Shown here piece by piece: positions 1 through 64,000 of a DNA stretch of 64,000 bases. Each line of letters starts with the position of its first letter. The first letter of the stretch is position 1. Source of the stretch: Candidatus Thorarchaeota archaeon (GTDB lineage Archaea; Asgardarchaeota; Thorarchaeia; Thorarchaeales; Thorarchaeaceae); assembly GCA_008080745.1 (NCBI GenBank), contig SHMX01000006.1, positions 62,001 through 126,000 on the forward strand, in the 5' to 3' direction. Made by a program: the position numbers and the translations under genes. A model generated the notes under the pieces. It searched no databases. It had not been told where the DNA came from and saw only the letters and a list, made by a program, of their open reading frames with translations.

Positions 1-60
1 TACACCGGAGAAACAGAGAATAATTGTAATTATTGCTAGAACAAGTGACCTAATCTTCAT
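1..60 (-). CDS. Secreted or membrane protein, N-terminal fragment
   Basis: An ATG at 60 on the minus strand opens a frame that runs off the window edge after 20 codons. The visible residues are a short basic start (MKIR) followed by an uninterrupted hydrophobic stretch rich in Leu, Ile, Val and Ala and then a small-residue region. That is the layout of a Sec signal peptide or signal anchor. Its start overlaps by 11 nt the end of the small membrane-protein gene just upstream, so the two are probably cotranscribed and translationally coupled. The function cannot be read from what is visible. Confidence 0.55.
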   Translation of the reverse strand, partial: MKIRSLVLAIITIILCFSGV

Positions 61-220
61 TAAATACAACCTCCAGATCACCACGTTCTATGCTCTTTCG
101 TAAATCCTCAAGATTTCTTTTCTTCTCAAGGACATGTTTAGTAAAGATAAAGGAAAGCATCCCTAATATTACAAGCACACCAAAGGTGCTTGCAATAAGT
201 ACAAGTTCCATCATTTGCAT
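50..220 (-). CDS. Small single-span membrane protein (56 aa)
   Basis: A 56-codon frame with an ATG start at 220 and a TAG stop at 50-52. Residues 5-27 form one hydrophobic transmembrane segment. The rest is a highly charged, probably cytosolic helix rich in Lys, Arg, Glu and Asp. An alternative in-frame ATG lies two codons further in. The stop overlaps the start of the next gene in an ATGA-like arrangement (11-nt overlap), which supports real translation and operon structure. I do not recognise the family; the layout (short N-terminus, one helix, charged tail) suits a small accessory subunit or anchor. Confidence 0.6.
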   Translation of the reverse strand: MQMMELVLIASTFGVLVILGMLSFIFTKHVLEKKRNLEDLRKSIERGDLEVVFNED

Positions 221-594
221 TGTTAGATTGCCCCACTAAGAATATGGAATTATGAAAAGGAATCTATTTTCGTTACACATGTTTTCGTTCATTCCCTATC
301 ATCTCCAGTGATAAACTCCAATCCCAACATATGTTGAAGATATAAATACATTTACTCTGACGGTCAATATATATTTTATTTCTATTTTGTTATTGAATCA
401 GTAGTTCATTGCTCCACTCTTTACCATTGCAATATGGAGATATCTTGTCACTTCTTATTTTGTAAAAAACAAACCGGTTTCATTCCATTCGTTATACATT
501 TTCAGCTATGAATTGATGCAAAGAAACTGTAAATATCTCCATCCATCAGAAAATCTTATGCCAAAACATAATTCATTGTTAATTACCAAATAAG
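221..594. promoter_or_regulatory. Divergent intergenic region
   Basis: This 374-nt AT-rich gap separates a minus-strand gene from a plus-strand gene, so it should carry both promoters. AT-rich stretches resembling archaeal TATA elements occur around 345-385, but no single one can be assigned with confidence. I see no open frame of convincing composition, no repeat array and no RNA-like hairpin here. Confidence 0.35.
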
Positions 595-1260
595 ATGGAT
601 GTAGCTGAAATGAGCGATATACCAGAGGTTTCCGCACCTGTACAGTGGATGAGGGGCTGGAATAAACATCTAAATTCGATACTTAAAGCATCTGATGAAG
701 ACTTACTGTCACAACCTATTGGACATGTAACACAGCAGTTGTCACGAGCTTTATTTGTGGCGGATGTGGAACCTGAAGGAATGGATGTTCTAGAGATTGC
801 ATGTGGAGATGGTAGAACATCGTGCCACATGGCAAAATTAGGATGTAAAGTACAGGCCTTTGATGCAATCCCAACAGCTCTGGAGGTTTCTAGGAGAAGA
901 GCTGAACTCATGGAGGTTTCCGAGAATACTATATTTGAATTAAGCACAATGGAAGAGTTCCAATTAGAAAGTTATGATATTGTTATTGCATTACAGTGTA
1001 TTCAATACCTATTTGATGAGGCTATCTCAAAATTGAAAGAGATTAGAGATTCAATAAGACCAGGGGGTTTTGTTGCATATTCAGGAAATATCCCCCCACA
1101 TTTTGAAACTGAACCAAAAATCAGATTCATTAATCCCAATGAATTAAAAGAAATTTTTGATGGATGGACCGTCCATTCTTATGGTACAGAAGAAACTTTA
1201 TTGAAACCTGATGATTTACGAGGCTACGTCTGGCTGGTCGCTCGTAAGTCTACTAATTGA
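595..1260 (+). CDS. Class I SAM-dependent methyltransferase
   Basis: A 221-residue protein with the Rossmann-type methyltransferase signature. Motif I is VLEIACGDGRTS (about residues 65-76), followed by an acidic residue after the second strand (QAFDA), motif IV around DIVIALQCIQYLF and the post-motif PGGFVAYSG. This is the fold of ubiquinone/menaquinone-type and small-molecule methyltransferases; the substrate cannot be inferred. The start ATG at 595 is the first in frame, with a further Met six residues in. It converges with the hydrolase gene on the other strand and overlaps its 3' end by 45 nt, so the two are not an operon. Confidence 0.8.
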   Translation: MDVAEMSDIPEVSAPVQWMRGWNKHLNSILKASDEDLLSQPIGHVTQQLSRALFVADVEPEGMDVLEIACGDGRTSCHMAKLGCKVQAFDAIPTALEVSRRRAELMEVSENTIFELSTMEEFQLESYDIVIALQCIQYLFDEAISKLKEIRDSIRPGGFVAYSGNIPPHFETEPKIRFINPNELKEIFDGWTVHSYGTEETLLKPDDLRGYVWLVARKSTN

Positions 1261-1845
1261 GATAGATGGAGTTTCAAGATCGATTTCTCTAAGAAGTTCA
1301 TCAGTCTTAACGACCTCAGAGCCATGTACATCGCGTATTTGTCCCAGAGCAAAATCATGTATTTCATCACTCGTAGTTCCGGTCGCATCTGAAACTACTA
1401 TTACATTATAGTCCTTAGCAGAGGCATCAGCAGAGGTGTACATTACACAGATATTTGTTAGTACTCCCACAAGTATTATGGTTTCAATACCAGCTTCTCT
1501 AAGACTCAAATCTAAATCAGTTCCGAAGAATCCAGAATATCGTCGTTTGGGAATGACGCGTTCATTTGAGGAGGGTTCTAGTTCATCTATTACCTCTGCA
1601 CCCTCTGTCCCAACAACTGCATGCGCACCCCACATATCAAACTCAGGATCATCGGGAAGATGATTATCAGTAAGATAAACAACCATCATTCCGCTCTCAC
1701 GCGCAGCCTCTAGAAGTTTCTTCTGTCGTGGAATAAGATCTATCGCACCAGGTACCACCAGCGCACCATCTTTTCTTACAAAATCATTCAACATATCAAC
1801 TATTACTAATGCTGTCTTATTTGGGTCCATATCCAACATCTTCAC
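1216..1845 (-). CDS. Isochorismatase-family hydrolase, probably nicotinamidase
   Basis: A 209-residue cysteine hydrolase of the isochorismatase/nicotinamidase superfamily. The catalytic triad is visible: Asp17 in VIVDMLNDF, Lys100 in PKRRYSGF and Cys133 in LTNICV. Asp60 and His62 (YLTDNH) match the metal-site strand of nicotinamidases. It lies 43 nt downstream of a nicotinate phosphoribosyltransferase on the same strand. This points to nicotinamidase (nicotinamide to nicotinate plus ammonia) in NAD salvage. Other family members (ureidoacrylate hydrolase, isochorismatase) cannot be excluded by sequence reading, but the neighbour favours PncA-like activity. Confidence 0.78.
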   Translation of the reverse strand: MKMLDMDPNKTALVIVDMLNDFVRKDGALVVPGAIDLIPRQKKLLEAARESGMMVVYLTDNHLPDDPEFDMWGAHAVVGTEGAEVIDELEPSSNERVIPKRRYSGFFGTDLDLSLREAGIETIILVGVLTNICVMYTSADASAKDYNVIVVSDATGTTSDEIHDFALGQIRDVHGSEVVKTDELLREIDLETPSISISRLTSDQPDVAS

Positions 1846-1888
1846 ATATTAAATATAGTTAATAATAGTTATAAGACTTGGGACATGT

Positions 1889-3091
1889 TCACGAGATTTT
1901 TAGTCTAGATACTTGCTCAAGAACATAGGTACGAATATCAGTCGGAGTGGATTGTGGTTTTAATCTACTACCCTTTTCCAGAAGAAGTTCTGTTGCTTTT
2001 TGCATCTTGCCAGCGCCACAGTAGCATGTGGGAATATCAGCATTCCATTGAGTCACACTCATTTCCAGACATTGAGGACATTGCCATACAATCTTTCTAC
2101 CAGAGAACTTACCTCGTTTAGCAGCAGGTTTCCATTCACCATCGGTATGAATAGCAACAACATCCATAGCGAAATCAATCGCAGGAGAGTTAGATATTGC
2201 TCCACCAACACCAAATCCTGCTATTGGTGTATCTCCTAGCTCCGAAATCTTTTCTGCATCGAGACCTCCGCTAATAAATAGCTTCACATCAGTAAAACCA
2301 CGAATATCCAACTCCCAACGAACTTCTTGGATAATTCGTTTGAAGTCGCCTTTCCTACTACCAGGAGTATCTAATCGAACGCCAGTCAATTTGGAAATGT
2401 TCTCTGCAGCCATAATTGATTCCACCACTTCATCAAGATAAGTGTCAGCCAGAGCGATACGCGGAATATCATCGGGTAAATCCTTGTCAAATGCGGTCCA
2501 TGCTTTTACTTGGTCTTGAAACGCAATTATCAGAGCATGAGGCATTGTTCCTGAGGCATCCATATCCAATAGCTCAGCACCAAGAATACATGAAACACCA
2601 TCACACCCGCCGATGTAAGCTGCATATTCAACTTGAGGAGTAATAGCAGGGTGAGTCCGTCTTGCACCAAAAGAAAGCAATGTTCTATCCCCGCACGCTT
2701 TTCTGATTCTTGCTGTCTTTGAAACCATACCAGAGGTATGGCACATGAATCCTAGGAGAGGGGTCTCAAGTACTGCAAAATCAGCATAATGACCAACAAT
2801 TTGAAGAACTGGAATTTTTACACCGGATTTTGCCCTAGGCGAAAATACTCGGCCTTCACGTAACCCATACAAATCTACATTCTTATCTTGAAACAGAGTA
2901 ATGACATCATCAATACCTGCTGAAACCCCCCAATCCAATCCTTCCGGCATTCCTGATACCGTGATCTCTGCATAAACCAGAGGATTGACTCCTTCCCTTC
3001 TTAGCACCTCCTCGGTTCTCTTAAAATAAACATCAGTAGTCTTCCCATCAAGTATTTCTTCTTCAGTGGCTATTCTCCATTTTCTCCTCAT
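1889..3091 (-). CDS. pncB: Nicotinate phosphoribosyltransferase
   Basis: About 400 residues, the archaeal type of nicotinate phosphoribosyltransferase. The start region with REEI-like IATEEEILDGKTTDVYF is typical, and the phosphate-binding end of the barrel is seen as LFISGGLDAEKI and GFGVGGAIS. The C-terminus carries a four-cysteine zinc-knuckle-like motif, CPQC ... CYCG (about residues 350-370), as described for the Thermoplasma enzyme. It makes nicotinate mononucleotide from nicotinate and PRPP. Two starts are possible, 3103 and 3091. I prefer 3091 because family members begin close to the RRxxIATEEE segment. It is the first gene of a pair with the nicotinamidase-like gene. Confidence 0.85.
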   Translation of the reverse strand: MRRKWRIATEEEILDGKTTDVYFKRTEEVLRREGVNPLVYAEITVSGMPEGLDWGVSAGIDDVITLFQDKNVDLYGLREGRVFSPRAKSGVKIPVLQIVGHYADFAVLETPLLGFMCHTSGMVSKTARIRKACGDRTLLSFGARRTHPAITPQVEYAAYIGGCDGVSCILGAELLDMDASGTMPHALIIAFQDQVKAWTAFDKDLPDDIPRIALADTYLDEVVESIMAAENISKLTGVRLDTPGSRKGDFKRIIQEVRWELDIRGFTDVKLFISGGLDAEKISELGDTPIAGFGVGGAISNSPAIDFAMDVVAIHTDGEWKPAAKRGKFSGRKIVWQCPQCLEMSVTQWNADIPTCYCGAGKMQKATELLLEKGSRLKPQSTPTDIRTYVLEQVSRLKIS

Positions 3092-3192
3092 TTGATAAAC
3101 CATATTTAAGTATGCAATTATTGCATTTGACTTCTCCGTTATGGTGTAAAGTAGAAAATATATCCCAGAGAGCCGTAAAGAGAAGAAACTCG

Positions 3193-5436
3193 TTACTCGC
3201 TAGGTCCAGAAATGATCTTCTCTCGAAAAACTATCAATAAAATAACAATTGCAGCGCCCGAAACTCCAATCGTGACAATAACAGTGGATAAGTTGTCAGT
3301 AGGTGTTGTTGAGCTTGTTGTACTAGGAGTAACGCTTGTTGTCGTGGATGTGGAGGGTGTAGATACGGGTTCTACTATCAGAAGCAAATCATCTTGAGCA
3401 GAGTTACCACCCTTATCATAAATAATTACCAAAACCGAATATACACCGGGTTCCAGATACTCAAAGGTTATTTCGATTTTTTCCTGCTCTAAATTCCAAG
3501 TCTGCGATGTCACCAGCTCATTATTCAGATAGATTTCATAGGAGGCAGGATTTCGGTCTGAAGAAATCCATTCTAAGGTGATAGACTCATTTTCTTGAAT
3601 GGTAACATTACCAACATCTTCTATTGTAGGAGCGATTGTATCCTGAATAATGACACTAAGGATTTCCTCGCAGTAATTATCATATGGATCATATGCTCGC
3701 ACTGTTAGTCTATACAAACCCAAATCTAAAATTGCCGAGCTCATTATCAATCCGGATTCGGAAATATTGAATCGGCTTGTATCATTAATCCAATAGTAAT
3801 CAATGCCAGAGAGATCAGATGCTTCAACATCCAGAATGAAATAATTTCCCGATTCTACGATATATTCATCATACTCAGAATTCCAATTTGGATTTGTGGT
3901 GTCAACAGTTTCCACAAATACAGTATCGGAGGTTTGTATCTCGCTGGAAGTCGTTACGGTTAGTTTGTATTCATTGATTCCAACCGAATCTGAATATGTT
4001 TCAAAAATAATCTCCGATTCATTGAAGATACCTGAAGAAAGTAAGTTATCGTCACAGTATAACTGATAATTTTTGATTCGGAGACCTGAAACATTCCATT
4101 GTAATAAGGTTGCATCACCTAGTTCGGTTGAGAAATCATCCATACCTTGAATCATACCAATATAATGTGGAGATGAATCGACGCTGAAAGAATTACCAGC
4201 TATTGCATAGTCTTCAGTTCCTGTATAGTCACTGTATGCATTGTCAGCCCAGATATTATTGATAGCAGCTAATGTTGTTGTTCCAATGGAATCTTGAGCG
4301 TTTCTAATAGAGTTCCAACCAATCTCATTTCCAGTCACATTTATTGAAGAGCTGCCCTCAAGGTATACTCCGACTTCCGAGTTCCAGAATACAGTATTAT
4401 TAGCTACTTGGTCATTACTTGAACTACGGAGAAATATACCATCACCACTGCAATCGGTAACTCGATTCATGTATATAGTTCCCATACTAATAGTTCGGAG
4501 ATATATTCCATTAGTACAAGATGAAATATTATTGAAGGAAACATTGAACGTATTCCCAAACGAAAGGTAGAGACCATAATTGGGCCCTGTTATTACGTTA
4601 CTAAAGATATCAGTATAATCTAATTCACTAGTGAAAATACCATAATCTATGATAGAACTTAGGCTATTGTTGTGAAGAATAAGATCTTCTCCATTCTCAA
4701 GAAGAACTCCAGTATCACAGTTCGAAATGATATTATCTGAAATGATAGTATCATCTACATGTGTAGCATGGATTCCTGTAGTACAATCATCAATCGTATT
4801 GAAGTAGATACTTCCAGGTTCTACTTGATCCATCAATATACCAGTATCAAAATCTATAATTGAATTATCGCAAATCGAAAAATCTTCCACCTGACTGAAG
4901 TTCAGACCCAATAATGAATGAGTTAGAACATTTTTGGTCACGTTTAGAGATTCCACGCGAGATGCAATTATGCCTGAGGAGAATCCACTAATGGTGTTGT
5001 TCTTCAGTTCAGAGTTGTTTGATTGGAAAAGGTATATTCCAGTTCCGTAACCATATGAATTGGAATGCACGGTGCAATTCTCTATTCTGAAATATGCTTC
5101 AGTTTGGCGAACTAGAATAGCTATACCATCTGTTTCAATTGTGTAGTTAGCAATCAAATATGGGTTATTGCTAGATCCATTCCCTGGAAAACCCCACATT
5201 TCAAAATCAGCATCACTCTCAATAACAATTGAGGATAGCACGACACTCGGGTGGAAACTAGTTTCAGAGATAGGATTTGAGTGAAGAAGAGGATTACCAA
5301 AATTCTGAATTGAAGGATAGGTAGTAAGAAGTATTCCAACAATAAATCCTGTAAGTACAACTTTTCTAGTTGAAATATTACTCAATAATACTGACACTTC
5401 TCTATTGCACGTTCCTCTCTCTAGCGACGCGACCAT
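3193..5436 (-). CDS. Surface right-handed beta-helix protein with stalk and membrane anchor
   Basis: A 747-residue exported protein. Residues about 27-45 are hydrophobic (signal peptide or anchor). Next comes the module IVIESDADF ... GFPGNGSSNNPYLI that precedes many NosD/CASH beta-helices. Residues about 100-410 are degenerate repeats of about 23 residues with N-x-I/V and SxxNxIxx turns, a pectate-lyase-like parallel beta-helix. Residues about 430-690 are Ig-like beta-sandwich domains (GVYSVLVIIYDKGGNSA). A Ser/Thr/Pro stalk is followed by a C-terminal transmembrane helix and a short basic tail. It is likely displayed on the cell surface; the ligand is unknown. Confidence 0.78.
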   Translation of the reverse strand: MVASLERGTCNREVSVLLSNISTRKVVLTGFIVGILLTTYPSIQNFGNPLLHSNPISETSFHPSVVLSSIVIESDADFEMWGFPGNGSSNNPYLIANYTIETDGIAILVRQTEAYFRIENCTVHSNSYGYGTGIYLFQSNNSELKNNTISGFSSGIIASRVESLNVTKNVLTHSLLGLNFSQVEDFSICDNSIIDFDTGILMDQVEPGSIYFNTIDDCTTGIHATHVDDTIISDNIISNCDTGVLLENGEDLILHNNSLSSIIDYGIFTSELDYTDIFSNVITGPNYGLYLSFGNTFNVSFNNISSCTNGIYLRTISMGTIYMNRVTDCSGDGIFLRSSSNDQVANNTVFWNSEVGVYLEGSSSINVTGNEIGWNSIRNAQDSIGTTTLAAINNIWADNAYSDYTGTEDYAIAGNSFSVDSSPHYIGMIQGMDDFSTELGDATLLQWNVSGLRIKNYQLYCDDNLLSSGIFNESEIIFETYSDSVGINEYKLTVTTSSEIQTSDTVFVETVDTTNPNWNSEYDEYIVESGNYFILDVEASDLSGIDYYWINDTSRFNISESGLIMSSAILDLGLYRLTVRAYDPYDNYCEEILSVIIQDTIAPTIEDVGNVTIQENESITLEWISSDRNPASYEIYLNNELVTSQTWNLEQEKIEITFEYLEPGVYSVLVIIYDKGGNSAQDDLLLIVEPVSTPSTSTTTSVTPSTTSSTTPTDNLSTVIVTIGVSGAAIVILLIVFREKIISGPSE

Positions 5437-5715
5437 GATAACTTGGTAATGAACAAATTTTACACTTCTAGTAAATTCATCCCCTATAATATTTACATGA
5501 TTATTTATTATTTTAAATAGTTATCAATGAATCTTTGTCAATAATACAGTTTTTTCTAATTTACTATTAAGTTTTCTGAAAAAACCTCACTCATTTTCAA
5601 TATATTATGGATTGGTCAATTCCTATTCTCCAATAGATGATAATCAGCTACTCATAAGAAATGGTATTGCTTTTCTGTGATTCTTATCAATAAAGTCTGC
5701 AAGATGTGAAAAATC

Positions 5716-7425
5716 TCATCTATCGATAAGTGCATATAGATATTTGCGAAGTGCATCTGATTGACCTGAAGGATACACAGCTTCAGAATTCTCAGTAACA
5801 GATACCGACATGTTCAGTCTATTTAGAGCTTTCAGAATTATATCCAACTCTGATTCCTTACAGGAGATTCCTAAACCAAGTGCTGAACATAATTGAAATC
5901 CATATGCAGTGCAAAGGAGGGGTTTCAAATCGACTATTTCATCAGCAATGGGAACGACAATCTTTTCCAATTCGTGTTCTCTTTCCTTGAGAATATCTGG
6001 AACATGAAGCGAAATTTCAGGGGATATACTACTTAGATGTTCAACATCTACTAGTATTGTAGTACCTTGTTTTTTCCGCTGGTCAAGGAATAAATCTACA
6101 AGTCTAGATTTTATGGTATCGATATTATATTCATCTTGAATGAATTGCAATTCATTCTTGGTTATATCAAAGATACCTAAACTTTGGATATTCAATGAAC
6201 ATATAACGTCGCGCATCAAATGAATTAGTTTCCAGTCATCTTCTTCACTTTGTACAATTAGGGAAATGAGTTTCCGAATGTAGTCTAAGTTATTAGAAAA
6301 GACAGGTACATCGAATTGATCTACAGCTCCCGCAAATTCAGGGTTAACCCTACTCAGTGTATCACTACTTAGAATAGTAAGAACAATAGAGTTTCCTAAG
6401 TTCATGTAATCAAATGTGTTGATTTGAGTGAAAACAAGTGGTGTTACATCAACTGAAGGAATTGGAGTTCCTTCTGCTTGGATATTGTAGAATGTTTCAC
6501 AGAAAGAGAGAGGGTATAATCGAATCTCTCTAAGATAAGTGTATGACAAGTCCAAGAAACCAAGTTGGCCTTGAGTACTAAACGGAGTGAGGTCAATGGT
6601 ATCGAAGGGGTTTTCTCGAAGATTCAGCTCTCTAAGCTTTTCACAATTACGAAGAGAATCTAAGTTGATTGATTTGATTCTATTATAGCTTAGGTCAAGA
6701 TCAACGAGATTCTGACAATTGCCCAAGGGTTGAAGATCAATATGTTGGAGACCCATATCGTATAGACTAAGTTCTTTCAATGCATCACAATTAGATAACG
6801 GAACAAGATCAAGATGTGTTATTGGATTTCCAGCTAAACTAAGTACGCTCAGAGATTTACAGGTTCTCAAACCTTCAAGGTCTATTTCGTTGATCCTATT
6901 ATTCTCCAAGATAAGTTCGCTCAATTTTAAACAGTTAGACAGTGAAGAAAGGTCTATAGATTCCAGTTGATTTCTGGAAAGATCGAGTCTTCTCAATTCA
7001 TCACAATATTTCAATGGCCCCAAATCAAGATAGGAGAGGAGATTGGTATTCAAGTAGAGATTAGTCAGATTCGGGATGGTTGACAAAGGAGAGAGGTCTA
7101 AAGATGAGAACTGATTGTTGCTCAAGTGAATTGTTTCTAATGAGTGAATATAAGATAAAGGTTTCAAATCAACACTTGTCAAAGCATTAGAACTAACCGA
7201 GATTGTCTGCAAGGAAGGTAAATCCATAAGAGGGGTGAAATCGATTGTTAATAGTGAATTATTCCATAGACTAAGTGATTTCAAGGCGCGACATTTAGAT
7301 AATTCCGAGAGATCAACAGAAACAAAGTCCACACTATGTATTTCTACTTTCTCACTATCGGTTGTAAATCTATATGATAATGAATCACCACGTCTGTTCA
7401 ACCCAGTAATGGTTAGCTCACTCAT
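5716..7425 (-). CDS. Leucine-rich-repeat protein with Asgard-type C-terminal domain
   Basis: 569 residues, no signal peptide, probably cytosolic. Residues about 20-330 contain around a dozen LRRs of 22-23 residues with an unusual regular form: IDLxPLxxCxxL then LxLxxNxL. The C-terminal 230 residues are not LRR. They align by eye with the C-terminus of the protein at 58841-59998: TTILVDVEHL matches TTFLDIERML, and ELEKIVVP matches EIENTIVP, followed by similar helices ending near AxxLGL. The domain is unknown to me. LRRs suggest protein binding, and Asgard genomes are rich in such proteins together with small GTPases, but no partner is demonstrated here. Confidence 0.8.
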   Translation of the reverse strand: MSELTITGLNRRGDSLSYRFTTDSEKVEIHSVDFVSVDLSELSKCRALKSLSLWNNSLLTIDFTPLMDLPSLQTISVSSNALTSVDLKPLSYIHSLETIHLSNNQFSSLDLSPLSTIPNLTNLYLNTNLLSYLDLGPLKYCDELRRLDLSRNQLESIDLSSLSNCLKLSELILENNRINEIDLEGLRTCKSLSVLSLAGNPITHLDLVPLSNCDALKELSLYDMGLQHIDLQPLGNCQNLVDLDLSYNRIKSINLDSLRNCEKLRELNLRENPFDTIDLTPFSTQGQLGFLDLSYTYLREIRLYPLSFCETFYNIQAEGTPIPSVDVTPLVFTQINTFDYMNLGNSIVLTILSSDTLSRVNPEFAGAVDQFDVPVFSNNLDYIRKLISLIVQSEEDDWKLIHLMRDVICSLNIQSLGIFDITKNELQFIQDEYNIDTIKSRLVDLFLDQRKKQGTTILVDVEHLSSISPEISLHVPDILKEREHELEKIVVPIADEIVDLKPLLCTAYGFQLCSALGLGISCKESELDIILKALNRLNMSVSVTENSEAVYPSGQSDALRKYLYALIDR

Positions 7426-7473
7426 GATAGTATCAACTGGTTTTTTGTGGGAAATTATTATGATATAGCCAGA

Positions 7474-8109
7474 TTATAGCTTCACTGCAACTGTACACCC
7501 TTCGCCAATGGGAAGGATAGTGCTCTCTAGTTTCCTCTCTAGAACTAATTGGTTGAATCTATGGATTGCCTTATCCGAATCATCCCATTCATCTTCTGGA
7601 GTCATAACTGGGAATAACGTATCATCTATTAGGAAGAGACCTCCCTTCTTTAGTACACGAAGACATTCGTCAAGCATGACTGGATAGAGTCGTTTTGAGG
7701 AATCTTGAAACACCACATCAAATGATTCTGATTCAAATTCTTGGATGGTTTTCTGAGCATCTCCAAATCGCATTTCTACAATATCTCCTACGTTGAAGTT
7801 TTCTAAATTCTTTTTAGCGACTTTAGCAATCTCCTCATCAATCTCCAAAGTAATGAGTTTAGCATCGAATTCCTGAATTGCTTTGGCAATATGAAGCGTT
7901 GAGAAACCAATACTGAGACCTATTTCTAGTACCCGTTTCGGTCTTGCACTCTTTAGTAATACACGAAACAATCTAGCAATTTCATCTTCAATCACAGGGT
8001 CGAAATCTATATTCCCTGATAGTTTAGTAATCTCCTCTACAGTGGGTTTGTCCTTTTTCTTGTAAATTTCAGCAATATACTCAACAGCTTCTTGGTAATC
8101 AAAATACAA
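7474..8109 (-). CDS. O-methyltransferase (catechol/caffeoyl-CoA OMT type)
   Basis: A 211-residue SAM-dependent O-methyltransferase of the Methyltransf_3 type. Motif I is VLEIGLSIGFSTLHIA (residues about 71-86), the acidic loop follows in LITLEIDEE, and the metal-binding acidic pair is suggested by FLIDDTLFP. The family methylates catechol-like hydroxyls with a divalent metal; the archaeal substrate is unknown. The start is TTG at 8109, supported by an AAGGTGA Shine-Dalgarno a few bases upstream. It lies 48 nt upstream of the LRR gene on the same strand and may be cotranscribed with it. Confidence 0.82.
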   Translation of the reverse strand: MYFDYQEAVEYIAEIYKKKDKPTVEEITKLSGNIDFDPVIEDEIARLFRVLLKSARPKRVLEIGLSIGFSTLHIAKAIQEFDAKLITLEIDEEIAKVAKKNLENFNVGDIVEMRFGDAQKTIQEFESESFDVVFQDSSKRLYPVMLDECLRVLKKGGLFLIDDTLFPVMTPEDEWDDSDKAIHRFNQLVLERKLESTILPIGEGCTVAVKL

Positions 8110-8248
8110 TTTCTATCACCTTCTCAAATACAATTAGGTTTCATAACAGTCCGTAGTTGATGGTATATGGTTTTCGATTTAACGAACAGATACTATTGAG
8201 TTTCTACATATAAGGTTCATATTGTAAGTCAAGCATTATATTGTTACA

Positions 8249-9472
8249 TTGAAAATGCTGGGAGTTTTTTCACAAAGGGTAGAAGATCCAATAGTACTAA
8301 GAAAGAGAAACATTATAGTTGGCATCTCTTTTTTCCTTTTCTTTGCAGGATTTTCACTTCTTGTTTTTGCAGGAATAGTCATAATGTACAATTGGTACAC
8401 GTTCGAAGATCTCACAGGGGTGATAACTGGTTCTGTCATAGGAATTCTAATCTCGTGTATTATTCTAGCTGTCAGTAAATTTGCATCAGTTGAGCTTGCA
8501 TCAATATGCCTAGTAGGACTGCTTCTTGCCACTTCAATCTTTATTGACACACCATATCATGTTTCTCATGGAAGAAGTATTATGCTGTTTGTTATGCCAA
8601 TACTTTTAGCAGGTGTTTTAATCAGACCAGGGGCAAGTTTCATAATGGCAGTAATAAGTAGTCTAGTAATTTCCCTCATTTCAATTCAATATGGATTGGG
8701 TTTACCACATTTTCCATCGATAATAGGTTTCTTCTTTGTTGCAGTACTTGCATGGATTGCAGTTACAAACTCTGAAAGAAATACACAAATGCTCACCTCA
8801 ACAAGATTGGACTTAATGAGTCAAAGAGATCGAGCAAAATTCTTGTTGGATATAATGGGGCATGATATACGAAACAAACTTCAAGCGATTTTTATCGGCC
8901 TAGAGTTACTCGAAACAGATAATGATATTGGACAGGCCATAATTGTTGAAAAGGCTCTTTCAGCTGCAACAAAATGTAAAGAGATTATTACAAAAGCTGA
9001 GAAAACTGAGGAGATTAATCAAACTCCACTCAGTCTCTTGGATGTTTCAGAATTAATGGTGGAAAAGGTTAACAATTTTCGAGTAAAATATCCAGATATT
9101 GATATTACTCTAAACTGTGAACCAAAAGAAATCTATACATGGGTGGATAAGCATTTTGAAACACTTCTTGAAAATTTGATGGAAAATGCTATTGAGCATA
9201 ATCCAAGGAGGGACAAAAAAATATGGGTGAATCTAGAGAAGGCAGGAAAAGGTGTTCTTATTAGAATCGCGGATAATGGTAGAGGAATATCAATTCATCG
9301 AAAACATGATTTATTGAACCCAGATAAAAGACACGGTGGGATTGGACTCCATCAATCAAAACATATAATCCAGAAATACAATGGGAGTATTAACATCGAT
9401 GACCGAATTGAGGGAGATCCCTCCTCTGGCTTGGAAGTACGAATATGGATACCAGAAGCAACACTTTCGTGA
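8249..9472 (+). CDS. Membrane sensor histidine kinase
   Basis: 407 residues. Five or six transmembrane helices span residues about 22-170, with only short loops, so the sensing domain is the membrane region itself. The DHp motif GHDIRNKLQAI places the phospho-acceptor His at residue 205. The HATPase domain shows the N box (ENLMENAIEH), the G1 box (IADNGRGIS) and a late glycine box (HGGIGLHQSKHII). No PAS, HAMP or receiver domain is present. No response regulator is adjacent; the only receiver protein in the window is at 48639-49022. The start is TTG at 8249 or ATG at 8255. The architecture resembles other archaeal kinases with an N-terminal polytopic domain. Confidence 0.85.
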   Translation: MKMLGVFSQRVEDPIVLRKRNIIVGISFFLFFAGFSLLVFAGIVIMYNWYTFEDLTGVITGSVIGILISCIILAVSKFASVELASICLVGLLLATSIFIDTPYHVSHGRSIMLFVMPILLAGVLIRPGASFIMAVISSLVISLISIQYGLGLPHFPSIIGFFFVAVLAWIAVTNSERNTQMLTSTRLDLMSQRDRAKFLLDIMGHDIRNKLQAIFIGLELLETDNDIGQAIIVEKALSAATKCKEIITKAEKTEEINQTPLSLLDVSELMVEKVNNFRVKYPDIDITLNCEPKEIYTWVDKHFETLLENLMENAIEHNPRRDKKIWVNLEKAGKGVLIRIADNGRGISIHRKHDLLNPDKRHGGIGLHQSKHIIQKYNGSINIDDRIEGDPSSGLEVRIWIPEATLS

Positions 9473-9490
9473 TTTCAGTAGGTCTATATG

Positions 9491-9590
9491 TTATGAGGAG
9501 CCTCACATTTACCGAGTGGGTCTGTGAGGCAATGACCAACTATCCGAGCTCGTGCAATGACGAATCGGTGTGCAGCTGAGACCTGCTCAA
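9491..9590 (+). ncRNA. Possible structured or C/D-box-like RNA
   Basis: In the noncoding gap after the kinase gene the sequence becomes richer in G and C and contains pairing elements. GCCTCACA (9500-9507) pairs exactly with TGTGAGGC (9523-9530), with an inner ACC/GGT. Downstream, ATGACGA (9557-9563) and CTGA (9576-9579) are 12 nt apart, the spacing of archaeal C and D boxes, inside a GAGC (9546-9549)/GCTC (9585-9588) pair. ATGAGGA (9493-9499) and CCGA (9512-9515) are also 12 nt apart. The boxes are imperfect and the two halves are too far apart for a standard double guide, so this is only a candidate; the strand is uncertain. Confidence 0.22.
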
Positions 9591-9818
9591 TTTACAAAAC
9601 CCGTATTTAATCCTTCTATTGAACACAGATTACGACCATAATAAGTTGACATCAGGTTCTCTATGATTTCTATCAATATTGATGATCGAGCCATCTATTC
9701 AAAACTCCAATCATAAAGAAGAATAGCAAAACTAGTGAAAGTTAAAGATGACTCATGTGAAGAATAGTAGATTAATTCATTGATTTTTCGTTTTTATATG
9801 ACAATGAAACATAATGAA

Positions 9819-10070
9819 CTATTTTTCTTTTTCTTCCTTCTCCATCTGTCCCCTAACAGCATCACGCCACGAGTCCTTGTAATCTTCTGTATAACAGGTG
9901 AAAAATACTACAACACCCATAAAAAGCATGATGAAACCGAGTACTGCAAGTGCAATGTTGCTTTCTGGAACGGTCATAACTCCAAAAATAGCGGGGATTA
10001 TGCACAAGAATCCTACAAAAAGGAGACCTGAAGCTTTCACTAAGCGCTCCTCAAGTTTTTCAATTCTCAT
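9819..10070 (-). CDS. Small two-span membrane protein (83 aa)
   Basis: 83 residues: a charged N-terminal helix (MRIEKLEERLVK), two hydrophobic segments at about residues 13-33 and 38-59 separated by a short turn with PESN, and a strongly charged C-terminal tail. I do not recognise a family. The opposite-strand frame over the same bases has poor composition and is ignored. It has the same general layout (two helices, acidic tail) as the neighbour at 10127-10375 on the same strand, 56 nt upstream, so the two are probably expressed together. Confidence 0.6.
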   Translation of the reverse strand: MRIEKLEERLVKASGLLFVGFLCIIPAIFGVMTVPESNIALAVLGFIMLFMGVVVFFTCYTEDYKDSWRDAVRGQMEKEEKEK

Positions 10071-10126
10071 AGTATCATTTCCGGTGCTACGAAGGATAGT
10101 CTTGAAACTCTTTTATTTGAATGATA

Positions 10127-10375
10127 TTAATCATAATCAACATATTCCTCATGATCCTCAGGTTTTTCTTCTTTTATCAAATCAAGCCATGAACATCCTA
10201 ACATAGAAATGCTGATGAGGATTATACCAAGCCCGACAGTAATCATCGCTCCAAATGCCTCGTCTGTAGGTTCAATATAATTGGTGACTGAGATGATCCA
10301 AGTTATTCCAAAAAGTAGGAACATAATGAAAATACAATATCTTTGTGTCTTGTTTCGAATAACCATATTAAACAC
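10127..10375 (-). CDS. Small two-span membrane protein (82 aa)
   Basis: 82 residues with two hydrophobic helices (about residues 13-32 and 43-62) joined by a loop containing EPTDEAF, and a very acidic C-terminus ending in EDHEEYVDYD. No family is recognised. It precedes 9819-10070 on the same strand and sits downstream of the two serpin-like genes, also on the same strand. Sequence similarity to the 9819 protein is limited to the layout, so paralogy is not claimed. The start ATG at 10375 could be replaced by the ATG three codons further in. Confidence 0.58.
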   Translation of the reverse strand: MFNMVIRNKTQRYCIFIMFLLFGITWIISVTNYIEPTDEAFGAMITVGLGIILISISMLGCSWLDLIKEEKPEDHEEYVDYD

Positions 10376-10416
10376 TCACGAAGATTATACTTAATACTAT
10401 ACAACTTCTATCTCAG

Positions 10417-11316
10417 TTACATTTCAAGTCCACTAGGATTTTTCCAGACATCTGTATTGAAGTATCCAACAGTCAAGGGTTTTGCTAGGCTGGGTCGCTG
10501 AATCCACATCAAGAACGGTCTATTGATAACATAAGGTTCCGTTCTTCTAGGAGCTGCGGCCTTGAGAATACCTATTGCTGCAGCACTCTTGATTCGAAAT
10601 CCCTTATGGTTCATCTTCAGTTTTGTCTGTTGTAACGCCTCAGCAATCTTATAGTAAGAGATATCAGATGAAGCAATGTCTACTTTGAGACCTATTAGCC
10701 AATCAAGAGATCCTTCCAAGTCTAAATCTATCATTGGAAACCTAAGACCTGCATACTCATGATTGCATGGCTTGAGGGAGTCCTGAATCTTCTGAGCGTA
10801 TTCAATCATATCAAAACCTGATGGAGCTTTATCGACCATCACCATAAACACTTCATCTGAACTCTCAGTTGGAATTCTAACTACGTGTTCTTCTACGACT
10901 TCAGAGTCCAGAAGATTATATCCTTGCATCATATTAACACACGGATAGACAGCATCATCATAACCAAGAAGTTCTGAACTCATTCCAGTAGTGTGCCAGA
11001 AACCAGTAACATCTAGTTTACATGCAGCTGCTAGACCACTTGGAGGGATAGGACTAAGTTGGATATCAAAACCATGTTCTTTCAACCAAGCATTAATCAC
11101 AGATACGTCTCTATCAGCGATACTTTCAATCTCAGGAATCTTCGGAATCTCCGATTTGCATTTTTCATAGAAATCATTCATGAAATGACGTTGAATATCA
11201 CTTTTTGGGTTCCACTTTTCAACACGCTCGTTTTTTTCAATAAACATCTCAGCGGCAAGTAAGGCTCCAACGATGGGATATGTGACATGGATAGAAGTCT
11301 CATTTGTGTATTCCAT
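10417..11316 (-). CDS. Divergent serpin-like protein, copy 1
   Basis: 299 residues with no signal peptide, hence probably cytosolic. Read against the serpin fold the landmarks follow in order: an INAWLKE helix (75-81), strand s3A-like KLDVTGFW (100-107), VNMMQGYN and VVRIP (128-149), EVFMVMVD (155-162), RFPMIDLDLEGSLDWLIGL (192-210), hinge KMNHKGFRIKSAAA (234-247) and the C-terminal INRPFLMWI (264-272). Serpins have the equivalents EEGTEAAAAT and ADRPFLFxI. The loop between hinge and RPF is full length. The N-terminal half is shorter than in typical serpins of about 370 residues. The start at 11316 is chosen because it matches copy 2 exactly, giving equal length; a GTG ten codons upstream is possible. 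Confidence 0.62.
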   Translation of the reverse strand: MEYTNETSIHVTYPIVGALLAAEMFIEKNERVEKWNPKSDIQRHFMNDFYEKCKSEIPKIPEIESIADRDVSVINAWLKEHGFDIQLSPIPPSGLAAACKLDVTGFWHTTGMSSELLGYDDAVYPCVNMMQGYNLLDSEVVEEHVVRIPTESSDEVFMVMVDKAPSGFDMIEYAQKIQDSLKPCNHEYAGLRFPMIDLDLEGSLDWLIGLKVDIASSDISYYKIAEALQQTKLKMNHKGFRIKSAAAIGILKAAAPRRTEPYVINRPFLMWIQRPSLAKPLTVGYFNTDVWKNPSGLEM

Positions 11317-11391
11317 TATTATCCGTCCTAAAACCGTATCGAACACGAACCGTTAAGCTTGACAACTAATAAAGAATAAGGAAAAGAGGGA

Positions 11392-11412
11392 GGATGTCTG
11401 AAAATGACATCC
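11392..11412 (-). terminator. Hairpin downstream of serpin-like copy 2
   Basis: GGATGT (11392-11397) pairs with ACATCC (11407-11412) around a 9-nt loop. Read on the minus strand it is followed by a pyrimidine-rich tract ending in several Ts. It lies between the two serpin-like genes, about 120 nt after the stop of copy 2. Confidence 0.4.
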
Positions 11413-11529
11413 TTCAATAATTTCGACCTATTGAAGATGAAATATTATAGATGAAATATATCATCTATACCAAGTTGGAATACAATCGAGAGGTTCTAGA
11501 TAGAACCAAAGATATAACACCTCGGAGGC

Positions 11530-12429
11530 TCACATTTCTAGTCCAGAGGGATCTTTCCAGGCATCAGTGTTGAAATACCCAACTAGAAGAGGTCTTGCAA
11601 GGGTAGGTCTCCGAATCCACATCAAGAAGGGTCTGTTTATGATATAGGGTTCCGTTATTTGCGGAGGCGCGCATTTTTCCATAGATAGAGCTGCAGCACT
11701 CTTGACACGAAATCCCTCGTTGTTCATCTTCAATTTTGTCTGTTGCAGCGCTTCAGCAATCTCATAGCACGAGATATCAGAGGAAGCAATGTCTACTCCA
11801 AGACCTACTAGCCACTCAAGAGATCCTTCCAAATCTAAATCTATCATCGGAAACCGTAGACCATCATACTCAAGATTGCACGGTTTTAGTGAGTTCTGAA
11901 CACTCTCAGCATATTCTATCATATCAAAGCCCGATGGAACTTCGTCAACCATAACCATACATACTTCATCTGAACTCTCAGTTGAGATTCTAACTACATG
12001 TTCTTCTACAACATCAGAGTTCAGAAGATCATATCCATACATCATTTGAACACACGGATAGGTAGCATCATCATAACCAAGAATTTGAGAACTCATACCA
12101 GGGGTGTTCCAGTACCCAGTAACATCCAGTTTACATGCAGTTGCTAGACCACTAGGAGGGACAGGGCTAAGTTGTATATCAAAGCCATGAAGTTTCAACC
12201 AAGCATTAATCACAGATACATCTCTATCAGCAATGCTCTCAATCTCAGGAATCTTCGGAATCTCCGATTTGCATTTTTCATAGAAATCACTCATGAAATG
12301 ACGTTGAATATCACTTGTTGAATTCCACTTTTCAACACTCTCAGTTTTTCCAATAAACCTCTCAGCAGCATACAATGCACCAACAATGGGATAGGTAACA
12401 TGTACAGAAGTCTTGTTTGTGTAATCCAA
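11530..12429 (-). CDS. Divergent serpin-like protein, copy 2
   Basis: 299 residues, a close tandem paralog of the gene at 10417-11316 with most residues identical in the first 245 positions. The serpin-like landmarks are the same. The hinge reads KMNNEGFRVKSAAA, keeping the Glu-Gly pair of canonical serpins that copy 1 has changed to Lys-Gly. The segment after the hinge, where a reactive-centre loop would lie, is the most divergent part: KCAAPQITEP here against KAAAPRRTEP in copy 1. The start is TTG at 12429, aligned base for base with the ATG of copy 1 behind a shared upstream ATTATCCGTCC element. Duplication therefore included the promoter-proximal region. Confidence 0.62.
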   Translation of the reverse strand: MDYTNKTSVHVTYPIVGALYAAERFIGKTESVEKWNSTSDIQRHFMSDFYEKCKSEIPKIPEIESIADRDVSVINAWLKLHGFDIQLSPVPPSGLATACKLDVTGYWNTPGMSSQILGYDDATYPCVQMMYGYDLLNSDVVEEHVVRISTESSDEVCMVMVDEVPSGFDMIEYAESVQNSLKPCNLEYDGLRFPMIDLDLEGSLEWLVGLGVDIASSDISCYEIAEALQQTKLKMNNEGFRVKSAAALSMEKCAPPQITEPYIINRPFLMWIRRPTLARPLLVGYFNTDAWKDPSGLEM

Positions 12430-12522
12430 TATTATCCGTCCTGAAAACTTGGTGAATGTGTATTGTGAGTCTGAAACTTAATAAAGAATAGGAACAAGAA
12501 AATCGAAACATTGTGATTAAAA

Positions 12523-12550
12523 AAGTAAGGGATGCCAAAAGCTGACATCC
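12523..12550 (-). terminator. Hairpin terminator after the M29 aminopeptidase gene
   Basis: GGATG (12530-12534) pairs with CATCC (12546-12550). On the minus strand the stem is followed by CTTACTTTTTT, a T-run expected of archaeal termination. It begins 16 nt after the aminopeptidase stop. Confidence 0.5.
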
Positions 12551-12565
12551 GTTAATCATCGCTAT

Positions 12566-13651
12566 TCACTCAAAGAAGAATTTACCTTTGGAATAGATTA
12601 CTTCATCGCCAGCAGTAATTTCACCCTCAATCATGGTCTTAATCATGTCCACATGAACAGCACTTTCATTTGTACCCTTACAGTCCTTGTAAGCTCGACC
12701 TAATGCACAATGGATAGTGTCGCCAATCTTTTCATCAAAGAGCATATTCAGTGTATAATCTTTGATTCCACGATTAGTACCAATGGCCATTTCACCCAGA
12801 TAGCGTGATCCCTCATCAGTCTCAAGAACCGCTTCGAAAGCCTCTTCATTTTTCTCAACCGAGTAATCTACTACTTGACCTTTCTCAAACGTGAGTCTAA
12901 CGCCCTCGATTACCTTGCCTTGTTGCATGAAGGGGATATCAAAGTAAATCTTACCTTCTACAGTATCTTCGATGGGTGCGGTAAATACCTCTCCGCTGGG
13001 CATGTTATGTTTCCCGTCGGATGCAATCCAAATTCTTCCTTCAGTTTTAGCATACAGGTCAGTTTCAGGTCCTGTAAATCGAACATCTTTATGTTTCTCG
13101 AGATGCTCTTTGATCAGATACATATTCTTACTTGCTTCCTTCCAATCAATTAGCATAGCTCCATATGCAAAATCCTGATACTCATCCATACTCATATTGC
13201 CCTGTTGAGCTAGAGTTGCACAAGGATGAACAGTAAGGCACCATCTTTTTTCCATGACAATCTCTGATATCTCTTGAGTGGCCTTGTTACGGGTCATCAT
13301 ACGTTTTGGGTCAACATTGCTCGTCGCTCGGGTATTAACTGGAGACCTCAATGCGATAAGCACATCCGTTTTTTCGTATAGTGATTTCAAATGCTCAGGA
13401 AGAAGTTTGAGGGTATCATCATCAGCACCCTTGTAAAATCCATAGGTTATTTCCTCACTATCCATGAGTACAACGGTACTACCTCCAGCTTTGGCAACTT
13501 GTTGAGTTATAGCTACCGCTAGGTCATGTGAATGGGGTGTGGCCCTAATAACAACCATATCACCCTTTTTTACTTCAGTACTCCATTCAACCAGGATCTT
13601 TGCATGTTCTTCGATTCTTGGGTCCATTGTTTTCACTGAATTCTGATTCAT
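12566..13651 (-). CDS. M29-family metallo-aminopeptidase
   Basis: 361 residues of the AmpS/PepS/aminopeptidase T (peptidase M29) family. Typical segments are the N-terminal ARMLVxWSxxVKKGDxV-like opening, NMPSGEVFTAP (about residues 217-227), and the C-terminal metal and catalytic region LGEMAIGTN ... LFDEKIGDTIHCALGRAY (about 284-325). The conserved His and acidic residues of the double-zinc or cobalt centre fall in these segments. It removes N-terminal residues from peptides in the cytosol. The start ATG at 13651 may be followed by a second candidate eight codons in. It is transcribed alone or after the acetyltransferase gene 37 nt upstream, and ends in a hairpin terminator. Confidence 0.85.
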   Translation of the reverse strand: MNQNSVKTMDPRIEEHAKILVEWSTEVKKGDMVVIRATPHSHDLAVAITQQVAKAGGSTVVLMDSEEITYGFYKGADDDTLKLLPEHLKSLYEKTDVLIALRSPVNTRATSNVDPKRMMTRNKATQEISEIVMEKRWCLTVHPCATLAQQGNMSMDEYQDFAYGAMLIDWKEASKNMYLIKEHLEKHKDVRFTGPETDLYAKTEGRIWIASDGKHNMPSGEVFTAPIEDTVEGKIYFDIPFMQQGKVIEGVRLTFEKGQVVDYSVEKNEEAFEAVLETDEGSRYLGEMAIGTNRGIKDYTLNMLFDEKIGDTIHCALGRAYKDCKGTNESAVHVDMIKTMIEGEITAGDEVIYSKGKFFFE

Positions 13652-13688
13652 AAAACCTCAAGATATAGGTTATGAACCGAACAATATT

Positions 13689-14936
13689 CTAGGTTTCAGG
13701 TCTAAGATTACCGTTCAGTTTTGGAAAGAGAACGTTCACAAGAGGTATCTTTGCAGATGTGGCTGTGACATCTGGATAGAACTCGTCTAGCTCTTTGTAA
13801 CTAAAGTGTCCTAGAACAAGTTGATTAATGACCTTAGGTGGTACAAACAGTTCCATGTCTTTCAAATGGATTTGTTGTAAATGTTCAACAGATTCTACAA
13901 CTCCTTTTTCAAATTGAATCACGAAGCCTTCCTTGAAACAACTAATCCGTAAATCACCAGTATAGTCCTTGAATCGTGAGTTGTCAATCCGATTTTCAAG
14001 AGCGGGAGCTAGAAGTTCTAAGAACTGCTTCATGTTTGGAATTTTTGTATACCAAGCATAGCCTTGTGTAAACCTTGATTGTGCCAATCGCTCTAGGTTA
14101 ATAGCTATTTCGGGGTTTGATGGGAATTCAATTGCTATTGCTAACTCTCTCTCAATTGCCTTCTTCTTAGCATAACGTAAGATAGTAGGGATATATTTCA
14201 CATCTTCCACCCATAATTCTTCAATCTGAAGATTTCCCCATGATACCTCTATGTTGAACATGCCCACTATTTGCTCTTCGTTTAGAAGAACCTGTAACTC
14301 AAGTCCTGTTTCTGTACCCAACTCCCCCTCAAGCACATAGGTTGCATCGCTTGTTTCAATATCACGATAAATGTTCAAGAAAGAGTTACGCTGTTTTCTT
14401 GCTTCAAGAAATAAATCAAAATTGTGTGTATCTATAGGAATAATTTCAGCAGATTCGGTCACACCGGACTTTAATTTAGGAATTAATTCCTTTGCAACAA
14501 TCAAACGTGAAAGCATAGGAATGGCATATTCATATCCCAATTCTCGATAATAGTAAGGAATACCCGCAATAACAAAGAGAGGAATTTCATACAGGGAAGC
14601 TCTCTTTTCAAACAACTGATTGAGTCTTCGGATATAACCTCGATTCCTATATTCGGGTAGGGTACCTACAATCTCCATCTGAGCCATAGGGATACGAGCC
14701 CCATCAATCAACATTGTGTGCCGCAGAAGACAAAGATATGATGCAACGAGATTCTTTTCACTATCATATGCAATGAAGTTATCCTCAATCACGAAGTCGG
14801 ATTTATGATTAAATATTCGTTCTACAACCGGAATTATCTCTTCTCCATGCACGGCCTTGACATGGTCATAAATTTGTGGAATATCATCCTTAGTAGCTTC
14901 ACGAAATTCAATGCTTTCAGATCGACGCTCAGACAT
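13689..14936 (-). CDS. Eis-like GNAT acetyltransferase with C-terminal SCP2-like domain
   Basis: 415 residues. The N-terminal GNAT domain includes the CoA-binding strand and helix VGTLPEYRNRGYIRRLNQ and the conserved FVIAGIPYYYRELGYEYA. A second GNAT-like half follows (about residues 160-285) and the last 110 residues resemble a sterol-carrier (SCP2) fold. This three-part layout is that of Eis-type acetyltransferases, which acetylate amines such as aminoglycosides or lysines in bacteria; the archaeal substrate is unknown. The start ATG at 14936 is followed closely by SERRSESIEFREATKDD, a usual GNAT opening. Confidence 0.72.
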   Translation of the reverse strand: MSERRSESIEFREATKDDIPQIYDHVKAVHGEEIIPVVERIFNHKSDFVIEDNFIAYDSEKNLVASYLCLLRHTMLIDGARIPMAQMEIVGTLPEYRNRGYIRRLNQLFEKRASLYEIPLFVIAGIPYYYRELGYEYAIPMLSRLIVAKELIPKLKSGVTESAEIIPIDTHNFDLFLEARKQRNSFLNIYRDIETSDATYVLEGELGTETGLELQVLLNEEQIVGMFNIEVSWGNLQIEELWVEDVKYIPTILRYAKKKAIERELAIAIEFPSNPEIAINLERLAQSRFTQGYAWYTKIPNMKQFLELLAPALENRIDNSRFKDYTGDLRISCFKEGFVIQFEKGVVESVEHLQQIHLKDMELFVPPKVINQLVLGHFSYKELDEFYPDVTATSAKIPLVNVLFPKLNGNLRPET

Positions 14937-14994
14937 ATTGTAACTTTTTTGTTGTAGCTAATAAATTGAAATATATCGGCTATTCTTTGCGGTT

Positions 14995-15501
14995 CTATTC
15001 CATAATCATCTTGGTGATAGTGAGGAAGGTCTCATCGACATGTTGATTCAGTTTTACAGAGGTCTCCAAATATTCACCCCTGAATTCTTCCGCCAATGCT
15101 TTTCCCTCTTCAGTAGTAATTTTTCTTCTTTCGATTAGATCTGTTTTGTTAGCTACAACTAATGCTTTGTATCCTCTGAGATGAGTATCAACTTCACGTT
15201 TCCAATCCTGTAACCGTTCTAGAGTTATTGGTCGAGTTACATCGAAAACGAATACAACACCCTTTGCTCCTGCATAGAAATTCTTACGAACACCACCAAG
15301 AAAATCTTGGCTACCTAGGTCCCATACCTGTAGTTTCACCTTTGTGTCGTCAAAATTAAGTTTCTTAACAGCAAAATCAGCTCCAAGAGTTGGCGCATAA
15401 TAATCTCTGAATACACCTGTTGTGTATCGAAGAATGAGTGAAGTCTTTCCAACTGCCTGTGGTCCAACAGTGGCTATTTTGTAGAGATAAGACGGACTCA
15501 T
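14995..15501 (-). CDS. Ras/Rab-like small GTPase
   Basis: 168 residues, a single G domain. G1 is GPQAVGKT (13-20), the switch I Thr is Thr38 in YAPTLG, G3 is WDLGSQ (60-65), G4 is NKTD (118-121) and G5 is ETSVK (146-150). The usual third-position Gly of DxxG is Ser here (D-L-G-S-Q against D-T-A-G-Q in Ras), while the catalytic Gln is kept. No C-terminal prenylation cysteine is present, so membrane attachment, if any, is through partners. It is the last gene of a three-gene minus-strand group with a small protein and a roadblock/longin-like protein, a common Asgard association and a likely regulator set. Confidence 0.88.
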   Translation of the reverse strand: MSPSYLYKIATVGPQAVGKTSLILRYTTGVFRDYYAPTLGADFAVKKLNFDDTKVKLQVWDLGSQDFLGGVRKNFYAGAKGVVFVFDVTRPITLERLQDWKREVDTHLRGYKALVVANKTDLIERRKITTEEGKALAEEFRGEYLETSVKLNQHVDETFLTITKMIME

Positions 15502-15581
15502 ACGGTCAATTTCCTTGTAGGTGGCTACTCTCTCCAGAGTAAGTTGATAATATATTATTGTCGCTGAAAAAGTAATCTTGT

Positions 15582-15875
15582 CTATCCAAACTTAAAAAAG
15601 CGTTTTTCTTCCTTCATGATGTCTTTTGGAAGCTCGACGTTTTGCTGTCTTGCTAAGATGAGAAGAGTGAGCTTTGCTGCTGGACTAAGTTTTGCGTATT
15701 CGACTAAAAATTTTGTCAAGGCAATCAGGTCAGGATTTTCAGGTGGATAACCATCTATTAGCTCTAGTCCGGATTCAGCAAAGACATCTACGAGCTTCTC
15801 TCTACCATAGATTGTATGCCCTCGGGTGACAAGGGTCCTTACAATACGTGCGAAGCCTGATTTTCTTTGACTCAT
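15582..15875 (-). CDS. Small conserved-looking protein between regulator and GTPase (97 aa)
   Basis: 97 residues from ATG 15875, which follows GGAGAG at good spacing directly at the stop of the upstream gene; a GTG at 15893 overlapping that stop is the alternative. The protein is mostly helical: a basic N-terminus (MSQRKSGFARIVRTL), a segment with GYPPENPDLIALTKFLVEY, and a helix LSPAAKLTLLILARQQN. No family is recognised. Its position, with near-zero spacing after the 423-residue protein and 80 nt before the GTPase, suggests a role with them. Confidence 0.65.
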   Translation of the reverse strand: MSQRKSGFARIVRTLVTRGHTIYGREKLVDVFAESGLELIDGYPPENPDLIALTKFLVEYAKLSPAAKLTLLILARQQNVELPKDIMKEEKRFFKFG

Positions 15876-15876
15876 C

Positions 15877-17148
15877 TCAATTCTCTCCACCAATTAACAT
15901 CTCTAACCAATATGAGAACTCTTCCAGCCCTCTGAAGTCAGCGGGTTGAAAATGAACAAGCAATTCATTGTTCCACTTGATGACTAATGCTTTAACGAAA
16001 TCTTTGAGTAGGTCTTTCTCAAGACTCGAGGCAAATCGAGCCATTGTTGAGATCCACTCCGCATAGAGTTCCATAACCCTATTAGGATCTAAGCCTTCGT
16101 AGAGCTCGAATTCGTAATTTATTTGAATAACCCCATCAAAAATTTTAATCTCGCCCGTTACCTCAGGAGCAGATATTCCACTTAGTACTTGTTCGAGATT
16201 TGCTGTTATCGTGCTGGGAGGATAAATTTCCTGAGCAACCTGAAGGGTAAGTCCTAAAGCTCGCTTAGCAACCAGTATTCTTCGTTTTTCTGGTGAAAGC
16301 GTTTCAATAGCACCCACGTCTAAAAGGTAATCCAAGGCTCGATGAATTGTTTGTTTTGTATGATGCTTACCAATTTGACCAATGATATTACCTACAGATG
16401 TTTTTCCATCAATTAGACTTGAAAGGCGAGGAATAATTGAGGCGATTTCTGGGTCTCTTCGCTCTAGCTCGTCTCTCTCTTGGGAAGAATGTTGCAAAAG
16501 TCTCCGCATATTGGAGGTTTCAACAATTATATCACTGGCATCAAGCATATTTCGAAATCTTATGGCCTTCATAGACCATAACCTAGCTACTTCGTCTATC
16601 ACTTCTTCACTGGGAAGACCACTTCTAGCTATAATTTTTTCGATAGGTGTTTCACCGTCAATAAATTCACCAACTGGTCCGAGATCTTGTAATCCTATAC
16701 CAGCTCCTTCCTGAAAGGGAATCCATTTTGCAGATATGTGTTGAAATGCCAGCTTTTGTACAATGCTTTCTCTAAATCCAGGAATTCTACTGACAAGTTG
16801 TTCGCTCTCAGTGCTCTCTTGCTGTATTTCATTTAACCAGCTATGTTCAAACTCGATGATTAGGCTTTTGAGAATTGGTGTGACCTCAGGTTGCCATTCG
16901 TTTATACTTACTGCTATCAGATTCGATTCCTCACTAGGCAGTACTGTGAAAAGTCTAGCTCCGTAATCAATCTGAAAGATTTTGGAGTCCTGTTCGATTA
17001 CCTCATCTGAGAAATCGCTCAATGCAGCGAAAAAACCAGAAACCAAATAGGGATCAATGTCAACTGCTTTTGGGTCCAGTTTCATAAAGAAGAGTGGAAC
17101 CCCGCCTTTGTCAGTGATTAGGATAGCCTGGATATTATGGTCTTTCAA
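15877..17148 (-). CDS. Roadblock/longin-like domain protein with winged-helix region, GTPase-associated
   Basis: 423 residues. The first 110 look like a roadblock/longin fold: AILITDKGGVPLFF, then SGFFAALSDFSDEVI, then RLFTVLPSE and LIAVSI, strand and helix order as in small-GTPase regulators. Residues about 150-290 contain two helical winged-helix-like units (GETPIEKIIARSGLPSEEV and GKTSVGNIIGQIGKHHTKQ). The C-terminal 120 residues are an unknown alpha/beta domain. The start is TTG at 17148. It heads the operon with the 97-residue protein and the small GTPase, so it is a candidate GEF, GAP or scaffold for that GTPase; this is inference from order and fold. Confidence 0.62.
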   Translation of the reverse strand: MKDHNIQAILITDKGGVPLFFMKLDPKAVDIDPYLVSGFFAALSDFSDEVIEQDSKIFQIDYGARLFTVLPSEESNLIAVSINEWQPEVTPILKSLIIEFEHSWLNEIQQESTESEQLVSRIPGFRESIVQKLAFQHISAKWIPFQEGAGIGLQDLGPVGEFIDGETPIEKIIARSGLPSEEVIDEVARLWSMKAIRFRNMLDASDIIVETSNMRRLLQHSSQERDELERRDPEIASIIPRLSSLIDGKTSVGNIIGQIGKHHTKQTIHRALDYLLDVGAIETLSPEKRRILVAKRALGLTLQVAQEIYPPSTITANLEQVLSGISAPEVTGEIKIFDGVIQINYEFELYEGLDPNRVMELYAEWISTMARFASSLEKDLLKDFVKALVIKWNNELLVHFQPADFRGLEEFSYWLEMLIGGEN

Positions 17149-17263
17149 TGAGAACTCTCTCGCTTCTATCTGGTATGAATACCGCTTTAAATTCTTGTCA
17201 GATTAAGTCATGCCATCACTAATGACTTAATATGTAGATTGCTTCTGCTCAACTCGAATCAGA

Positions 17264-18544
17264 ATGGTAGCAGCACAACTATTGGTATTGGCAATTTTCA
17301 TTGGATGCTTAGTGGTGATTATATCTGAGAAGATTAGTGAAACCGCTACAGCATTATTTGCTATGTGTCTAGCCGGGGGCGTATTAGTTGTCTATGAAAT
17401 TTGTTCCTTTAGAGATATGATTATGTTGATTGAATGGGATACAATAATCTTTATTGCTGCTATGCTGATTGTTGTAGCAATATCCGGTTCGAGTGGGATG
17501 TTTCAGTACATATCTCTGATGATAATACGTGGTACTGCAGGAGAACCAAAGCGAACTTACCTTTCTTTTATGATATTCGTCTATATCATGTCTTTATTCT
17601 TCGACCCACTTCCAACCATGCTGATTATGGGTGCATTTACGGTGCAGGTCTGTAGGGCGATGGAGATTGATTTTAGACCATTTCTAATATCAGAGGTCAT
17701 TGTTTCTAACTTTGCTTCTATTCCATCAGTGGTTGGTTCAGTACCAAACCTAGTGATTGTTGTTTGGGCAGGAATAGATGTTGGGCAGATGTTCATCATC
17801 CTTATGCCTTTGTCTATCATCATGCTAGTTGTAACTCTTCCCATTCTACTCTGGTATTATGAGGATACGTTAGTCCCAGAGGAGGAACACGACTCATCCC
17901 TGCTTTTACTCATTCAGCCAGGCATCATGATCAAGTCACGTCATGATTTCTATTTATCTGCAATTGGAATGGCAGCTCTCGTTTTGGGTTTTGTAATAGG
18001 ACCCGCACTCGGAGTTGAAGCTAGCTTTATTGCTATGATTGTAGCTTCAGCTATGCTGGTGTTTTCAAATGAAAGAGCAAAGAGTTTACTTCGGAGGTTG
18101 TCATGGGATACGCTATTTTTCTTAATAGCAATGTTTGGATTAGTAGTTGCCTTGGAGAGAGTTGGCCTTATAGAAGGACTGATTGGTGGAGTGTCATATC
18201 TGACAGGAGGGAATATATTTCTCGCTATGGCATTTTTAATCTGGATCCCCGGCTTAGCATTATCAATCATAGACAATATACCTGTAGCTGCAGTACTAGC
18301 ACCATTGGCTCAGGAATATGGAGCAGTAAATGCAGTAGTGCCTTTATCATTGATAGCAGGTTCGAATATTGGAGGATATATCATACCCTTTGGAGACGCT
18401 CCAAATATGATTGCAGCATCTCTTGCTGCTGACGAGGGAATGCCCATTACTTTTAAGGAATTCACCAAAATCGCGTTTCCACTTGGCCTCTTACATTTGA
18501 TCATGGTTACAATTTACACGTTTATAGTAGCTCTCTTTGTATAG
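17264..18544 (+). CDS. Ion transporter of the ArsB/NhaD/SLC13 superfamily
   Basis: 426 residues, about eleven or twelve hydrophobic helices in two halves. Each half carries the re-entrant signature of this superfamily: VSNFASIPSVVGSVPNLVI in the first and AGSNIGGYIIPFGDAPNMI in the second, with DNIPVAA before it. These Asn/Thr/Gly-rich hairpins bind the transported ion in CitMHS, ArsB and NhaD proteins. Candidates are arsenite export, Na+/H+ antiport or a di-/tricarboxylate, and sequence reading does not decide. No ArsR, ArsA or ArsC gene lies nearby. It is divergent from the GTPase operon with a 115-nt promoter gap. Confidence 0.8.
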   Translation: MVAAQLLVLAIFIGCLVVIISEKISETATALFAMCLAGGVLVVYEICSFRDMIMLIEWDTIIFIAAMLIVVAISGSSGMFQYISLMIIRGTAGEPKRTYLSFMIFVYIMSLFFDPLPTMLIMGAFTVQVCRAMEIDFRPFLISEVIVSNFASIPSVVGSVPNLVIVVWAGIDVGQMFIILMPLSIIMLVVTLPILLWYYEDTLVPEEEHDSSLLLLIQPGIMIKSRHDFYLSAIGMAALVLGFVIGPALGVEASFIAMIVASAMLVFSNERAKSLLRRLSWDTLFFLIAMFGLVVALERVGLIEGLIGGVSYLTGGNIFLAMAFLIWIPGLALSIIDNIPVAAVLAPLAQEYGAVNAVVPLSLIAGSNIGGYIIPFGDAPNMIAASLAADEGMPITFKEFTKIAFPLGLLHLIMVTIYTFIVALFV

Positions 18545-18653
18545 AAGAAACCACCCAAGAGTTTGGAGACAATTTCTTGCATAAATCTAAAGGTGACGAA
18601 AATACTCTGAAAAACGTTTATGAATTTTGAAATTAAAAAGAAGGTGGCAAAAA

Positions 18654-19472
18654 ATGTACAGAAGAGTCCCAGCATTAATTTCCATAATTATGATAGTGGG
18701 GCTGATACCCTTACATAATTCCTTACTAGTTGGGATGCCATCTAATTATTTTGGTTATGAATACAGGTCGATTAATCTTGGTTGGTTTCTTGAAGGTGAA
18801 GTTCAGGGTCTTGCAACAGATGGTAGATATCTCTACATGACCTCATCAACCACAATACAAGGAACGGGTGAAGCATGTCTCTATAAGATGAATTTTGATG
18901 GTACGCTTATTTCCAGTGTTAGAATAGGACAGGATGCACTTTGTCATGGTGGGGGGATAACCATATATGATAATTTTGTCTGGATTCCACTAGCAGAGTT
19001 TTCATTTACTCCAAGCAATTCCTCTCAAATCATGAGATATTCTCTCGATCTAGATTATGTTGATTCATTCTGTAATAGTACCATAACAGGAATTGACCAC
19101 TGGGGTTCGGTCTTTGTAGATGAGGTTAATCAGAGAGTGTTTGTTTCAAATTGGAATACTCTACAAATACACGAGTTTGATATGGACGGGAATTTGATTC
19201 AGTCTATTATTCCATTGAATCCAGATGCCATTCAGGATTGGGTAGTAATTGATAATCACGCATTTGGTTCATGTTCACGTGAAGGTATTACTGGATTGGT
19301 CATCTTTGATTTAGATGGAAGCTTTTCAGAGATTAGAGTGATAGGTGATTTGAGAGTCCCAAAAACTAGCAGTGGAATTGCATATCATGATGGAGTACTA
19401 TATTCCTGTTCTGGGGTTAACAAAGCTGTATTATCTACTATTGAGATAAATTTACATCAATATCTTCCTTGA
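18654..19472 (+). CDS. Secreted beta-propeller-like protein
   Basis: About 272 residues. I choose ATG 18654 because AAGGTGG lies just upstream and it gives a clean signal peptide (basic MYRRV, then a hydrophobic core); a TTG at 18627 would add nine residues. The mature part has repeated strands of the type LYMTSS, VWIPLAEF and VFVSNWNTLQIHEFDMDGNL, with a DGxLIxS pattern typical of six- or seven-bladed propellers (NHL/SMP-30-like). It lacks a C-terminal anchor, so it is likely released or loosely bound outside the cell. Function unknown. It converges with the acetyltransferase gene and overlaps its 3' end by 16 nt. Confidence 0.65.
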   Translation: MYRRVPALISIIMIVGLIPLHNSLLVGMPSNYFGYEYRSINLGWFLEGEVQGLATDGRYLYMTSSTTIQGTGEACLYKMNFDGTLISSVRIGQDALCHGGGITIYDNFVWIPLAEFSFTPSNSSQIMRYSLDLDYVDSFCNSTITGIDHWGSVFVDEVNQRVFVSNWNTLQIHEFDMDGNLIQSIIPLNPDAIQDWVVIDNHAFGSCSREGITGLVIFDLDGSFSEIRVIGDLRVPKTSSGIAYHDGVLYSCSGVNKAVLSTIEINLHQYLP

Positions 19473-20271
19473 ACAAAATAAAGGGGTTGGATATCGGTAT
19501 ATCTAAAACCCATTTTTTCATACAGTTTTTTGGCGGGTATATTGCTCTCAAAGAAGTGCAATGCTATCACATCAGTAAATTCGATTAATTCTCGTACTAC
19601 AGCTGCAATACAAGCTGAAGCATAACCTTTCCTTTTTCCTTCAGGCCTGGTAGCAATATTTCCTATTTCTGCGACATAGGGGGTCACATAATGTACACCC
19701 GCTACACTTAGGAGTCTACCATTTGAATCAAAGACGCCCCAGAAAGGGCCTAACTTAAGAGAAGTTGGTGTCCAAGCTGCTGTCCCAGAAAGCCGATAGA
19801 TATTTTTCAATTCCGAAATATGTTCATTACCAAGCTTGATTGGTTTGACGGAATCAGAATATTTGAGTTGTGAATAATCTTGTAGAACCATCTGATGTTC
19901 CAGTCTAGTTTGCGTTATAGAACAAATAGATTCCAGAAATTTCAATTGCGTATTTGTACAGATGCATATGAAATCCATACCAGTCAGTTTTTCTTGGTAT
20001 TCCTTACAAAGTATTTCTAGTGTTTCCTCTGTATCGACACAAAAAGCAATTGCTGGAACGGAAAGATCAGTGTATAGAGAGAAGACACCAACAATCTTCT
20101 CGTCCTTACGAAGGGCTGAAATTTCACTCCAGGGTCGAAGCTGTGTACAGTCTGCTATAAGCGTCAGGTTCGATAGTAGATTCGGTAAAAGTAGTTGGAT
20201 AATCTCATCCTCATTCGAAGGTCCTATTTTTTCAACTCTCTCAGATGATTCATTTTTTGTAATATCTTCAT
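19457..20271 (-). CDS. GNAT acetyltransferase with apparent -1 frameshift at an A6 tract
   Basis: The uninterrupted frame from ATG 19978 gives 173 residues with a GNAT core (EIGNIATRPEGKRKGYASAC, then ALHFFESNIPAKKLYEKMGF). The same frame stays open about 300 nt further upstream and encodes good protein (EIIQLLLPNLLSNL, WSEISALRKDEKIVGVFSLY) but has no ATG, GTG or TTG there. The only upstream ATG with a GGAGG nearby (20271) is in another frame and stops at TAG 20224-20226 immediately after six As (20227-20232). One extra A, or a -1 slip on AAA AAA, joins the two and gives a normal-length protein. A sequencing deletion, programmed slippage or a recent mutation are all possible. Confidence 0.6.
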
Positions 20272-20419
20272 TCCTCCATCGTTAGATAGTATGTTTACAA
20301 CTCAGTATAAATGAGTGTTCTTTAATTTCAAAAAATAATATGAATGTTTTATTTGGTCGAGATATTACATTAAAGATTATTAAGGTTAGAGAATGAGTAT
20401 TTATTGGTAAGATATAGCG

Positions 20420-20920
20420 ATGGTGAAAAAAGAATATTATATACCCATAATTGTTATCATGCTTATCCTTCTGACATTGTTAGTTTTTTCATTTTTTAAT
20501 CTGGATATCAGTATCTTGATAACTGCTGTTTTGTTTGTAATTGTAATTGGCATATTTGCCTTTTTAAAAGGCGTAGGTAGTTTTTTCGCTAGTTCTATAG
20601 TAGCAAAACTTCCAAATGTAACGTTATTTCCAGAAACCATTCCAATTAGAGAAAGGAAAAAATATGAAATGCTAAGAGTTGTTAGGAACCCACAAACAGG
20701 AAAGGAAATTGTAATCGGGGGCAACAGGGATACAACATATCGAGCAGCTATGATCAGAAACTGGGATTTTGTAAAAATTGCTAAGGATTCCCCTTGGATA
20801 CTACGAGATGAGATCGGTAACGATATAACTGACTCAAATCTGGAAGATTATGATGGAATAGTGACCATAGAACATCTTGATATACCTCAGCATGGTTACA
20901 GAGATGATTCTACAGATTAA
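20420..20920 (+). CDS. Membrane protein with shared unknown C-terminal domain, paralog A
   Basis: 166 residues. Two transmembrane helices (about 9-27 and 33-60) are followed by a cytosolic domain of about 75 residues: LRVVRNPQTGKEIVIGG, then TTYRAA, NWDF, SPWILRDEIGNDIT and LEDYDGIV. The same order recurs at 24587-25132 and, more weakly, at 20999-21463. Conserved Trp, Asp and Gly positions suggest a small beta-rich binding domain. I know no family with this pattern. The gene is divergent from the acetyltransferase and followed 78 nt later by paralog B on the same strand. Confidence 0.68.
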   Translation: MVKKEYYIPIIVIMLILLTLLVFSFFNLDISILITAVLFVIVIGIFAFLKGVGSFFASSIVAKLPNVTLFPETIPIRERKKYEMLRVVRNPQTGKEIVIGGNRDTTYRAAMIRNWDFVKIAKDSPWILRDEIGNDITDSNLEDYDGIVTIEHLDIPQHGYRDDSTD

Positions 20921-20998
20921 GGAAAAAGAAAAGAGAATATTCAACTTCTCGTCTTGGTGTGGAGTTCTATAATTAGAAAGAAATAGGGTGTGACAGCG

Positions 20999-21463
20999 AT
21001 GTCTAAGCAAATCCAAGGAAGACGAATTATTCTTGGAATAACCATTTTCTTTGTGATGATTTTCTCATCAGCTATTCTCATCTATTTTGGTCCAGTAATC
21101 TCCTTTCTTTTTGCTTTTTTCTCGATGATTTGTTTTGTCAGAGGGCTTCTTTCCATAGACGTGATGCAAAGAGGATTATCTAGAATGAATATAGAAGGAG
21201 CGTATATCAGCCGAATTGGTATTCTAGGAAGCCCATCTTCTGCTTCAATGATTAATCGTATTATCATTAATCCAATTGACGAAACACAGTATACAATAAC
21301 TGGTCGTTCTGATATGACCTTTCGTGAATCATGTCTTTATGACTGGCCATTTCAAAATATTCGCATCGATTCCAAATGGTATATTTTCAGTGAGAATGAA
21401 ACGGATATCAGCAACCTTCCCTTATCCCGTTATGATGGAATAGCTTGGATAAGAACAGAGTAA
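20999..21463 (+). CDS. Membrane protein with shared unknown C-terminal domain, paralog B
   Basis: 154 residues from ATG 20999, chosen because AGGGTG lies eight bases upstream; a GTG at 20990 is the alternative. Two transmembrane helices (about residues 10-55) precede the domain seen in paralogs A and C, here more divergent: INPIDETQYTITGRSDMTF, then YDWPF, KWYIFSENETDIS and LSRYDGIAWI. The T-F/T-Y, D-W-x-F, W-I-x-x, D-I and Y-D-G-I positions are kept. The downstream DinB-like frame overlaps the end of this gene if its earliest start is used, so they may form one transcript. Confidence 0.62.
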   Translation: MSKQIQGRRIILGITIFFVMIFSSAILIYFGPVISFLFAFFSMICFVRGLLSIDVMQRGLSRMNIEGAYISRIGILGSPSSASMINRIIINPIDETQYTITGRSDMTFRESCLYDWPFQNIRIDSKWYIFSENETDISNLPLSRYDGIAWIRTE

Positions 21464-21510
21464 ATGAAAAACAAAAAGCTGTTAAACAATCACGAGCTTG
21501 TGATACTACC

Positions 21511-21978
21511 ATGACAGATCAATTCATTGAAACACTGGCGAAGGGGCTCAAAGCTAAATATACTCACGTGGATCCTATCCGAGCCCTACAAGCTATCAGT
21601 ATAGATAAGGTCGTGGAAAAACCCAATCCCCAAACACGTTCTATCTTTGAGCTGCTTCACCACGTAGTACTATGGCAAAATCTCACTATTGAGGCTCTAC
21701 AGGGACATGATGTAATTTGGCCGAAAAAAGGAGAAGACTGGCCGAAATCAAACGCGGTCAGCAAAGAGGGATGGAAAGAACTTGTCGAAGAATTCACTCA
21801 GGGCTTGGAACGGGCAGAGATTGTCGCAGAAATGCTAGAGTCTGAAACACCCATTCCTGCATGGGAAAATATGTCAGCGTCAAATGGATTACTTGTATTG
21901 GTGCAACATAACTCATATCATATGGGGCAGATTGTTCTTCTTAGGCAGGTTCTAGGTATCTGGCCTCCAGAAAGTTGA
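21511..21978 (+). CDS. DinB-like four-helix metal-binding protein
   Basis: About 155 residues from ATG 21511 (MTDQFIETL), the first Met that matches a DinB opening; a longer frame from 21445 overlaps the previous gene. The fold is a four-helix bundle, with metal ligands suggested by His in LLHHVVLWQ and the pair HNSYHMGQI near the end. DinB/YfiT proteins include thiol-dependent transferases and damage-inducible proteins of unknown function. The gene ends 1 nt before the stop of the convergent molybdopterin oxidoreductase gene. Confidence 0.75.
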   Translation: MTDQFIETLAKGLKAKYTHVDPIRALQAISIDKVVEKPNPQTRSIFELLHHVVLWQNLTIEALQGHDVIWPKKGEDWPKSNAVSKEGWKELVEEFTQGLERAEIVAEMLESETPIPAWENMSASNGLLVLVQHNSYHMGQIVLLRQVLGIWPPES

Positions 21979-21979
21979 T

Positions 21980-24346
21980 TCAATCGGCCTTCTCGACACG
22001 AACCAATACCGAATTGAAACCCGGTGTGTGTCCGAATGCGGTGTGTTTATCATCGGTAAGGTAGTTCATGTTGCCGTTTTTGTTCCACCATCCATCAGAG
22101 CTCCAGATGATTCGATGATCTAAATCCTCGTTTAGTCGTAGTTCGATGTTCTCAACTCTTCCACGAGGGGACTCGATATTGACCAAATCACCTTCCTGAA
22201 GTCCATGCAAATTAGCTGTTGAAGGATGCATCCAAATCCAAGCACGTTTCTCCTCCTTGCTTTTAGGCGGCATCCGTATTGGTTTCACAACTACGTCGAA
22301 GGGACAGATATCCAGCTCACATTCTCTACAACCTATGCATTGTTTTGAGTCCCATTTCGGAATAAGAAGCCCGGTAATTTCTTTAGGAATGGAAAGAGGA
22401 CGACTTGATACATCAACAGCAAGCGAACTGACCAACTTTCCCAGATGTTTTCTTATAGGCGCATGTGTATCTTCAATTCCATCTTCTTTCAATTTCTCAG
22501 CAGTGGGACTAATGAGAGATATAGCTTCATCTGGACATTCTTGAACACATTTTTGACACGTCGTACAATTCTGAAAGCTTGTTACATCCCCACCGACTTC
22601 AACAGTGGTATACTGTGAATGGAGGCGTTCTCGCAATCTTCCTGTGATCATGATGAGGGGGAATTTTCGATATAAGAGTGGAGTTGAGATCGGACTTTCT
22701 GCGGGTTCTTCATGAAACGGTAATGGATCAATGCCCATTCTTTTTAGAGCCGGCGAATATAACTCGACCTTTCCAGTTTCGGTTCTAAATTTTTTATCAG
22801 CAAAAGGAATCGCGACTTCATTGGTTCTAACACCTTCAGGATGATCTATCAAATCTTCAAGTGAGATGTTACTACATTGTACGCTACCTAGGGCTAACCT
22901 AATTGTATCGATCTCAGTCAAATCAAAATATTCCCCAAGTTCTAACCGTTCAGCAATACCCCGCCATATAGCTAATTCGTGTCGTGCTTCTCCAATTGGT
23001 TCAATTATTTTAGGTGCATATTGTACAATTCGATGGAGTTCACTATGAACGAGATTATGGTGTTCAAATATTAATGTGGCTGGTAAAACAATATCACATT
23101 CCTTTGCAGTGTCAGTCATTTCCAAATCGATACAGACTTTGAATGGTATCTTTTCGAAGGCGGCTTTAGTCTTGGAAGTATTTGGCCACTGAGTGATAGG
23201 ACTAGCTGCCTGAATAACAAATACCTCAAGTGGGCTTTTCTCGTGACTAAGAATGAATTCTGGAATGTATGTACCGGAAGGAACTATCGGTATAACACTT
23301 TCAGGTAGTATATCTTGAAGTGTGATAGCAGCACTATTGAAAGGGCTAAAATCAGAAGAAAGGTATTGAAATCCTCCACCTGAAACACCGAGATAACCGC
23401 ATATTGCTAGGAGACTATGGACTGCTCTTGCAGTATGACTACCATTTGTATAATGATTCATACCCGCAGGTGCAGTCATAATAAGTGATGGTCCATGAGT
23501 TGCAAATGTAACAGCTAATTGCTCGATGGTATTCGGATCAACCCAAGTAATCTCACTGACTCGTTTTCGGTCATACGTTTTTACTCGCTCACAATACTCC
23601 GTAAAACCATGAACATATTTCTCTACGAATTTTTTGTCATAGAGACCTCGATCAATGATGATATTCGCCATTCCTAGAGCGAGAGCTGCATCAGTCCCAG
23701 GTCTAATCGTGGTATAGATGTCAGCCATGTTTGCATGTGGTGTTTTTCTTGGATCAATGACTATGAGTTTAGCACCATGCTCAATTGCTTCCTGAATTAA
23801 TCTTTTAGAATGAAGACCAGATTCGAACTTGTTTGTGCCCCAGATTACAATACATCGAGAATTTACCAAGTCACTCAGTTCATGAGGGGGAAATGGACCC
23901 ACGCTAAAACGTGCCCCTTCATATGCACCCTCAAAACAAATCTCTACAATCCCAGGAATCATTCTGCATCCAAACACATTACTGAATCGTGATGCGATTC
24001 GCGGAGCCATTCCATCGTTTCCTGACCCTGAATATATACCCACAGCTTGAGGCCCGTATTCCTCTTTTGCCGTTCTCATTCTCTCTGCAATCTCGTCTAA
24101 TGCTTCGTCCCACGATATTCTCTTGAATGAGCCATCATCTTTTTTCTTCATAGGATATCTGAGTCGGTCTTCATAGTATGTACGTAAAACATGTGAATAG
24201 CCTTTGGGACAGGCTCTACCTAATGTATAGGGATGATCAGGATCTCCCTCTAATCGAGTAATTATACCATTTTCGACATGAATAAGAAAGGCACAGATAT
24301 CTGGGCAATTCAATGCACAAGCAGTGGAGAATATTTCTTTGGTCAT
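21980..24346 (-). CDS. Molybdopterin oxidoreductase with inserted 2x[4Fe-4S] ferredoxin domain
   Basis: 788 residues from ATG 24346 (MTKEIF); a start nine codons upstream is possible. N-terminal cluster cysteines are C10, C14, C18 and C46 (CALNCPDIC and RACPKG). The MopB core follows with IVIWGTNKFESG and IVIDPRKTPHANMADIYTTIRPGTD (in parts). ICFEGA holds a Cys where the Mo ligand is often found. Unusually, two ferredoxin-type clusters (CTTCQKCVQECP and CIGCRECELDICP) sit inside the C-terminal dinucleotide-binding domain, between LRERLHSQY and WIWMHPSTA. The enzyme has no Tat signal and is probably cytosolic. Substrate unknown; no partner subunits adjoin. Confidence 0.85.
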   Translation of the reverse strand: MTKEIFSTACALNCPDICAFLIHVENGIITRLEGDPDHPYTLGRACPKGYSHVLRTYYEDRLRYPMKKKDDGSFKRISWDEALDEIAERMRTAKEEYGPQAVGIYSGSGNDGMAPRIASRFSNVFGCRMIPGIVEICFEGAYEGARFSVGPFPPHELSDLVNSRCIVIWGTNKFESGLHSKRLIQEAIEHGAKLIVIDPRKTPHANMADIYTTIRPGTDAALALGMANIIIDRGLYDKKFVEKYVHGFTEYCERVKTYDRKRVSEITWVDPNTIEQLAVTFATHGPSLIMTAPAGMNHYTNGSHTARAVHSLLAICGYLGVSGGGFQYLSSDFSPFNSAAITLQDILPESVIPIVPSGTYIPEFILSHEKSPLEVFVIQAASPITQWPNTSKTKAAFEKIPFKVCIDLEMTDTAKECDIVLPATLIFEHHNLVHSELHRIVQYAPKIIEPIGEARHELAIWRGIAERLELGEYFDLTEIDTIRLALGSVQCSNISLEDLIDHPEGVRTNEVAIPFADKKFRTETGKVELYSPALKRMGIDPLPFHEEPAESPISTPLLYRKFPLIMITGRLRERLHSQYTTVEVGGDVTSFQNCTTCQKCVQECPDEAISLISPTAEKLKEDGIEDTHAPIRKHLGKLVSSLAVDVSSRPLSIPKEITGLLIPKWDSKQCIGCRECELDICPFDVVVKPIRMPPKSKEEKRAWIWMHPSTANLHGLQEGDLVNIESPRGRVENIELRLNEDLDHRIIWSSDGWWNKNGNMNYLTDDKHTAFGHTPGFNSVLVRVEKAD

Positions 24347-24586
24347 TACCCATTTGTCATATATTACTATCAATAACTCTTACTGTATATTATAATCACA
24401 TCGCAGGAGTCCTAATGAGATTAGAGAAATTAGACGAATGAGTCGATAATCCAATATGGATAAAAATGAAAAAGAAAAAGTATTTTCTTACATTATTTTT
24501 AGTTTCATATCAGGAAGAACCAAGTTCCAAATGACTTTGAGAAGATAAGCTTAATAGATTTCATTTGGATAGATTTATGATTTCAA

Positions 24587-25132
24587 ATGATTGATGTTTC
24601 AAAAAGATTCAAGGGATTTATCCTATTCCTTGTCATTCTTTTTTCCTTGCTCATTATAATGACACTGATAGATCCAACCAGTTATTTTACATCTTTATTT
24701 TCAACAGGAACAATAATTGTAACCATCTTTCTTATTTTTGAATTCATGCTTACGTTAAGTATCGAGGCACAGCCAGAGGGTGCATCCAATGCACATATCT
24801 ATGCAGAACACGAAAAGAAACCGGTAGTCAGGAGGAAGCCAGCCGAAATCCTCAGGGTTGTCAAAGACCCATATAATGGTGAAGAAATACTCATTGGTGG
24901 AAAAAAGACAACCACTTATGGAGAGGCATGCCGCGAAGATTGGGATTTCAAAGGCATCGATAAGAAAGCATCTTGGATTTTGCGTGATGATAAAGGAAAT
25001 GACATAACTAATATGCATCTAGCTGACTATGATGGAATAGTGGTGATTGAACTTCTTGAATTAGAAGGGCACAAGACTTCAGACAGAGAAAAAGAGGATT
25101 CCAAGCATATGGGCGTGGAATATTACGATTAA
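24587..25132 (+). CDS. Membrane protein with shared unknown C-terminal domain, paralog C
   Basis: 181 residues with two transmembrane helices (about 11-29 and 38-58), then a charged linker and the domain shared with paralogs A and B: LRVVKDPYNGEEILIGG, TTTYGEA, DWDFKGI, ASWILRDDKGNDIT and LADYDGIVVIE. Identity with paralog A across this domain is high by eye. An acidic tail ends the protein. It is divergent from the molybdopterin oxidoreductase gene with a 240-nt gap that must hold both promoters. Confidence 0.68.
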   Translation: MIDVSKRFKGFILFLVILFSLLIIMTLIDPTSYFTSLFSTGTIIVTIFLIFEFMLTLSIEAQPEGASNAHIYAEHEKKPVVRRKPAEILRVVKDPYNGEEILIGGKKTTTYGEACREDWDFKGIDKKASWILRDDKGNDITNMHLADYDGIVVIELLELEGHKTSDREKEDSKHMGVEYYD

Positions 25133-25308
25133 ACCGATAGCAGCTTTCTTTACAAAAAGATACCAAAGGTTATCATTGTTGATTAAAGAGTGAATAGAAC
25201 TGTTCACAAAACTGGTCACAATTTATCATAAACAGCATATTCAGTGACCAGACAATATTATCGTATGTAATCACTTCTCTAACAAAAAGAAACAAGAGGC
25301 AAAAATGA

Positions 25309-28300
25309 TTGACTGATTTACACCCGATACAAATTGTGGAATATTCTGATGATTTAGCCAAAAAAGTTGCTAATATGTGGAACACCTGGGATGAGCTTTG
25401 GATAGGCGGATTCACTCAGGGAGTACCATACACCGAAGAACGTGTACAGGAACAAATGGCAACAATGCAGAGAATTTCTCAACTCATAGCGATTGATGAT
25501 GAAACAGGAGAAGCTATTGGGTCTTGCTCGGTACTGCAACACTGGCAAGATGACGAAGCTGCATATGTTGGATTGTTAGGAGTGTCACCTTCTGCACTTA
25601 ATAAGAAGGTAGGAAAACGTCTACTTCTTCGTGCTGTACAGATTGCTATTGAGAGAGGTTACACACGAATTGATCTGCATACATGGGCAGGGAACCTCAG
25701 GGCTCTCCCGCTTTACAAGAAAATTGGTCTCATGTGGGATCCAGAAGGTAATGGTGTTTCTATGCAGGACTATATTCCAGGAATTCTAAAGCATCAGCTA
25801 ACAGCTCCGTTTTTCATCGGAAAAGAAGAGTCTGCATGGTATGATCTACAAAAGAGAGAGATTTCTCAAGCTCCCGACGATATGTCTGAGAATAATATGG
25901 CAGTATTCAAATATAGATTTGAAGATGAAGAGAACTTTATTGACGTAATAGTTGATAGAATAGGGAGGGGGATAACTGGTTTATCACGAGAGTTAGATGG
26001 AGAATCTCTTAGTGTTCAGGCATACCCATCCCATCAAGACATCATCTGTGGGATTCCAGCAAAATATACTATTGAGATACAAAATGGTATGAAAATGAAT
26101 CTTGACCTTACAGTCACGCTTGATGCCTTTGAAGGCATTGTATTAGATGACCTGACAACTGAAACTATTATCAAAACAGGTACCACTTTCAAATGGGAAG
26201 TTCCATTCACAGTGGACTCAAGTGCGCCCTTACACAGAATAGACCACAAGAGTCCATCAATAACAGCATCCATTAATTTAGGTGGAGTAAGCTCAAAACT
26301 AGTAACTGGACTAAGGATAAATTCGATTGCGGACATTTCTACAGAATGGGGTGACTGTAAGCTAGCTCCAGGCGGAACAGCTGAATTACCAATTAACATC
26401 AGAAATCAATACAAAGCATTTAGTGGTAAGTTAGTCTTAACTAGCGATACTGAACAGATATCAGTAATTCCCTCGACTAGCGAAATCGAATTAGATTCGA
26501 AATCTTTTGGAGGACTAGTTGCAGAAATCAGTGCGAAACGAGATACTGATACCAAATCGTATAACATTTGGGCATATTTTGATGTTGAAACAGAAAGTTT
26601 CGATGGTGAACCAATCAAACTTCGGACAAGGAAATTCAAAATACCGATTTACTGCATTGGTGATGGGATAGCGAGAGTAGGAGAGATTGAGAAGGAACGG
26701 TTGGTTCGCGTTGTTTCTGAAACATTTCATGCAACTGCAAATCGTGAAGGGGGAAGATGCACCTTTGTAACACCTCAAGGAGCACGTAGGGCAAATCCCT
26801 CAGTTGATTTTCGTGTAGGACCACCATTTGGTATCGATCCATTTAGATTCGCTGAAAGAGAGATTAAAACTACCTACAAGACAGATTCAACTACTCTCTC
26901 AATTAGCGCAAAACATCCAGGGAGACCTCTATTACTTGAAACGGAAATTGTTTTTCCTAAAGGAAATGAAATAATCCGTGCAGATTTTTGGGTCACCAAT
27001 ACAAGTGAAGAACCGCACACATTTCAAGCTCGCATGTATGGACCGGATGGAGGAATCTCACTTGGTTCAATTGGTACGATGTTTATCCCTTTGAAGTCGG
27101 GCCTCATTGAGGGACCAATAACAAGCTCATTCACAACAAATCAAGCGCTTCCCACAAATCCAAATGAGTGGGCGGAAGATTGGGTAGCTCAATATGATGG
27201 AAGAGGAGTTACTGGTCAATTCTGGAGTTCGAAAGGAACAAAAAAGGTTCAGATTGTTTTTGGTCGTATAGGTAAATTGGAGTATGAGGATATTACTCTA
27301 CAACCTAGTGAAAAGCGAAGGATAAGCCAAATCTGGAATGTGCTATCTGCTGAACATTGGACTGATATTCATCAAGCTTGGAAGAGGACAATCAAAGGAC
27401 AATACGAACTCCCATACGAAGTTGAAGACCCCGAAGATTCCAAATATATTCTCGAATTGAAAGCAGAAACCGTAGTAACTCGTCCAAAACAGACAGTCAA
27501 GGTAGATGTAACTTTTTCCAATCATAGCAATGTAGTTATTCCAGGCGATTTAGTGATTTGGGCTCCTGACGGGTATAAAATGACGTCAGTATCAATTGAT
27601 TCTGCTGAGATAACAGATGGCAAATGCACAATACAAGACTTCATTCCAGAAGGAAATCAAGACCTTACCATCATGCTAGAACCAACCAAAGATCTACCAA
27701 ATGGATTCTGCTTGTCAGAAGGTAAGATGTTATACAAATCAGTCAGTGAAACCCACGGAGTATATCAAATCATACAACTCGGTATGAGTAACGCTTCAGT
27801 GGAGATTGCAAAAAGTACAGAGAGTAACAGGGAAGTTTACACAATTGATAATGGTCTTATATCTTTCAAGGTGTCACCTGATTTTGGTGGATGCATGACT
27901 TCTCTGAAAAACAGTAATTCCACCGAACTACTAGTATCAGCATTCCCTGAGGCAAGTCCAAAAATTTTTCTTGAGAATTATTTCGGAGGAGTTCAACCTG
28001 TATTCTGGACAGACCATCCAGATGATGGTCTAGTAAAAGCAAAGACAAATCTAGAGGATATGGAAATTCAAGTCACTGAGATTAGCGATTTATGGAAAGG
28101 AGTAGAACTATCTTGGACTGCAGAAGTTCAGAAATTCCTACGAGGATTAGATTTCAAAATACAATATCTCACTGCTCCCGGATGTCCAATGATTATTATC
28201 TCATCCACAATTAACAATGACACTTCAGCACCCTTCACACTAAGCCCCTCTTTTTTCATTGATAATGCATTCAATGGAGACCTATCCAATATGGTTATTG

Positions 28301-28617
28301 AATCAGTCTTCGGTCATAAGAGAAGTACATCTAGAGTAGGAGATATTCCGATTTCATACATATCTGAAAATAATATCATATGGACCCGAAAGGAAGATTC
28401 TCAAAAGACTCCTGAGGGATTAGGACTGATGATTCCATACGAGCAAAAGAAGGGTCTGTTTATTGGTATTCAAGGATTGGTCCTGACTGGTTTCACTGAA
28501 CGAAAAATATACCTTAAGCCAGGAGAGAAGAAGAATATCATCTTTGCGCTTCTTGTAGATCCGCCTAGTCTAGAGTTAATGGAGAAACTGAGAGGTCTTA
28601 TTTTAGGCCTGCTTTAG
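25309..28617 (+). CDS. Giant GNAT acetyltransferase fused to beta-sandwich and mutarotase-like domains
   Basis: 1102 residues, no signal peptide. Residues 1-160 are a GNAT domain (YVGLLGVSPSALNKKVGKRL, then IDLHTWAGNLRALPLYKKIG). Residues about 220-480 look like two Ig-like beta-sandwich domains, 480-720 like a further beta domain, 720-820 like a NEW3/CARDB-type domain (KVDVTFSNHSNVVIPGDL), and 840-1100 like a galactose-mutarotase-type super-sandwich (YTIDNGLISFKVSPDFGGCM). The start is TTG 25309; a three-codon ATG minigene (25305) overlaps it behind GAGG. I know no family with this order; a carbohydrate- or glycan-directed role is inference from the C-terminal fold. Confidence 0.68.
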   Translation: MTDLHPIQIVEYSDDLAKKVANMWNTWDELWIGGFTQGVPYTEERVQEQMATMQRISQLIAIDDETGEAIGSCSVLQHWQDDEAAYVGLLGVSPSALNKKVGKRLLLRAVQIAIERGYTRIDLHTWAGNLRALPLYKKIGLMWDPEGNGVSMQDYIPGILKHQLTAPFFIGKEESAWYDLQKREISQAPDDMSENNMAVFKYRFEDEENFIDVIVDRIGRGITGLSRELDGESLSVQAYPSHQDIICGIPAKYTIEIQNGMKMNLDLTVTLDAFEGIVLDDLTTETIIKTGTTFKWEVPFTVDSSAPLHRIDHKSPSITASINLGGVSSKLVTGLRINSIADISTEWGDCKLAPGGTAELPINIRNQYKAFSGKLVLTSDTEQISVIPSTSEIELDSKSFGGLVAEISAKRDTDTKSYNIWAYFDVETESFDGEPIKLRTRKFKIPIYCIGDGIARVGEIEKERLVRVVSETFHATANREGGRCTFVTPQGARRANPSVDFRVGPPFGIDPFRFAEREIKTTYKTDSTTLSISAKHPGRPLLLETEIVFPKGNEIIRADFWVTNTSEEPHTFQARMYGPDGGISLGSIGTMFIPLKSGLIEGPITSSFTTNQALPTNPNEWAEDWVAQYDGRGVTGQFWSSKGTKKVQIVFGRIGKLEYEDITLQPSEKRRISQIWNVLSAEHWTDIHQAWKRTIKGQYELPYEVEDPEDSKYILELKAETVVTRPKQTVKVDVTFSNHSNVVIPGDLVIWAPDGYKMTSVSIDSAEITDGKCTIQDFIPEGNQDLTIMLEPTKDLPNGFCLSEGKMLYKSVSETHGVYQIIQLGMSNASVEIAKSTESNREVYTIDNGLISFKVSPDFGGCMTSLKNSNSTELLVSAFPEASPKIFLENYFGGVQPVFWTDHPDDGLVKAKTNLEDMEIQVTEISDLWKGVELSWTAEVQKFLRGLDFKIQYLTAPGCPMIIISSTINNDTSAPFTLSPSFFIDNAFNGDLSNMVIESVFGHKRSTSRVGDIPISYISENNIIWTRKEDSQKTPEGLGLMIPYEQKKGLFIGIQGLVLTGFTERKIYLKPGEKKNIIFALLVDPPSLELMEKLRGLILGLL

Positions 28618-28624
28618 ACTATAA

Positions 28625-28658
28625 GGACCGGGCTTGATTCACCCGGTCCACCATTTTT
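28625..28658 (+). terminator. Strong hairpin terminator between convergent genes
   Basis: GGACCGGG (28625-28632) pairs perfectly with CCCGGTCC (28642-28649), followed by five Ts at 28654-28658. It lies 8 nt after the stop of the giant GNAT gene and abuts the end of the convergent SDR gene. Confidence 0.65.
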
Positions 28659-29652
28659 ATCTCGGTTTTATGTGACCGCCCCATTCAACCATATCTTCTA
28701 TGGTTTCTTTGCGATCCCATTTTGACTCGAATCCAAGTTCTTCTTTGATTTTTGTATCATCGACAATATAATTAGAACCTAACATTTTTACTCGAAATGA
28801 AGTGATTAGTGGTGGTTCTGGTCTGAGAAAGGCTCTGTATAGCCCTCCAACTAATGCGCCTAGTCCTACAGCTACCTTGTACGGAATACTTCGGAAATCC
28901 TTCGCAACCCCCAGCTCATCAGCCACCATTTCAGCAAATTCCCGCATCTCGGTTGTAAATGAAACCACATTGTACGCGTTTCCATTTGCTATATCCATCT
29001 TTTCTGCTGCTAATACTAGCGCTCTGGCAACATCCTCTCCATGTACAATACTTTGTTTATTCTTTCCTCCACTAAATACGGTATAATCTCCGGATTTCAT
29101 TAATTTGAGAATATTAGGACCAGTGTACATATCACCGTAACCAAGTACTATGGGAGGTCTAATTGCTGTAGCATTGAAATTGTGTTCTTCTGAATACTTC
29201 CAGACAATTCTTTCAGCTTCCAATTTCGATTTCTGATAGGCATTAGCAGGTTTGTAAGGAAAATCTTCATGCATTGGTTCTTCTGAATTTGGAAAGCCGT
29301 ATAATGCTGTAGAAGAAGTGTAGATCAGATTGGAGATGCCTTTCTCAACAAGAACATCCAGAACATTTCTTGTACCCTCGACATTTACCGGCCAGAAATG
29401 CTGTTTGCCGCCCCAGTCAGACATAATTGCTGCGTTATGGAAAAACCATTCAATATCATTGGGGATTGCATCACGTAGACTACCAGTATCTGTTATATCA
29501 CCAATAACAGTAGATACCTCAACATCATCCAGTAAAGACATGTTCGAGGTTTTTCTTACAAGAACAATCACATCATGTCCTTTTTGAATCAGAGTTCGAA
29601 CAATGTGGTTACCAATAAAACCCGTTCCACCAGTTACAAAGCATCGAGTCAT
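28657..29652 (-). CDS. Extended SDR (NAD-dependent epimerase/dehydratase family)
   Basis: 331 residues from ATG 29652 (MTRCFVTGG); an upstream extension of the frame to 29868 has poor composition and is rejected. The nucleotide-binding motif is TGGTGFIG (residues 7-14). The catalytic Tyr-Lys pair is in NAYQKSKLEAE with Ser/Thr in YTSSTALYG, as in 3beta-HSD and dihydroflavonol-reductase-like SDRs. A hydrophobic segment near GLGALVGGLYRAFL could sit at a membrane. Substrate candidates include isoprenoid, sugar-nucleotide or sterol-like alcohols; none can be chosen. It ends in a convergent hairpin shared with the giant GNAT gene. Confidence 0.82.
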   Translation of the reverse strand: MTRCFVTGGTGFIGNHIVRTLIQKGHDVIVLVRKTSNMSLLDDVEVSTVIGDITDTGSLRDAIPNDIEWFFHNAAIMSDWGGKQHFWPVNVEGTRNVLDVLVEKGISNLIYTSSTALYGFPNSEEPMHEDFPYKPANAYQKSKLEAERIVWKYSEEHNFNATAIRPPIVLGYGDMYTGPNILKLMKSGDYTVFSGGKNKQSIVHGEDVARALVLAAEKMDIANGNAYNVVSFTTEMREFAEMVADELGVAKDFRSIPYKVAVGLGALVGGLYRAFLRPEPPLITSFRVKMLGSNYIVDDTKIKEELGFESKWDRKETIEDMVEWGGHIKPR

Positions 29653-29782
29653 CCTTACATCAAATATCTTGATGATATTCTGCTGTTTTAATCTTCCGAA
29701 GAATCTTGATTGTGTGTTTCTATGAACAAAAGATACTATTAAGAAGTGAAAAATTAGTATGTAAGAACTGGAGTTTAGGAGA

Positions 29783-30451
29783 TTGAAGAAAGTAATCTTA
29801 CTCTTCATCTGCATATTGATGATTTCAGATACGACTAACATAGTAGATGTAAAAAAATCAATGCTCACTCCAGAATCAAGCGTGTTACACTCACAAACGG
29901 AAGAAGGGTTTCAACTTCATAATCCAATCAACATTCATTCGGATCAAGAACTAGCAGAGGCCGGATACCCAGGAGAGGGAACTAAAGAATCACCATATAT
30001 CATTGAAGAGTTTAAAATCAATAGCGATGAAACGTGTATTTCCATTGAGGAAACTCGTAAGCACCTTATCATAAGAAATTGCATTTTAGTATCTGAAAAT
30101 GAAATAGATATCACACCGATTATCAATTTCGTAGACGTTGAAAATGTCAATATTCTAAATTGTACATTTAAAGGTAAACTAGTTTATCTTGAAATCACTC
30201 GTAGTATGAATGGAGCTATTGAAAATTCATCAATGCTAGGGGAAACAAATTCCATTCAGATTCATCATTCATCTGTATATACTATATCAAACAACTTCTA
30301 TCCAGAAACTAGTGCTGGAATAATCAACCTATATGATTCAGATAACATAGAAATTAGGGATCATTATGAAAATGGTCCAACATATATATCTGGTTCTGAT
30401 TCAAGTTATTGCACTATTAGAAATAACATTCTTTTCAAAAAGGATGTTTAA
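29783..30451 (+). CDS. Short secreted beta-helix protein
   Basis: 222 residues, TTG start at 29783 giving MKKVILLFICILMISD, a signal peptide. The motif NIHSDQELAEAGYPGEGTKE followed by PYIIEEF is the N-terminal cap module seen in the other beta-helix proteins of this window. About five helical coils follow (LIIRNC, VNILNCTF, MNGAIENS, CTIRNN). There is no C-terminal membrane anchor or stalk, so it is either a released short form or the remnant of a longer gene; the frame ends cleanly and I see no continuation after the stop. Confidence 0.62.
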   Translation: MKKVILLFICILMISDTTNIVDVKKSMLTPESSVLHSQTEEGFQLHNPINIHSDQELAEAGYPGEGTKESPYIIEEFKINSDETCISIEETRKHLIIRNCILVSENEIDITPIINFVDVENVNILNCTFKGKLVYLEITRSMNGAIENSSMLGETNSIQIHHSSVYTISNNFYPETSAGIINLYDSDNIEIRDHYENGPTYISGSDSSYCTIRNNILFKKDV

Positions 30452-30707
30452 TAATTATTCATTTCTACAGTATAGAAACGTGATAATGCTGCTATTATCC
30501 TGTTTTCCTCTAGATATGCTCTACCAGCTCTAAGTATTTCTTCCATATTATTTGATCCGAGTTTTGAGCAATATCGAGTATAGCATTTAATATGATATGA
30601 AATTCAGCTTCTGTATTTGCCAACCTTTCAATAGTAATATTGGTAATCTCATCATCTCTCGAAATTGACCGTGGTCTTGATGATGAGGAATATACTCGGG
30701 TAGGAGG

Positions 30708-33589
30708 TTAGTAATGTACTAGTTTATCAGGTTTGAAATGCTCCCCACAATTTGGACAATTAACTTTTCCAAACATATCCTGTTGTGAAACATGATATGC
30801 TGAAGTTGTCCAACATTTTGGGCATATGACACCACCAGGTTTTTCTAATGATTTCTTAGGACCTGTACATAATACATTGAGATAGATTATGATTCCAATT
30901 ATTGCAATAATTAAGCCAATAATTCCACTTAGAAAGATTCCAATCAAAACACCAACTGTAATAACTCCTCTTGCTGCATCTATGTTTTCACTTTCTTTCC
31001 TTGATGAGAACTCTTGTGTAGGAGTATATTGGGGTATCTTACGGGGTCTATCTTCTACCATTTTACTCGGAAACTCTTGAGTTCTAGGTACAGCTTTTCG
31101 AGTAACAGGTTTTGATTCTTTAGGACGGGAGTATCTTCTAATAATTGTATCAACCTGTTGTTCATCAAGATTAGAATCAGATTTTAGACTCGATAATGTT
31201 CTTTCTCTATCTTCCTGTAAACTTTTCCTGAAATCTGAAATCCATTTACTACTAATAATCAAATCAGCTGACACAATTATTTGAATCTCATCAAATCGTT
31301 TGTATTGAAGTGCCCTAACTAAATCGTCAAGAGGTATCTCTAACCTTTCAGCCTCATCAGAAAGAAAAATGATATTGAGATTTTGAGCACGTTGGATTAT
31401 TTCCTGAAATTTTTTATCAACAGTTCTAATTGTATCATCTTCCGTTTTTAATATTGTCAATCTACTTGAAGCAAGAAGTTCTGTAAGAATATGACTTGGA
31501 AGATGAAAAACTTGTTCTAATTCACTCATAGTAGTATATTCTTGAGAAAGAAGGTACTCACTGACCTTATCAACTAGAATTTTTCTTCTGTAGCACTGGT
31601 AATCATCTGTGAAGATAAGGTCTGGCTCAGAGCCATCAGCTATTTGTTTAATTTTGTCGGAAGATACTCCACTTAATTTTGATAGTTTTTGTATGTCGAG
31701 ATGTCCATTTTCATTCAAAGAAGTTCCAATTTTTTCACTAAGCCATAGAAATGAAACAGCAAATTCACCATCTTGTGAAAGAATGACAATCGGTGAATCT
31801 TCCACAATTTTTCGAGTCTCTTGATCTGATTTTCCAAGAATCATCCTCAAATCAATTATCGAAACAATGTCGTTATCCTCCATTGCTTTTTCTAACGTGG
31901 ATTTTATCTTCCTTCGAGATAGAACCATTACAGCTCCAATCACTCCAATTAGCATCACTGCGGAAACACCACCGTAGATTGATACTGTCAAAACAGCTAA
32001 TCCGTTATCACGCTCAATTGTGATGGAAACGGTGTCTGAAAATTCTCTACCAAGTATATCGATAACGACTATTCTATATTCATAGATTCCAGGTGTATAA
32101 TCATTAATCTCAACAACTACATCATTGTTCCAATTCGTTCTCTTGTCAATTAGCTCATCATTCCTGAAAACCTCATAGGAAAAAGGATAATTGGAATTAA
32201 TAGTCCATTTAATGGTTTGATTTGTTGCGGTATCAAGAATTGTAGAATTGGATGCTGAAAATATGGAGAGACTACCAGTATAGACAAAAATCTCCACAGT
32301 CGAACTCCAATCACTCTTAAAGGTCAAGTCATCAACTGAACGAATCCGAACATAATACGTCCCATCTGCTAATTCTGTAAAAGTGTGATTCGTGCACGAG
32401 GTAGTGATTGAAGTTGAGTCGATAAAGTCATCTTCTTCATCAAATTCAAGCTGATATTCAATTACCGAACCATCTGGGTCTGAACATTCCAACCAAGTAA
32501 TTACAACATCCCTAGTTGAGCTCCGAATATAATCCGATGAAGGGACGGGAACCTCAGGTAAATCATTCTCTGGAAGGGCAACTACAAAAGAAGAAGTAAC
32601 ACTCCAAGAACTTGAGATGCATATTCATTTGTGGATTTTATCCGAGTATAATAGGTTCCATTTGTAAGACCGCTAACTTCAATTGAAGTGTTTTCTACAG
32701 TATAAGAAGTAGGATCAGGAAATGAATCAGTTGTGTCTATGTGGATTGTATAAAAATCAATTGCGGCATCAACACACGTAGATTCATTCCATTCTATTAG
32801 CATGGTAGGTGTAACTACAGGGTCGGGGAGGCTTGTGAAATGAGGTGTTGTAGGAGTGGCTGATGTGACGTTCCACTCAAATGATTGAACGTGATCAGCA
32901 CCATAATTTGTACCATCATTCTCCATTGGTGACAAATCAGGACATGTGTCTCCATCCAGAGAATCAAAAGAGAGATGTAAAACAAGACCATCAGTAGCCG
33001 GATCAGAATTATCCATTGTCGACTCTATCTCTTCTTGTGTTAGTACTCGATTATAGATTCTTACTTCATCGATATACCCATAAAATTAGTCACCTGAATA
33101 AGTACTATGGGGTTTATTTCCAATACATAGAATCACATCAGAAGTCATGAAATCTCCCGGTGTTGATGCGGATACCTGAAGTTCACCATTGTAAAATATC
33201 TCAGTATCAGTACGATCGAAAGTCCCCACAACATGGACCCACTCATTTGCAGGAGGTAGTGGGGTTTCAGCATGCCCATTTGTCGAGGCACCAAATTCCA
33301 TATTGCCTTCATCAATGAACCGATAGGATTTTTCTAGTATCCGTCGATTTCCAGCCCAATCAGTAGCTTTGATCCAGGCCATTGCAGTTATCTCTTCAGT
33401 TGGGTTTAATGATGAATCGTCTTGAACCACAACCTCATCTGAACCATCAAAGTACAACGCCATATTCGTTTCTTGACTAGTATTGAAATCTTTGATGAAT
33501 TGCTTTTCTCCAAATGATTGCTGATGCATTATTGGAAAAATCGAACTCATTACAAGTATTGTTATGACCAAAATCCTTCCTTTCATCAT
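30708..33589 (-). pseudogene. Broken LamG/FnIII membrane protein with UFL1-like cytosolic winged-helix repeats
   Basis: Three frames together read as one protein. 33589-33086 gives a signal peptide and a LamG domain ending ...YSGD before TAA (33086-33088). The same frame continues at once with FYGYIDEVRIYNRVLT, the normal next LamG strand, to 32582. A one-base shift near 32604-32615 (KSTNEYASQ, then SWSVTSS) leads into 32492-30708. The rest holds FnIII-like domains, a transmembrane helix, several winged-helix-like units (DIQKLSKLSGVSSDKIKQI; TMSELEQVFHLPSHILTELL), a second hydrophobic helix pair and a C-terminal zinc ribbon (CPKC ... CPNCGEHF). One nonsense and one frameshift suggest recent inactivation or assembly errors; reading is otherwise intact. 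Confidence 0.72.
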
Positions 33590-34049
33590 ATATCCCTGAA
33601 AATATCAAGGTAGAAGAAAAGGATAAGTTATGTCTTTGCTAAATATAACATATTGATAGAAAATCAATTACAAAAACATACCAAAGTTGGATAGATAGAA
33701 GTCATAGATTTCGCAAAGTTTCTAGAATCTGTTCCAATCACGAATGATATCAAATCATTTTCCTTTTGAATTCTTTTCAAAAGCAACAAGGAGTAATTTC
33801 TGATATTGTAATAGATTCAATTAGGTTTTCTTTAACTCCAATACATAATATAGAGCATCCTAAACCGCATATACAATAATTTGAGTTCTATAAACTCTTC
33901 TTTTACTCGGAGAAAAGAAAGAGGATAAAATACTTACTTTTTCCCATTAGATAATATCATGGTTATGAAACAAATGTAACCAATTATTGAATGATGAAGG
34001 ATAATTCCCATCATTCTTTCTTTAGAAAAATCTTGGTAGTGAAATTAAC
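33590..34049. promoter_or_regulatory. Divergent AT-rich intergenic region
   Basis: 460 nt between the broken LamG gene and the winged-helix cluster, facing both ways. It is strongly AT-rich with several TATA-like stretches, for example near 33840-33890 and 33925-33960. I see no open frame with coding character, no RNA-like GC-rich fold and no repeat array. Its length exceeds that of most gaps here and would suit regulation of both flanking units. Confidence 0.35.
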
Positions 34050-34427
34050 ATGACAGAAGATACTGTAGATGGCATACTTATGAACACAATTCTTCCAGTT
34101 CTAGAAGATGTAGATGACATAAGTAAGATTGAGGAAATAATAGAAACATGTAGCAAAGATGAGGTCAAAATTTTACGTTTCCTTTTTGAAATGTTTAGAA
34201 AAGACCAAAGAAGATTCCCAATAAACCAAGCGGGGTGGAGAAACAAATATAGAATCCATTTAGGAACGGATATCTCTCAGAAGAAAATTTACTCGGAAAA
34301 TGGACCAATCGAATCTTTGATGGAATTGAATCTGCTCGAAATTCGAGATTCTCCTAATAGATGGGGAGGCCAGAAATACAACTATCGTATTCATGTAACT
34401 AAAAATATGTTATCTTATTTTGAGTAG
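34050..34427 (+). CDS. Soluble winged-helix-like protein of the GWRNKY/WGGQKY family
   Basis: 125 residues without membrane segments. Residues 1-50 are acidic helices. The C-terminal 75 residues carry a domain found twice more in the neighbouring genes: AGWRNKYRIHLG (61-72), DISQKKIYSENGPI (74-87), a helix ESLMELNLLEI and WGGQKYNYRIH (105-115). Helix, turn, helix, beta-hairpin order with conserved Arg and Lys suggests a winged-helix DNA- or RNA-binding unit; this is a fold guess. It is the first gene of a plus-strand run of three. I know no described family with these motifs. Confidence 0.7.
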   Translation: MTEDTVDGILMNTILPVLEDVDDISKIEEIIETCSKDEVKILRFLFEMFRKDQRRFPINQAGWRNKYRIHLGTDISQKKIYSENGPIESLMELNLLEIRDSPNRWGGQKYNYRIHVTKNMLSYFE

Positions 34428-34498
34428 GTAGATCTGATTGAATAATATTCCAATTAACAAAAATCCTATTAGTCTTAGTTCAGAGTACAGTAATTGGT

Positions 34499-35101
34499 AT
34501 GGAACAAATTCGTCAAATTGGCAACTCAACTCTTTCCAAAGAGTATTATCCGAATCCAGAAAACAAGAGAACAGTGAATATCTTATTGGAAGTTTCCATG
34601 CCGATTATCATGTTCTCGATTCTTTCTCTCGGTATTTCAATCATAATGCTACTTTATGCAGTTCTTATGATGCGAGGTGTTTTCGGTGCAAAATCTCGGA
34701 GTGATGAAGCTTTGAACCGTGAGAAGATATTGATTCCGGATTCCATTGCAAGGGAAATCACTTCAGATAACATTTTGAAATTTCTAGGTTCTCTACTTAC
34801 AGAGGACGAGGTAAGAATAATAATTTCATTAGCTAAGGCGATTATCACTGATAGGGGAAATTCCATTGAAGAAAACAGAGCAGGTTTACGAAACAAATAC
34901 CAAATTAGCTCTGAATCAGGTGTAGCACAAAGATCGGTCTATGATAAAGGAGGTCCAATAGACCGTCTTGTTGAAGTAGGAATCATCACTAAGATTGAAG
35001 CTGAAAAGAAAACTGGAGGGCAGAAATACCTCTATTCTCTTAGCAAAGAGAGTTATATTATAGCTCCACTCATCGCAGTGCTTGAGAGTAATGAAGAGTA
35101 G
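34499..35101 (+). CDS. Membrane-tethered winged-helix-like protein of the same family
   Basis: 200 residues. A single transmembrane helix spans about residues 34-58. After a linker the shared domain follows: AGLRNKYQIS (128-137), GVAQRSVYDKGGPIDRL (141-157), GIITKI and TGGQKYLYSL (172-181). The topology puts the domain in the cytosol if the short N-terminus is outside. The gene starts 71 nt after the soluble homolog and its stop TAG touches the frame of the next gene, so all three plus-strand genes are probably one transcript. A membrane-tethered transcription-factor-like protein is a reasonable reading, unproven. Confidence 0.7.
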   Translation: MEQIRQIGNSTLSKEYYPNPENKRTVNILLEVSMPIIMFSILSLGISIIMLLYAVLMMRGVFGAKSRSDEALNREKILIPDSIAREITSDNILKFLGSLLTEDEVRIIISLAKAIITDRGNSIEENRAGLRNKYQISSESGVAQRSVYDKGGPIDRLVEVGIITKIEAEKKTGGQKYLYSLSKESYIIAPLIAVLESNEE

Positions 35102-35140
35102 ATGTCTTGGGAAAGCCCTTTATTATGTAGGAGGATTATC

Positions 35141-37057
35141 ATGAAAACTACAAAGCTATTCAATATAGTCATTTGTTCTTTGTTGCTAGTTTTCATTTTA
35201 TATTCGGTTCCAAGACCCATTTCGCATCAAGCCAATTCATCATCAATTGCGATTTTACACAATTCTTCGGAGCCGATTACTATTAGAAATGAATCTGATC
35301 TGGTAGGTATGGATTTACCTGGAGGGGGTACACAAAGTAACCCGTTCTATATCGAAAATCTCCATATCCAAGCTTTCAATACATCTGCTCTATCCATTTC
35401 AGAAATAGAAAACTACTACGTAGTTATCAGAAACTGCATCTTCGAGTCAGTCACTGGTTTCCAATTCGTTTTGAATATAACACATGTTTTGAACTTGAGT
35501 ATCGACAATTGTTCATTACGATGTAATCAAGCACCTGCAATGAATGTAACAGATTGTATTAATCTCGAAATAACAAATAGTAAAATAGATGGAGCAGGAG
35601 CTATGTTTTGGTTTTGTACCAATCTCGAGCTTATCAAAAATGAGATTGGCGATTTATTTTCCTCATCTGCAACATACGCATCAATTAAATCATTAGCATT
35701 AGTATTCTCGGTTCATATGGAAAATTGTACTTCTGTGAGATTCGTTGACAACTGGATTCACAACACTCCAACTCATGGATTGTTCGTTCGTTATAGTAAT
35801 TCTATCAATGCTTCAGGAAACATCATTGAATCTCTAGCATCATGGTCGTTTTATTTTTCAAGAAGTCATGATATTGCGGTTTATGAAAATGCAATTTATG
35901 ATACTGATTGGGTACCCATTCGTTTCTACAAATCTCATAACTGTGAAGTTATCAATAACGATATCCAGAGAAGTGGAGAATGGGGAATTTATCTTGTGGA
36001 AGTGAATCAGACGAAAGTTATCCAAAATCATATCGCAAATAGTCATTTTACGGCGATAGCAATAGAAAATTCGAGTAACTGTGAAATTCTTGATAATACA
36101 ATTCGAGATGTAGAATCGAACGGTATTTCTATTGAAGATTCAAATCATCAAAAGATAGTGAATAATTCAGTAATTACTACCATGCATAATGGAATTCATG
36201 TAAGGTATTCTAGTGAGATAATTCTTAGTGAATGTTTTGTTAAAGGTTCATTATATGATGGAATAGTCTTCGACATGATAACTAATGGTAACATTTCAGA
36301 TTGTTATATAGTTGAATGTTTGAGAGAAGGTATCTTCTTCTATCAGACAAATTCGAGTGTTATTCATAAAACATGGAGTGTGGATAATTCATTTTCAGGT
36401 ATTCGATTAATACTAAGCAATAACATATCAATAACAAATAACTCGTTGTGCCGAAACGATGAATTTGGGATATCGCTATCAGAAACAGAATCATCGAAAA
36501 TATGCTACAATAGAATTGGACTCAACCATCAAAGAGCCTTCGACGATGTCGGAAACAATCAATGGAATTGCACAGATTTTGGAAATCTATGGTATGCATT
36601 CAATGGTCTTAACGATTCATCAACTTCAATTTTGGGATCCTCTAAGGCTTACGATTTTCATGCATATCGATGGTCTAGAACTATTCCCAACATCACATCA
36701 ATATCTCCGAGCCATATAATCAAACAAGACTTGGAAATCTTTGTCTTCGAGTTAGAATCACCAAATCTAGAATGGTATAAAATTTATGTAGACTCTGATG
36801 AAACAGTTTCACGTTGGGGACCAGCTACGACAATACGAACAACTTTGAATCTAAGTGTTGGAACGCATAACATAACGATCTGGGTTATCAACGCATTTGG
36901 AGAAACTAACTCAGTGTCACAGATAATTACCATTCATCCTGCTGAAACTAACATTAATGAAGAAGTCATAGTTTCAATAATCCTAATTTCAAGTGGGATT
37001 ATCCAACTTGTTGCTAGTTCTATCCTAGTTCTTGAAGTGAAAAAAATGAAAGAATGA
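35141..37057 (+). CDS. Beta-helix surface protein with C-terminal membrane anchor
   Basis: 638 residues from ATG 35141, which has a strong TAGGAGG eight bases upstream and gives a clean signal peptide (MKTTKLFNIVICSLLLVF); an ATG at 35102 is out-competed on both counts. The cap module TIRNESDL ... PGGGTQSNPFYIENL is followed by a long right-handed beta-helix with SxNCEVINN-type coils (about residues 70-480), a beta-sandwich domain (about 510-600) and a C-terminal transmembrane helix with the basic tail EVKKMKE. It is the third gene of the run whose first two encode winged-helix-like proteins, and it converges within 12 nt on a homologous receptor-like gene. Confidence 0.75.
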   Translation: MKTTKLFNIVICSLLLVFILYSVPRPISHQANSSSIAILHNSSEPITIRNESDLVGMDLPGGGTQSNPFYIENLHIQAFNTSALSISEIENYYVVIRNCIFESVTGFQFVLNITHVLNLSIDNCSLRCNQAPAMNVTDCINLEITNSKIDGAGAMFWFCTNLELIKNEIGDLFSSSATYASIKSLALVFSVHMENCTSVRFVDNWIHNTPTHGLFVRYSNSINASGNIIESLASWSFYFSRSHDIAVYENAIYDTDWVPIRFYKSHNCEVINNDIQRSGEWGIYLVEVNQTKVIQNHIANSHFTAIAIENSSNCEILDNTIRDVESNGISIEDSNHQKIVNNSVITTMHNGIHVRYSSEIILSECFVKGSLYDGIVFDMITNGNISDCYIVECLREGIFFYQTNSSVIHKTWSVDNSFSGIRLILSNNISITNNSLCRNDEFGISLSETESSKICYNRIGLNHQRAFDDVGNNQWNCTDFGNLWYAFNGLNDSSTSILGSSKAYDFHAYRWSRTIPNITSISPSHIIKQDLEIFVFELESPNLEWYKIYVDSDETVSRWGPATTIRTTLNLSVGTHNITIWVINAFGETNSVSQIITIHPAETNINEEVIVSIILISSGIIQLVASSILVLEVKKMKE

Positions 37058-37068
37058 CAAAACGGTAT

Positions 37069-39207
37069 TTAGCTCAAATCCAACATTATTTGAAATATCA
37101 GATTTTCGATGTTGATTCGATATTTAAACCTCTGACCACCCCAATTACAAGAAGTATAATTCTCTGAAATTAGGGTATTTTTCAGTAATGAATACATCAC
37201 ACCATTTTGACTGTAAATTTGCCGCTTGGACACCTTGGCTCCCATATGTATCTGGTATTTATTTCTCCATCCATATTCGTAAGGAGTTAATGAGTAGTCA
37301 CTTGCTAAGTCTTGGAGGAATTCATTAAATAGATAATAAATAACAGAATACATTTCACGATTGAGAATACTATCAAGAAATTTCCAACACCTATCGATTG
37401 TAAGATTTGAGAATATACGTTGTAAATTGATTACCAAGTATTGTGAGTAGGGGTACATCAGTGTACGTTCCTTGATTTTTTCTAATAATAGAAAAGCCAC
37501 GCCTATAGGAAATATAATAAGAACGAAGATTTTCAAGATTGGGGTCAGATTAGATAGAATCAATAGTGGAGGTTGTAATTCGTAATCAAACGTATTCGTG
37601 CTATTGATATTACCATCAAAATCTTGGACAATAATTTCAAATTGGATAACACTGAAACTTCCAATCATAATATCTGTTGACCAACCACATTCATTTTTTG
37701 TCATCTCTGTAACATTCCAGATATTGGATGAGTCAATCGAGTAATTTAACCTCATTATTTCAATTGAAGAATTAGTGGAAGCAACAATTGTTACATTTGA
37801 CATATCATGGTAGATTTCCAAATTCAAGGATATCGAAGGAGGTTTATAGTTAATAGACTCCCTCATACTGATTACGACATCAACACTCATGATAGGATAA
37901 AGGTCTTGTATCCCGAATTCAATTGTGTAAGGTTCGTCAGCAATAAGATCTCCGTCATCATCTTCGCCCTGATATGAGGCATAATAATTTCCGTATTTCG
38001 CATTACAGAATTCTATGAAACCAAGTTCTGTACCACTGATTAAATCTGAGGAGGGTTGAATTAAAGCGTTTACGAAAACTCGTCCAGAACTTTCCCAAAA
38101 ATTCATGCTCGTAAGCATTGACCGATTTATAATATTTCCAAAGATACAGACGTTCTCTACTTCAGTACAAGATAGACCCCAACCTTTTGACATTATAATA
38201 TCATTCAGAACTATATCGATTCCTCCAGATCTATAAATTTCAATTCCATCTCCACTTGAATAGTATACAGAATTAGATGAAATGGTAATATCTTCAGTAT
38301 ATTGAACCAATAAAGAATGACAATTCTCCAATGTGTTATTTTGAATATTGCTATCAATACACTCAAAGAACCTTATTCCTGAGCGATTGGATTGTATAAT
38401 GAGATTGTTACTGAGAGTTGCATTTTTTGTTCTGCAAACATAGATTGCATTTTCATTACTCGACGCAATGGTATTGCAAGATATTATGGAATTGTTTGTG
38501 GTGTCAACGAATATACCATTAAGAGATGATTCAAATATTGAATTATTTTTAATATATATATCTGAACTCTGAATAACATCAATCGCATCGCCATTCGATT
38601 CAAACAGATTTCCGAAAATAGTAACTTCTGATGCATAAGCGACTTCAATCCCAATATTGGATCCCGAAATGTTATTGTGAGTCAGGATTGTTTTTTGTGC
38701 TTCATGGACTTTTATGGCTCTTTTAGGCTGATTGAAAAAGGAACAATTTTGAACGAGCGAATCAAAACCGCTAATATGAATTAGCTCCTTTGTTATATAT
38801 CCTGCATAGAACATGCAATCAATGAGTTCGACGATAGAACCTTCATGGGAAATAAAATACCACTCAAACTCCTCAATCGATCTAATGTACGTGTTTTCTA
38901 GTTTCAGGAAACCACCGTTTTTTACTATGATATTGCAATAATCTTGAGTAGCAATTATTGTGCAATTATCAAAGAGTATTCTTTCGTCTTTAGAAATATA
39001 AATTGAAGTTTCTAGTTCGAATATTTTGTTGCGGTAGACACTTGTGTAATCATTACTCTTCTGCTTAATCATGTTAGAATCAAAGTGAGATGAGTAGGGA
39101 ATAATATCAGGGAATCCAAAAATAGAGGTGCCAAATATCTGTAGGGAAAATAGTGATAGGAATAACAATGAAACTATTCGTTTACTATCAAATCCTGCCC
39201 TTCTCAA
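37069..39207 (-). CDS. Receptor-like protein: beta-helix ectodomain, membrane span, winged-helix-like tail
   Basis: 712 residues. Signal peptide at the start (SLLFLSLFSLQIFG). A beta-helix covers about residues 70-400 (SDIYIKNNSIFESSLNGI-type coils), then a segment with DDDGDLIADEPY, common in archaeal beta-helix proteins, and a beta-sandwich. A transmembrane helix lies at about 556-575. The cytosolic tail of about 135 residues contains helices and then the domain shared with 34050 and 34499: YGWRNKYQIHMG (645-656), KVSKRQIYSQNG and WGGQRFKYRI (689-698). One polypeptide therefore links a surface recognition module to the same cytosolic domain that its neighbours carry alone or tethered. Confidence 0.76.
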   Translation of the reverse strand: MRRAGFDSKRIVSLLFLSLFSLQIFGTSIFGFPDIIPYSSHFDSNMIKQKSNDYTSVYRNKIFELETSIYISKDERILFDNCTIIATQDYCNIIVKNGGFLKLENTYIRSIEEFEWYFISHEGSIVELIDCMFYAGYITKELIHISGFDSLVQNCSFFNQPKRAIKVHEAQKTILTHNNISGSNIGIEVAYASEVTIFGNLFESNGDAIDVIQSSDIYIKNNSIFESSLNGIFVDTTNNSIISCNTIASSNENAIYVCRTKNATLSNNLIIQSNRSGIRFFECIDSNIQNNTLENCHSLLVQYTEDITISSNSVYYSSGDGIEIYRSGGIDIVLNDIIMSKGWGLSCTEVENVCIFGNIINRSMLTSMNFWESSGRVFVNALIQPSSDLISGTELGFIEFCNAKYGNYYASYQGEDDDGDLIADEPYTIEFGIQDLYPIMSVDVVISMRESINYKPPSISLNLEIYHDMSNVTIVASTNSSIEIMRLNYSIDSSNIWNVTEMTKNECGWSTDIMIGSFSVIQFEIIVQDFDGNINSTNTFDYELQPPLLILSNLTPILKIFVLIIFPIGVAFLLLEKIKERTLMYPYSQYLVINLQRIFSNLTIDRCWKFLDSILNREMYSVIYYLFNEFLQDLASDYSLTPYEYGWRNKYQIHMGAKVSKRQIYSQNGVMYSLLKNTLISENYTSCNWGGQRFKYRINIENLIFQIMLDLS

Positions 39208-39600
39208 TTGTCACACCGATTTCAAGCAATAATTATATTTGTGAAATATATTAGTTCTTCTGGTCTTTTATAACATATCTATAAAAATTCAAAATATTTT
39301 CATCTGATAGAACAGGTATGGAGAGTCATGTGATATATGAGAATCAGAAGTGTCTACTGAGTTTCATGGACGAAAGCTCAATGCATGTATTATTAATTTC
39401 ACAGAAAGATTTTGAAATCATATTCAAAGCCTAGGAAATAAATTGAAGCCTAGCATCATTCTAACTCTGTATTTCTTCAAATATTTAATCGAACCACAAG
39501 GATTTAAACAAGTGACAGAAATATTTCTAATTGAGGCCGCAAACCAATTGAAGGATAATTCATAATACTCTCAATTTTTAGCGGCTGGGAGACAAATGAA
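39208..39600. promoter_or_regulatory. Divergent intergenic region
   Basis: 393 nt, AT-rich, between the receptor-like gene and the TRASH-like gene. ATTTAAAC near 39502-39509 is a plausible TATA element for the plus-strand gene and would give a leader of about 70 nt. I find no other coding or structured feature. Confidence 0.35.
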
Positions 39601-39774
39601 ATGAGTAAGAAAATCAAAAAGTTTGTTAGTGTTCTTGGCGGTAAAGTAGATGTCACCTGCGATGAATGTGGTGGCAAGATGCGTCCAGGCGGTCACTATC
39701 AATTAGATCATGGCGATGACAGCTACCAGTTCTGTAGTGAGAAATGCATGGAAGCCTACGAAGCCAAGATGTAG
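39601..39774 (+). CDS. Small TRASH/MYM-type zinc-binding protein (57 aa)
   Basis: 57 residues from ATG 39601. After a basic N-terminus (MSKKIKKFVSV) the four metal ligands are CDECG (Cys20 and Cys23) and FCSEKC (near residues 44-48), with an intervening beta segment HYQLDHGDDSYQ. This is the treble-clef layout of TRASH, MYM or YHS-like domains, which in archaea act as metal sensors or metallochaperones, often fused to an HTH that is absent here. It is followed by a hairpin terminator and stands alone. A leader of about 70 nt is suggested by the TATA-like element upstream. Confidence 0.75.
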   Translation: MSKKIKKFVSVLGGKVDVTCDECGGKMRPGGHYQLDHGDDSYQFCSEKCMEAYEAKM

Positions 39775-39792
39775 TGGAAACAGAAAAGCATC

Positions 39793-39825
39793 GGGGTCGT
39801 CCAGGCCCCTTTCTAATTTTTATTC
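39793..39825 (+). terminator. Hairpin terminator after the zinc-finger gene
   Basis: GGGGTC (39793-39798) pairs with GGCCCC (39804-39809, one G-T pair) around a 5-nt loop and is followed by a T-rich tract (TTTCTAATTTTTATTCTT). It lies 19 nt after the stop at 39774. Confidence 0.55.
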
Positions 39826-39849
39826 TTACACCTCATTCAATTTTTCCAA

Positions 39850-41271
39850 TCAATGATGATGTTCACCGAGAGGTGACATCGCTCCAAATGCTCTTTGGAC
39901 CACTTCTGGTAGAGCTGGATGTATATGAATTGCTCTAAACATTGGCATGAAACTTCTATTTTCAGTGTACATGAGATTAGTAATTTCCTGAATAAGAATC
40001 GGAGCATAGGGTCCTATAATTGAAGCACCAAGAATCTCGCCAGACTTTCTATCTGCTATCACTCTGACAAATCCATTAGGTCTACCCATAGCCATACCTT
40101 TTGCAACATTCTCATACTTGCTTTTTCCCACAAGTAGCTCGCGATCAGTTTCTTTTGCTTCTTTCAGGGTCATTCCTACTGTAGCAACCTGAGGATACGA
40201 AAAGACAGCTCTAGGTATAGCATGATAACTCATACTTGCTAACTCAACCTCATCACTCCCATCCTCTTCAGCTTTCATGACTTGAGTAATATTATGTTGA
40301 ACAACCTGAGATTGGTCATTTGCTACATGCCTGAACATATCGTGTCCTAAAGCATCTCCAAAGGCCCAAATATTCTTCTTGGACGTTCTAAGGAACTCGT
40401 CAACCTTTATCCAACCATGTTCATCTGTTTCTACGCCCGTTTTTTCAGGTTTAAAGAGGTCCGCATTGGATCGTCGTCCAGTGGCAATCAATATCTCTTC
40501 TGCCCTAAACTCCTTTGTATCTCCAGAAGACCTATCTCTAGCGATTGCTACTTTGAGTCCTCCATCTTCTTTTACCTCAATAACCTCATGATTTGTTAGA
40601 ACTGTCATCCTTTTCGATAGTTCATTTTCTAATAGTTCGGAAACGTCTTTATCTTCATCAGGTACGAGATATTTGTTTCTTCCAAGGATGGTAATTTTGA
40701 CCCCTACTGCATCAAAGAAATGGGCGAATTCAGCGGCAACATAACCTCCACCAACAATAATGAAAGACTCGGGTTTTTTCTTTATGTCCATTAAGGTCTT
40801 GTTCGTATGATAATCAATATCCTCGATTCCTTTTATTTTCGGTATGAGTGGTCTTGCTCCCGCGGCAATTATAATATGTGGAGCAGTTATTTTTTCATCT
40901 CCAACTTTCATAGTGTAATCATCCACAAACTCACCAGTTACTTCATACCAATCATAATTTTCTGCTTGTCTGATTGATTCGCCCATCTTATTAGAATCGG
41001 GGCGAATCTCCTCACGCATCCTATTCATTATTCCCTCAAAGTCAATAGATTCTACTCCAAACTTGACACCTAGTTTTTTGCCATGTTCTGATTGTACAAT
41101 TAGATCAGCAACATACGTCAGAATCTTTGTTGGGATGCAACCTCTATTTAGACAAGTTCCACCCATACGTCCATGCTCAACAAGGGCCACTTTCATGCCT
41201 CTTTGGTATATAGAAGAAGCAACATTTGTACCAGCTCCAGAACCAATGACAATTAGATCGTATTCTTTCAT
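39850..41271 (-). CDS. Pyridine nucleotide-disulfide oxidoreductase, dihydrolipoyl dehydrogenase type
   Basis: 473 residues. FAD-binding GSGAGTNVA (10-18), redox-active disulfide Cys40/Cys45 in GGTCLNRGCIPTK, NAD(P)-binding VGGGYVAAEFA, the second FAD motif IWAFGDALG and the C-terminal catalytic dyad in HPALPEVV are all present. Length and motifs match the class I family (lipoamide dehydrogenase, mycothione, mercuric or CoA-disulfide reductases). No 2-oxoacid dehydrogenase subunits lie nearby, so a stand-alone thiol-disulfide reductase is as likely as Lpd. The C-terminus ends in three histidines. The gene is transcribed alone. Confidence 0.85.
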   Translation of the reverse strand: MKEYDLIVIGSGAGTNVASSIYQRGMKVALVEHGRMGGTCLNRGCIPTKILTYVADLIVQSEHGKKLGVKFGVESIDFEGIMNRMREEIRPDSNKMGESIRQAENYDWYEVTGEFVDDYTMKVGDEKITAPHIIIAAGARPLIPKIKGIEDIDYHTNKTLMDIKKKPESFIIVGGGYVAAEFAHFFDAVGVKITILGRNKYLVPDEDKDVSELLENELSKRMTVLTNHEVIEVKEDGGLKVAIARDRSSGDTKEFRAEEILIATGRRSNADLFKPEKTGVETDEHGWIKVDEFLRTSKKNIWAFGDALGHDMFRHVANDQSQVVQHNITQVMKAEEDGSDEVELASMSYHAIPRAVFSYPQVATVGMTLKEAKETDRELLVGKSKYENVAKGMAMGRPNGFVRVIADRKSGEILGASIIGPYAPILIQEITNLMYTENRSFMPMFRAIHIHPALPEVVQRAFGAMSPLGEHHH

Positions 41272-41447
41272 ATTAGACCCAACTCTCTAAACTATCGTTT
41301 AATGAATTTTTAGCCTGATAAACTTGCTGATAGTGTATCTTTGGATAAAATACAGAAAAAAGAATCCAACAGATTAATAATCCAACTATGGTATTCGCAC
41401 AAAGCATCTAGCGAAGTCAATGAAATTACACCAATTGAGGATTTACT

Positions 41448-41669
41448 ATGACACTTACTCAGAAGTTAAAATCATACTTGAGCGATTGGAAGAATCTAGC
41501 AACTCATGCAATCGTAGGAATTATGTTAATGGCGGTTATATTCATCATTCCAGTTCATATTCATTTCAGAATTAGTATTCTGTTTTCCGTTGTAATTATC
41601 AACATTATCAGAATGAGAGTTGAAAATGCAGAGGAACCCGTACTTGAAGATGAATCCAGTTTGATTTAA
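41448..41669 (+). CDS. Small membrane protein (73 aa)
   Basis: 73 residues with two adjoining hydrophobic segments (about 18-36 and 40-55) and an acidic C-terminus (ENAEEPVLEDESSL). The N-terminal 15 residues are amphipathic. No family is recognised. Coding character is supported by the organised hydrophobic/charged pattern and an ATG at 41448, but no homolog in the window backs it. It stands between the oxidoreductase (divergent) and the amidohydrolase (convergent). Confidence 0.5.
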   Translation: MTLTQKLKSYLSDWKNLATHAIVGIMLMAVIFIIPVHIHFRISILFSVVIINIIRMRVENAEEPVLEDESSLI

Positions 41670-41716
41670 TCGTGTTATTTCACAAGTACTCTTGTTATTT
41701 GATGGTTCATTTTATC

Positions 41717-42655
41717 CTATAAATTATAGAAGAGATGTGCATTTCTCCAGTATAACTTCTCTAAAATGGACATGGGAAGGTCTAATCCATTGATGAATGT
41801 ACCTCCCAAGTCCTTTGTATCTTGGTCGACAAAAGGAAGCGGTCTGTGTTCTACATCAGTATCCCAGAGAAGACGCTGTGCCACATACCGACCTGAATAG
41901 TATTCATGTTCACCTCTGTTACTACCTACATCGGTCCCAAACAGAATACGGTCAGCATATTGCAAAATAAATTGACGAGAAGTGTCTGGATCTTTACTCA
42001 ACTCTCTAGCCATCCATCGAGATGAAGCTGTATCAAGAACAATGTTCGGAAATGTATCCATCCATCTAGCTAGATTGTCTAATCGGTGAATTTCAGGTTG
42101 TGATCCGAAATGAGCTATCTGTAACCTTAGAGATGGAAACTGTAAGAGAACATTTTCCAGTTGTTGTAAATTTTCATCTTTTGTTCCATATTTGGAAGTA
42201 TCATGGTAGAGGGTCTCAAAGTACGTATCAGGGTCACCAACATGAATGATTAGAGGTATCTCTTCTTTCTCTATCATCTCAAAGAATGGATTTAGACGAG
42301 AATCATCTAATCTGAAACTATTATTCTCGTCTTCAACGTAGTCTCTCCAACGAGGTCCAAACCACATTTTCAAGAGTGAATATCCCTCATCATATAATGT
42401 TGAAACTTCCTCCAAAAGGAGTTGAACATTATAACGAGTAGTTTCACTTGTTGGAAGATACTTGGCAAAAATGATTCTATCGGCATATTTAGATCTAGCA
42501 TAGTCCAAGACTTTAGGGGTATGAACTATTCCAATTTGCTTACATATGTCAAATTCATCTTCTATAGCTAGCATCTTTGCTAGTCCTTCATGCCCAATAT
42601 GAGTATGAGCATCAAAAATTGGACCGCTATATTTCCATGATCCCGTCACAGTCAA
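41717..42655 (-). CDS. Amidohydrolase-type metal-dependent TIM-barrel hydrolase
   Basis: 312 residues. The N-terminal metal motif is FDAHTHIG (HxH), followed by strand ends IPLIIHVGD and LQIAHFGS with metal-ligand histidines, and ILFGTDVGS near the C-terminus supplying the conserved catalytic Asp. This is the amidohydrolase_2 (COG2159-like) layout, which includes decarboxylases and uncharacterised hydrolases. The substrate is unknown. The start is TTG at 42655 or GTG at 42649. It stands alone, with a gap of about 200 nt to the ferric-reductase-like gene upstream. Confidence 0.76.
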   Translation of the reverse strand: MTVTGSWKYSGPIFDAHTHIGHEGLAKMLAIEDEFDICKQIGIVHTPKVLDYARSKYADRIIFAKYLPTSETTRYNVQLLLEEVSTLYDEGYSLLKMWFGPRWRDYVEDENNSFRLDDSRLNPFFEMIEKEEIPLIIHVGDPDTYFETLYHDTSKYGTKDENLQQLENVLLQFPSLRLQIAHFGSQPEIHRLDNLARWMDTFPNIVLDTASSRWMARELSKDPDTSRQFILQYADRILFGTDVGSNRGEHEYYSGRYVAQRLLWDTDVEHRPLPFVDQDTKDLGGTFINGLDLPMSILEKLYWRNAHLFYNL

Positions 42656-42863
42656 TCAAGTCGCTGATATAATCATAGTTGAAAAGGGATTCTTTATGAG
42701 CATAATTTGGAATCTATACAGACATGATTATTGTCTTAGAATGCTATGAAATGATTTTGAGTAATTTAGGTATCAGATTTGGAAGAGATACTAATTGATT
42801 CTTCAGTTCATCTCAATAAAAGATCCTGAATACAAATCATTTGAAATTCTATGATCTAACGAG

Positions 42864-43481
42864 TTAATCACCTTTTTTCCGCTTCCAGGTCACATATCGC
42901 TTGTAGACAAGCACGAACAATGATAGTCCAATCATGATAGTGAAGAGAACAAATATGATAGGATTCGCGAAATCAGTGCCAATTAGTACTCCGTGAATAT
43001 ATGCCAGCATCAAAGCAATGTAGATTGACATGTGAAAGAACCTCCAGTACTTTGGAAGTGTTCTCCTTGCAAACCCAAAAAATAGAGAAATGTAAATTAG
43101 ATATATAGCTGGACGTCCACCGAGAATTAGAAAATTCTCTAGTGATGAAACATCAGGAACGAATACTGCTATACTCATAACCTTGACTGCTAGAGTGAGT
43201 GGATGTATTGTGACTAGTATTAGGCCAAGAATAGCAAATAGATGGTGAATCTGTACGTATGAACGCCCGAATAGTTGGTAAATCTGACGAGTAAAGCCAG
43301 AAAAAACAGAAGCCAAAAAGAGTGATACAAATCCAGTAAGTGCAGAATAACGGATGATTGTTGAAGATATATCAGAGGATGGCTCTATCAATACAGGTAT
43401 TGAAACCAACACAAAGAGAATTAGAATTGAGAAAATCACAAATATCTTCTGGAAAGTTCTATCGGATAAGGCCCTAACCAA
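42864..43481 (-). CDS. Ferric-reductase-like transmembrane cytochrome b
   Basis: 205 residues with six predicted membrane helices. Two pairs of histidines, His80/His93 (HHLFAILGLILVTIH) and His150/His163 (HMSIYIALMLAYIH), are each 13 residues apart on neighbouring helices, the spacing of the bis-haem ligands in ferric reductase, NOX and MsrQ/YedZ proteins. There is no FAD/NAD(P)H domain in the protein or beside it, so an electron donor must be supplied in trans. The start is probably TTG at 43481. It is divergent from thrS with a gap of 120 nt. Confidence 0.78.
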   Translation of the reverse strand: MVRALSDRTFQKIFVIFSILILFVLVSIPVLIEPSSDISSTIIRYSALTGFVSLFLASVFSGFTRQIYQLFGRSYVQIHHLFAILGLILVTIHPLTLAVKVMSIAVFVPDVSSLENFLILGGRPAIYLIYISLFFGFARRTLPKYWRFFHMSIYIALMLAYIHGVLIGTDFANPIIFVLFTIMIGLSLFVLVYKRYVTWKRKKGD

Positions 43482-43601
43482 GCTAATGCACCAATAATCA
43501 ATAGTTAATAGGGGTATATGAATGTTACAGAACCACCCATACTATGATTATTGCGCCAACCTTAAGAATGGGTAGCTAGAGAACGAAGATGAGGTCTCAA
43601 C

Positions 43602-45488
43602 ATGAGAATGCTACAGATTCATAGTGACGGCTTTTTATTTGAAGCAAAGAAAAAAGCAATTAAATCAGCTGAGAAAATTGAAGAGAAGAAATACTCGACA
43701 AAAGATTCGTGCCTAGTAAATTTCATTGCCGCCGAGACCTCTGATACACGAGATATTAGTAGAGCAGCTGAACTTACAGCGGAAATGATTGAAACTGCAG
43801 CTAATGAAGTCCAAGAGAAACATATCATAGTTTATCCATGGGTACATCTCACTGAGAAACCATCCCCTCCAAGTGCAGCTTTAAAACTTCTCAAAAAAGT
43901 TGAGAAGCATCTCGTTGAGAAGGGCTTTGAGGTATTCAGAGTTCCTTTTGGTTGGTACAAATCCTTTGCAATTCACTGTAAAGGTCATCCATTAGCTGAA
44001 CGTTCGAAAGTTCTAGATATCACTGAAACTACAAAAGGTGATATAGATTCCACTGAGGGCGAAGATCTTACTGCACTGCAAGCCGAAGATGAAGCCATCT
44101 CCCAGTTTTATATCATGGAACCCGATGGCAAAATGACCGAGTATGATAAGTTCGATTATACTGGATATGAAGAACTCAGATTGTATGTGAATTATGAAAC
44201 CGCTAAGGACAGGACCGCCCATGACCCACCAGCTCACATTGATATAATGAAACAGTTGGAACTTGTAGATTACGAGCCTGGTTCCGATGCTGGTAATTTC
44301 CGCTGGCCTTCCAGAGGTCTTACTCTAAAACGAGCAATTGAGAAAAGGGTAACACAGGAAATGGTAGATTATGGGGCTCATGTTCTTCAGACTCCATTGA
44401 TTTATGATTATCAACATCCAGCCCTCAAGTCCTATATGCAGAGATTCCCATCTAGACAGTATGTTGTTCGTTCTGGTGACCGAGACTATTTTGCAAGATT
44501 CTCTGCATGCTTTGGACAATTCCTCTTGATTTCACAGGCACAGATATCCTACAAGCAACTACCCTTGAAACTCTTTGAGATTGCTCCTTCATACAGAAGG
44601 GAGCAGAGTGGTGAGCTAGCAGGTATGCGAAGACCCCGAGCCTTCACTATGCCGGACATACACGAGATAGCTAGCGACATGGAAATGGCAAAAGAGGCGG
44701 TTCTCAACCAACTGGTCTTTGTTGAGAAACTAATGGACGAACTTGAAATTCAGTACGAGGTCTCCTTCAGGTTCCATCGTCCTTTCTTTGAAGAGAATAA
44801 GGAATTCATTGATACAGTTATTGCGAGGATTGGTAAGCCAGTAATGATTGAGATTTTCGAAGAACGATACGCCTACTTTGTTTTCAAAGGAGAATGGAAC
44901 GTAGTTGATGATCAGCAAAAGGCAGCTTGTCTTGGAACAATTCAGATTGATGTGGAAAATGGAGAACGGTTTGATATCACCTATGTTGATGAGGACGGAG
45001 AAAAGAAATATCCACTCATACTTCATACCTCACCATCAGGGTCAATTGAAAGAATCCTCTATGGGGTTCTTGAACAAGCAGTCAAAGATATGAAAATGGG
45101 AAAGAAACCTATGATTCCTGTCTGGATGACACCCGTTCAGGTCCGATTAGTACCAGTTGATGAGAGCATGGTTGATTACTGTAAGGATATAGGTTCTAAA
45201 TTGGATAAGGCTGGAATTCGGTATGAGATTGATGACCGAGACCAGACAGTTGGTAAGAAGATAAGGGCAGCCGAAAAGCTTTGGATCCCCTTCACTTGTG
45301 TAATTGGAGACCGAGAAAAAGAATCTGGAGAACTGGCGGTAAGAAGAAGACTCGAAAAGGACCAAGTTAAATGGACTCTTAAGGAACTCATTAAAACCGT
45401 TCACGAACTAACATCATTTGCACCGGAGCAAAAACTACTTTTGCCTTCACTAATCTCTAAACAGGCAATATTCTCAAGAACAGTCTAA
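43602..45488 (+). CDS. thrS: Threonyl-tRNA synthetase (archaeal type)
   Basis: 628 residues. The first 140 (MRMLQIHSDGFLFEAKKKAI ... GWYKSFAIHCKGHPLAE) form the archaeal D-aminoacyl-deacylase-like editing domain. The class II core follows: motif 1 region GLTLKRAIEKRV, motif 2 IAPSYRREQSGEL, zinc-site residues near SACFGQFL and the later His, and motif 3 with SGSIERILYG. The C-terminal 100 residues are the anticodon-binding domain (VRLVPVDE, EIDDRDQTVGKKIR). It charges tRNA-Thr and edits mischarged serine. A long hairpin terminator follows. Confidence 0.95.
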   Translation: MRMLQIHSDGFLFEAKKKAIKSAEKIEEKKYSTKDSCLVNFIAAETSDTRDISRAAELTAEMIETAANEVQEKHIIVYPWVHLTEKPSPPSAALKLLKKVEKHLVEKGFEVFRVPFGWYKSFAIHCKGHPLAERSKVLDITETTKGDIDSTEGEDLTALQAEDEAISQFYIMEPDGKMTEYDKFDYTGYEELRLYVNYETAKDRTAHDPPAHIDIMKQLELVDYEPGSDAGNFRWPSRGLTLKRAIEKRVTQEMVDYGAHVLQTPLIYDYQHPALKSYMQRFPSRQYVVRSGDRDYFARFSACFGQFLLISQAQISYKQLPLKLFEIAPSYRREQSGELAGMRRPRAFTMPDIHEIASDMEMAKEAVLNQLVFVEKLMDELEIQYEVSFRFHRPFFEENKEFIDTVIARIGKPVMIEIFEERYAYFVFKGEWNVVDDQQKAACLGTIQIDVENGERFDITYVDEDGEKKYPLILHTSPSGSIERILYGVLEQAVKDMKMGKKPMIPVWMTPVQVRLVPVDESMVDYCKDIGSKLDKAGIRYEIDDRDQTVGKKIRAAEKLWIPFTCVIGDREKESGELAVRRRLEKDQVKWTLKELIKTVHELTSFAPEQKLLLPSLISKQAIFSRTV

Positions 45489-45507
45489 TGAACAGGAATA
45501 CGAAAGT

Positions 45508-45570
45508 GACATCTACTGTGAAGTGAATATTCGAATATTAATAGATTAAGTAGATGTCATTTTAATAAAA
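45508..45570 (+). terminator. Long-stem terminator after thrS
   Basis: GACATCTACT (45508-45517) pairs perfectly with AGTAGATGTC (45549-45558); inside, GAATATT and AATATT segments can extend the fold. ATTTTAATAAAA follows. It begins 20 nt after the thrS stop. Confidence 0.5.
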
Positions 45571-45642
45571 TAGAAAGTTGCTTATACGGAACTATTTTTA
45601 CTTAGTATAACCATATACTGGTTATTTCCGGTGGAAACAAGC

Positions 45643-46785
45643 ATGAAAGTACTGGTATTGGGTTCTGGTCTGATGGGCCGAGGTGCCGCTTTTGATCTAA
45701 AGAATAGTGACCACGTAGAAAGTGTCATTGTTGCAGATATCGACGAAAAAAGAGCACAGAAACTGGCAGATGAAATGGGGCAAAAAGTCACTGCAAAAAA
45801 AGTGGATGCGTCAAACAGAGAACAGCTCGTTGACGTATTTAATGAGGTAGATGTTGTAGTGAGTGCTGTCAGCTATCGTGTAAATCTATTACACACTGAA
45901 GTAGCCATTGAAACAGGAACTCATCTGTGTGATCTTGGAGGAAATTTTGAAGTTGTGCAAAAGCAATTAGAATTAGATGGAGAAGCAAAAGAAGCAGGAG
46001 TAACCATTATCCCAGATTGTGGACTTGCCCCGGGAATGGTAAGTGTGTTGGCGAGAGCCGCAATTGATGGGCTTACTAAAACAGAAGATGTAAAAATTAG
46101 GGTGGGAGGTCTCCAGCAAGAGCCGAGACCCCCTCTAAATTATGCTTTGATTTTCTCAGTCGAAGGTCTAATCAATGAATACATTGAGAAATGTATGGTA
46201 CTTCGTGATGGAGAAATAACCTATGAAGAGCCTCTTGTGGGATTCGAACAGATTGAATTCCCTGAGCCTTTTGGAACTCTTGAGGCATTCAATACGAGTG
46301 GCGGTACATCTACACTACCCCTCACATATGAAGGAATTATTGATAATCTTGATTACAAGACCATCCGATATCCAGGTCATGGTCATAAAATGTGGACCTT
46401 GATGAAGTTAGGCCTAATGGATAGTGAACCTCAAGAATTTGATGGTGTGAAGATTGCTCCACGAGTGGTGTTAGAAAGGCTCCTTGAACGCAATCTACCC
46501 GAGACCTCAAAGGATGCTACTCTGGTACGGGTTTCAGCCTCTGGTTGGAAAGGGACAGAATCCCGATGTATCGACTATGAGATAATTGACTATTTCGACG
46601 ATGACACTGGTCTCACATCAATGATGAGAACTACATCGTTTACTGCATCAGTAGCTGCGCTCATGATGGGAGATGGAAGGATTACTGAACGAGGTGTTGT
46701 ACCACCAGAGAGATCCATTCCACCTACACCATTCATTGAGGAGCTTCGAGCGAGAGGTATTGATATCAAAGAACGCATCTACTAG
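45643..46785 (+). CDS. Saccharopine/lysine dehydrogenase-like oxidoreductase
   Basis: 380 residues from ATG 45643 (MKVLVLGSGLMGRGAAFDL), placed eight bases after GGTGG; a GTG at 45631 is possible. The N-terminal Rossmann motif GSGLMGRG and the acidic VADID indicate NAD preference. The remaining sequence (VVVSAVSYRVN, IIPDCGLAPGMVS, RYPGHGHKMW) follows saccharopine dehydrogenases and L-lysine 6-dehydrogenases. It would act on lysine-derived or related amino acids; saccharopine reductase and lysine dehydrogenase cannot be separated by eye. It ends in its own terminator. Confidence 0.8.
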   Translation: MKVLVLGSGLMGRGAAFDLKNSDHVESVIVADIDEKRAQKLADEMGQKVTAKKVDASNREQLVDVFNEVDVVVSAVSYRVNLLHTEVAIETGTHLCDLGGNFEVVQKQLELDGEAKEAGVTIIPDCGLAPGMVSVLARAAIDGLTKTEDVKIRVGGLQQEPRPPLNYALIFSVEGLINEYIEKCMVLRDGEITYEEPLVGFEQIEFPEPFGTLEAFNTSGGTSTLPLTYEGIIDNLDYKTIRYPGHGHKMWTLMKLGLMDSEPQEFDGVKIAPRVVLERLLERNLPETSKDATLVRVSASGWKGTESRCIDYEIIDYFDDDTGLTSMMRTTSFTASVAALMMGDGRITERGVVPPERSIPPTPFIEELRARGIDIKERIY

Positions 46786-46798
46786 AAGATACGAGAAA

Positions 46799-46837
46799 AC
46801 CAAGCTGCTAGTTGTTCAGTAGCTTGGTATTTTCTTT
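46799..46837 (+). terminator. Hairpin terminator after the dehydrogenase gene
   Basis: ACCAAGCT (46799-46806) pairs with AGCTTGGT (46821-46828), followed by ATTTTCTTT. It starts 14 nt after the stop at 46785. Confidence 0.55.
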
Positions 46838-46938
46838 AGAAAAGGAATGAATCACCTGAATTTCTTCTCACCACTGTCATATTTTGTTTGTTAGAGATAA
46901 AAGGGACTAGATACAACCTTTAGTTATACGCTAAAAAC

Positions 46939-47136
46939 ATGAGATTTGAAGCTTCTAAGATGATAGAAAAAATCGTGGAGGAGGAGGCAAAAGGCAACAC
47001 AACAACAGACGAAGCTCTTGCTTTTCATATCGCATCGTTCGAACAAAATAGGAAGCAATGGATTGGTGATACGGGAATAAATCCGAATTTCAACGAACAA
47101 CTTGTTGTATTGGTAGTATGGAGATTATATAGATAA
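46939..47136 (+). CDS. Small hypothetical protein (65 aa)
   Basis: 65 residues: an amphipathic, acidic N-terminal helix (MIEKIVEEEAKGNTTTDEAL), a middle with HIASFEQNRKQWIG and a hydrophobic end VVLVVWRLYR. ATG at 46939 lies about 15 nt after a TATA-like AT stretch. No family is recognised and no paralog is present in the window. The amino-acid pattern is compatible with a small folded protein, but expression is uncertain. Confidence 0.4.
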   Translation: MRFEASKMIEKIVEEEAKGNTTTDEALAFHIASFEQNRKQWIGDTGINPNFNEQLVVLVVWRLYR

Positions 47137-47229
47137 GGGAAGATTCCAAGAGATGAATTCATTGAGGTTATTACAGGCAAAGATTCGGCAATTAGATCAT
47201 CTCAAACCTGCAACCACTCTTGAATTTTA

Positions 47230-47256
47230 TCTGAAAAATATCAGATAATTTTCAGA
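47230..47256. promoter_or_regulatory. Inverted repeat upstream of threonine ammonia-lyase
   Basis: TCTGAAAA (47230-47237) and TTTTCAGA (47249-47256) form a perfect 8-bp inverted repeat with an 11-nt centre that itself contains TATCAGATA. It lies about 55 nt upstream of the ATG at 47310. It could be an operator, for instance for an Lrp-type regulator, or a hairpin; no regulator is identified. Confidence 0.3.
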
Positions 47257-47309
47257 CATTCTAGGAATTGTTATCAGTCAGTCATATATTCCAAAATTGA
47301 GGTTTAGGA

Positions 47310-48530
47310 ATGAAATATGACCATATCTATGAAAAAATTCTTGATGCTCGTGACGTATTGAAGGATATCAAACATGTTACCCGTCTTGATCATTCAAGTA
47401 CATTTAGTAGATTTGCAGATGGTGAGATATACCTCAAATTAGAGAATTTACAAAAGACTGGTTCATTCAAGGTAAGAGGGGCAGCCTATGCAATGTCACA
47501 GCTTACCGATAATGAGAAGGAGGCTGGAGTTGTTGCAGCCTCAGCTGGGAATCATGCACAAGGAGTCGCTTATGCTGCAACTCGTTTGGGAATCAAATCT
47601 ACCATCGTCATGCCAGTTTTTTCTCCAGTGGCTAAGATTCAGGCAACAGAAGGATATGGTGCAGAGGTCATACTTCATGGAACCAGTTTTGATGACGCAC
47701 TTTCGCATGCCCTCGAAATTGCGGATAATTCGGACGTGACATTTCTTCATCCATTTAACGATGAAGATGTTATTGCAGGTCAGGGAACCATAGGCCTTGA
47801 GATACTTGACGAATTACCAGATGTAGAAACTATTGCCGTTCCTGTTGGAGGTGGAGGGTTGGTATCAGGTATTGCAATTGCAATAAAACATCAGAAACCA
47901 GATGTGAAAATCTATGGTGTTGAGGCTAAAAGTGCTGATGCAATGAAAGAATCATTGGCTGCTGGAAAAGTAGTTGGGGTTGAAGGGTTAGATACCATTT
48001 GTGATGGCATTGCAGTTAAAAAACCCGGCAGTATCACATTTGAGATTGCATCCGATCTTCTTGAGGGTGTCGTCAGTGTCGAAGAATTTCAGGTAACTAG
48101 AACGTTATTTCATCTGTTAGAACGTGCGAAGATTGTTGTTGAACCTGCAGGAACAGTGGGACTAGCAGCTATGCAGCACGGAGTTATTGATGTAATAGGA
48201 AAGAAAGCTGTCGCAGTACTCTCTGGTGGTAATATAGACATGAGCATGATGTCAAGATTAGTTGAGAAGGAGCTCTTTAGACTAGGTCGTTCTGTAAGAG
48301 TAAAGGGTGTAATACTGGATCGGATTGGAAGCATGAATAAAGTACTGGAAGTTGTTGCAGAATCGGGAGTGAGTGTTATTCAGATTAGCCAGGATAGAAG
48401 TGATCCAGATATTGCACCTAACAAAGCTGAATTAGAACTTGTATTGGAAGTTCCAGACCAATCAGCTGTGGATAGTATGTTAAAACTCCTTAGAGAGAAG
48501 GGCATGGAGTTTGAAATTCATGAAGACTGA
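47310..48530 (+). CDS. ilvA: Threonine ammonia-lyase with C-terminal ACT domain
   Basis: 406 residues, PLP fold type II. The Schiff-base lysine is in GSFKVRGAAYAM (about residue 53), the phosphate-binding glycine loop is VGGGGLVSGIAIA, and ASAGNHAQGVA binds the substrate carboxylate. A C-terminal ACT domain (VKGVILDRIGSMNKVLEVVA, residues about 328-400) matches single-ACT threonine dehydratases of the IlvA/TdcB type found in archaea. It converts threonine to 2-oxobutyrate and ammonia, feeding isoleucine synthesis or threonine breakdown. An inverted repeat lies about 55 nt upstream. thrS is 1.8 kb upstream on the same strand, but terminators separate them. Confidence 0.9.
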   Translation: MKYDHIYEKILDARDVLKDIKHVTRLDHSSTFSRFADGEIYLKLENLQKTGSFKVRGAAYAMSQLTDNEKEAGVVAASAGNHAQGVAYAATRLGIKSTIVMPVFSPVAKIQATEGYGAEVILHGTSFDDALSHALEIADNSDVTFLHPFNDEDVIAGQGTIGLEILDELPDVETIAVPVGGGGLVSGIAIAIKHQKPDVKIYGVEAKSADAMKESLAAGKVVGVEGLDTICDGIAVKKPGSITFEIASDLLEGVVSVEEFQVTRTLFHLLERAKIVVEPAGTVGLAAMQHGVIDVIGKKAVAVLSGGNIDMSMMSRLVEKELFRLGRSVRVKGVILDRIGSMNKVLEVVAESGVSVIQISQDRSDPDIAPNKAELELVLEVPDQSAVDSMLKLLREKGMEFEIHED

Positions 48531-48638
48531 TGTGGTTTAGATTATTAGGGGATAATTAGGTTTATGATTTTAAGGAAATAAGATAATATCTCAAAAATAC
48601 ATGGATATATATCATACCGTATCACGAAGAATTGTGAT

Positions 48639-49022
48639 ATGACACCCAAAGCTAGCATCATTATTGCTGATGACGAGCCTATGCTCATCCAGTTGTACCA
48701 TGATGCAATATCTAGTCAGGGGTTTGAGATTGCTGAAACCTTTCAAAATGGCCGTGAGCTTATGGAGTACCTTACCAGAACCAACGGTAGAAAGGTAATA
48801 ATTTTGGATCATCTTATGCCCTTGTGTGATGGCATATCTATAGTCAAGAAGATCAAGCAGAATGCTAATGCTAAGGATCATTATTTCATTTTGGTAACAG
48901 GAGATATTACATCGATTGATGATGCACACAAAGCAGGTGCCGACGAGGTTCTGGTCAAACCCTTCCGTATGCATGTACTTACAAGAGCAATCACTCAAGG
49001 ACTCGCGCTTTTATCGAATTAG
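48639..49022 (+). CDS. Stand-alone receiver-domain response regulator
   Basis: 127 residues, a CheY-like receiver with no output domain. Acidic pocket Asp11/Asp12, phosphorylation site Asp57 (IILDHLMPL), Thr87 (LVTGD) and Lys107 (VKPF) are all present. It would be phosphorylated by a histidine kinase and act by protein contact. The only kinase in the window is about 40 kb away (8249-9472), so pairing is unproven. It converges closely (8 nt) with the membrane hydrolase gene. ATG 48639 is the obvious start. Confidence 0.88.
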   Translation: MTPKASIIIADDEPMLIQLYHDAISSQGFEIAETFQNGRELMEYLTRTNGRKVIILDHLMPLCDGISIVKKIKQNANAKDHYFILVTGDITSIDDAHKAGADEVLVKPFRMHVLTRAITQGLALLSN

Positions 49023-49030
49023 ACTTGAGC

Positions 49031-50725
49031 TCAGAAGACAGGAGTAAGTATTAGAACATAGACAACTGTACTTAGAATAATAGATGCAATTGGATTCTTA
49101 GCTCTTATTGTAGACCAACTAATTATTAGTGTGCTGAATATTGTCAAGAGGGAAAAACGAATCATAAGGAGTGCTACTCGAATACTAAGAATCATTCCAT
49201 TTATTGCAAATAAATACACAATGATTGCAAAGAAACCTATTACCATAATCCTCGCAAATAAAGCAAAAATAAGATTGATGTCTTCCGAGTAATTAGAATT
49301 CCATTCTCGCTCTGCAAGAGAAAATCCTCGAATAATTAGAGCCTCAACCAATATGTAGAGAAGAATTGGCCCACCGATGATAATAGCCTTTACTACATTG
49401 GAGGGTTCGAGCATGTATAGTACATAGGGCGAAATTATTGATACGTCTAGTATAACAATAAAGGGAGTCATGAATAACCAAGCAAGTGTCCAAACGAGAC
49501 AGAGGGCTGTAATAGCAATAGATTTCAACAGATCTTCAAACGCATTTCGCGGATTTCGAACAAAGATGTTTACTGTATTGAAAATCATCTTGTTAGTACT
49601 TCTTCTATTACCTAAAGAGAGTACAAAAACCGAGAGGTACAAACCCACTAAGATAGCTGCTATGAATGAAACTAACGAAAAGCTTAACGTCATCGTTAGA
49701 ATTAGGAGAGATGAAGATATCAGTCCCAGAAAAGAGGAGAGAGCGATAGCATGCCCAGTAGTAGGTGGATTCTGATTCTTAGATAGAAAATGAAATTGAA
49801 ATCTCTTGGGAATAACAGAAATCAGAATGATGAATAAGGAAATGAGAGTACCAAAGAAGGTTATTGGACCGATAATGATCGAATAAGTTCGATATTGAAA
49901 GACGGTTTGAGAAACGTCCAAAGTTCTATTAAATTGTGTATTTCCCTGTATGCTGCGTATTGCCCATTCGATAGCTGAAATTGTAGTTAATTTATCATGG
50001 AGCTGAAGTTCATGGAGTGAGGAAAAGACCTGCAATCCGTAAGCATCCTGTTTTTCAAAACTACCATACATAAAAGGTAGTGGAATCTCATCCAATCCTG
50101 TTACATTTTCGAGCAATGATGTTATCAAGCTGATATTTTCGTAATTATGACCGAGTGCGAAATAGGTATTTCCTGGTAGAGTAAAATTATCAGGAAAATC
50201 TATCGATGTGGGATCACCTAATGCGATGTAGGAAGAAGGAGAGTTAGTATAATTGCTCATTGCCAGAGCTATTTGAAATCCATAAGAATAGCCAATAACT
50301 CCATACCTGTCATTTCTGATATTTGGACTGTGATTGACATAAGTGAGGAACGCAGAGTAAAAATCTCTAGCTTTTGAATTGATTATGGCAGCATCAAGAT
50401 TTGTATCTGGTTGACGTAAAGCTGATAAATCGAATGAGATGACTGTAAAGTTCCGTCTTGCCAGCTCAATATTTACAGCATAAAGAGATTCATAGGTCTG
50501 TCCAAAATCGGGTATTGTGAGAATAACTGGATAATCTGTTGGATAGGTTTGGATTCGTGGAGTAAATATTTTGCATGTGCAATTTTCATCGGTTAAGATA
50601 TCGATATCAGCAGTATCTACAGTAGCATCACCAAATCCGGTTTCTGAGGTGAATGCAAGATAAAGAGAGGATAGGGTAAGTATGGAAAGAATTAGCAACA
50701 GGACGTATTGGTATCCTCTTTTCAC
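49031..50725 (-). CDS. Membrane protein with extracytoplasmic alpha/beta-hydrolase domain
   Basis: 564 residues from GTG 50725, with GGTGA seven bases upstream. One N-terminal hydrophobic segment (signal or anchor, about 8-27) precedes an alpha/beta-hydrolase-like domain (about 45-260): VILTIPDFGQ corresponds to the oxyanion strand and GYSYGF to the nucleophile elbow GxSxG. Residues about 280-564 contain roughly eight transmembrane helices with short loops. A hydrolase placed outside and joined to a polytopic domain could act on lipids, glycans or peptides at the surface, but I know no family with this order. A GC-rich hairpin region lies upstream of its start. Confidence 0.65.
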   Translation of the reverse strand: MKRGYQYVLLLILSILTLSSLYLAFTSETGFGDATVDTADIDILTDENCTCKIFTPRIQTYPTDYPVILTIPDFGQTYESLYAVNIELARRNFTVISFDLSALRQPDTNLDAAIINSKARDFYSAFLTYVNHSPNIRNDRYGVIGYSYGFQIALAMSNYTNSPSSYIALGDPTSIDFPDNFTLPGNTYFALGHNYENISLITSLLENVTGLDEIPLPFMYGSFEKQDAYGLQVFSSLHELQLHDKLTTISAIEWAIRSIQGNTQFNRTLDVSQTVFQYRTYSIIIGPITFFGTLISLFIILISVIPKRFQFHFLSKNQNPPTTGHAIALSSFLGLISSSLLILTMTLSFSLVSFIAAILVGLYLSVFVLSLGNRRSTNKMIFNTVNIFVRNPRNAFEDLLKSIAITALCLVWTLAWLFMTPFIVILDVSIISPYVLYMLEPSNVVKAIIIGGPILLYILVEALIIRGFSLAEREWNSNYSEDINLIFALFARIMVIGFFAIIVYLFAINGMILSIRVALLMIRFSLLTIFSTLIISWSTIRAKNPIASIILSTVVYVLILTPVF

Positions 50726-50749
50726 AGCAATTCACCCAAATATATTGTG

Positions 50750-50773
50750 ATATGATAATCGTCGATATCATAT
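50750..50773. promoter_or_regulatory. Inverted repeat in the hydrolase upstream region
   Basis: ATATGATA (50750-50757) and TATCATAT (50766-50773) form a perfect 8-bp inverted repeat around an 8-nt centre. It lies 25-48 nt upstream of the GTG at 50725, where promoter elements of that gene are expected, so it may be an operator or simply overlap a TATA-like sequence. Confidence 0.3.
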
Positions 50774-50800
50774 ACCGTTGTACAGAACTTGGACAAAGGT

Positions 50801-51010
50801 GGACATGAGTCCTCATCTGTAGTCTGTTTCCTGCTTCACCGCGGTTGCGTCACAACTCAGAGGATCTACGACGTCTTATCTCCTCTTCACAGGCGTTTTG
50901 TGCCTCCGTGCAACTCACGGCGGCATGCCTGTCTAAACATGATACCTAATAAATTCCGCTTCTGATGGTCTCGGCACACACTCCCAGTATCCAAGCTGCT
51001 GGTGATACCG
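50801..51010 (-). ncRNA. Candidate structured noncoding RNA
   Basis: About 210 nt without coding character and distinctly richer in G and C than its surroundings. Several stems are visible: GTTG/CAAC (50844-50847, 50853-50856), AGAGGA/TCCTCT (50859-50864, 50881-50886), a three-step hairpin ACAGGC, TGCC, CCGTG (50889-50910) against CACGG, GGCA, GCCTGT (50916-50932), and GTATC/GATAC (50987-50991, 51004-51008). A TATA-like ATATATCAAA (51022-51031 on the plus strand) would start a minus-strand transcript near 51000. I compared it mentally with 5S, SRP, RNase P and tRNA signatures without a match. It could also be a long structured leader of the hydrolase gene. The strand is uncertain. Confidence 0.42.
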
Positions 51011-51236
51011 TATACAGGTCAATATATCAAAGAGTCAATCGATATATGTCAAACCTTGTCCACGTTTTGATCAGCTGTTGCATACCCTTTAAGCTCTCCG
51101 TATTCTTCTCATAGTCAGATTCAATATCTGTCGGAAACTATCAATTCATAAACAAGTCATTTTGCTTCAACCACAATCCTTTATCAAAAAAAGACATACC
51201 AAGCCTAAGGAATCCAAAAAAGTCTGTGATACTAAC

Positions 51237-52763
51237 ATGAAATTCTCATCTTATTTTCTATTACTGGTTATCCTTCTACTGCCGATTCCTGTACTGCACT
51301 ATGGAAATGTAAACATAGACACCTACAGAGATATAGGACCGTTAGAAGATTCAGGTCGAGAAAGTCAAGAACAAAACGAAGGATTAGTAACATGGACAAG
51401 TCCAAAAGTAACAACCCCTGTTAGTCTGGCTAATAATTCAGTCATAACTGGAGATCATATAGAGCTGAGCATTAACCCAAACCTATTCGAGTATTCAAGC
51501 TACACATCAAAGATCTACGTCGAAACGACAGGATACATCAATCACACATATACAGGTGAGTTAGTTGTACCCGATACCAACTATGATTTCACGAATTCCC
51601 CGATATATGGTTATGAAGACCAATATACTTGGATTGAGGTCAAAGGTCTTAGGCAAGGATTTCCAGTATATTTGACTGGTAATTTCACCAACGAAGATAC
51701 AGATTTCTTTGGTTGGCAAGGAAACATTGACCCGGAGGAATATACCTATCTGTATAATACCTTAGGAGATAGAATGGTTTCAAAGAGTAAACCAGAAACA
51801 GCCACAATCTATTGGAGTTATCCCTCTGATACTCTCGTAATTGCCATATTCTCTTGGAGTCACGATTCTGGAAATTTTAGTCTTCATGTTGAACAGGGAA
51901 GACATTGGGAAGAAACCAATGAGAACCTTCCAGCAGAATTTGACTCTTATCAAATGGGTTCCAACTACAGTATCAATCTTGAAGCGTTTGTGTCTTCATC
52001 GAGAGGTAATATCTCTCAATATTATGTTAATGTCACCCTCCAGAATTTCTTTGCTCCACAAGTAGAAGATATCCAATTGCATGGCAATCAGACACATGTT
52101 GAAGTTAGATGGTCAGTTCTTGATAGAAATATCAATGAAACTCATATATGCGAAATTCATATCTCAAGAACCAGATCCACCAGTAGTTCGTTGTTAGGGT
52201 ATGCGTTCAATGATGACTGGTTTTTCGAGTATAATACAACTGACCTGCTTCTTGCTGATGATTACTATTTAATCATCACTGCCATAGATTCAGGGAATAT
52301 TCAAGGTTCAGAAACAACAGGAGAATTTACCGCTGGAGACGTCTTCCAGACTCCAGCTAGAATTGTGAGAGAAATCCAATTAATAGGGCATTCCTTGCTA
52401 TCATTTGTTAACGGGTCTGAAGGAAATCTGTTGAGATGGGTCGTATCTGGAAATTTTTCATTTCAATACCAGATAGTAATTGATGGTTTAGTGGTAAGAC
52501 ATACTATCTGGAAAGAAGGCCCAATTGAAATAAATTTAGATTATTTGGAACAAGGTGAACACCATGTAATTGTGCAAGCCTCTTGTGCAGTCCAATCAGC
52601 ATATGGGAAAGCGGAAACAATGGTTATCGTATATGATCCGATGCTAAAAAACAAGGGATATCTAGATAATGAGTTTATTTCAGCAAGCGCCGCTATATTG
52701 ATTCTAGCTCTTTCGATGGTTATTGTAGAAGTCACTATTTCTCGGTCACCAATTGAAAAATAA
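51237..52763 (+). CDS. Secreted beta-sandwich protein with C-terminal anchor, paralog 1
   Basis: 508 residues from ATG 51237, giving a clean signal peptide (MKFSSYFLLLVILLLPIPVL); a TTG at 51162 would add 25 unlikely residues. The ectodomain contains GDHIELSI, WIEVKG, NEDTDFFGWQG and TLVIAIFSWSHDSGNFSLHV, then Ig-like domains and a C-terminal hydrophobic helix. The protein at 55720-57243 has the same order (GDHITL, WVVIQD, NEDVDVMVWHG, TMILAIFDF), so they are paralogs on either side of ppdK. Both keep an acidic, Asp-rich motif suggesting metal or glycan contact. Function unknown; surface location is likely. Confidence 0.68.
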   Translation: MKFSSYFLLLVILLLPIPVLHYGNVNIDTYRDIGPLEDSGRESQEQNEGLVTWTSPKVTTPVSLANNSVITGDHIELSINPNLFEYSSYTSKIYVETTGYINHTYTGELVVPDTNYDFTNSPIYGYEDQYTWIEVKGLRQGFPVYLTGNFTNEDTDFFGWQGNIDPEEYTYLYNTLGDRMVSKSKPETATIYWSYPSDTLVIAIFSWSHDSGNFSLHVEQGRHWEETNENLPAEFDSYQMGSNYSINLEAFVSSSRGNISQYYVNVTLQNFFAPQVEDIQLHGNQTHVEVRWSVLDRNINETHICEIHISRTRSTSSSLLGYAFNDDWFFEYNTTDLLLADDYYLIITAIDSGNIQGSETTGEFTAGDVFQTPARIVREIQLIGHSLLSFVNGSEGNLLRWVVSGNFSFQYQIVIDGLVVRHTIWKEGPIEINLDYLEQGEHHVIVQASCAVQSAYGKAETMVIVYDPMLKNKGYLDNEFISASAAILILALSMVIVEVTISRSPIEK

Positions 52764-52770
52764 AAAAGAA

Positions 52771-52789
52771 AGCTCCAAAGGATGGAGCT
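52771..52789 (-). terminator. Hairpin between convergent genes, terminator of ppdK
   Basis: AGCTCC (52771-52776) pairs with GGAGCT (52784-52789). On the minus strand it is followed by a T-rich tract (TTCTTTTTTATTTTTC), as expected for the ppdK transcript, which stops at 52798. It can also serve the plus-strand gene that ends at 52763. Confidence 0.55.
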
Positions 52790-52797
52790 ATCTAGTT

Positions 52798-55566
52798 CTA
52801 CGTCATCGTGCTTGCTTCTTTAATAGCCGCCTGAGCTGCAGCTAATCGAGCTATTGGAAGTCTGTAGGGTGAACAAGACACATAATCAAGACCAATCTCA
52901 TAGAAGAACTCGACAGATCGGGCATCTCCACCATGTTCTCCACAGATTCCTAATTTAATATCTGGCCGAGTCTTTCGACCCCGCTCAATAGCAATCTGCA
53001 TTAACTGACCAATTCCACGTTTGTCAATGCTCACAAATGGGTCGTTCCGTAAGATATGACCATCCAGATACATTGGTAGGAATGTTTCGATATCGTCTCG
53101 GCTGAATCCAAAGCCCATCTGACTAAGATCATTAGTACCAAACGAGAAGAATTCAGCAGTCTGAGCCATATCACCAGCTCGCATACATGCTCTTGGTATC
53201 TCTATCATAGTTCCAAGCATGAAGTGGACCTCTTCGCCGGTTTCTTCCTTGAATTTCTCGTAGACCTTGTCAACTCGCATCTTCATGTGTTTTAGTTCGG
53301 CAGACCCCACTGTAACCGGAATCATAATCTCCAACTGAACATCCTTTCCCTCATTCTTTAGTTCAGCTGCTGCTTCGAGTATTGAACGTACTTGCATCTC
53401 ATAGACTTCAGGATTAGTTATCCCTAACCGAACACCTCTATGGCCCATCATTGGGTTATTCTCACGGAGTGCTTCACCACGTCTTCGAACCTCATCAAGT
53501 GGTATATCCAGAGCGTGAGCAAGTCGTTCCTGACCAATCTTGCTCTGGGGAACAAACTCATGGAGGGGCGGATCAAGTAATCTAATTGTTACTGGCTTTC
53601 CAGCCATGACCTCCAAGGTTGCTTTGATATCCTTCTTCACATAAGGTGAGAGCTCTTTTAGAGCATCGGTTCTTTCTGCTTTGGTAGCGCTCATTATCAT
53701 TTTTCGAAGGAGAAATAGTGGTTCATCCGAACCCTCACCGTAGAACATATGCTCTGTTCGAAATAGACCGATACCCTCTGCACCAAATTCTAATGCTTGT
53801 ATAGCATCTTCTGGAGTTTCAGCATTCGCTCTAACACCCATCTTTCGATATTTATCTACCAAGTCCATGAATTCCTGAAGGCGTGGATTCTTAGTAGAAT
53901 CAATCATAGGCAATTCGCCTTCGTAGACGTTACCTAGTGTGCCATTAAGGGTAATTGTTGTACCTTCTTCGTATACTTTGCCATCAATCACCATCTTCTT
54001 CTGATATGGATCGACTTCAATTTCAGAAGCTCCTACAATACAACATTTGCCCCAACCTCTGGTAACAAGTGCTGCATGGCTAGTCATACCACCACGAGCA
54101 GTAAGAATACCATTCGCCGCACGCATTCCCTCGATATCTTCTGGGCTGGTTTCTTCGCGTATAAGAATGACTTTTTTGCCTTCGTTATTCCATTTTACTG
54201 CATCTTCAGATGTGAATACAATTTGACCCACTGCACCACCAGGACCAGCTGGTAAGCCTTTAGCAATTGCTTGTTTTTCCTTTTCTGCTTCGGGATCTAG
54301 GATAGGATAGAGCAGCTGACTCAATTGACTTGGAGCCAATCTGAGTACAGTGGTTGACTCGTCTATGAGTCCCTCATCAAGCATATCGAGGGCAATGTTC
54401 AAGGCTGCTGTTGCAGTTCTCTTTCCAACTCGATGTTGTACCAAAAAGAGTTTATCCTGTTCGATTGTAAACTCAAGATCCACCATATCCTTACTATAAC
54501 CCTCTAACTTGTCTTTTATCTCTCTAAGCTCTTGGTAGAGTTTAGGCATCTTCTCTTCCAAAGTTGGTAGATGCTTATTCTGTTCATTTTTGGATTCTTC
54601 ATTCATTGGATTTGGAGTTCGTATTCCTGCAACGACATCCTCGCCCTGGGCATTAAAGAGACATTCACCATAGAATTTGTTCTCACCAGTAGCTGGATCT
54701 CTAGTAAAAGCAACACCTGTTGCAGATTCTTCACCCATGTTGCCAAAGACCATTGACTGAACGGTACAAGCAGTACCCCACTTATCAGGAATGTTTTCTA
54801 TTCGGCGATAAGCAACTGCGCGATTGCCACCCCAGCTCTTGAATACTGCGCCTACTGCACCCCACAGTTGTTCATATGGATCGTCAGGAAATTCCTTACC
54901 CAGAGTTTCTTTAATTCGAACTTTGAATTCCTGTATCAGTTCTTTCAGGGTCTCGACAGACAAGTCAGTGTCTAATACTGCACCTGTGTCTCTCTTTCGC
55001 TTGCTCAGAATCCATTCTAGTTGTTGTCTGATACCCTTACCCTCCTCAGGTTGGATGCCTTCGGCTTTTTCCATGACAACATCACTATACATCATGATTA
55101 ATCGTCTATATGTATCGTACACGAACCATTCATTGTTTGTAATTTCAATTAACCCAGGTAGAGTTTTAGTCGTGAGACCTACATTTAGCACGGTCTCCAT
55201 CATACCTGGCATACTCATTCTAGCTCCTGAACGAGTGGAAACAAGTAGCGGATTTTCAGGATCGCCAAATTTTTTGCCCATTATTTCTTCGATATATTTC
55301 AAGGCATCCTTGGCTTGTGTCTTGACCTCCTCAGGAATCCCACCCTCTTCAAGATAGATGTTACATACATCTGTAGCAATCGTAAAACCTGGAGGTACAG
55401 GAAGGCCGAGTAGTGTGGCACTTGCTAGGGCTGCTCCTTTTCCACCGAGCTCATTTTTCATTTTACCAGTGCCATCTGCTTTTCCTGCTCCGAATTTGTA
55501 AACATATTTTGTCAATCTAGTTGCGCTCCTATTCGCATCATTTGAGCCTGCCTCTTGTTTTTCCAA
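52798..55566 (-). CDS. ppdK: Pyruvate, phosphate dikinase
   Basis: 922 residues, a full-length PPDK. The N-terminal ATP-grasp domain is seen in ELGGKGAALASATLLGLPVP and LLVSTRSGARMSMPGMMETV. The phosphohistidine domain carries the catalytic His in GGMTSHAALVTRGWGK, and the C-terminal PEP/pyruvate barrel shows EGIGLFRTEHMF, GHRGVRLG and the end SFGTNDLSQM with CGEHGGD. It interconverts pyruvate, ATP and phosphate with PEP, AMP and diphosphate, and would serve either gluconeogenic PEP formation or glycolytic ATP gain. It is monocistronic, between two paralogous secreted-protein genes, and ends in a hairpin. Confidence 0.95.
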   Translation of the reverse strand: MEKQEAGSNDANRSATRLTKYVYKFGAGKADGTGKMKNELGGKGAALASATLLGLPVPPGFTIATDVCNIYLEEGGIPEEVKTQAKDALKYIEEIMGKKFGDPENPLLVSTRSGARMSMPGMMETVLNVGLTTKTLPGLIEITNNEWFVYDTYRRLIMMYSDVVMEKAEGIQPEEGKGIRQQLEWILSKRKRDTGAVLDTDLSVETLKELIQEFKVRIKETLGKEFPDDPYEQLWGAVGAVFKSWGGNRAVAYRRIENIPDKWGTACTVQSMVFGNMGEESATGVAFTRDPATGENKFYGECLFNAQGEDVVAGIRTPNPMNEESKNEQNKHLPTLEEKMPKLYQELREIKDKLEGYSKDMVDLEFTIEQDKLFLVQHRVGKRTATAALNIALDMLDEGLIDESTTVLRLAPSQLSQLLYPILDPEAEKEKQAIAKGLPAGPGGAVGQIVFTSEDAVKWNNEGKKVILIREETSPEDIEGMRAANGILTARGGMTSHAALVTRGWGKCCIVGASEIEVDPYQKKMVIDGKVYEEGTTITLNGTLGNVYEGELPMIDSTKNPRLQEFMDLVDKYRKMGVRANAETPEDAIQALEFGAEGIGLFRTEHMFYGEGSDEPLFLLRKMIMSATKAERTDALKELSPYVKKDIKATLEVMAGKPVTIRLLDPPLHEFVPQSKIGQERLAHALDIPLDEVRRRGEALRENNPMMGHRGVRLGITNPEVYEMQVRSILEAAAELKNEGKDVQLEIMIPVTVGSAELKHMKMRVDKVYEKFKEETGEEVHFMLGTMIEIPRACMRAGDMAQTAEFFSFGTNDLSQMGFGFSRDDIETFLPMYLDGHILRNDPFVSIDKRGIGQLMQIAIERGRKTRPDIKLGICGEHGGDARSVEFFYEIGLDYVSCSPYRLPIARLAAAQAAIKEASTMT

Positions 55567-55719
55567 AGGAACTTTCTAACGTATGTGAAGCAGACACTTC
55601 AAGTAAAGATGATTGCACTTTTCCATTAAAAGGGGTTTCATGTAGACATAGAACACATTATTTACAGAATTGGGAATCGTTTAAATCCAAAAAAGCAGAT
55701 AGTAAAAAGGGAGTACGAA

Positions 55720-57243
55720 TTGACATCGAGAGAACTGACAATAATTCTTGTAGGCATACTAGTTGGTTCGATACTATTTACTTATTCCCCAACGAACAAT
55801 CAAGTTATCCATTACACTCTCAAACCTGACGAATCAACCGTGCTCACAGATACACCCGAAGGACTCTTGAAATGGTCAAGCTATGAAATATCTACACGAG
55901 AACCAGTTTATGATAATAGCACTATTGTAGGAGATCATATTACTCTACATTCTTCACCGACTCCACCAGATGGAAGAATTATCGATAGTGTCGAACTGAA
56001 GGTTCCCAAAGAGATATTTCATAATTCTACCTACGACTTGGTTATTCCAGATCCGGACTTTGATCCTTTTGGAGCGGTATTTTCTCGATATGACTCAAAC
56101 TTTCAATGGGTAGTTATTCAAGATATAGCAATTGGTTGTACTGTTCAAGTTAAAGCTACATTTTCAAATGAAGATGTTGATGTAATGGTATGGCACGGAG
56201 GACAGAATCCTGACAGGTATTCATATGATAACAACATCATAAGTGGTCAAATGGCATCGCAGAATAATCCTGAGATAGGACAAGTTGAATGGTTCTTTCC
56301 AAATCGGACGATGATTTTGGCAATCTTTGATTTCACTGAAGAAATGGGAAATGTCACAGTAGAGATTACTAGCATAGAAGAAAGCCTAGTGTCTGGTACA
56401 GATAGTATCACCTATGAGACCTATTATTTTGAAACCAACAGAACTGTCAATCTTACCATATCATATTCGTTAGATAATGGAAGTCACTATCTCTATGATT
56501 TCAAAAATATTACTTTTCAGAATTTCTTTTCTCCAAAAATTACTGATTTACAAATAACAAATAACGATGCTGTATTTACGTTTGCATGGAGCATTCAAGA
56601 TAGAAATGCCTATGAGTTCCACACTTCAGATGTCTTCCTTTCTTCAGATGACGGTAAAACATTTTTGCGCATATCTTCAAATTTGAATGAATCTGAATTT
56701 ACATTTGATATGACTGGATTCTTGAATAGGGAGTATTATCTAAAGGTTATAGTGACTGATTCAAGTGGTCTTTCTGGAGAAAAAGTGGACATGTTTTCTT
56801 TATCTCCACCAGTCAATCCGCTCCTATTAGGTGTTGAACCCGTGGAAGATATGGTTATTGAATTGGGGTCCGTTGGAAATGTAATAACTTGGAATTTGGA
56901 TATTGAAGGTAATGCAATTTGTCAGTACAGAATTGTCGTAGACTCCGTTCAAGTAATTCAAAGTACCTGTTATGATGGAACTATTCAGTTCAATCTTGAT
57001 AGTCTACCAGTAGGGACCCATGATGTCAATCTAGATGTATGGATGTCGGAAGTGAGACATAGTGATACAGTTGTAGTGATTGTTGTAGAATCTGGAGTTC
57101 CAATATGGTTGCTTGTGAGTTTGGGATTGACTTTATTTGGAATAACCATCATGGGTATATTTCTATACAAAATTACAGATGCAAAGAAAAAGCGCTTGGG
57201 TAAATGGAGTTTAGAAGATTTGCTTGAAGAGAAAACCAACTAA
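55720..57243 (+). CDS. Secreted beta-sandwich protein with C-terminal anchor, paralog 2
   Basis: 507 residues (TTG or GTG-type start near 55720) with an N-terminal hydrophobic segment (IILVGILVGSILFTY). It parallels the protein at 51237-52763: a TWS/KWSS opening, GDHITLHS, a central WVVIQD ... FSNEDVDVMVWHG, TMILAIFDF, a conserved QNFFSPKI linker (QNFFAPQV in the paralog), DRN-containing Ig-like domains and a C-terminal transmembrane helix (IWLLVSLGLTLFGITIMGIF) with a basic tail. It is divergent from ppdK. Function unknown; external location is inferred from the topology. Confidence 0.68.
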   Translation: MTSRELTIILVGILVGSILFTYSPTNNQVIHYTLKPDESTVLTDTPEGLLKWSSYEISTREPVYDNSTIVGDHITLHSSPTPPDGRIIDSVELKVPKEIFHNSTYDLVIPDPDFDPFGAVFSRYDSNFQWVVIQDIAIGCTVQVKATFSNEDVDVMVWHGGQNPDRYSYDNNIISGQMASQNNPEIGQVEWFFPNRTMILAIFDFTEEMGNVTVEITSIEESLVSGTDSITYETYYFETNRTVNLTISYSLDNGSHYLYDFKNITFQNFFSPKITDLQITNNDAVFTFAWSIQDRNAYEFHTSDVFLSSDDGKTFLRISSNLNESEFTFDMTGFLNREYYLKVIVTDSSGLSGEKVDMFSLSPPVNPLLLGVEPVEDMVIELGSVGNVITWNLDIEGNAICQYRIVVDSVQVIQSTCYDGTIQFNLDSLPVGTHDVNLDVWMSEVRHSDTVVVIVVESGVPIWLLVSLGLTLFGITIMGIFLYKITDAKKKRLGKWSLEDLLEEKTN

Positions 57244-57355
57244 GTAGAATCTAGCTTTTGCATTATTCAGTTAGCAATACTTCCTACTAGCATATACAAA
57301 ACGGCAACTTATTAGGGAAATCACACCCCTCTTGGAAATTACCAGAGGGATATCC

Positions 57356-58825
57356 ATGATTGATCTAACTCGCAATGAAGAACAATTGGCAAGAACTGTG
57401 AAAAGATGCAGAGAGCGAAATATTGTCATTCCCACTTTTGAACAACTCAAGAATCCCGAGCTTATTCCAGACCAAATCAAAGAAGAATTGAAGAAGATAG
57501 ACCTTTGGGCCGTCGAACCCCAGAACCTGTTCAGAATAACATGGAAGAATGAGCCACAAGATAGTGGTGGGCTATTTCGAGAGATACCTAACTACATGGA
57601 GATTCCCCAAGAGCTCACTGGAATTGAGGCACGAGTTATTGCATTAGTAGGAAAATGGTTTCCCACAGGTGCTCATAAAGTAGGGGCGACCTTCGGTTGT
57701 CTGGTCCCGCCTCTGGTCACAGGACAATTCGATCCAACCACACACAAAGCTGTTTGGCCAAGTACTGGCAATTACTGCAGAGGTGGTGCCTATGATGCAA
57801 CTCTTCTAGCATGTGAGAGCATAGCAATTCTGCCTGAGGAGATGTCCCAAGAACGATTTGATTGGCTCAAGACCGTTGCAGGAGAAATAATAGCTACTCC
57901 CGGCAGCGAGAGTAATGTCAAAGAGATCTATGACAAGGTCTGGGAACTAAGACGGGAACGTGATGATATCTTTGTATTCAACCAATTCAGCGAGTTTGGT
58001 AATTATTTGTTTCATTATGATGTTACAGGTGCTGCAATGGAGGAAGTTCTAGAGAAAGAGCTGGGAAACGATTGTTATCAGGGAGTATGTCTTACTACCG
58101 GATCAGCAGGAACAATAGCTTGCGGGGATTACATGAAACAACTATATCCAGCATCTAAGATTGCTGCTGGAGAGGCTCTGCAATGTCCCACTTTATTGTT
58201 GAATGGATACGGGGCACATAGAATTGAAGGGATTGGAGATAAGCATGTACCTTGGATACATAATACACGCAACACTGACATGGTGATAGCGATTGATGAT
58301 AATGATTCCATGGCCTTGATGAGACTGTTCAATGAACCTGCTGGAAGACACTATCTAACTGAAGAAATTGGGATTCCGGGAGAGTTTATTTCACAACTTG
58401 ACCTCCTTGGAATATCTAGTATTGCAAATCTACTAATGTGTATAAAATTTGCAAAATATTACGAATTAACCTCTGATGATGTTATTCTTACGGTCTTCAC
58501 TGACTCTATGGAAATGTACGATTCTCGATTGAGAGAGGCAAGAGCTAAACATGGAGAATATACGCGAGAAAATGCCATTCGTGACTTCCACCTGCATCTG
58601 AAAGGAATGAAAATCGATGCATTGATGGAGATGGGTTATTACGATAGAAAACGAATCCACCACCTGAAATATTTCACGTGGATTGAGCAACAACAATTCG
58701 AACTTGATGAGCTGAACAGGCAGTGGTATGATTATGATGAATACTGGTCAAGCATCCAAGCCATAACCCCAGAGATTGACGAACAGATAACCAAGTTCAA
58801 TCAAGCAGTAGGTCTTCTTAAGTAA
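57356..58825 (+). CDS. PLP-dependent fold-type-II enzyme (cysteine synthase/TrpB-like)
   Basis: 489 residues from ATG 57356, with GAGGGA at good spacing; a TTG at 57332 is the alternative. The Schiff-base lysine is in WFPTGAHKVGATFG (around residue 100), STGNYCRGGAYDATLLAC corresponds to the substrate loop, and TTGSAGTIACGDYM to the phosphate-binding region. The order is that of cysteine synthase or tryptophan synthase beta relatives, but the protein is longer, has an extra C-terminal segment of about 80 residues and matches neither family well. It is a PLP lyase or synthase of unknown substrate. The LRR paralog gene follows directly. Confidence 0.7.
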   Translation: MIDLTRNEEQLARTVKRCRERNIVIPTFEQLKNPELIPDQIKEELKKIDLWAVEPQNLFRITWKNEPQDSGGLFREIPNYMEIPQELTGIEARVIALVGKWFPTGAHKVGATFGCLVPPLVTGQFDPTTHKAVWPSTGNYCRGGAYDATLLACESIAILPEEMSQERFDWLKTVAGEIIATPGSESNVKEIYDKVWELRRERDDIFVFNQFSEFGNYLFHYDVTGAAMEEVLEKELGNDCYQGVCLTTGSAGTIACGDYMKQLYPASKIAAGEALQCPTLLLNGYGAHRIEGIGDKHVPWIHNTRNTDMVIAIDDNDSMALMRLFNEPAGRHYLTEEIGIPGEFISQLDLLGISSIANLLMCIKFAKYYELTSDDVILTVFTDSMEMYDSRLREARAKHGEYTRENAIRDFHLHLKGMKIDALMEMGYYDRKRIHHLKYFTWIEQQQFELDELNRQWYDYDEYWSSIQAITPEIDEQITKFNQAVGLLK

Positions 58826-58840
58826 TTGAAAAGCAAAGAG

Positions 58841-59998
58841 ATGAACAAGATGGAGTCCTCAAAATCACTTGTTAGGATTCCTTATTCTGGAAATCTTGGA
58901 AAACAAGTTGAAGAAGTCTCTGAAGATGCTATGAAAATTGATCTCTATCTCCGTACAATTTCATCTATTGACCTACAAGAAGTATCCAGAATGAAACAAC
59001 TCGAATGTCTTGATCTATCCTATAACCGTCTGGAAGAAGTAGACTTGAGTGGACTGTCAGGTTGCATCAAACTACGTGAAGTGCGATTGCAGCACAACGG
59101 TCTTATTTCAGTAAACCTTTGGCCTTTGATATTTTCAGAGAACCCATTCTATATTGACATATCAAATAATGAAATTGATTTCATAGACCTCACTCCCGTG
59201 TTTCATTGGAAGGCAGTACTTACTGATCCAGGTCTTCATGTCCAATTCGATCCGTGTTTGAAATACATTCCACAGATTCTTAGTAGAAGTATGATTGATG
59301 AAAGAACGAAGTTCAAAGAACCCTTGGCAATAGTGGGTTTCAATGACTATCAAAAGGTCATTGAAGAGCAAGGCTGGAAATACGTTGTAGACAGGATAAA
59401 TCGGGTCTTTGAGAAAATTCAATCTAATGATTGGTTTGCATTCCAGAGAGGAGTCATGGAGGGGCTGGGGATGGGAGAGATTGCTTGCTATGACGGAAAT
59501 CCCATGGATATCTTAGAGAACGGTCTTGAAATTGACTCATTTGAAGATGCCAGATATACCATCTACTCTGAAGCAGTCAGCCTAATAGATAGACAGATTG
59601 AATCTAGCGGGCCCACAACATTTCTAGACATTGAACGTATGCTGAAGACCGAAGCCTGTACCTTAGTGCCGAAGATTGTAGACCGGAGAATAAATGAGAT
59701 TGAGAACACAATCGTACCTCAGACAAATGATAGAGTTCTCTTGATGCCTTTATGGATTACATCAATTGGTTATAGTATTCTATCAGCGATGAAACTTGGA
59801 TTACGAACGAATCCAAAAGTTGTACAACAAATTAGAAAGCACATTGCAAAGCTTGGTCAAAACATCACTATTGCTCGAAATGTCGCTACTGAGAATCCCT
59901 ATGGGGTAGCATGTAGTAGGTCATATCGTAGACACATTGCTCAGATGGTGCAGCATAACCAGCCATCGCCCCAATACATTAGTTCACGGAAACTGTGA
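58841..59998 (+). CDS. Leucine-rich-repeat protein, paralog of the 5.7 kb gene
   Basis: About 385 residues; ATG 58841 is used, with a TTG at 58826 directly after the previous stop as alternative. Only four LRRs are present (LECLDLSYNRLEEVDLSGL and LREVRLQHN), against about twelve in the homolog at 5716-7425. The remaining 270 residues match that protein's C-terminal domain: DWFAFQRGVMEGLGMG, TTFLDIERML, EIENTIVP and YSILSAMKLGLR. Two proteins with variable LRR number and a constant domain suggest that the C-terminal unit is the conserved functional part. It may be cotranscribed with the PLP enzyme. Confidence 0.75.
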   Translation: MNKMESSKSLVRIPYSGNLGKQVEEVSEDAMKIDLYLRTISSIDLQEVSRMKQLECLDLSYNRLEEVDLSGLSGCIKLREVRLQHNGLISVNLWPLIFSENPFYIDISNNEIDFIDLTPVFHWKAVLTDPGLHVQFDPCLKYIPQILSRSMIDERTKFKEPLAIVGFNDYQKVIEEQGWKYVVDRINRVFEKIQSNDWFAFQRGVMEGLGMGEIACYDGNPMDILENGLEIDSFEDARYTIYSEAVSLIDRQIESSGPTTFLDIERMLKTEACTLVPKIVDRRINEIENTIVPQTNDRVLLMPLWITSIGYSILSAMKLGLRTNPKVVQQIRKHIAKLGQNITIARNVATENPYGVACSRSYRRHIAQMVQHNQPSPQYISSRKL

Positions 59999-60065
59999 AA
60001 AAATATTGGTACAAAATGAAGATATACAGCATCCTTTTCTGTAAACAGTTCTACTACATATTGCA

Positions 60066-61004
60066 ATGATATCAAAAACAGCTAAAGTGCAGCCATATAA
60101 ATCAGAAGACGCAGATATAGATACTCTGGTCAGTTTTCTAAGAAGAGTTGCTAAACTGCTTGACGATATATTTGAGCCTTCAACTATCATCCAAGACGAT
60201 TCTACCGAATCAGAGCCATACGATTATGTAGAGAGGACCTATAAACTTGGCAGTGAAGATGCGCATTTTGCAATCCTTCATAGAATGGAATTTGAAGCCA
60301 AGTATGGCGGTCATGCTGTTGACATTGTAAGAGTTGCTTGTGAAGGTCTTGTTGATGATCAATCGGTTAGTATAGAAGTGGCAAGAAGATATAGTCAACC
60401 AAGATATGCTGAAATCACCCTCCGTTGCTCTGATGGGGAAAAAGCGGAAAAAATATTGAGGCTCTTCAAAGAAGAATTCGATGCCAGATCACAGCTCGAT
60501 GAAAAGGACATCAAATCCCATCTCACCAGTGCTCTTATAGCAATAAAGAGAAGAGCTTGGAGCGGAGCAGAGGCTCAGGCAAAAATCGTCTTAGATTATG
60601 ATCCTTCTAATGTAGAGGCGCTGTTCTATCTTGGGATTGCTAGAGCTGCTCAAGGAGATCTTCAACGGGCAGAGGAAATCCTCACAGATGTTATAGATAG
60701 AGATCCCAGTAATTATGATGCTTACTATAATCTCGGTCTTGTCTACAAAAATACAGAAAGAGTCGATGAAGCTATCAAACTTTATGAAAAGGGATTGTGC
60801 ATAAACCCAGACAACCATGCACTCCAATTTCAATTAGCACGGGCTCATGAGGAGGCAGGAAATAAAGAACAGGCATTGTTCTATTATCGCGAAGCACTCC
60901 GAACCAGTCCTAATCCAGATGGAGCTTTTCATTTTACTGGTATGGATTTCACGGACTACACAAAGGAAGCAATTGAAAGACTGGAGAAAGAACTCGCAGT
61001 CTAA
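60066..61004 (+). CDS. TPR protein with unknown N-terminal domain
   Basis: 312 residues. Residues about 1-150 form an alpha/beta region without a recognised family (DTLVSFLRRVAKLLDDIF; YAEITLRCSDGEKAEKILRL). Residues about 160-300 contain four tetratricopeptide repeats: AEAQAKIVLDYDPSNVEAL, AEEILTDVIDRDPSNYDAYY, AIKLYEKGLCINPDNHALQ and ALFYYREALRTSPNPDGAF. TPRs mediate protein contacts. There is no signal peptide, so it is cytosolic. It ends 5 nt before the stop of the convergent synthetase gene. Confidence 0.78.
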   Translation: MISKTAKVQPYKSEDADIDTLVSFLRRVAKLLDDIFEPSTIIQDDSTESEPYDYVERTYKLGSEDAHFAILHRMEFEAKYGGHAVDIVRVACEGLVDDQSVSIEVARRYSQPRYAEITLRCSDGEKAEKILRLFKEEFDARSQLDEKDIKSHLTSALIAIKRRAWSGAEAQAKIVLDYDPSNVEALFYLGIARAAQGDLQRAEEILTDVIDRDPSNYDAYYNLGLVYKNTERVDEAIKLYEKGLCINPDNHALQFQLARAHEEAGNKEQALFYYREALRTSPNPDGAFHFTGMDFTDYTKEAIERLEKELAV

Positions 61005-61009
61005 TAATA

Positions 61010-62446
61010 TCACATGTTACTTCTTCTTTCTCGGACTTCGTAGTAATCACAGACCTTTGAGAGAGCTGTTACCGCTTCCTGCATGTTTCTAAATACAGGA
61101 AGTTTCTTCTCAACAAATATGTCCCAGGCTTCTTTTCTTGCCTGAGGATATGCAATATCCGGCACAGCAACAAGAACGGGTTTCTCATGTCGAATGCTCA
61201 CTTCTCTAGCAGCTTCTGCCATTGCACGCCAGAAATCAACGACAACATCAGCAGCACCCATTATTGTAGCAACCTGATGAATATGATGAACATCAGCCTC
61301 AAAAATCAATGAATCAAAGTTAGGTTCCGCCCCAACCAGTCTAAGAACTTCAGCAGTGGTCTGATCGGAGTAGTAATCCGCTGCAAGATCGATTGGATTT
61401 TTGAGTGAAGTTCCCACGTCACGAATCAAAGGATCAAGTTTCTCTAGGGTGTCAGTGGAAGTGGTAGGTACTTTGAGACCTGCCCCTACACACATATCAG
61501 TGTAGATGACACTAGTTCCTCCACTAATTGCAACCATACCAATATTTCTTGACTTCGGTTTCGGGGAAAGTGAGAATACACTCAGAGTAGCCACCAGCTC
61601 TTCAAGAGTGGTTACTGTAGGGACATTAGCCTGTCTGAAGGCAGCAGACCATATATCTTGGCTACCCGCTAATGCACCAGTATGGGATGAAACTGCTCTT
61701 GAACCCTCGACAGAACGGCCTCCTTTGAGAACCACAACAGGTTTCTTCTTAGCCAAGACCTTCATCTCAGTAAGCAATTCACTACCAGATTCCACACCTT
61801 CGATGTACGCACCGATAACTTTTGTTTCATCATCATCTTGGAAATAACGAATAAGCTCTGGTGGTTTGATATCCACTGAATTGCCAAAACTGAATAGCTT
61901 GCTAAACCCAACTCCAGATTCTGCACCAGCAGTGTAGGTGCTAATAGCAACACCGCCAGATTGGGAGATGAAACCAACATCACCCATTCTTTTGATAATA
62001 GTTGGGGCAAAAGCAAAGCCGAGTCGAGGATAACATAAACCCATGCAATTGGGCCCAAACACTCTCATTGGAATGCCTTCAACTAGCTCTTTGAACTTGC
62101 GTTCCTCTTCTTTACCATCAGGTGTACCTAGTTCAGAGTATCCGCTAGTGAATACTGTTGCACCCTTTGCCCCTTTATCAGCAACCTGTTTGAGAACAGG
62201 CAAGACAACTTTTCGAGGAACAGCAACTATGGCATAGTCTATCTTATCGGGTATATCGTCGATGTCAGCATAGATCTTATGGCCTAATACTTCTCCTTCT
62301 CTTTTTGAAACTAACCAGACCTTTAGATCATGTGGCCATTGTAACATTGAGTGAACCCAGTAATAGCCCAGTTTCATTGAAACCCCAATGATAGCAACTG
62401 ATTGGATATCAAGCATCTCAGCAATGGATGGTTTTCTAACTGTCAT
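61010..62446 (-). CDS. Acyl-CoA synthetase (ADP-forming) alpha-type, CoA-binding
   Basis: 478 residues from ATG 62446 (MTVRKPSIAEML); the frame extends upstream without support. It has the CoA-binding Rossmann domain (SVAIIGVSMKLGYYW), ligase-CoA domains (FGPNCMGLCYP, GFISQSGGVAISTY) and the phosphohistidine motif SHTGALAGS. This is the alpha-subunit layout of ADP-forming acetyl-/acyl-CoA synthetases, which make ATP from acyl-CoA in archaea. The ATP-grasp beta part is absent here and not adjacent, so a separate beta subunit must exist elsewhere, or the protein has another CoA-ligase role. Confidence 0.85.
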   Translation of the reverse strand: MTVRKPSIAEMLDIQSVAIIGVSMKLGYYWVHSMLQWPHDLKVWLVSKREGEVLGHKIYADIDDIPDKIDYAIVAVPRKVVLPVLKQVADKGAKGATVFTSGYSELGTPDGKEEERKFKELVEGIPMRVFGPNCMGLCYPRLGFAFAPTIIKRMGDVGFISQSGGVAISTYTAGAESGVGFSKLFSFGNSVDIKPPELIRYFQDDDETKVIGAYIEGVESGSELLTEMKVLAKKKPVVVLKGGRSVEGSRAVSSHTGALAGSQDIWSAAFRQANVPTVTTLEELVATLSVFSLSPKPKSRNIGMVAISGGTSVIYTDMCVGAGLKVPTTSTDTLEKLDPLIRDVGTSLKNPIDLAADYYSDQTTAEVLRLVGAEPNFDSLIFEADVHHIHQVATIMGAADVVVDFWRAMAEAAREVSIRHEKPVLVAVPDIAYPQARKEAWDIFVEKKLPVFRNMQEAVTALSKVCDYYEVRERRSNM

Positions 62447-62609
62447 CGATAAGACCTTACCGTGATGTGGGAGTCCTGTAATGCGGGATTTAAGAGTACC
62501 TGATTGGTAAAGCTTTGAATTCCAAAAATGTGTAATCAAACGAATGAATAATGAGAAAAGGTTTTCTTTGAGAAAATCATCCTATGGTATAGAAACAGAG
62601 GAAATGTAA

Positions 62610-63752
62610 ATGGAAAAATTGAGCGTGTTCGGGATAATCCATAAATTCCGGAAACCGATTGTTGTTTCTTTGGTTATATGGAGTCTTTTTGTACCTGTAG
62701 TTGATGGAATCATCGTACAGAGAGATAGAAACCGGAATATGCTCTATGGTGAGTTATTCTGGAGCAGGGGATTTGGTGTCTATGACTTGACAGATGAAGA
62801 TCTGAATAATACAATCCCTAACGTACCAGAAGACCATCTATTGACTGACGTCTTGAATGTGACGTATGAATATCCAATAATCACGTTGATGTTTTTTGCA
62901 GGTATTGCTCTCATTGAACCAGGTGTATATGGACCACATTATTTAGCAAATTGGATTCTTATTTTGGTTTCCCATATGAGTATGGTTTTCTTTGTCTATC
63001 TAAGTCAAGATTATTGGAATAAAAAATGGTATCGACAGATATTCGGAGCATACTATTGTTTTGGATTATTTCTTACTGTTGGTTTTGCAAAAATAGAACC
63101 GTTTGTTGATCTTCTCTTTCTGATATCGATTTATTTCCTGAGGGAGAAAAAGTATGTACAAGCCAATATCTTGTTAGGTCTTGCATTTCAGACAAAATTA
63201 TACCCTGCCTATGCATATCCTTTCTTCTTTCTTTCCAATCCCACTGCTTCAATTGCATTTCTATTAACAGCAGGAAGTCTCACATTACCATTGATATTTG
63301 CTGGGGTTTCTAATGAATCCTTAGTCGCCCATCTGCTTAACAGCTCTAGCTATTCAGACATCATAACAAACCCATTTTATATTGGATGGATTTTTGAGAA
63401 TCCTCTCTCTATACTCGCACCTTTGACCTTATTTATTGCATTTCTATATTGTGTTCTTGAAACCAAGAGATGGCGAGGAATTCCAATAATACAACCTAAA
63501 TTTAGAATTCAAGAGCCAATGGCAGTATTGCTGTATCTTATCCCACTAGGTCTTGTCTTCTTGTCTTGGGTTTTGATTTGGTACTATGCTTGGTTCATTA
63601 CTGCCATTTTACTATTTGAGAGAGAAGTAAATGCTGAGAAATACAGGTACATTCTCATTGGTTTTGTAGCAGCACATATAGTAGGAGTAATAGTTAATCC
63701 AGGCTATTTTCTAACCGGACCACTTGAAGAGCTTCTAAGCCATTTCAAATAA
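62610..63752 (+). CDS. Polytopic membrane protein, GT-C glycosyltransferase-like
   Basis: 380 residues with about nine or ten hydrophobic helices. After the first helix an extracytoplasmic loop contains RDRNRNMLYGELFWSRGFGV and further on YEYPIITLMFF, resembling the loop and the P-x-x-x-x-F pattern of DUF2029/GT87 (PimE-like) and PIG-M-type mannosyltransferases; FQTKLYPAYAYPFFF also fits that group. It would transfer sugars from a lipid-linked donor outside the membrane. The acidic catalytic residue cannot be fixed by eye. Single gene, ATG 62610, with GAGGAAATG-like context. Confidence 0.65.
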   Translation: MEKLSVFGIIHKFRKPIVVSLVIWSLFVPVVDGIIVQRDRNRNMLYGELFWSRGFGVYDLTDEDLNNTIPNVPEDHLLTDVLNVTYEYPIITLMFFAGIALIEPGVYGPHYLANWILILVSHMSMVFFVYLSQDYWNKKWYRQIFGAYYCFGLFLTVGFAKIEPFVDLLFLISIYFLREKKYVQANILLGLAFQTKLYPAYAYPFFFLSNPTASIAFLLTAGSLTLPLIFAGVSNESLVAHLLNSSSYSDIITNPFYIGWIFENPLSILAPLTLFIAFLYCVLETKRWRGIPIIQPKFRIQEPMAVLLYLIPLGLVFLSWVLIWYYAWFITAILLFEREVNAEKYRYILIGFVAAHIVGVIVNPGYFLTGPLEELLSHFK

Positions 63753-63841
63753 GAGGATACTTTAGCATAATGCACAACCTTTTTGTCCAAGTAAGAATTT
63801 GATGGCTTGATTTCGTTGCTCATATAGCAAAAGACCTTAAT

Positions 63842-63858
63842 GGAGTTGAAACTCCTTT
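63842..63858 (+). terminator. Short hairpin after the GT-C-like gene
   Basis: GGAGT (63842-63846) pairs with ACTCC (63851-63855) over a TGAA loop, then TTTA. It lies 90 nt after the stop at 63752, so the assignment is tentative. Confidence 0.3.
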
Positions 63859-63889
63859 ACTAAATCTCAGGGTCTCTAGAAATAATCCC

Positions 63890-63898
63890 TTATAAAAC
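63890..63898 (+). promoter_or_regulatory. TATA element for the PIN-domain gene
   Basis: TTATAAAAC lies with its centre about 20 nt before the ATG at 63914. At the usual archaeal TATA-to-start distance, transcription would begin at or just before the ATG, implying a leaderless or nearly leaderless mRNA. Confidence 0.4.
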
Positions 63899-63913
63899 AG
63901 GAGTAGAAAATGA

Positions 63914-64000
63914 ATGCGCGTTTATCTCGATGCCAATTTCTTCATATCTGGTTTCTCAGACAGACCAAAAGACGTTTTTGTAATCAAAGAAGCTGCAGAA
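63914..64000 (+). CDS. PIN-domain protein, N-terminal fragment
   Basis: 29 codons run to the window end. MRVYLDANFFISGFSDRP has the first PIN-domain acidic residue, Asp6, in the usual YLDxNxF context, as in VapC toxins and archaeal PIN ribonucleases. An upstream ATG (63910) is in another frame and gives no such motif. The antitoxin or partner, if any, is not in the window: no small gene lies directly upstream on this strand. Confidence 0.65.
   Translation, partial: MRVYLDANFFISGFSDRPKDVFVIKEAAE

Follow-up and report, generated by a model that had tools for sequence, protein, structure and literature searches.

A lineage-specific winged-helix family, predicted to bind DNA, accompanies surface-protein genes in Thorarchaeia

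S, T and R are three proteins of a Candidatus Thorarchaeota archaeon that share a single winged-helix domain and are encoded, together with the beta-helix protein B, by four consecutive genes in a 64,000-nucleotide stretch of contig SHMX01000006.1, referred to here as the window. They belong to a lineage-specific family that is predicted to bind DNA, and it appears fairly probable that this family controls local surface-protein genes, from the cytoplasm in the case of S and from the membrane in the case of T and R. The control would reasonably be expected to be exerted on transcription and to be local, where S probably targets both its own promoter and the adjacent surface gene; the proposal is derived from the fold of the domain, its charge, its gene neighbourhood and a conserved element upstream of S.

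The four genes of the locus

S is a soluble winged-helix protein of 125 aa encoded on the plus strand at 34050..34427, and its domain spans approximately residues 35-125. Its assignment is based on homology with the domain of T and R, on a winged helix predicted by AlphaFold2 and on an ortholog in the sister genome G001. T (34499..35101, plus strand, 200 aa) is a tethered form, composed of an N-terminal membrane helix (approximately residues 28-58) and a cytosolic C-terminal winged helix (approximately residues 92-200). The outside segment of T is short and does not form an ectodomain, and T forms are present in many relatives. B (35102..37057, plus strand) is a secreted beta-helix protein (Pfam Beta_helix 8.6e-30, NosD 2.4e-29) with one membrane helix at its C-terminus, followed by an inside tail of about 8 residues; its start is probably the ATG at 35141, with an AGGAGG stretch ahead of it. 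R (37069..39207, minus strand, 712 aa) comprises a beta-helix ectodomain, one TM helix (approximately residues 547-575) and a cytosolic winged helix encoded at 37072-37392, and is recognised by a Pfam NosD match (6.8e-20), by the homology of its domain to S and T and by its conservation, which is confined to G001. The ORFs found at these positions agree with the original prediction that three of four consecutive genes carry a common domain in this order and topology.

Both beta-helix proteins exceed the Pfam gathering scores, B with 103.9 and R with 71.6 bits against 25.9 for beta-helix (PF13229/PF05048), and B with 102.7 and R with 71.9 bits against 23.6 for NosD. R was rejected as a nitrous-oxide reductase maturation protein NosD, as it reaches 59 bits against an NCBIfam cut-off of 300 (TIGR04247) and the likeness is to the beta-helix only. 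Comparison with solved structures gave no match for R and a single marginal match, to a C5-epimerase, for B, and PADLOC matched none of S, T, B and R to known anti-phage defence at E up to 0.1. G001 retains the four genes in unchanged order, at 51-64% identity. Between G000, the window's genome, and G001 the pN/pS of all four genes is 0.33-0.46, which denotes purifying selection, the ratios being rough with synonymous sites near saturation; the winged-helix part of R is its most constrained part, with a pN/pS of 0.24 that is rough on the same account.

A gene for a LamG/Fn3/TM protein (window 30708-33589, minus strand) is oriented divergently from S and is broken by an in-frame stop at 33086-33088 and a later frameshift near 32490-32590. 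The cytosolic part of its product comprises what by appearance is a winged-helix row, followed by a pair of TM helices and a zinc ribbon, and gives a weak UFL1-like match that lies below the cut-off (PF09743, E 0.021).

The shared domain and its fold

BLASTP matches the domain of S to that of R at 7e-20, S to T at 4e-15 and T to R at 7e-12, and at the level of sequence the three copies are homologous, chance being excluded. The domain extends over approximately 90-100 residues and not over the 65 or so that had been assigned to it, since its first helix precedes the GWRNKY motif. Its hallmarks are G-W-R-N-K-Y, I-Y...G and W-G-x-Q-K...Y; in an alignment of 31 copies G, N and G are invariant and D, R, I, Y, G, W and Y nearly so, and the core carries a net positive charge in 31/31 copies.

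AlphaFold2, supplied with an alignment of 23 rows, models S with an overall pLDDT of 84.7 and mostly above 90 within the domain, in which helices at 36-53, 66-73, 77-80 and 86-92 and strands at 96-100 and 110-114 make up a winged helix. In the model of T this domain follows a membrane helix at residues 20-64. A winged-helix-like fold had been suspected at the outset, and the confident models of S and T bear this out. In both of them the third (recognition) helix is broken at the invariant Gly, a break for which we know of no counterpart in textbook winged helices. All Foldseek matches have E values above 0.001, yet their probability is near 1 for many; among the matches listed the winged helices of MarR, ArsR, TrmB, TFE and origin-recognition proteins are foremost, and ESCRT-II is absent among the 50 listed for either model.

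No family of Pfam, NCBIfam or PADLOC reaches its cut-off for the domain, which had indeed been described as undescribed-looking. Its profile finds nothing significant by sequence among solved structures, the window proteins have no significant match among regulator families, and the open-licence literature yielded no description of the family. Sta1 and Lrs14 (NF053606, NF040939), which are soluble single-domain regulators, are the nearest named sequence families, with weak matches in 9 and 6 of the 31 copies (best 4.6e-4), yet the copies fall far below the curated cut-offs, T scoring 17.8 and 14.9 bits against NCBIfam values of 80 and 90. Weak matches to TrmB (PF01978), short of its gathering score, occur in 6/31 members (best E 0.0019, one domain copy), and S, T and R of the window are not among them.

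Distribution and ancestry of the family

The 31-row profile matches 18 of the 228 genomes of the phylum at E 1e-4, and 16 of these 18 belong to the window's own family within Thorarchaeia. In this search of Asgard genomes the S, T and R forms fall in one homologous family. The division into soluble, tethered and receptor forms holds in so far as one family exists in three forms, but the term receptor fits only R, because T lacks an ectodomain. A pattern-based scan of 84,980 species with the S-only alignment as query, from which records close to the window's genome were possibly excluded, retrieved the S form at 11 loci only. Nine of these are labelled Thorarchaeota, one "archaeon", and one is the sister genome RBin_111, labelled Lokiarchaeota. 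As the 31-row profile search places these genomes in the window's own family, the window is assigned to Thorarchaeia and the Lokiarchaeota label is probably a submitter's error. The window's 3.16-Mb genome contains two more copies of the domain, one of which (G000:C1:583633-583932; L005, L050) is interrupted by TAG and is apparently a decaying gene.

Distant copies occur inside quite different proteins of two outlying genomes (L091/L092 in G108 and L093 in G059), and a phylum-wide origin of the domain was rejected. The G108 copies (L091:1309-3168, E 3.5e-12; L092:281-1753, E 2.2e-8) form the C-terminus of unnamed proteins of 407 and 491 residues, and at L091 a neighbouring protein of 201 residues looks CARF-like by eye. 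The G059 copy ends an AAA_16-TPR protein of 1149 aa (L093:365-3811) on a contig of 5 kb from a MAG that has 9% contamination, and its domain matches nothing else in 224 genomes at E 1e-5. Its motif SGWR...PKSNVYG...GERGRGG suggests a broader superfamily of archaeal winged helices that Pfam does not list.

In eight genomes (G000, G001, G006, G008, G026, G031, G035 and G227) the S and T genes are immediate neighbours, often convergent and overlapping by a few bases, and in G011, G021 and G033 a single surface gene separates them. Apart from a single stray row on a long branch, the tree resolves S and T as two clusters across genera, with 3 label changes against a mean of 11.8 after shuffling; the S/T pair is therefore older than the genera. 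R is found only in G000 and G001, which represent one genus, and its domain groups with the S forms of the same genus with moderate support (88/83), so that R is by appearance a late local fusion and not the original form. Descent of R from T was considered, as its TM helix and linker can be aligned with those of T, but was rejected on the position of its domain with S in the tree. The one-component surface-to-gene device that was first envisaged thus survives as the one-protein form R of a single genus, whereas the widespread form consists of separate S and T beside a separate surface protein.

Surface genes and other neighbours

Genes for single-pass beta-helix proteins adjoin the S/T block in four genera (g1, g6, g8 and g11), in the window as well as at L032, L033, L035, L036, L037, L038, L039, L040 and L094, and a further one lies near the T form of L047, on a contig without S. 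LamG neighbours are also present at L047 and L033, an arylsulfotransferase-like membrane protein at L036, GlcNAc-epimerase-like proteins at L041 and L095 and an FG-GAP protein additionally at L041. The placement of the domain beside genes for beta-helix or LamG ectodomains is thus a recurrent one, with FG-GAP neighbours added. S is often divergent from the surface gene, which is the layout of a local regulator. As these genomes contain 13-85 beta-helix stretches each, a single adjacency is unremarkable; a linkage that persists through four genera while the gene order varies is hard to put down to chance.

In G227 (L094:3909-9219) S and T are each divergent from a beta-helix-type surface gene on their outer side, and the T-side protein has 766 residues. 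Lone copies of S and T adjoin housekeeping genes. In two genera, lone T copies, including one from the window's genome, have as their neighbour a gene for a small GTPase of the Arf/Ras type whose N-terminal part is longin-like (L049:7104-9632, L046:6134-8770, L044:6235-7782 and L045:5405-6985), and at L049 and L046 a PRTase-like gene is situated between the two. The longin likeness concerns the N-terminal 100 residues and is our own reading by eye.

An element upstream of S

Alignment of the regions upstream of S reveals a conserved block, a 20-base inverted repeat with the core GAAAAAGACCTATNCTTTTT that is located 112-132 nt before the S start. A search for this core in 29 whole genomes with up to two mismatches returned ten sites, of which two are stray and eight immediately precede S, with a single site apiece in G006, G008, G011, G018, G021, G031, G033 and G227 (three genera); it is found in 0/13 genomes of the same family that lack the domain. 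The pattern was derived from the loci of seven of the eight site-bearing genomes, and the G018 site and the near-absence elsewhere are therefore the independent part of the test. In g6 and g8 the sequence GGTTC-N4-GAACC or a close variant follows 16-18 nt beyond the element. Diverged forms occur at L039 and L035 and, by eye, at L042/L043 and L032.

Pairing in nearly all ten sites is restricted to the A5/T5 core, so a strong palindrome was rejected and a DNA dyad and an RNA hairpin look alike here. Two other candidates were discarded: GTTATCTTTTTCTAAC before B is specific and resembles a related half-site but is confined to genus g6, and GGTTC-N4-GAACC as a genome-wide regulon motif is at background level (1-8 per genome against 2-10 in the control), and carries meaning only where it stands at a fixed position upstream of S. 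A doubtful counterpart of the element in the window lies at 33909..33982 (plus strand), placed by eye and by analogy with the relatives. It consists of half-sites spaced much as in the relatives, GGAGAAAAG...CTTTTTCCC (33909-33945) and, after 14 nt, TGGTTA-N11-TAACCA (33960-33982), a region in which the window's genome has no match to the pattern at 2 mismatches.

Proposed mechanism and alternatives

Dimers of S and of T, or perhaps mixed ones, would occupy the promoter of S and of the adjacent surface gene. T would link this promoter to the membrane or to the single-pass protein B; the inside tail of B is presumably too short for signalling alone, and T may supply the inside domain, and in R, as a fusion, both parts would be joined in one chain. 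We infer DNA binding, dimerisation, the S/T partnership, the protein that binds the element, the T-B contact and sensing, and, more weakly, that an outside signal is carried by T or R, in view of the architecture of R, the absence of an inside domain from B and the demonstration by R that both parts can be fused. A role as regulators is favoured by the confident winged-helix models with their regulator-type structural neighbours, by the basic core of all copies, by the weak likeness of several members to Sta1/Lrs14 and TrmB, by the pairing of S and T next to surface genes in four genera, by the frequent divergence of S from a surface gene, by the element before S at one place per genome in eight genomes, at a fixed distance and, in g6 and g8, with a fixed spacing to the second palindrome, and by the conserved fusion in R with its constrained domain. 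Against it, no Foldseek match falls below E 0.001 and no family scores above its cut-off, the break in the modelled recognition helix would set the domain apart from textbook winged helices, the element is unclear in the window, is tied to S and was not found before T, B or R, and lone S and T copies stand beside housekeeping genes. It is possible, if rather unlikely, that the family constitutes a split transmembrane regulator, in which an old S/T pair reads separate single-pass beta-helix, LamG or propeller proteins via membrane helices, uses one dedicated operator and has once condensed into R, with a second tethered branch that cooperates with small GTPases of the longin type.

Protein contacts are a common role of winged helices, and those of S and T could be interaction modules at the membrane, together forming a scaffold between surface proteins and machinery on the inside, for instance small GTPases or ESCRT-like partners. 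The interrupted recognition helix, the longin-like Arf/Ras GTPase genes beside the lone T branch in two genera and a membrane tether that is unusual for a DNA binder all fit this; we nevertheless hold it to be unlikely, given the basic core of every copy, structural neighbours that are mostly transcription regulators or replication-origin and TFE winged helices, the missing ESCRT-II among the 50 matches listed for either model and the dedicated promoter element that accompanies S. A still less probable view is that S and T regulate something else, such as S itself or cytoplasmic genes, that the surface genes are mere neighbours and that R arose as a fusion by chance and has no part in signalling. 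Beta-helix genes are numerous and surface genes cluster, lone copies sit among housekeeping genes, and the element stays with S where the neighbour has changed (G033, G018 and g11), but four genera retain the linkage in differing gene orders, and R is preserved in two species, most strongly in its domain. The element itself might, though somewhat doubtfully, be the core promoter or a structured leader of S and not an operator of the family, as it is A/T-rich, is followed downstream by a TATA-like sequence, retains the asymmetric centre ACCTAT and pairs through its outer arms in some sites only. A general core promoter would be expected at further places in each genome, whereas the element occurs once, at S, and no Rfam family was detected in the window's region, which is weak evidence as the scan covered the window alone.

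Relation to known membrane-bound regulators

Transmembrane transcription regulators (TTRs) combine a DNA-binding-type domain and a membrane helix in one protein and are mostly single-pass (PMC10269533). T and R share this plan, and differ from TTRs in that a soluble paralog is encoded alongside, that their domain belongs to no listed family and that the sole form with an ectodomain is of the beta-helix type. At least one predicted membrane region is present in T (helix 20-64) and in R (TM at approximately 547), and S, which has no membrane helix, is not a TTR; for a predicted DNA-binding domain there is the winged-helix fold with its regulator-like neighbours, with no DNA-binding family above cut-off. 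T and R are best read as putative transmembrane transcription regulators.

ArnR and ArnR1 of Sulfolobus are membrane-bound HTH regulators of surface structures (pili, archaellum), and ArnR has its HTH at the N-terminus and two TM helices at the C-terminus, besides HAMP-like and sensing parts (PMC6396743). T and R are like ArnR only in general plan (PMC6396743), as they have one TM helix ahead of a C-terminal winged helix. The bacterial receptors ToxR and CadC unite a winged helix, one membrane helix and an outside domain, and one protein takes the signal to the promoter (PMC8517210, PMC5430869). By analogy R, with the same three parts, would work in a similar way, although its DNA-binding-type domain is C-terminal and that of ToxR/CadC N-terminal, which reverses the order. 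To our knowledge the domains of ToxR and CadC are unrelated to those of R.

The S/T paralog pair, the beta-helix fusion and the unlisted family set the system apart within the general plan known from TTRs, and the 20-base element upstream of S is new here. Because the element is conserved, a single purified domain and a DNA fragment would suffice to check the claim of DNA binding. Sensing of the environment and gene regulation are poorly understood in Asgard archaea; if the proposal is true, it would describe a compact and testable way of sensing in the closest archaeal relatives of eukaryotes, operated by a winged-helix family that is missing from the searched libraries.
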